Shown here: positions 1 to 15,223 of the stretch, piece after piece
How positions within the stretch are numbered: position 1 is the first letter of the stretch
Layout of the letters: the number at the start of each line of letters is the position of its first letter
Translations under genes and position numbers: made by a program
The notes under the pieces: model-generated
The model's input: only the letters and a program-made list of their open reading frames with translations
Told to the model about the DNA's origin: nothing
Database searches by the model: none
Assembly (NCBI GenBank): GCA_004293505.1
Contig: RDYY01000005.1
Location: 1-15,223 of the forward strand
Direction of reading: 5' to 3'
DNA: 15,223 bases
Source: Sphingobacteriia bacterium
GTDB lineage: Bacteria > Bacteroidota > Bacteroidia > Chitinophagales > Chitinophagaceae

Positions 1-687
1 ATAATTGATTTGTTCGGGTTGGGGTTTTCTGGCTTGGAACCTAAAACGGGCATGGTTTTCATGTACTACCTCCCAACCAAAATGCGCCAACACAGACAAG
101 GTCAAATCAATATAAGGTTTGCTCTTCAAGTCATTTACTTCAATCACCACATCAGTGTTTGCTGTTGTGGCAAAAGCCATGAGCAATCCGGTCAAAAACT
201 GGGAACTCATAGATCCATCTATTTGGATGCTGCGGGCTTGCAAAGGGCCTTTCACCTCCAAGGGCAATTTGCCACCCTGTGTGCTGACGCCAACACCCAA
301 TTGGGGCAAGACCTCGTCAAAAAAATCCATGGGGCGTTTCACCAAACTTCCCCTTCCCTGAATGGTCAAAGCTTGGTCAGACAAAGCTGCCAAGGGAGTA
401 AACATGCGGATGCCCAACCCACTCTCCCCACAATCCAAGACCTTGGTTTGGGGATGAACACCTTGGGAGATGATGCGCAAACGCCCATCGGGTAGCGCGT
501 CTACCTTGGCCCCTAATGCCTGGATCACCGACAAAGCTGCCAGGTCATCATCGGCTTTTCCGGGGCGAGACAAAATGGTTTCTCCTTGGTGCAACAAAGC
601 AGCTGCACAGGCCCTTTGCATGGAACTTTTACTGGGCGGTGCTGGAATGGTTCCATTTACTTTACCTGGAACGATGGTTTCAACCAT
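1..687 (-). CDS. aroA: 3-phosphoshikimate 1-carboxyvinyltransferase (EPSP synthase), N-terminal 229 residues, cut by window edge
   Basis: Joins shikimate-3-phosphate to phosphoenolpyruvate, the sixth step of the shikimate pathway, in the cytoplasm. The reading frame is open from ATG at 687 to base 1. It begins MVETIVPGKVNG and then shows the substrate-binding stretch PPSKSSMQRA (Lys20, Ser21, Arg25), normal for the start of the enzyme. A second family block, LDCGESGLGIRMF, sits near residue 85, and GSMSSQFLTGLL near residue 155 resembles the conserved SSQFLTALLM block. Only about half of the usual 410-430 residues are present, because the gene runs off the left edge rather than being broken. 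The ATG lies inside the last codons of aroB (8-base overlap, 680-687), so translation is probably coupled. It is the last operon gene visible here. Identification is firm. Confidence 0.95.
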   Translation of the reverse strand, partial: MVETIVPGKVNGTIPAPPSKSSMQRACAAALLHQGETILSRPGKADDDLAALSVIQALGAKVDALPDGRLRIISQGVHPQTKVLDCGESGLGIRMFTPLAALSDQALTIQGRGSLVKRPMDFFDEVLPQLGVGVSTQGGKLPLEVKGPLQARSIQIDGSMSSQFLTGLLMAFATTANTDVVIEVNDLKSKPYIDLTLSVLAHFGWEVVHENHARFRFQARKPQPEQINY

Positions 688-1696
688 GGTGAACGAGCTT
701 TTGAAAATCTTTCAACAATTGTTCTACTTGTACCAGCAACAAGGGCTGTACCACTCCCTGCCCTGTTTTTGCCAACAGCACAAAATGAATGTCCACCCCA
801 TTCGATTTTTTGTCCTTGACCAATACCTTGAATGCTTGGCGGGCATCAAAGTCAGAAAGGGTGGGCAGACCATAACGCTGCAACAAGCCCATGAGGGCTG
901 TCAGGTCTTTGTAACCTTTGATATAGGCTGATACCCAAGCGGCAAAACTCATCCCTATGCTGATGGCTTCGCCATGGCTAAGCGCATATTTGTTTTCAAT
1001 TGCATGCCCCAAAGTGTGGCCAAAATTGAGCAATTTCCTTTCGCCCTGTTCCAAAGGATCTTGGGTAATGACTTTGATTTTGATCTGAGCATTGCGTTTG
1101 ACCAAACTGGCCAAATCGATTGGGTTCTTGCGGTAATGGTTGAGGGTATGGGTTTGCAAGTCCCGAAACATTTTGGCGTCTTTGATGGCGGCGTGCTTGA
1201 TGATTTCAGCAAAGCCATTGCGCCACTCTGCCAAAGGAAGGGTCTTCAACAGGTTAAAATCATAGAGCAAAAAATGTGGTTGACGGATAAGCCCTACCAT
1301 GTTTTTGTATTCTCCTACATCCACCCCATTTTTCCCGCCAATGGCAGCATCTACCATGGACAACAAAGTAGTAGGTACAAAACCAAAACGAATACCACGT
1401 TGATAAATGCCAGCTACGTAGCCGGTCAAGTCTGTTATGACCCCACCCCCAACACCCACCAAAGTGGATTGGCGATGGGCACCCATGGCCAACAAGCGGT
1501 CAATGACCACATCAACTGTTTGCTGCACTTTATAGGCTTCTCCCGCTTTGAGCACAATGGTATTCCAACCCTTGAACTTTGATTTGTGGGCAGCAAAGAC
1601 ATTTTCGTCGGTGACCAAAAAACTATCTGCTGGATTTGCCCATTTTTCCAATTGGGCAAAAGCGCCCTGCCAAATATATTGGGTCTTGGTGTCCAT
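680..1696 (-). CDS. aroB: 3-dehydroquinate synthase
   Basis: Converts DAHP to 3-dehydroquinate, the second shikimate step, using NAD+ and a divalent metal. The 338-residue product is close to the usual 340-370. The glycine-rich NAD-binding block GVGGGVITDLTGY is at about residues 81-93, and PTTLLSMVDAAIGGKNGVD at about 108-126. The expected metal ligands are Glu164 (in GFAEIIKHAA), His227 (in LNFGHTLGHAIE) and His241 (in LSHGEA). The start ATG at 1696 overlaps the stop of the upstream DAHP synthase gene by one base (TAATG). The aroA start lies inside its own end. These overlaps indicate one co-transcribed, probably translationally coupled unit. No unusual residues were seen. Confidence 0.97.
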   Translation of the reverse strand: MDTKTQYIWQGAFAQLEKWANPADSFLVTDENVFAAHKSKFKGWNTIVLKAGEAYKVQQTVDVVIDRLLAMGAHRQSTLVGVGGGVITDLTGYVAGIYQRGIRFGFVPTTLLSMVDAAIGGKNGVDVGEYKNMVGLIRQPHFLLYDFNLLKTLPLAEWRNGFAEIIKHAAIKDAKMFRDLQTHTLNHYRKNPIDLASLVKRNAQIKIKVITQDPLEQGERKLLNFGHTLGHAIENKYALSHGEAISIGMSFAAWVSAYIKGYKDLTALMGLLQRYGLPTLSDFDARQAFKVLVKDKKSNGVDIHFVLLAKTGQGVVQPLLLVQVEQLLKDFQKLVHHG

Positions 1697-2781
1697 TAAC
1701 TGTTCATGATTTTGTTTTGGTGCTGAATGCTTTCCATGTGTACAGCATCAAAATATTTGGTGATAAACTCTTTGCTCAAACCAATTTTTTCTCCCCTTGC
1801 ATAGGCCCTTTCCAAAATGGCATTCCAACGATTGGTTTGTAATATGGTGATGTTGTTGTCTTTTTTGTATTGGCCAATTTGGTCGGCAATTTTCATGCGT
1901 TGTCCCAACAGCAACATCAGTTCGTCATCCAGTTGATTGATCTGAGCCCGCAATTTTTCCATGTTGGCATGGAGTTGTTCAGAGTCAATGTCTTCTTTGC
2001 GCCAAATGATGCCTTCCAACATGGCACCCATTTGTGCTGGGGTAATTTGTTGTTTGGCATCGCTCCAAGCATTGTCGGGATCTATGTGGCTCTCCACAAT
2101 CAAGCCATCAAAATCCAAGTCAATGGCTTTCTGCGCCACTTCAGCCAAAATATCCCGGCGGCCACAAATATGAGAAGGGTCATTGATCAAGAGCATGCCT
2201 GGATGGCGGCGCTTCATTTCAATGGCCAAATGCCACATGGGTGCATTGCGGTATTCAGTATTGCCATAGGAACTAAATCCCCGGTGGATGAGGCCAATGT
2301 TTTCAATGCCTGCTTTGGCAACCCTTTCAACGGCTCCTATCCACAATTCCAAATCGGGGTTGATGGGGTTTTTGATCAAAACAGGTACGTTAACACCGCG
2401 CAAAGCATCAGCTACTTCTTGTACACTAAAGGGATTAACGGTGGTACGGGCCCCAATCCACAACACATCTACGCCAAAATGCAAAGCATCTTCAACTTGT
2501 TTTCCAGTGGCCACTTCTACGGCAACGGGCAAACCAGATATTTTTTTGGCTTGTTGCAACCAAGGCAATCCCTTGGTGCCCACGCCTTCAAAACTGCCCG
2601 GACGGGTGCGGGGTTTCCAAATACCTGCGCGCAGGATATCAATCTTTCCAGTGGCCGCTAACTGGCTGGCAGTGGCCAAAACTTGTTCTTCGGTTTCTGC
2701 ACTACAAGGTCCAGAAATGACCAAGGGTCTTTTGGCCAAAATGGCGGTCAGGTCAAGGGGTGCTAAGCTTGTTTTTTCCAT
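1696..2781 (-). CDS. aroF: Bifunctional 3-deoxy-7-phosphoheptulonate (DAHP) synthase / chorismate mutase
   Basis: A fusion of the first shikimate enzyme with the chorismate-to-prephenate enzyme. The N-terminal domain, about residues 15-260, is a type I-beta DAHP synthase without the long N-terminal regulatory extension. It has GPCSAE (24-29, metal Cys26), KPRTRPGSFEG (56-66), IKNPINPD (136-143), GLIHRGFSSYG (163-173), DPSH (201-204) and VESH (229-232). The C-terminal domain, about 270-361, is an AroQ-type all-helical chorismate mutase: MEKLRAQINQLDDELMLLL, then RMKIADQIGQYK. Synthase followed by mutase is a known arrangement in Bacteroidota (Porphyromonas, Prevotella). In that family the mutase domain mediates prephenate feedback on the synthase; whether that holds here is inference. 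The start ATG at 2781 lies 54 bases after the helicase gene. The symbol aroF is a label of convenience. Confidence 0.96.
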   Translation of the reverse strand: MEKTSLAPLDLTAILAKRPLVISGPCSAETEEQVLATASQLAATGKIDILRAGIWKPRTRPGSFEGVGTKGLPWLQQAKKISGLPVAVEVATGKQVEDALHFGVDVLWIGARTTVNPFSVQEVADALRGVNVPVLIKNPINPDLELWIGAVERVAKAGIENIGLIHRGFSSYGNTEYRNAPMWHLAIEMKRRHPGMLLINDPSHICGRRDILAEVAQKAIDLDFDGLIVESHIDPDNAWSDAKQQITPAQMGAMLEGIIWRKEDIDSEQLHANMEKLRAQINQLDDELMLLLGQRMKIADQIGQYKKDNNITILQTNRWNAILERAYARGEKIGLSKEFITKYFDAVHMESIQHQNKIMNS

Positions 2782-2803
2782 GTTGGTGTCTACTGTTGTT
2801 GTT

Positions 2804-2811
2804 CAAAGATG
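2804..2811 (-). promoter_or_regulatory. Possible internal -7 box for the DAHP synthase-aroB-aroA part
   Basis: In the 54-base gap after the helicase gene, the minus strand reads CATCTTTG, one mismatch from the Bacteroidota -7 consensus TAnnTTTG, 22 bases before the DAHP synthase ATG. No clear -33 TTG element was seen. It could be an internal promoter letting the common-pathway genes escape the upstream attenuator, but a single 7/8 match is weak support. Confidence 0.2.
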
Positions 2812-2835
2812 GTGTTGTGGGTTGATGGGTTATCC

Positions 2836-4497
2836 TTATCTCCTATCGGCGTCATTCATGCGAATGCTGCGGCCTTTGTATTTTTTGCCATCCAAGGCCC
2901 GGATCATTTGCTGGGCGGCGGAGGGTTCAATCTCAATCCAAGAATTCATGTCTTTCATGTCAATTTTTCCCAACACCTCTTTTCTCAGGTCACTCATGTC
3001 CAGGATGTATTGCAGAAAACTGGCTTTGAAAAATCCGTCCTTGGTACCCAAGTTGACAAAAAGCCTGGCATAGGCACCGCCTTTTTTGTAGGCTTTGCGG
3101 TTATCGCCTCGGCCAAAGTCTTTGGACTTGTCAAAGGCCTGGGGCTGGTCTTTTCTGCCCTTGTCTTTTTCGCGCAGGTTCAAATCAGCCGCATTTTCGT
3201 AATATTTCAAGAAGCGATCAAATTCCAATGCTGCAAAGCGTTTGAGGATATCGGCTTTGTCCAAGTCGGCAAATTTTTCTTCCAGCATGGGCACATAGGT
3301 TTCATAGTCTCCATGGCTCACATCAACTTTCAAAAGTTTGTCTACAAAATGAAAAAATTGTTTGCGACAAACATCCTTACCAGAAGGTATGTCTAAGCGG
3401 TGAAAAGGTGATTTGTTGATGCGCTCAATTTGCTTGAGTTTATAAGACTCCTTGGCGTGTACAATGGAAACGCAAATGCCCTGGTTGCCTGCCCGGCCAG
3501 TTCGGCCACTGCGGTGGGTATAGACTTCCACATCGTCGGGCAATTCGTAGTTGATCACGTGGGTAATCCCTTGCACATCAATGCCCCGGGCAGCCACATC
3601 AGTTGCAATCAAGAGTTGGAGGCTTTTGTCGCGGAACTGCCCCATGACGCGGTCGCGCTGGGCCTGGGTCAGGTCTCCGTGCAGGGCGTCAATGTCATAG
3701 CCCTCACGCGTTAATTTTTCAGAAATGTCTTGGGCATCAATTTTGGTTCGGGTAAAAATGATGCCATAAATACCTGGGTTAAAATCAATGATGCGCTTCA
3801 AGGTTTCGTAGCGGTGGTGGGCCGTGGTCACATAGTATTGGTGGTCTATGTTTTGGTTGACGGCATTCATTTTGCCAACCGTGATTTCCTTGGGCTCTTT
3901 CATGTAACGCTTGCTCACCTTTCTGATTTCAGGTGGCATGGTGGCACTGAAGAGCCAAGTGCTGTCCCGCTTGGGGGTATTCTTCAAAATGAATTCAATG
4001 TCTTCTTGAAAGCCCATGTTGAGCATTTCATCGGCCTCGTCCAAGACCACGTATTGGATTTCTTCTAGGTTGATGGCTTTTCTTTCGATCAAATCAATCA
4101 ATCGACCGGGTGTAGCCACTACAATTTGAACCCCTCTTTTGATGTCTTTGATTTGCAAGCCAATGGATGTACCCCCATAAACAGCTACCACACTCACGTG
4201 GGGCATGTTTTGTTTGAAGAGGGTCAATTCATTCACAATTTGCATGCAAAGCTCCCGGGTGGGACAAACTACCAAAGCTTGGGGATGGCGAACTGTTTCA
4301 TCTATGACTTGCAACAAAGGCAGGCCAAAAGCAGCTGTTTTGCCCGTACCGGTTTGGGCCAATCCAATGAAATCGGTGGTCCCACTCAGCAAAATGGGAA
4401 TGGCTTGCTCCTGAATAGAAGTGGGGTGCTGATAACCCAAAGAAGAGACGGCTTGCAACAGCCTTTCTTCTATGCCTAAATCTTGAAATGTTGTCAT
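2836..4497 (-). CDS. deaD: DEAD-box ATP-dependent RNA helicase with DbpA-type RNA-binding domain
   Basis: An ATP-driven RNA-unwinding enzyme of the DeaD/CsdA/DbpA group, usually acting in ribosome assembly, cold adaptation or mRNA turnover. The 553-residue product has the full motif set: Q motif (GYQHPTSIQEQ, 21-31), I AQTGTGKT (47-54), Ia PTREL (79-83), GG (108-109), Ib TPGR (129-132), II DEAD (153-156), III SAT (184-186), V ATDVAARGID (298-307) and VI HRSGRTGR (328-335). A charged linker leads to YARLFVNLGTKDGF and a DbpA RNA-binding (RRM-like) fold at about 475-548. The frame stays open 40 codons further upstream, but that part overlaps tyrA and looks unlike a helicase, so ATG 4497 (MTTFQDLG) is chosen. 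It lies 41 bases after tyrA inside an aromatic operon, an unexpected place. The exact subfamily symbol is less sure than the class. Confidence 0.94.
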   Translation of the reverse strand: MTTFQDLGIEERLLQAVSSLGYQHPTSIQEQAIPILLSGTTDFIGLAQTGTGKTAAFGLPLLQVIDETVRHPQALVVCPTRELCMQIVNELTLFKQNMPHVSVVAVYGGTSIGLQIKDIKRGVQIVVATPGRLIDLIERKAINLEEIQYVVLDEADEMLNMGFQEDIEFILKNTPKRDSTWLFSATMPPEIRKVSKRYMKEPKEITVGKMNAVNQNIDHQYYVTTAHHRYETLKRIIDFNPGIYGIIFTRTKIDAQDISEKLTREGYDIDALHGDLTQAQRDRVMGQFRDKSLQLLIATDVAARGIDVQGITHVINYELPDDVEVYTHRSGRTGRAGNQGICVSIVHAKESYKLKQIERINKSPFHRLDIPSGKDVCRKQFFHFVDKLLKVDVSHGDYETYVPMLEEKFADLDKADILKRFAALEFDRFLKYYENAADLNLREKDKGRKDQPQAFDKSKDFGRGDNRKAYKKGGAYARLFVNLGTKDGFFKASFLQYILDMSDLRKEVLGKIDMKDMNSWIEIEPSAAQQMIRALDGKKYKGRSIRMNDADRR

Positions 4498-4538
4498 CTG
4501 TTTGTTTTTGTGCGGACCTGGATCCGGCGGTGAAGGGC

Positions 4539-5378
4539 TCAACCCAAAATACGCCGAATCCCATTGGCGTGCTGAATGAGTTCCTGTAAATATTCTTTGT
4601 TTTCTTTTTCCAGACAAGCTTTGAATTTGCGCAATTGGCTGATGTGCTCATTCAGGACATCCAGAAGGTTTTCCTTGTTTTGTAAAAAAATGGGGACCCA
4701 CATGTTGGGGTCGCTTTTGGCCAAACGGACTGTACTTTCAAATCCCCCACTGGCCAATTCAAAAATGGCTTCTTCTTCTCTTTCTTTTCCCAATACGGTA
4801 TTGGCCAAAGCAAAAGAAGTGATGTGCGAAATATGGCTGATATAAGCAACGTGCATGTCGTGTTCATCGGCCTTCATGTACATCAAATGCATGCCCAAGT
4901 TTTGGTACAAATTTTCCACCCAAGTCAAAGCATCAGGGGCCGTGTTTTCGCGGTCGCAAATCACACAAGCTTTTCCTTGAAAGGCGCCTTGTACAGCTGC
5001 CAGCGGGCCGCTGTTTTCAGTACCCCACATGGGATGGGTAGCTACCCAACGGCCCCGTTTGGGATGGTTTTGGATGGCAGAGACCAGGTTGGCTTTGGTA
5101 GATCCCATGTCCAACAAAATGTGGCCTTGGGTTTGGTCCAACAAGGTTTGGGCCAAGGGCAAAGCCACATCAACTGGGGTGGCCAAAACCACCACATCCA
5201 CCAGCGCCATCAAATCTTCCAGTGGCACAACTTGGTCCACAAGCCCTCTTTCCAATGCTTGTGCTGCGTGCAGCGCATTATTGTCTGTGCCTACCAATTG
5301 GGTAGCCAAGCCTTTGTTGCGCAGGGCCAAAGCCATCGACCCGCCCATCAACCCCAATCCAATGATACCTATTTTCAT
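4539..5378 (-). CDS. tyrA: Prephenate (or arogenate) dehydrogenase
   Basis: Oxidative decarboxylation on the tyrosine branch. The 279-residue protein starts with a Rossmann dinucleotide site, IGIIGLGLMGGS (3-14), and Asp32 at the end of the second strand suggests NAD+ rather than NADP+. THPMWGTENSG (114-124) is the family's substrate-site block, and the C-terminal half is the all-helical dimerisation domain (SHISHITSFALA, ASGGFESTVRLA). There is no attached chorismate mutase or ACT domain; the mutase is supplied by the downstream DAHP synthase fusion. ATG 5378 overlaps the aminotransferase stop by four bases (ATGA). Sequence alone does not settle prephenate versus arogenate as substrate. That depends on whether the neighbouring aminotransferase acts on prephenate. 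Confidence 0.95.
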   Translation of the reverse strand: MKIGIIGLGLMGGSMALALRNKGLATQLVGTDNNALHAAQALERGLVDQVVPLEDLMALVDVVVLATPVDVALPLAQTLLDQTQGHILLDMGSTKANLVSAIQNHPKRGRWVATHPMWGTENSGPLAAVQGAFQGKACVICDRENTAPDALTWVENLYQNLGMHLMYMKADEHDMHVAYISHISHITSFALANTVLGKEREEEAIFELASGGFESTVRLAKSDPNMWVPIFLQNKENLLDVLNEHISQLRKFKACLEKENKEYLQELIQHANGIRRILG

Positions 5379-6544
5379 GTTATTTGTACTTGGGTTTTAA
5401 TGCGTTGAATGGCTTCTTCCATTTTAGACAAGGGGCTGCACAAACTCACGCGTATGAAACGGTTCCCTGCCGATCCAAATATGCCACCAGGCGTGATGAA
5501 AACCCCAACAGCATGCAACCAATGGTCGCTGAAGGCAAAAGCATCTGTGGCATCGCTGGGTATTTTGGCCCAAGAAAAAAGACCTGCTTGTCCTGGAGCT
5601 GGTTCACAGCCCAATTGACGCAACAATTCTTCTGCTTTTTGCCGCCGCATGGCATAGGTCTCATTCAGGGAACGGTACCACTCAGGGCCTAAGTTCAGCG
5701 CAGCAATGGCTGCTTTTTGAACCGGCAAAAACATGCCACTGTCCATGTTGCTCTTAAAAGTCAAAACCTGTTGCACCACCGTTGCGGATCCCATGAGCAT
5801 GCCCACGCGCCATCCCGCCATGTTGTGGCTCTTGCTCAAAGAATTGAGTTCAACTGCGGTGTCCAAAGCGCCAGGAACCGAAAAAATGCTGCTGGGGTCG
5901 GGGTTGCCAATAAAACTATAAGGGTTGTCGTGGCAAACCAAAATGTTGTTGGATTGACCAAATGCAATCAGTTGTTCAAAAACCCCTGTGGGCGGCAATT
6001 GCCCTGTGGGCATTTGCGGATAATTGACCCACATCATCTTGACCTTGCTCAAATCCAATTCAGACAATGCTGCCCAATTGGGCAGCCATTGGTTGCTTTC
6101 TTCCAAAGCATAAAAAACCGGCTCGGCCCCTGCCAATTTAACGGCTGATGCATATGTGGGATATCCAGGATTGGGCACCAACACTTGGTCTCCTGGGTTC
6201 AAATAGGTCATACACAAATGCAGGATGCCTTCTTTGGAACCCATCAAAGGCAAAACCTCTTTTTCAGGATCTAATATTACCCCATAAAACTGCTGGTACC
6301 ATTTGGCCATGGCTTGTCGCAAAGCGGGAATCCCTTTGTAGGACTGATAAGCATGGGCTTGGGGATCGGCTGCTGTTGTTTGGAGCGCCATGACCACACT
6401 GGGGTCGGGGGGCAAATCCGGGCTTCCAATACCCAAATTCAATACGTTTTTACCCGCTTGGTTCAGGGTCTCAATCTCGCGGAGTTTCTGGGAAAAATAG
6501 TACTCCCCAATTCCATTCAAACGGTCTGCTGTTTTGCGCATCAT
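5375..6544 (-). CDS. Class I/II PLP aminotransferase of the aromatic operon (candidate aromatic or prephenate aminotransferase)
   Basis: A fold-type I PLP aminotransferase that, by position, should catalyse the transamination step of Phe/Tyr synthesis. Of 389 residues, PLP-site landmarks are Asn174 (VNYPQMPTG), Asp206 and Tyr209 (CHDNPYS), Lys238 in NSLSKSHNMAGWRVG (Schiff base), and Arg365 in NRFIRVSL (substrate carboxylate). The sequence style (GSPDLPPDPSV, YQSYKGIPALRQA) resembles aspartate/LL-diaminopimelate-type aminotransferases, so annotation pipelines may call it that. I use ATG 6544, which overlaps the pheA stop by four bases (ATGATG containing TGA); ATG 6541 is equally possible. The frame extends upstream into pheA, but that part is not credible coding. 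The enzyme class is certain. The substrate (phenylpyruvate, 4-hydroxyphenylpyruvate or prephenate) is inferred from the operon. Confidence 0.9.
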   Translation of the reverse strand: MMRKTADRLNGIGEYYFSQKLREIETLNQAGKNVLNLGIGSPDLPPDPSVVMALQTTAADPQAHAYQSYKGIPALRQAMAKWYQQFYGVILDPEKEVLPLMGSKEGILHLCMTYLNPGDQVLVPNPGYPTYASAVKLAGAEPVFYALEESNQWLPNWAALSELDLSKVKMMWVNYPQMPTGQLPPTGVFEQLIAFGQSNNILVCHDNPYSFIGNPDPSSIFSVPGALDTAVELNSLSKSHNMAGWRVGMLMGSATVVQQVLTFKSNMDSGMFLPVQKAAIAALNLGPEWYRSLNETYAMRRQKAEELLRQLGCEPAPGQAGLFSWAKIPSDATDAFAFSDHWLHAVGVFITPGGIFGSAGNRFIRVSLCSPLSKMEEAIQRIKTQVQIT

Positions 6545-7407
6545 CCTTTCAATATTTTTCCTTTTTGATAAATCCCAAATACTTTTAACTGGCTGGTACA
6601 AGCGGCCAAGGCAGTCAATACTTTTTGGAAGGATTGGGGCGATTCAAACTCCATGTCAGCGTAAAAACCATATTTAAAATGACTCCCGGGTATGGGCATG
6701 CTTTGCAATTTGCTCAGGTTGATGCCACCTTTGGCAATAAGGGCCAAGACCTTGGCCAATATGCCTTTGGAGTGATCGGTTTGAAAGTAAACAGAAGCTT
6801 TGTTGGCTTTTGCATCGGGCAAAACATCCGCTTTTCTTTTCAGTACCAAAAACCGGGTGATGTTGTTTTTCTGGGTTTGAATATCAGGCACCAAAACGTC
6901 TAAGTCGTACAGTTCAGCCGCCAATTTGCTGGCAATGGCGGCACTGTGTTTGTGCTTGTGTTGCTGCAAATGTTTGGCGCTAAGGGCCGTGTCTTCGGTC
7001 TCTACCAATTTGAAGCGGTGTGTTTCCAAAAAGTCCATGCACTGTAGCAGGGCCATGGGATGGCTTTTCACTTCCTTGATGTCGGCCAATTGAACCCCTT
7101 TGTTCACCAATAGGTTTTGGCTGATGGACAAATACACTTCTCCCACTACTTGCAATTTGGATTGGTGCAACAAATTGTAATTGGGCAGAATACTGCCTGC
7201 AATGGAATTTTCGATGGCCATGACAGCACCTGCCGACAGGGTTGGATCGCCAGCCCATTTGACCAGGTCCCTGAAATGGTCACAGGGAATAACTTCTACC
7301 TTTTTTCCAAAAAACAAACGCGCAGCCACTTGGTGAAAGCTGCCGGCATATCCTTGGATACAAATGCCTTGGGGAAGTGCTGAAGAAATATGGCTGTTGG
7401 GGTTCAT
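6541..7407 (-). CDS. pheA: Prephenate dehydratase (or arogenate dehydratase) with C-terminal ACT domain
   Basis: Decarboxylates and dehydrates prephenate to phenylpyruvate on the Phe branch. The 288 residues comprise a dehydratase domain, about 12-190, starting IQGYAGSFHQVAA. It includes AIENSIAGSILPNYNLL (64-80) and the catalytic TRF motif (184-186, NNITRFLVL). A regulatory ACT domain follows at about 205-285 (SKGILAKVLALIAKGGINLSK). In it, the phenylalanine-binding motifs GALV and ESRP of other dehydratases appear as GILA and LQSMP. The frame is open to a GTG at 7434, and another in-frame ATG exists at 7431. Both lie inside a terminator hairpin, so I choose ATG 7407, whose product begins at the normal place for this family. 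It is the first enzyme gene of the operon and lies directly behind the attenuator. No chorismate mutase is fused. Confidence 0.94.
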   Translation of the reverse strand: MNPNSHISSALPQGICIQGYAGSFHQVAARLFFGKKVEVIPCDHFRDLVKWAGDPTLSAGAVMAIENSIAGSILPNYNLLHQSKLQVVGEVYLSISQNLLVNKGVQLADIKEVKSHPMALLQCMDFLETHRFKLVETEDTALSAKHLQQHKHKHSAAIASKLAAELYDLDVLVPDIQTQKNNITRFLVLKRKADVLPDAKANKASVYFQTDHSKGILAKVLALIAKGGINLSKLQSMPIPGSHFKYGFYADMEFESPQSFQKVLTALAACTSQLKVFGIYQKGKILKG

Positions 7408-7410
7408 GGT

Positions 7411-7441
7411 AAAAAAAAGGTCCCGGTTCATCACCGGGACC
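7411..7441 (-). terminator. Intrinsic terminator of the aromatic operon leader (attenuator)
   Basis: On the minus strand a perfect 9-bp stem, GGTCCCGGT / ACCGGGACC (7433-7441 and 7419-7427), with a five-base GATGA loop, is followed at once by eight T (7411-7418). This is a textbook Rho-independent terminator, yet it ends only three bases before the pheA ATG. It therefore cannot mark the end of the preceding transcript's gene set: upstream lie only the leader ORF and a promoter. Its position between a Phe/Tyr/Trp-rich leader ORF and the first biosynthetic gene makes it the attenuating terminator. On the plus strand the same stem has no T run after it. Confidence 0.93.
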
Positions 7442-7490
7442 TTTGTATTTGAATGTGCTTTTGATTAGGCGTTTACAAACAGGACCCGGT
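7433..7490 (-). promoter_or_regulatory. Predicted antiterminator pairing between leader ORF and terminator 5' arm
   Basis: Minus-strand segment 7490-7474, within the leader ORF, reads ACCGGGTCC, TG, TTTGTA. It can pair with minus-strand 7447-7433, TACAAA followed by GGTCCCGGT. Six pairs (TTTGTA/TACAAA), a two-base bulge, then eight of nine pairs with one U-U mismatch give 14 Watson-Crick pairs around a 26-base loop. This uses the whole ascending arm of the terminator, so the two structures exclude one another. The pairing segment starts about ten bases after the last codon of the aromatic run. A ribosome held early in that run would leave it free, and one translating to the stop codon would cover or disrupt it. 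The pairing is read directly from the sequence; the mechanism is inferred. Confidence 0.82.
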
Positions 7491-7545
7491 TACTTTTTGC
7501 AAAGTAAAAATAGAAGAAATAAAACCAGTTGCCGGATGACTGCAT
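7465..7545 (-). CDS. pheL: Aromatic leader peptide (26 residues) of the pheA-aro operon attenuator
   Basis: A short ORF, ATG 7545 to TAA 7465-7467, encoding 26 residues. Residues 7-15 are WFYFFYFYF: one Trp, five Phe and three Tyr in nine consecutive codons. The peptide continues AKSNRVLFVNA and stops 23 bases before the terminator. Such composition is the hallmark of leader peptides whose translation speed reports charged tRNA levels, as in enterobacterial pheL and trpL. Having all three aromatic residues fits the operon, which makes common-pathway enzymes as well as the Phe and Tyr branches. The ATG lies four bases after a perfect TAnnTTTG promoter box, so the transcript may be leaderless. 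Later codons of the same ORF encode the antiterminator strand. The symbol pheL is by functional analogy; I know of no homologue of this exact peptide. Confidence 0.88.
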   Translation of the reverse strand: MQSSGNWFYFFYFYFAKSNRVLFVNA

Positions 7546-7549
7546 ATTG

Positions 7550-7557
7550 CAAATATA
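7550..7557 (-). promoter_or_regulatory. -7 promoter box TATATTTG for the aromatic operon leader
   Basis: The minus strand reads TATATTTG, a perfect match to the Bacteroidota -7 consensus TAnnTTTG, followed by CAAT and the leader ATG. With the usual spacing, transcription would begin at or within a few bases of that ATG. The -33 TTG element is not clear; TTTTCG lies about 13-18 bases upstream. A terminator ends just upstream of it (7598-7628), as expected for an independent promoter. Confidence 0.6.
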
Positions 7558-7597
7558 CAACAATTTGCCGAAAATTGGGGTTTCCCTTTGTTGGGAT

Positions 7598-7628
7598 AAA
7601 AAAAGCCCCTCCGTGGAAACGGAGCGGC
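7598..7628 (-). terminator. Intrinsic terminator downstream of the small lipoprotein gene
   Basis: The minus strand carries a 10-bp stem with one G-G mismatch (GCCGCTCCGT at 7628-7619 against ACGGAGGGGC at 7614-7605), a four-base TTCC loop and seven T (7604-7598). It lies about 90 bases after the lipoprotein stop and about 40 bases before the leader promoter. It should end the lipoprotein transcript and insulate the aromatic operon from read-through. There is no T run on the plus strand, so it works in one direction. Confidence 0.88.
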
Positions 7629-7663
7629 CTCTAACGATTGCTTGCCATATGAAAATTCTTATT

Positions 7664-7708
7664 CAACAGGCGGGGGAGCAAGCACCCTGACCCTAGCGGG
7701 GCCTGTTG
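7664..7708 (-). repeat. Perfect 8-bp inverted repeat with structured loop in the lipoprotein 3' region
   Basis: The arms CAACAGGC (7664-7671) and GCCTGTTG (7701-7708) are perfectly complementary and enclose 29 bases. On the minus strand the enclosed part could form two further small hairpins, CCC-GCTA-GGG and GGG-TGCTTGCT-CCC, giving a three-way junction. It starts eight bases after the lipoprotein stop and has no following T run, so it is not a standard terminator; the real one lies further on (7598-7628). It may protect the mRNA 3' end or be part of a small RNA. The pairing is seen; the function is unknown. Confidence 0.5.
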
Positions 7709-7716
7709 ACCAATAA

Positions 7717-7902
7717 TTACTTCTTGGTGGTGTCAACGGCAGCTTTAGCAGCAGTATCAACTGTTGCAGCAGCAGAATCAACAACAGGAGCAACAGCAGC
7801 AGTATCAGCTACAACAGCAGCAGAATCAGCGCTTACTTCTTTGTTTTCACCAGCACAGGCGGCGAAAGTACCGATGGCCAGAACCAATAACAGTTTTTTC
7901 AT
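7717..7902 (-). CDS. Small Ala/Asp-rich predicted lipoprotein (61 residues)
   Basis: I do not recognise a named family. The first 16 residues, MKKLLLVLAIGTFAAC, form a lipoprotein signal: two Lys, a hydrophobic core, and a lipobox ending FAAC with Cys16 as the likely lipidated residue. The mature part is low complexity: acidic residues, then a loosely periodic D[ST]AA motif (DSAA, DTAA, DSAA, DTAA, then DTTKK) spaced seven to nine residues apart, with no aromatic residues. It probably sits on the outer or inner membrane facing the periplasm as an extended or disordered tail. The gene stands alone, divergent from the sigma factor gene, with its own terminator. The signal peptide, terminator and A-rich start region make it a real gene; its role is unknown. 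Confidence 0.8.
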   Translation of the reverse strand: MKKLLLVLAIGTFAACAGENKEVSADSAAVVADTAAVAPVVDSAAATVDTAAKAAVDTTKK

Positions 7903-7951
7903 TTTTTTGATTTTTGGGATGAATGATTTGATGGTTAATACAGGGGAGTGA

Positions 7952-7985
7952 AAAAGGTAACCCGCCCTTGAAGAAAAAAGTCAAA
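7952..7985 (-). promoter_or_regulatory. Candidate promoter of the lipoprotein gene
   Basis: The minus strand has TTTG (7985-7982), a 22-base spacer, then TACCTTTT (7959-7952), seven of eight matches to the Bacteroidota -7 box TAnnTTTG. The pair is about 50 bases before the lipoprotein ATG. The spacer is slightly longer than the usual 19-21, and the region is A/T-homopolymer rich, so the match is suggestive only. Confidence 0.35.
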
Positions 7986-8046
7986 AAAAAGAAAAAAAGC
8001 ATTTTTGGGTTACTTTTATCCCCTTTCCGTATAAACAGAACAGATT

Positions 8047-8613
8047 GTGAGAGGTGAGTACCCAGAACAGGCCCTGCTGAAAGGATTGGCCAACAACGAT
8101 TCGAAAGCGGTTGAAACGCTCTACAAGGAGCATTTTGGCATGGTACAGCATTTTGTTCTGAACAACAACGGTAGCTACGAAGAAGCGAGGGACATTTTTC
8201 AGGAAGCCATGATTGCCCTGTATGAAAAAGCACAGAGTGACAATTTTGTCTTGACCTGTCAAATTAAAACCTATGTATATTCCATATGCCGGCGCCTTTG
8301 GCTTAAACGATTACAACAACTGGGAAAATTTTCCCAGCCGATGGATGGCTTTGATGAGGTTGTTGCGGTGGAAGAAGACTTGGAAGCACATGAGAAACGC
8401 AACGCCGACTTTGCCATCATGGACCGGGCACTGAACAGTTTAGGAGAACCTTGTAAGGGACTATTGGAAGGATATTACTTGAAGAAAATGGACATGAACA
8501 GCTTGGCAAAAGATTTTGGATACACCAATGCAGACAATGCAAAAAACCAGAAATACAAATGCCTGATGCGTTTGAAAAAATTGTTTTTTGCGCAATACAA
8601 TATAGGGGAGTAA
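8047..8613 (+). CDS. RNA polymerase sigma factor, ECF subfamily
   Basis: A 188-residue ECF-type sigma-70 factor directing RNA polymerase to an unknown gene set. Region 2, about residues 20-90, includes the core-binding helix EARDIFQEAMIALYE (46-60) and the -10-reading part KTYVYSICRRLWLKRL. An acidic linker follows (VVAVEEDLEAHE). Region 4, about 125-182, ends in a helix-turn-helix (MNSLAKDFGYTNADNAKNQKYKCLMRLKKL). The start is GTG 8047, since the first in-frame ATG (codon 32) would remove part of region 2. Only three bases separate its stop from the membrane protease gene behind it, so the two are co-transcribed. By analogy with sigma/anti-sigma pairs, that partner probably controls its activity. 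The intergenic region shows a weak TACTTTTA box at 8011-8018. Confidence 0.92.
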   Translation: MRGEYPEQALLKGLANNDSKAVETLYKEHFGMVQHFVLNNNGSYEEARDIFQEAMIALYEKAQSDNFVLTCQIKTYVYSICRRLWLKRLQQLGKFSQPMDGFDEVVAVEEDLEAHEKRNADFAIMDRALNSLGEPCKGLLEGYYLKKMDMNSLAKDFGYTNADNAKNQKYKCLMRLKKLFFAQYNIGE

Positions 8614-8616
8614 GTC

Positions 8617-9723
8617 ATGGATGATATTTTATTGTTAGAAGCCATAGAACGCTACTTGTCCGGTGACATGACCGAGACGGAAAAAGACTATTTTGAAAAG
8701 CTTAGGCGCGATACGCCAGAGGTTGACCAAATGGTGGTGGAACACCTCATGCTCCAACACCAGCTGGAAGCTTATGCTACCCGGCGAAACATTCGCCACC
8801 AACTGTTGGAAACCCATGCCCAACTTTTACAAACGGGTGAAATCAATGAAGGTGGTCCCGTGAGCAAAAAAGCGCAAATCATTCAACTTTTTCACCGGTA
8901 CAAAAAAGTAACCGCCATTGCCGCTTCTGTGGGGGGTATCATTGCTTTGTTCATCAGTGGACTGGCTTTGTACTTTTCTTCCTCTGTCACCGATCCCAAA
9001 TTAGAACAATTGGGCCGGGACTTAGAAGCGGTCAAACAAAAACAAAAAGTACAAGGCAGCATCATCAATGAAGTGAAAACCAAAATTCCCCAAAACGCTC
9101 GTTTTTTAAGCGGCGGATCTGGCTTCTTGGTGGAATCCAATGGATTATTGGTCACCAATGCCCACATCTTGCGGGGCACAGGCGCTGTGGTGGTCAACAA
9201 CAAAGGAGAAGAATTCAAAGCTTCCATTGTCTATATTGACCACGAAAGGGATTTGGCCTTGTTGCAAATCAAAGACGAAGAGTTCAGCGCTTTGAAATTT
9301 TTGCCCTATACCGTAAAAAAGAGCAATGCCAATTTGGGAGAAGAAGTCTTTACCCTGGGTTATCCCCGCAACGAAATTGTATATGGCATGGGCTATTTAA
9401 GTGCCAAATCGGGCTTCAATGGTGATACCATGAGCTACCAAGTACAAATCAGCGCCCATCCGGGCAATTCAGGGGGGCCTGTCTTCAACAGAAACGGCGA
9501 CATCATTGGTGTATTGAGTACCCGCCAAGCCCAAGTGGAAGGCATTACCTTTGTGGTCAAATCCGCCAATATCTTGCGTTTGGTAGCTGCCCTCAAAGTG
9601 GCCGACAGCACTTACCAGGATTTAAAGCTGCCGACCAAATCAGCATTGAATGGCTTGAACCGTGAATCACAAATCCAAAAACTGGAGGACTGTGTATTTT
9701 ACGTGAAGGCTTATGGTAAATAA
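8617..9723 (+). CDS. Membrane-anchored trypsin/HtrA-like serine protease with anti-sigma-like N-terminal domain
   Basis: Of 368 residues, the first 95 or so are helical and charged (IERYLSGDMTETEKDYFEKL, with TPEVDQMVVEH), in the style of cytoplasmic anti-sigma domains in Bacteroidota. One membrane span follows at about 98-120, preceded by RYKK, so the N-terminus should be inside. A short coiled-coil-like stretch (about 125-155) leads to a chymotrypsin-fold S1C protease domain, about 160-330. The triad is His183 (TNAHIL), Asp212 (ERDLALLQI) and Ser285 (GNSGGP). No PDZ domain follows, unlike DegP/HtrA. The gene follows the sigma factor by three bases. A likely role is to hold the sigma factor at the membrane and respond to envelope signals by proteolysis. 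The protease fold is certain; the anti-sigma role is inferred from position and architecture. Confidence 0.88.
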   Translation: MDDILLLEAIERYLSGDMTETEKDYFEKLRRDTPEVDQMVVEHLMLQHQLEAYATRRNIRHQLLETHAQLLQTGEINEGGPVSKKAQIIQLFHRYKKVTAIAASVGGIIALFISGLALYFSSSVTDPKLEQLGRDLEAVKQKQKVQGSIINEVKTKIPQNARFLSGGSGFLVESNGLLVTNAHILRGTGAVVVNNKGEEFKASIVYIDHERDLALLQIKDEEFSALKFLPYTVKKSNANLGEEVFTLGYPRNEIVYGMGYLSAKSGFNGDTMSYQVQISAHPGNSGGPVFNRNGDIIGVLSTRQAQVEGITFVVKSANILRLVAALKVADSTYQDLKLPTKSALNGLNRESQIQKLEDCVFYVKAYGK

Positions 9724-9732
9724 TGCTTAAGC

Positions 9733-10632
9733 TCAGGCCCAAAGGCTCTGTGGATAAGCCCCTGCTGCCACTAAATTATCCAAGGATTGTTTTACGCCAG
9801 GCGCATCTTCTTTGTAGGTTACCCCAAACCATTGGGCAGAAGTAGGCAAGATTTTCAGTTGGCCCTTCCCAGATTGCACAAAATAATCAGCTACGGCTGG
9901 AATGAAAAACTCTGACTTGGCCTCCTGTCCTTTTTCATGTAAGAATTGAGCAAATCGTTCTTCGCACAAAGCAATAAAGCCTGCAGAGAAGCAGAAATAG
10001 TTCATGCTCACCAAACTTTCTTCTGACAAGGACTGGGTTCCTGTTTCGTCTTCAAAAACAATTTGCCCCTCTTGGCGATAAATTTTGGTTCTTTCTTTGA
10101 TGCCAGTTAGGTTCAAAGATTCATCTGCCGTACAAACACCACGGCTCACGCTACCATTTTCGCTGAGGGTTTTATTCAAAGAATAGCCGACCAAAGCATA
10201 TTGTTGGTCATTGACTTGACCCTGTAAAAATTCGGCTGCTTTTTCAAAAGCATCTTGCCCGTAAAAATCATCGGCGTTGATGACCGCAAAGGGTTCATTG
10301 ACTTTGCCCTTGCAACAGAGGACGGCATGGGCTGTGCCCCAAGGCTTGGCCCGCTCGGCAGGAACAGGGTACCCATTGGTGAAAGCGGCCAGGTCTTGGT
10401 AAACATAGTCCGTAGCTATTTTGCCCGCCAATTTGGGTTCAAAAATGGCTTTGAATTGTTCCGCAAATTCTTCTCGAATGATGAAAACGACTTTTCCAAA
10501 ACCAGCACGGATGGCGTCAAAGATAGAATAGTCCATGATGGTTTCACCTGCTGGACCAAAGGATTGAATTTGCTTCATGCTGCCGTAACGGCTGGCCATT
10601 CCAGCTGCCAAAATTACCAAAGTGGGCTTCAT
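9733..10632 (-). CDS. Sugar-phosphate-type nucleotidyltransferase
   Basis: A 299-residue protein of the NTP-transferase (GalU/RmlA-like) Rossmann superfamily, which joins a nucleotide to a sugar phosphate. The N-terminal signature LAAGMASRYGSMKQ (8-21) binds the nucleotide, and GPAGETIMDYSIFDAIRAGFG follows. GTAHAVLC (99-106) and the metal-binding VINADDFYG (118-126) are also present. The C-terminal part (SLVSMNYFCFSAGF, KSEFFIPAVADYF, SAQWFGVTYKEDAPGV) matches a Bacteroidota group usually annotated only as nucleotidyltransferase. The exact sugar cannot be read from sequence. The gene converges on the protease gene with a nine-base gap holding the small palindrome GCTTAAGC. Its own -7 box is at 10651-10658. 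Confidence 0.9.
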   Translation of the reverse strand: MKPTLVILAAGMASRYGSMKQIQSFGPAGETIMDYSIFDAIRAGFGKVVFIIREEFAEQFKAIFEPKLAGKIATDYVYQDLAAFTNGYPVPAERAKPWGTAHAVLCCKGKVNEPFAVINADDFYGQDAFEKAAEFLQGQVNDQQYALVGYSLNKTLSENGSVSRGVCTADESLNLTGIKERTKIYRQEGQIVFEDETGTQSLSEESLVSMNYFCFSAGFIALCEERFAQFLHEKGQEAKSEFFIPAVADYFVQSGKGQLKILPTSAQWFGVTYKEDAPGVKQSLDNLVAAGAYPQSLWA

Positions 10633-10650
10633 AGCGTATTTTTAGTGTTG

Positions 10651-10658
10651 CAAACCTA
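10651..10658 (-). promoter_or_regulatory. -7 promoter box TAGGTTTG for the nucleotidyltransferase gene
   Basis: The minus strand reads TAGGTTTG, a perfect TAnnTTTG match, 18 bases before the nucleotidyltransferase ATG (10632). This would leave a short 5' untranslated region of about 12-14 bases. It overlaps the first base of the divergent gene's ATG at 10658. Confidence 0.5.
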
Positions 10659-11557
10659 TGGAAAAATTGATTGAGCCCCTACCCTGGAAAGGTCCCTGCC
10701 CTTGTCTCCCGCCTGAACCCTTGAGGACATGGGAATCCTTGGGTGTGGCGGCCGATGTTTTGCGCTTAGACCGGATCCACCCAGATTGGGGTGGGAACAA
10801 ATGGTTCAAATTGCGGCACCATTTAACAGAGGCCAAGCGATTGGGGGCCAGTACATTGGTGAGTTTTGGCGGCATTTATTCCAATCACCTCTGGGCCCTG
10901 GCTTCAGCTGGCAAAGCCTGGGGATGGCAAACAAAAGCCTTTTTAACAGGACATCCACCCAGTACCAACCCATTAATGGAAAAGGGCATGTCTTGTGTTT
11001 TTGTCAGCAGAGGGGAATTTGAAGATCACAGCAAAATACAATCCAAATGGGAGCAGGCAGGTGAATATTGGATCCCCATGGGAGGAAGTGGCCTGCTGGG
11101 AATCAAAGGTGCGGCCACCATTTTAAATGAGGTGGATCTTAGGCCCTATTCTCACATCATTTGTGCCACTGGAACAGGGACAATGGCCATTGGATTGGCC
11201 ACACAAATATTGACCCACCAAGTGGTTTGGGGCTTACCCGTGTTAAAAAACTGGGCTTTGGCAGAGGAACAAAAATTCCGTTTTTTACCTGTTGAACGAC
11301 AAAAAAACCTTGTTTGGAAAAACCGAGACAACATGGGTCGATATGGAAAAGCCCAACCTGCGCTGTTGGATTTCATGAACCAATGGCAGGCCCAAACAAG
11401 CATAGAAACTGATTTTATTTATACAGGGAAATTGTTTTGGGCAGTTGACCAAATGATCAAAGAAGAAGAGCTTGAAAAAGGGAGTAAGATTTTGGTGGTG
11501 CACAGTGGGGGCTTGGCCGGAAACCGTTCTTTGCCCCAAGGCAGTTTGCGTTTTTAG
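10658..11557 (+). CDS. ACC deaminase / D-cysteine desulfhydrase family PLP enzyme
   Basis: A 299-residue fold-type II PLP enzyme (tryptophan synthase beta superfamily). GGNKWFKLR (45-53) carries the likely Schiff-base Lys48, SFGGIYSNHLWALA (69-82) is the PLP/substrate loop, and VVHSGGLAG (280-288) is near the C-terminus. Known relatives deaminate 1-aminocyclopropane-1-carboxylate or release H2S and pyruvate from D-cysteine, and family members are often mislabelled between the two. Without an alignment of active-site residues I cannot choose; in non-plant-associated Bacteroidota a desulfhydrase-type role is the safer guess. The gene diverges from the nucleotidyltransferase gene with 25 bases between starts and converges on lipB with 14 bases between stops. 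ATG 10658 is the first plausible start. Confidence 0.88.
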   Translation: MEKLIEPLPWKGPCPCLPPEPLRTWESLGVAADVLRLDRIHPDWGGNKWFKLRHHLTEAKRLGASTLVSFGGIYSNHLWALASAGKAWGWQTKAFLTGHPPSTNPLMEKGMSCVFVSRGEFEDHSKIQSKWEQAGEYWIPMGGSGLLGIKGAATILNEVDLRPYSHIICATGTGTMAIGLATQILTHQVVWGLPVLKNWALAEEQKFRFLPVERQKNLVWKNRDNMGRYGKAQPALLDFMNQWQAQTSIETDFIYTGKLFWAVDQMIKEEELEKGSKILVVHSGGLAGNRSLPQGSLRF

Positions 11558-11572
11558 GCCATGCAAACTGCC
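11540..11572. repeat. Perfect 10-bp inverted repeat across the convergent gene ends
   Basis: GGCAGTTTGC (11540-11549) and GCAAACTGCC (11563-11572) are perfectly complementary with a 13-base loop. The left arm is the last codons of the PLP enzyme gene and the right arm ends at the lipB stop. Neither side is followed by a strong T run (the plus side reads TAAAGGGCTTTT), so it is at best a weak two-way terminator. It may instead be an RNA 3'-end stabiliser serving both transcripts. Confidence 0.5.
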
Positions 11573-12294
11573 TAAAGGGCTTTTAGTTGCACCGCAAAAA
11601 CTTTTTCAAAGTTTTTCTTCAGTTTGTATTTTACCTCATCTACCTCCAAGGCTTTGCCCAATTCCAAGTGCATGGAAGCAACGGCTTTGCCTTGGATCCC
11701 ACAGGGGACAATGTGTTCAAAATAAGACAAATCGGTATTGATGTTCAGGGCAAAACCGTGCATGGTGATCCACCGGCTGCATTTGATGCCCATGGCACAA
11801 ATTTTCCTGGCCTTCCCTTTTACATGAGGGTCTAACCATACCCCAGTTTCGCCGGGGCTGCGTTCACCCTTTAAGCCATAATCAGCCAAGGTCAAAATGA
11901 TGACTTCTTCTAAGGAGCGCAAATACCAACCCAGGTCAGTCTTGAATTTTTCCAAGTCCAAAATGGGATAGCCTACCAATTGACCGGGTCCGTGAAAAGT
12001 GATGTCTCCTCCCCTGTTGATGTGAAAAAATTCAATGCCCTTTTCCAAGCGATCTGCTGTAGAAATCAAAACGTGTTCTGCTTTGCCATTTTTACCCAAC
12101 GTGTAAACGGGCGGATGTTCCACCAATAAAAAATGGTGCTGGGTTGGAACGGCTTGAGGGTCTGTGGTGCCCAACTGGTCTTGCCGAAACAACACTTTGA
12201 TGTCAGTATTCTTCTTGAGCAAGGTCTCTTGCTCATCCCAAACAGCTTGAAATGAACGTTTACCCAAATCCTGAAAACAAACCGTTTGGTGCAT
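11572..12294 (-). CDS. lipB: Lipoyl(octanoyl) transferase
   Basis: Moves octanoate from acyl carrier protein to lipoyl domains of 2-oxoacid dehydrogenases and the glycine cleavage system, the first step of lipoate synthesis. Of 240 residues, the family signature HINRGGDITFHGPGQLVGYP is at 91-110. RKICAMGIKCSRWITMHGFALN, with catalytic Lys164, is at about 163-184, and IVPCGI with the acyl-accepting Cys198 at about 195-200. Length and motif spacing are normal. ATG 12294 lies four bases after a perfect TAAGTTTG promoter box, which suggests a leaderless transcript. It is transcribed alone, divergent from the pseudouridine synthase gene. Confidence 0.96.
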   Translation of the reverse strand: MHQTVCFQDLGKRSFQAVWDEQETLLKKNTDIKVLFRQDQLGTTDPQAVPTQHHFLLVEHPPVYTLGKNGKAEHVLISTADRLEKGIEFFHINRGGDITFHGPGQLVGYPILDLEKFKTDLGWYLRSLEEVIILTLADYGLKGERSPGETGVWLDPHVKGKARKICAMGIKCSRWITMHGFALNINTDLSYFEHIVPCGIQGKAVASMHLELGKALEVDEVKYKLKKNFEKVFAVQLKAL

Positions 12295-12298
12295 GGTG

Positions 12299-12306
12299 CA
12301 AACTTA
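12299..12306 (-). promoter_or_regulatory. -7 promoter box TAAGTTTG for lipB
   Basis: A perfect match to TAnnTTTG on the minus strand, separated from the lipB ATG by CACC. The spacing puts the transcription start at about the A of the ATG. Fourteen bases separate it from the divergent box at 12321-12328, so each promoter's upstream part overlaps the other. No clear -33 element. Confidence 0.5.
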
Positions 12307-12320
12307 GGCAATAAAAAAAT

Positions 12321-12328
12321 TAGTTTTG
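12321..12328 (+). promoter_or_regulatory. -7 promoter box TAGTTTTG for the RluA-family gene
   Basis: A perfect TAnnTTTG match followed by TGGC and the ATG at 12333, again with a four-base gap and so probably a leaderless mRNA. The preceding A/T-rich tract (12311-12320) separates it from the divergent lipB box. No convincing -33 element. Confidence 0.5.
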
Positions 12329-12332
12329 TGGC

Positions 12333-13394
12333 ATGCAGACCAATACAGAACAGGTAGGAGAAGAGGGTTCAGAAGACCTGTACGAAAGAAAAGTATTTTG
12401 GGTAGACAAAGGGCAAGAGCCCTTCAGGATTGACAAATGGGTACAAATGCACTTGGAGGGCGCCAGTCGGAACAAAGTGCAAAAAGGGATTGAATCAGGG
12501 TTTCTAACGGTCAATGGGAAACCAGTAAAAAGCAATTACAAGATTCGCCCGGGTGATGAGATTGTCTTGATGAGTTTGGTATCATCCGAACAAAGCCAAC
12601 TCCTACCCGAACCCATGGACCTGAACATTGTATATGAAGACGATTGTTTACTGGTCATCAACAAGCCCGCCAATCTAGTGGTGCACCCAGGCGTGGGCAA
12701 TTACAGTGGCACTTTGCTCAATGGCATCGCCCATTATTTGCTGCAACAAATCCCAGATTTGGATGAAGACAGTTTGCCGCGTTTTGGATTGGTGCACCGC
12801 ATAGACAAAAACACCACGGGACTCATGGTGGTGGCCAAAACAGGAGAAGCAGCGGCACATTTGGCCAAGCAATTTTTTCACCACACCGTTCATCGCCAAT
12901 ACCAGGCGTTGGTCTGGGGAAATGTAGAAAATGACCAGGGCACCATCAATGCCAACTTGGCCCGTCACCGACAACACCGAAAAATTTTTGATGCCTATCC
13001 AGAGGGGGAAACGGGCAAGCATGCCATTACCCATTACCAAGTGGTAGAGCGCTTTAACTATGTCACCCTGGTCCAATGTCAATTGGAGACGGGCCGAACC
13101 CACCAAATCAGGGTGCATTTAAAACACATAGGCCACACCCTGTTCAACGACAGCGAATATGGTGGAGACCGCATTTTAAAAGGTACTATTTATACCAAAT
13201 ACAAACAGTTTGTAGACAATTGTTTTTCTGTTTGCAACCGTTGTGCTTTGCATGCCAAAACCTTGGGATTCAAGCACCCAAAAACAGGACAGGACATGTT
13301 TTTTGAACTCCCTTTGCCAGCAGACATGGAAGCCATTTTGGAAAAATGGCGAACCTATACCCAAGCCAAACCATTGTCCGCCGATGGGGAATAG
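12333..13394 (+). CDS. rluD: RluA-family 23S rRNA/tRNA pseudouridine synthase (RluD-like)
   Basis: Isomerises uridine to pseudouridine in structured RNA. Of 353 residues, an N-terminal S4 RNA-binding domain at about 30-80 ([40 protein letters not shown]) precedes the catalytic domain. That domain has [13 protein letters not shown] (108-120), [16 protein letters not shown] (155-170) with catalytic Asp158, and [13 protein letters not shown] near residue 250. S4 plus this domain is the RluD/RluC layout, and RluD (large-subunit helix 69) is the usual assignment in Bacteroidota, though target specificity is not readable here. It is followed 65 bases later by bioB in the same direction. The reading frame and start are clear. 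Confidence 0.9.
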
Positions 13395-13459
13395 GGTTCA
13401 TGGGTCTGCTGGGCTTATCTTTTGTTGGAAGCAAACATCCCTTTATCTTCATGCCGAAA

Positions 13460-14443
13460 ATGAATACCATGCGTTGGACACTATCAGACATTGAATCCAT
13501 ATATGCTTTACCCCTTTTGACTTTGGTGCAAAAAGCTTCGGCCATTCACCAAACCCACCAGGACCCCCAAGAGGTTCAAGTGTGCACTTTGTTGAGCATC
13601 AAAACGGGCGGTTGTTCTGAGGACTGTGCCTATTGTCCCCAAGCTGCCCGCTACCAAACCGACATCAACGTGCAAGCTTTGATGAAAAAAGAAGATGTGT
13701 TGGCCTATGCAGAAAAGGCCAAGGCGGCTGGGAGTACCCGGTTTTGCATGGGTGCGGCTTGGCGCGAAGTCAGGGACAACCGCGATTTTGACCGTGTCTT
13801 GGAAATGGTAAAAGGTGTTAACCAGATGGGGATGGAAGTATGTTGCACACTGGGTATGTTGACCGCCGAACAAGCACAGAAACTAGCGGATGCCGGTTTA
13901 CATGCTTACAACCACAATTTGGACACGAGCAAAGAACATTATGGAGACATCATCACCACCAGAACCTATGAAGACCGCTTGGAAACCTTGGAGAATGTTC
14001 GACAAGCGGGCGTTACCGTTTGTTGCGGTGGCATCATAGGATTGGGAGAAACCCACCAAGACCGGATCCAAATGCTGCACACCCTTAGCAACCTGCCCAA
14101 AGTGCCCGAAAGTGTCCCCATCAATGCCTTGGTGCCCGTCAAAGGCACACCCCTGGGTGAAAACAGCAAAGTAGACATTTGGGACATGGTGCGCATGATT
14201 GCCACAGCCCGTATTTTGATGCCCCAAACCATGGTCAGGCTCAGTGCTGGCCGCAACGACATGAGCATTGCGGAACAAGCCCTGTGTTTTTTGGCTGGGG
14301 CCAATTCCATTTTTGCAGGGGATAAATTATTGACCACCCCTAACCCAGCATTTGACGAAGACCAAGCCATGTTTGAGTTGTTGGGATTAAAGCCCCGCGT
14401 AGCTTTCAAGGAAGAACCCGAGGCTGCTGAAGCCCATGCTTGA
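13460..14443 (+). CDS. bioB: Biotin synthase
   Basis: A radical SAM enzyme that inserts sulfur into dethiobiotin. From ATG 13460 it has 327 residues. The [4Fe-4S]/SAM motif [12 protein letters not shown] gives Cys52, Cys56 and Cys59. The [2Fe-2S] sulfur-donor cluster ligands are Cys96 ([10 protein letters not shown]), Cys128 (MEVCCT), Cys188 ([13 protein letters not shown]) and Arg260 (VRLSAGR), almost the same numbering as E. coli BioB. The frame is open back to an ATG at 13346 inside the pseudouridine synthase gene, but those residues are unlike BioB, so a start at 13460 (or 13469) is preferred. No other biotin genes are in the window. The stop TGA is followed at once by an in-frame TAA. 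Confidence 0.95.
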
Positions 14444-14494
14444 TAAGAAAATCCTAAAATAAGTTGACGCTAGGGCAGACTAAACACTGTTGCA

Positions 14495-14502
14495 TTAATT
14501 TG
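14495..14502 (+). promoter_or_regulatory. Weak -7 box candidate for the S8 protease gene
   Basis: TTAATTTG matches TAnnTTTG at five of six fixed positions and lies 17 bases before ATG 14520, a spacing similar to the nucleotidyltransferase promoter. The 76-base gap after bioB holds no terminator I can see, so read-through from bioB is also possible. Confidence 0.25.
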
Positions 14503-14519
14503 TGCCTAATTTCTATTGC

Positions 14520-15223
14520 ATGAAACAAACCCTGTTGGTCCTTTTGGGCATAAGCGTTGTTGTGTTGGCATGGGGACAAGACCATGTTTCACGCCAATGG
14601 TATTTGTTGGACCGAGATACCGATGGTTACCAAGGCATCAGCCTGGACAAAGCTTATCGCTTATTGGACTCTATGCAAAGGAAACCCCGAAAAGTTGTGG
14701 TGGCCATTTTGGATTCCGGCTTGGACACCTTGCACGAAGACCTGCGGACAAAAATTTGGCGCAACCCCAAAGAAATCCCTGGCAATGGCATAGACGACGA
14801 CAAAAACGGCTACATAGACGATCTCATGGGATGGAATTTTATTGGTGGCAAAAACGGCCAAAACATAGAGAAAGCGGGGGATGAAAAAGTACGGCTTTAC
14901 CATCGTTTCAAAACCAAATTTGACCAGCCAAATCTAGACACCCTTGCTTTCACTGCCAGAGAGAAAGAATTGTACCGCCAATGGAAAAGGGCTTCTGATG
15001 GGCTCAATTTCAGCGAGGCCGAAAAAGAGACCGTTCAATACATGGAAATGGCAGCCCGTTCCTTGAACCGCATAGACCGACTGCTTCAAGAAGAAATGCG
15101 CCGCAAAGAGTTTAGCCTGCAAGAAATGGAAGCTTTTGAACCCAGTTCCAAAATGGGCAAGGAAGCCAAGATGGCGTATGTGCGGTTGATTCAATTGATG
15201 GAATTGGATGGAGAAGAAAAAAA
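14520..15223 (+). CDS. Secreted subtilisin-like (S8) serine protease, N-terminal part, cut by window edge
   Basis: The frame is open from ATG 14520 to the last base (234 complete codons). A signal peptide is evident, MKQTLLVLLGISVVVLAWGQ, so the product is exported. VVVAILDSGLDTLHEDL (59-75) holds the catalytic Asp65 of subtilases. NGIDDDKNGYIDDLMGWNF follows, the Asp-rich segment typical of S8 proteases in this phylum. After that comes a long charged helical stretch, about 110-234 (many Glu, Lys and Arg), where the catalytic His block would be expected in short subtilases. Bacteroidota members often carry a large insertion here. The His and Ser blocks and any C-terminal sorting domain lie beyond the window, so activity cannot be confirmed. 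Confidence 0.88.
   Translation, partial: MKQTLLVLLGISVVVLAWGQDHVSRQWYLLDRDTDGYQGISLDKAYRLLDSMQRKPRKVVVAILDSGLDTLHEDLRTKIWRNPKEIPGNGIDDDKNGYIDDLMGWNFIGGKNGQNIEKAGDEKVRLYHRFKTKFDQPNLDTLAFTAREKELYRQWKRASDGLNFSEAEKETVQYMEMAARSLNRIDRLLQEEMRRKEFSLQEMEAFEPSSKMGKEAKMAYVRLIQLMELDGEEK

Follow-up and report, generated by a model that had tools for sequence, protein, structure and literature searches.

The window, i.e. the whole stretch of 15,223 nucleotides that was analyzed, carries on its minus strand an operon devoted to the biosynthesis of aromatic amino acids. Its first structural gene is pheA (prephenate dehydratase, 6541..7407; Pfam PF00800, 2.6e-54), followed by genes encoding a class I/II aminotransferase (5375..6601, with an uncertain start, 5375-6580 being used for Pfam; PF00155, 1.7e-60), TyrA (prephenate dehydrogenase, 4539..5378; PF02153 and PF20463), a DEAD-box RNA helicase with a DbpA domain (2836..4497, also with an uncertain start, 2836-4500 being used for Pfam; PF00270 and PF03880), a DAHP synthase-chorismate mutase fusion (DAHPS/CM, 1696..2781; PF00793 and PF01817), AroB (3-dehydroquinate synthase, 680..1696; PF01761 and PF24621) and AroA (EPSP synthase, 1..687, truncated by the edge of the window; PF00275). 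These Pfam assignments agree with the pheA-aminotransferase-tyrA-helicase-DAHPS/CM-aroB-aroA gene set of the original prediction. All 62 named loci for which 4.9 kb or more of downstream sequence is available keep the order pheA-aminotransferase-tyrA-DAHPS/CM. The helicase gene is located between tyrA and DAHPS/CM in 58 of them (where the compared region, about 5 kb, stops short of aroB and aroA) and upstream of pheA in the other four (L107, L109, L110 and L111). A small ORF encoding an alanine-rich, lipoprotein-like product lies upstream of the leader described below (about 7720-7900, minus strand).

The region preceding pheA begins with a promoter -7 box of the TAnnTTTG type, TATATTTG (7550..7557), located 4 nt ahead of the start codon (ATG at 7545) of a leader peptide ORF of 26 codons, MQSSGNWFYFFYFYFAKSNRVLFVNA, ending with TAA (7465..7545) and having related ORFs in relatives. 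This ORF includes nine aromatic codons, W F Y F F Y F Y F (7501..7527; 1 Trp, 5 Phe and 3 Tyr), the last of which (TTACTTT) pair with AAAGTAA, just ahead of the core of region 2, in hairpin 1 (7490..7507), as indicated by predicted folding and covariation. Region 2 (AACCGGGUCCUGUUUGUA, 7474..7491), also included in the leader ORF, is the 5′ strand of an antiterminator formed with region 3 (7433..7447), which can alternatively pair with region 4, according to the pairing tests reported below. Regions 3 and 4 and a U8 tract constitute an intrinsic terminator (7411..7444; predicted fold and covariation) whose stem, GGTCCCGGT/ACCGGGACC, has 9 perfect bp, or 12 bp counting AAA/UUU. The U8 tract (7418-7411) is followed by ACC and then by the ATG of pheA at 7407, the terminator ending 3 nt ahead of this gene. 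The leader RNA is more stable than 200 of 200 dinucleotide shuffles (z -3.15). The original prediction had listed the promoter box, the 26-codon ORF, its nine aromatic codons, the 9-bp hairpin with U8 and the 3-base gap to pheA; all of them were found on the minus strand, and the observation is thus confirmed. The antiterminator and hairpin 1 were absent from it and are added by the present analysis.

Among the 113 distinct leaders, 108 have a complete start; an exact TAnnTTTG box lies 0-12 nt ahead of the start in 77 of these 108, a box with at most one mismatch in 91, and none in 17. The commonest spacing between box and start is 7 nt (50 leaders), compared to 4 nt in the window. A box 4 nt from the ATG implies a leaderless or near-leaderless transcript, and transcription would begin at, or a few bases ahead of, the leader ATG. 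A TAnnTTTG-type consensus has been reported in flavobacteria, which are described in the available text of the same paper as devoid of Shine-Dalgarno sequences (PMC9723704).

The prevalence of the leader was assessed at 240 loci, from collections that share duplicates, with an automatic rule requiring, upstream of pheA, a short ORF with at least five aromatics in nine codons followed by a hairpin and a T-run. It retained 180 loci, corresponding to 145 distinct leader-terminator segments. The close set (n = 127) gathers the fetched part of the genus sample, the best 80 named pheA matches and the window; named contigs were treated as members of the family of the window (f1), most of them being labelled as Sediminibacterium, Chitinophagaceae or unclassified Bacteroidetes, others differently in a few cases. 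In this set, 123 loci are positive; two of the four others are contig ends (L010 and L045) and a leader ORF is visible by eye in the last two (L077 and L111). Visual inspection of loci missed by the rule revealed both leader and terminator in L154, L161, L167 and L111, and the ORF alone in L077. In the wider set, which includes one locus per genome, 55 of 81 loci from 19 of 29 families are positive by the automatic rule and 26 are negative; the nine f1 loci are all positive, and removing them leaves 46 of 72 loci and 18 of 28 families. None of the loci sampled from ten families (f3, f14, f17, f33, f42, f45, f46, f74, f82 and f84) showed a leader at pheA. The least selected sample is the even draw of the class, which we take to be Bacteroidia; 41 of its 149 genomes have a PF00800 match, and fractions refer to these 41. 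Twenty-nine carry a leader at pheA (26 detected automatically; L154, L161 and L167 by eye), two carry one at a DAHP synthase gene and none was found in 10. Relatives therefore do not lack the aromatic-rich ORF and terminator, a point on which the original prediction depended. In the other classes of the phylum, none of the 29 loci, which were the best-scoring ones and not a random draw, has a leader.

The location of the leader also proved variable. About 12 kb upstream of pheA were searched in eight genomes leaderless at pheA, leaving aside other such loci (e.g., L234, L143 and L168). This revealed a leader in two of them (L245 and L246, family f36), located at the head of the operon about 3.6 kb upstream of pheA (in L245, DAHPS/CM was identified by Pfam, aroB and aroA by eye from translations). 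The remaining six have no upstream leader with a terminator within about 12 kb, three of them holding an aromatic ORF devoid of terminator. In the same f36 family, three of six loci carry the leader at pheA (L166, L170 and L233); in two others (L145 and L146), pheA sits behind another gene and the aromatic leader with its terminator precedes DAHPS/CM instead (the leaders L245 and L246 above); the sixth locus is L234. The presence of the leader at DAHPS/CM in these rearranged operons suggests that the unit can mark the head of an aromatic operon rather than pheA itself. Furthermore, two aromatic ORFs, each with its own terminator, are visible by eye upstream of pheA in L116 (same place as L169; f18), L175 and L237 (f68) and L182 (f56).

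The simplest explanation of such a structure would be the ordinary terminator of an upstream transcript preceded by a short ORF of chance origin, and terminators are indeed frequent in bacterial intergenic regions. We consider it hardly credible. The arrangement recurs in 19 of 29 sampled families, and the own region 2/3 duplexes pass the re-pairing test described below. In addition, a scan of the contigs of the best 80 named loci (1,442,580 strand-bases) detected 79 short ORFs with at least six aromatics in nine codons and a nearby terminator within 420 nt upstream of pheA, but only one elsewhere on the same contigs, where 66 other such aromatic ORFs are all devoid of terminator. Eight successive Phe/Tyr codons, (TWY)x8, have a single match in the genome assembly (1,853,336 bases, 88% complete), at the leader. 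Given this single match and the clustering at pheA, a chance origin of the aromatic run is very unlikely.

The antiterminator and terminator pairings are mutually exclusive. In 40 aligned close leaders, 92.0% of the terminator cells are paired and 16 are changed on both sides, compared to a mean of 4.4 after shuffling. The antiterminator of the same leaders has 70.8% of cells paired over ten pairs and 14 cells changed on both sides, compared to 10.2 after shuffling (43 of 500 shuffles being as high), and its covariation score (0.073) is lower than that obtained after a one-column slide (0.102). This weak covariation of regions 2 and 3 among close relatives is due to a core that hardly varies; an extra CC in region 2 and an extra GG in region 3 nevertheless co-occur (GGGTCC/GGTCCC correspondence). 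More divergent leaders were also informative: 57 of them (46 from other families and 11 from f1) were chosen without use of complementarity, region 2 being set purely by its distance from the end of the aromatic codons (median onset 12 nt past the last one). Their own region 2/3 duplexes average -16.7 kcal/mol, compared to -10.9 kcal/mol for re-paired ones, with none of 20,000 permutations as good. The same holds for the 40 divergent leaders lacking CCGGG (-15.5 compared to -9.8 kcal/mol, none of 20,000 permutations as good). A dinucleotide-shuffle test of region 2 on the 113 distinct leaders gave only a moderate signal: the median z is -2.4, with 36% of leaders at 2/200 or less and 80% at 10/200 or less. 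In a swap table, ranks are mixed, the native leader being ranked first for seven of 30 terminators. Region 2 is included in the ORF in most close relatives, in a reading frame that varies (SRV vs RPG/KPG); its sequence is kept despite these frame changes, indicating conservation at the RNA level. The leader stop codon of L091, L095 and L099 lies just ahead of region 2, and the RNA of L091 beyond this early stop still resembles the pattern of close relatives.

Hairpin 1 links the end of the aromatic run to the following codons. It occurs as CTACTTT/AAAGTAG or as CTTCTTT with AAAGAAG or AAAGGAG in the 40 aligned relatives, 93.1% of its cells being paired and 21 being changed on both sides (shuffled mean 11.3). 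At the informative pair, 15 of the 19 rows with the Tyr codon TAC have the corresponding A-U, and 18 of the 20 rows with the Phe codon TTC have U-A or U-G, one further row being gapped. For the paired percentage, the changed cells and the covariation score, no shuffle out of 500 reaches the observed value; for the numbers of doubly changed pairs and of pair types, five and 82 shuffles do, respectively. Slid alignments are only 44 to 67% paired. Compared to synonymous recodings, the segment is on average more stable both in 99 close leaders (-4.95 vs -2.56 kcal/mol) and in 46 others (-6.30 vs -3.86 kcal/mol), although p is 0.05 or lower in just 25 of 145 leaders tested singly. In the window, only 2 nt are shared by hairpin 1 and region 2, and this hairpin is mostly compatible with the 2:3 pairing. 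Since it can coexist with the antiterminator, we read it as a pause hairpin that most likely pauses the polymerase and gives the ribosome time to catch up. The predicted fold of the full-length window RNA contains an extended 1:2 stem plus the terminator, and its AUCCGG/CCGGGU pairing would compete with the antiterminator.

The U-rich run could also be considered as an element acting at the RNA level, either an unstructured loading site or a tract that binds protein, the peptide being a by-product and an RNA-binding protein governing termination. In favor of this view, TTT, TTC, TAT and TAC codons are AT-rich, and the last aromatic codons are constrained by hairpin 1. However, the run stays in frame in an ORF starting at a set distance from the promoter box, it varies largely by Phe/Tyr exchange and third-position T/C (alignment inspected by eye), region 2 lies at a median of 12 nt past it and no Rfam family matches the window at gathering. 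Overall, this explanation appears very unlikely.

The composition of the peptides bears on what would be sensed. Both Phe and Tyr are present in all 108 distinct leader peptides (from 145 segments). Trp, counted inside the run window or at most two residues ahead of it, is present in 52 of 108 (33 of 62 in close relatives and 19 of 46 elsewhere). Means are 5.2 Phe, 3.2 Tyr and 0.5 Trp codons per distinct peptide. The proposal, based on codon content, that the leader would respond to all three aromatic amino acids fits the codons of the window; with Trp in just 52 of 108 peptides, it does not apply to every relative. An attenuator sensing essentially Phe and Tyr, in which the Trp codon would be a passenger and Trp supply would be left unread, is doubtful but is the alternative that we take most seriously. 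It agrees with the scarcity of Trp in the distinct peptides (mean of 0.5 codons). It also agrees with the presence, in the same genome, of a separate trp leader (peptide MKSINQIWWWHTDSFGGL, then a stop codon) that has WWW and no Phe/Tyr run and precedes a trpE-like gene. This leader (L171, contig C172, minus strand, about base 768 of the reverse complement) has a TATTTG box and a terminator recognized by eye, and its locus has no Rfam match at gathering. Nevertheless, the aromatic run of the window opens with a Trp codon, the operon also yields chorismate, the precursor of Trp, and a single hungry codon can stall a ribosome.

The consequences of ribosome position were modelled by folding the window RNA up to region 3 with an assumed blocked footprint of 30 nt. 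An extended antiterminator is predicted when the A site is placed at any of the five aromatic codons tested (total energy -17.4 to -20.8). Placing it at the stop codon reduces the antiterminator to a 6-bp core (-13.6), which the 12-bp terminator should displace. Over 145 leaders, the number of region 2:3 pairs with the ribosome at the stop, compared to the first aromatic codon, is lower in 106, equal in 31 and higher in eight. At least six of these pairs persist at the stop in 90 of 99 close leaders and 24 of 46 others, so occlusion by a ribosome at the stop is incomplete in the model. The window RNA devoid of ribosome, up to region 3, also folds into the antiterminator, suggesting that the default state of untranslated RNA may be read-through.

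Taken as a whole, conservation, mixed codon content, region 2/3 pairing, covariation, footprint folding and relocated leaders lead us to consider, with a probability of roughly 0.88, that this region is a ribosome-mediated transcription attenuator whose readout is the joint availability of charged Phe-, Tyr- and, here, Trp-tRNAs. These comparative and modelling data support the interpretation of the original prediction. Transcription would begin at or just ahead of the leader ATG, and a ribosome would trail RNA polymerase across the nine aromatic codons. If any one of the three charged tRNAs were short, the ribosome would slow within the aromatic run, leaving region 2, about 12 nt further on, free to pair with region 3; the terminator would then not form and the polymerase would continue into pheA and the following genes, up to aroA (aminotransferase, tyrA, helicase, DAHPS/CM, aroB and aroA). 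If all charged tRNAs were ample, the ribosome would advance through region 2 as far as the stop codon, thereby covering part of this region, so that regions 3 and 4 could make the terminator just ahead of pheA.

A different reading of leader translation, similar to that of TnaC, would be that a free aromatic amino acid and the nascent peptide together stall the ribosome, an excess rather than a shortage being sensed. Such a device could account for the conservation, among close relatives, of peptide tails past region 2 (SRVxFxKA), but the tail overlaps the antiterminator, shifts in frame and sequence between lineages and is missing from L091, L095 and L099, whose stop codon precedes region 2, and the operon is biosynthetic. 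We therefore consider this reading even less probable than a protein-bound RNA element and retain the attenuator responding to charged tRNA supply.

Leader-peptide attenuation is a textbook principle, and this part of the mechanism is already known. The enterobacterial pheA attenuator (Rfam RF01859, Phe_leader) likewise combines a Phe-rich leader with an antiterminator/terminator choice ahead of pheA, and the corresponding model gives only a sub-threshold score in the window (20.8 bits for a gathering threshold of 55). The window differs from it by its near-leaderless start, its wider operon and an overlap of hairpin 1 and region 2 limited to 2 nt. Furthermore, the pheA leader of Escherichia coli has Phe and is not known to have a run of Tyr or Trp, whereas all 108 distinct peptides here combine Phe with Tyr. 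In the trp operon of E. coli, a 1:2 hairpin competes with the antiterminator, whereas hairpin 1 appears largely compatible with it here and RNA devoid of ribosome is also predicted to form the antiterminator. The ilvGMEDA and thr leaders of E. coli also have, in one leader, codons for several products of a pathway, but these are branched-chain amino acids or Thr/Ile instead of aromatic ones.

In Bacteroidetes, the Bacteroid-trp motif has been linked to trp leader peptides. This cis-regulatory motif (RF01692; Weinberg 2010, PMC2864571) matches neither the window nor any of 12 related loci at gathering, the trpE-leader locus of the same genome being one of these 12. No T-box or known riboswitch matches the window above gathering, and Rfam searches, run both at gathering and with E values of up to 5, gave nothing relevant beyond the sub-threshold Phe_leader. 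Near another pheA locus, a Flavo-1 match was detected (L152:2434-2511). The tandem attenuators of Salmonella mgtCBR, as described in the available text of PMC3641672, also have two short leader ORFs per operon, like L116, L175, L237 and L182; in these four loci, however, both ORFs are aromatic-rich and each has a terminator, and the window has only one unit. Among the matches listed, and with most subscription journals lying outside the search, only PMC9723704 bears on pheA leaders of Bacteroidota. It reports a structured 5′ element at pheA of Flavobacterium psychrophilum, conserved in Flavobacteriaceae, which is thus already known, and contains hints that amino acid operons may have leader peptides. 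The element concerns the same phylum and the same gene, but the available text mentions no pheA leader peptide, codon content, antiterminator or spread beyond Flavobacteriaceae; that of PMC4833913 does not mention pheA. Among the matches listed, again with most subscription journals outside the search, none describes leaders that mix Phe, Tyr and Trp, such a spread or the hairpin coupling. Within the scope of these searches, four features are new: the mixed-aromatic design shared across families, the hairpin coupled to the codons, the near-leaderless starts and the tandem copies.

These features can tentatively be joined in a broader scheme, to which we give somewhat less than an even chance. 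The leader would be a near-leaderless, multivalent attenuator found across the class, in which the ribosome, and not a competing hairpin, would block the antiterminator and untranslated RNA would read through. Whether Tyr or Phe closes the run would be coupled by hairpin 1 to the next codons, the unit would follow the head of the operon (pheA or DAHP synthase), and its serial doubling in several lineages would sharpen the response.

As far as our searches show, the control of amino acid biosynthesis in Bacteroidota has been little described. This work proposes, for numerous families of the class, a concrete and testable regulator of the aromatic pathway, in which one leader would read two or three amino acids. 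Natural comparisons are provided by the presence or absence of Trp in the leader, by tandem leaders and rearranged operons, and by the position of the stop codon before or after region 2. If the mechanism is true, it would involve a tight coupling of transcription and translation on near-leaderless mRNAs, in bacteria described, for flavobacteria, as devoid of Shine-Dalgarno sequences in the available text of PMC9723704.
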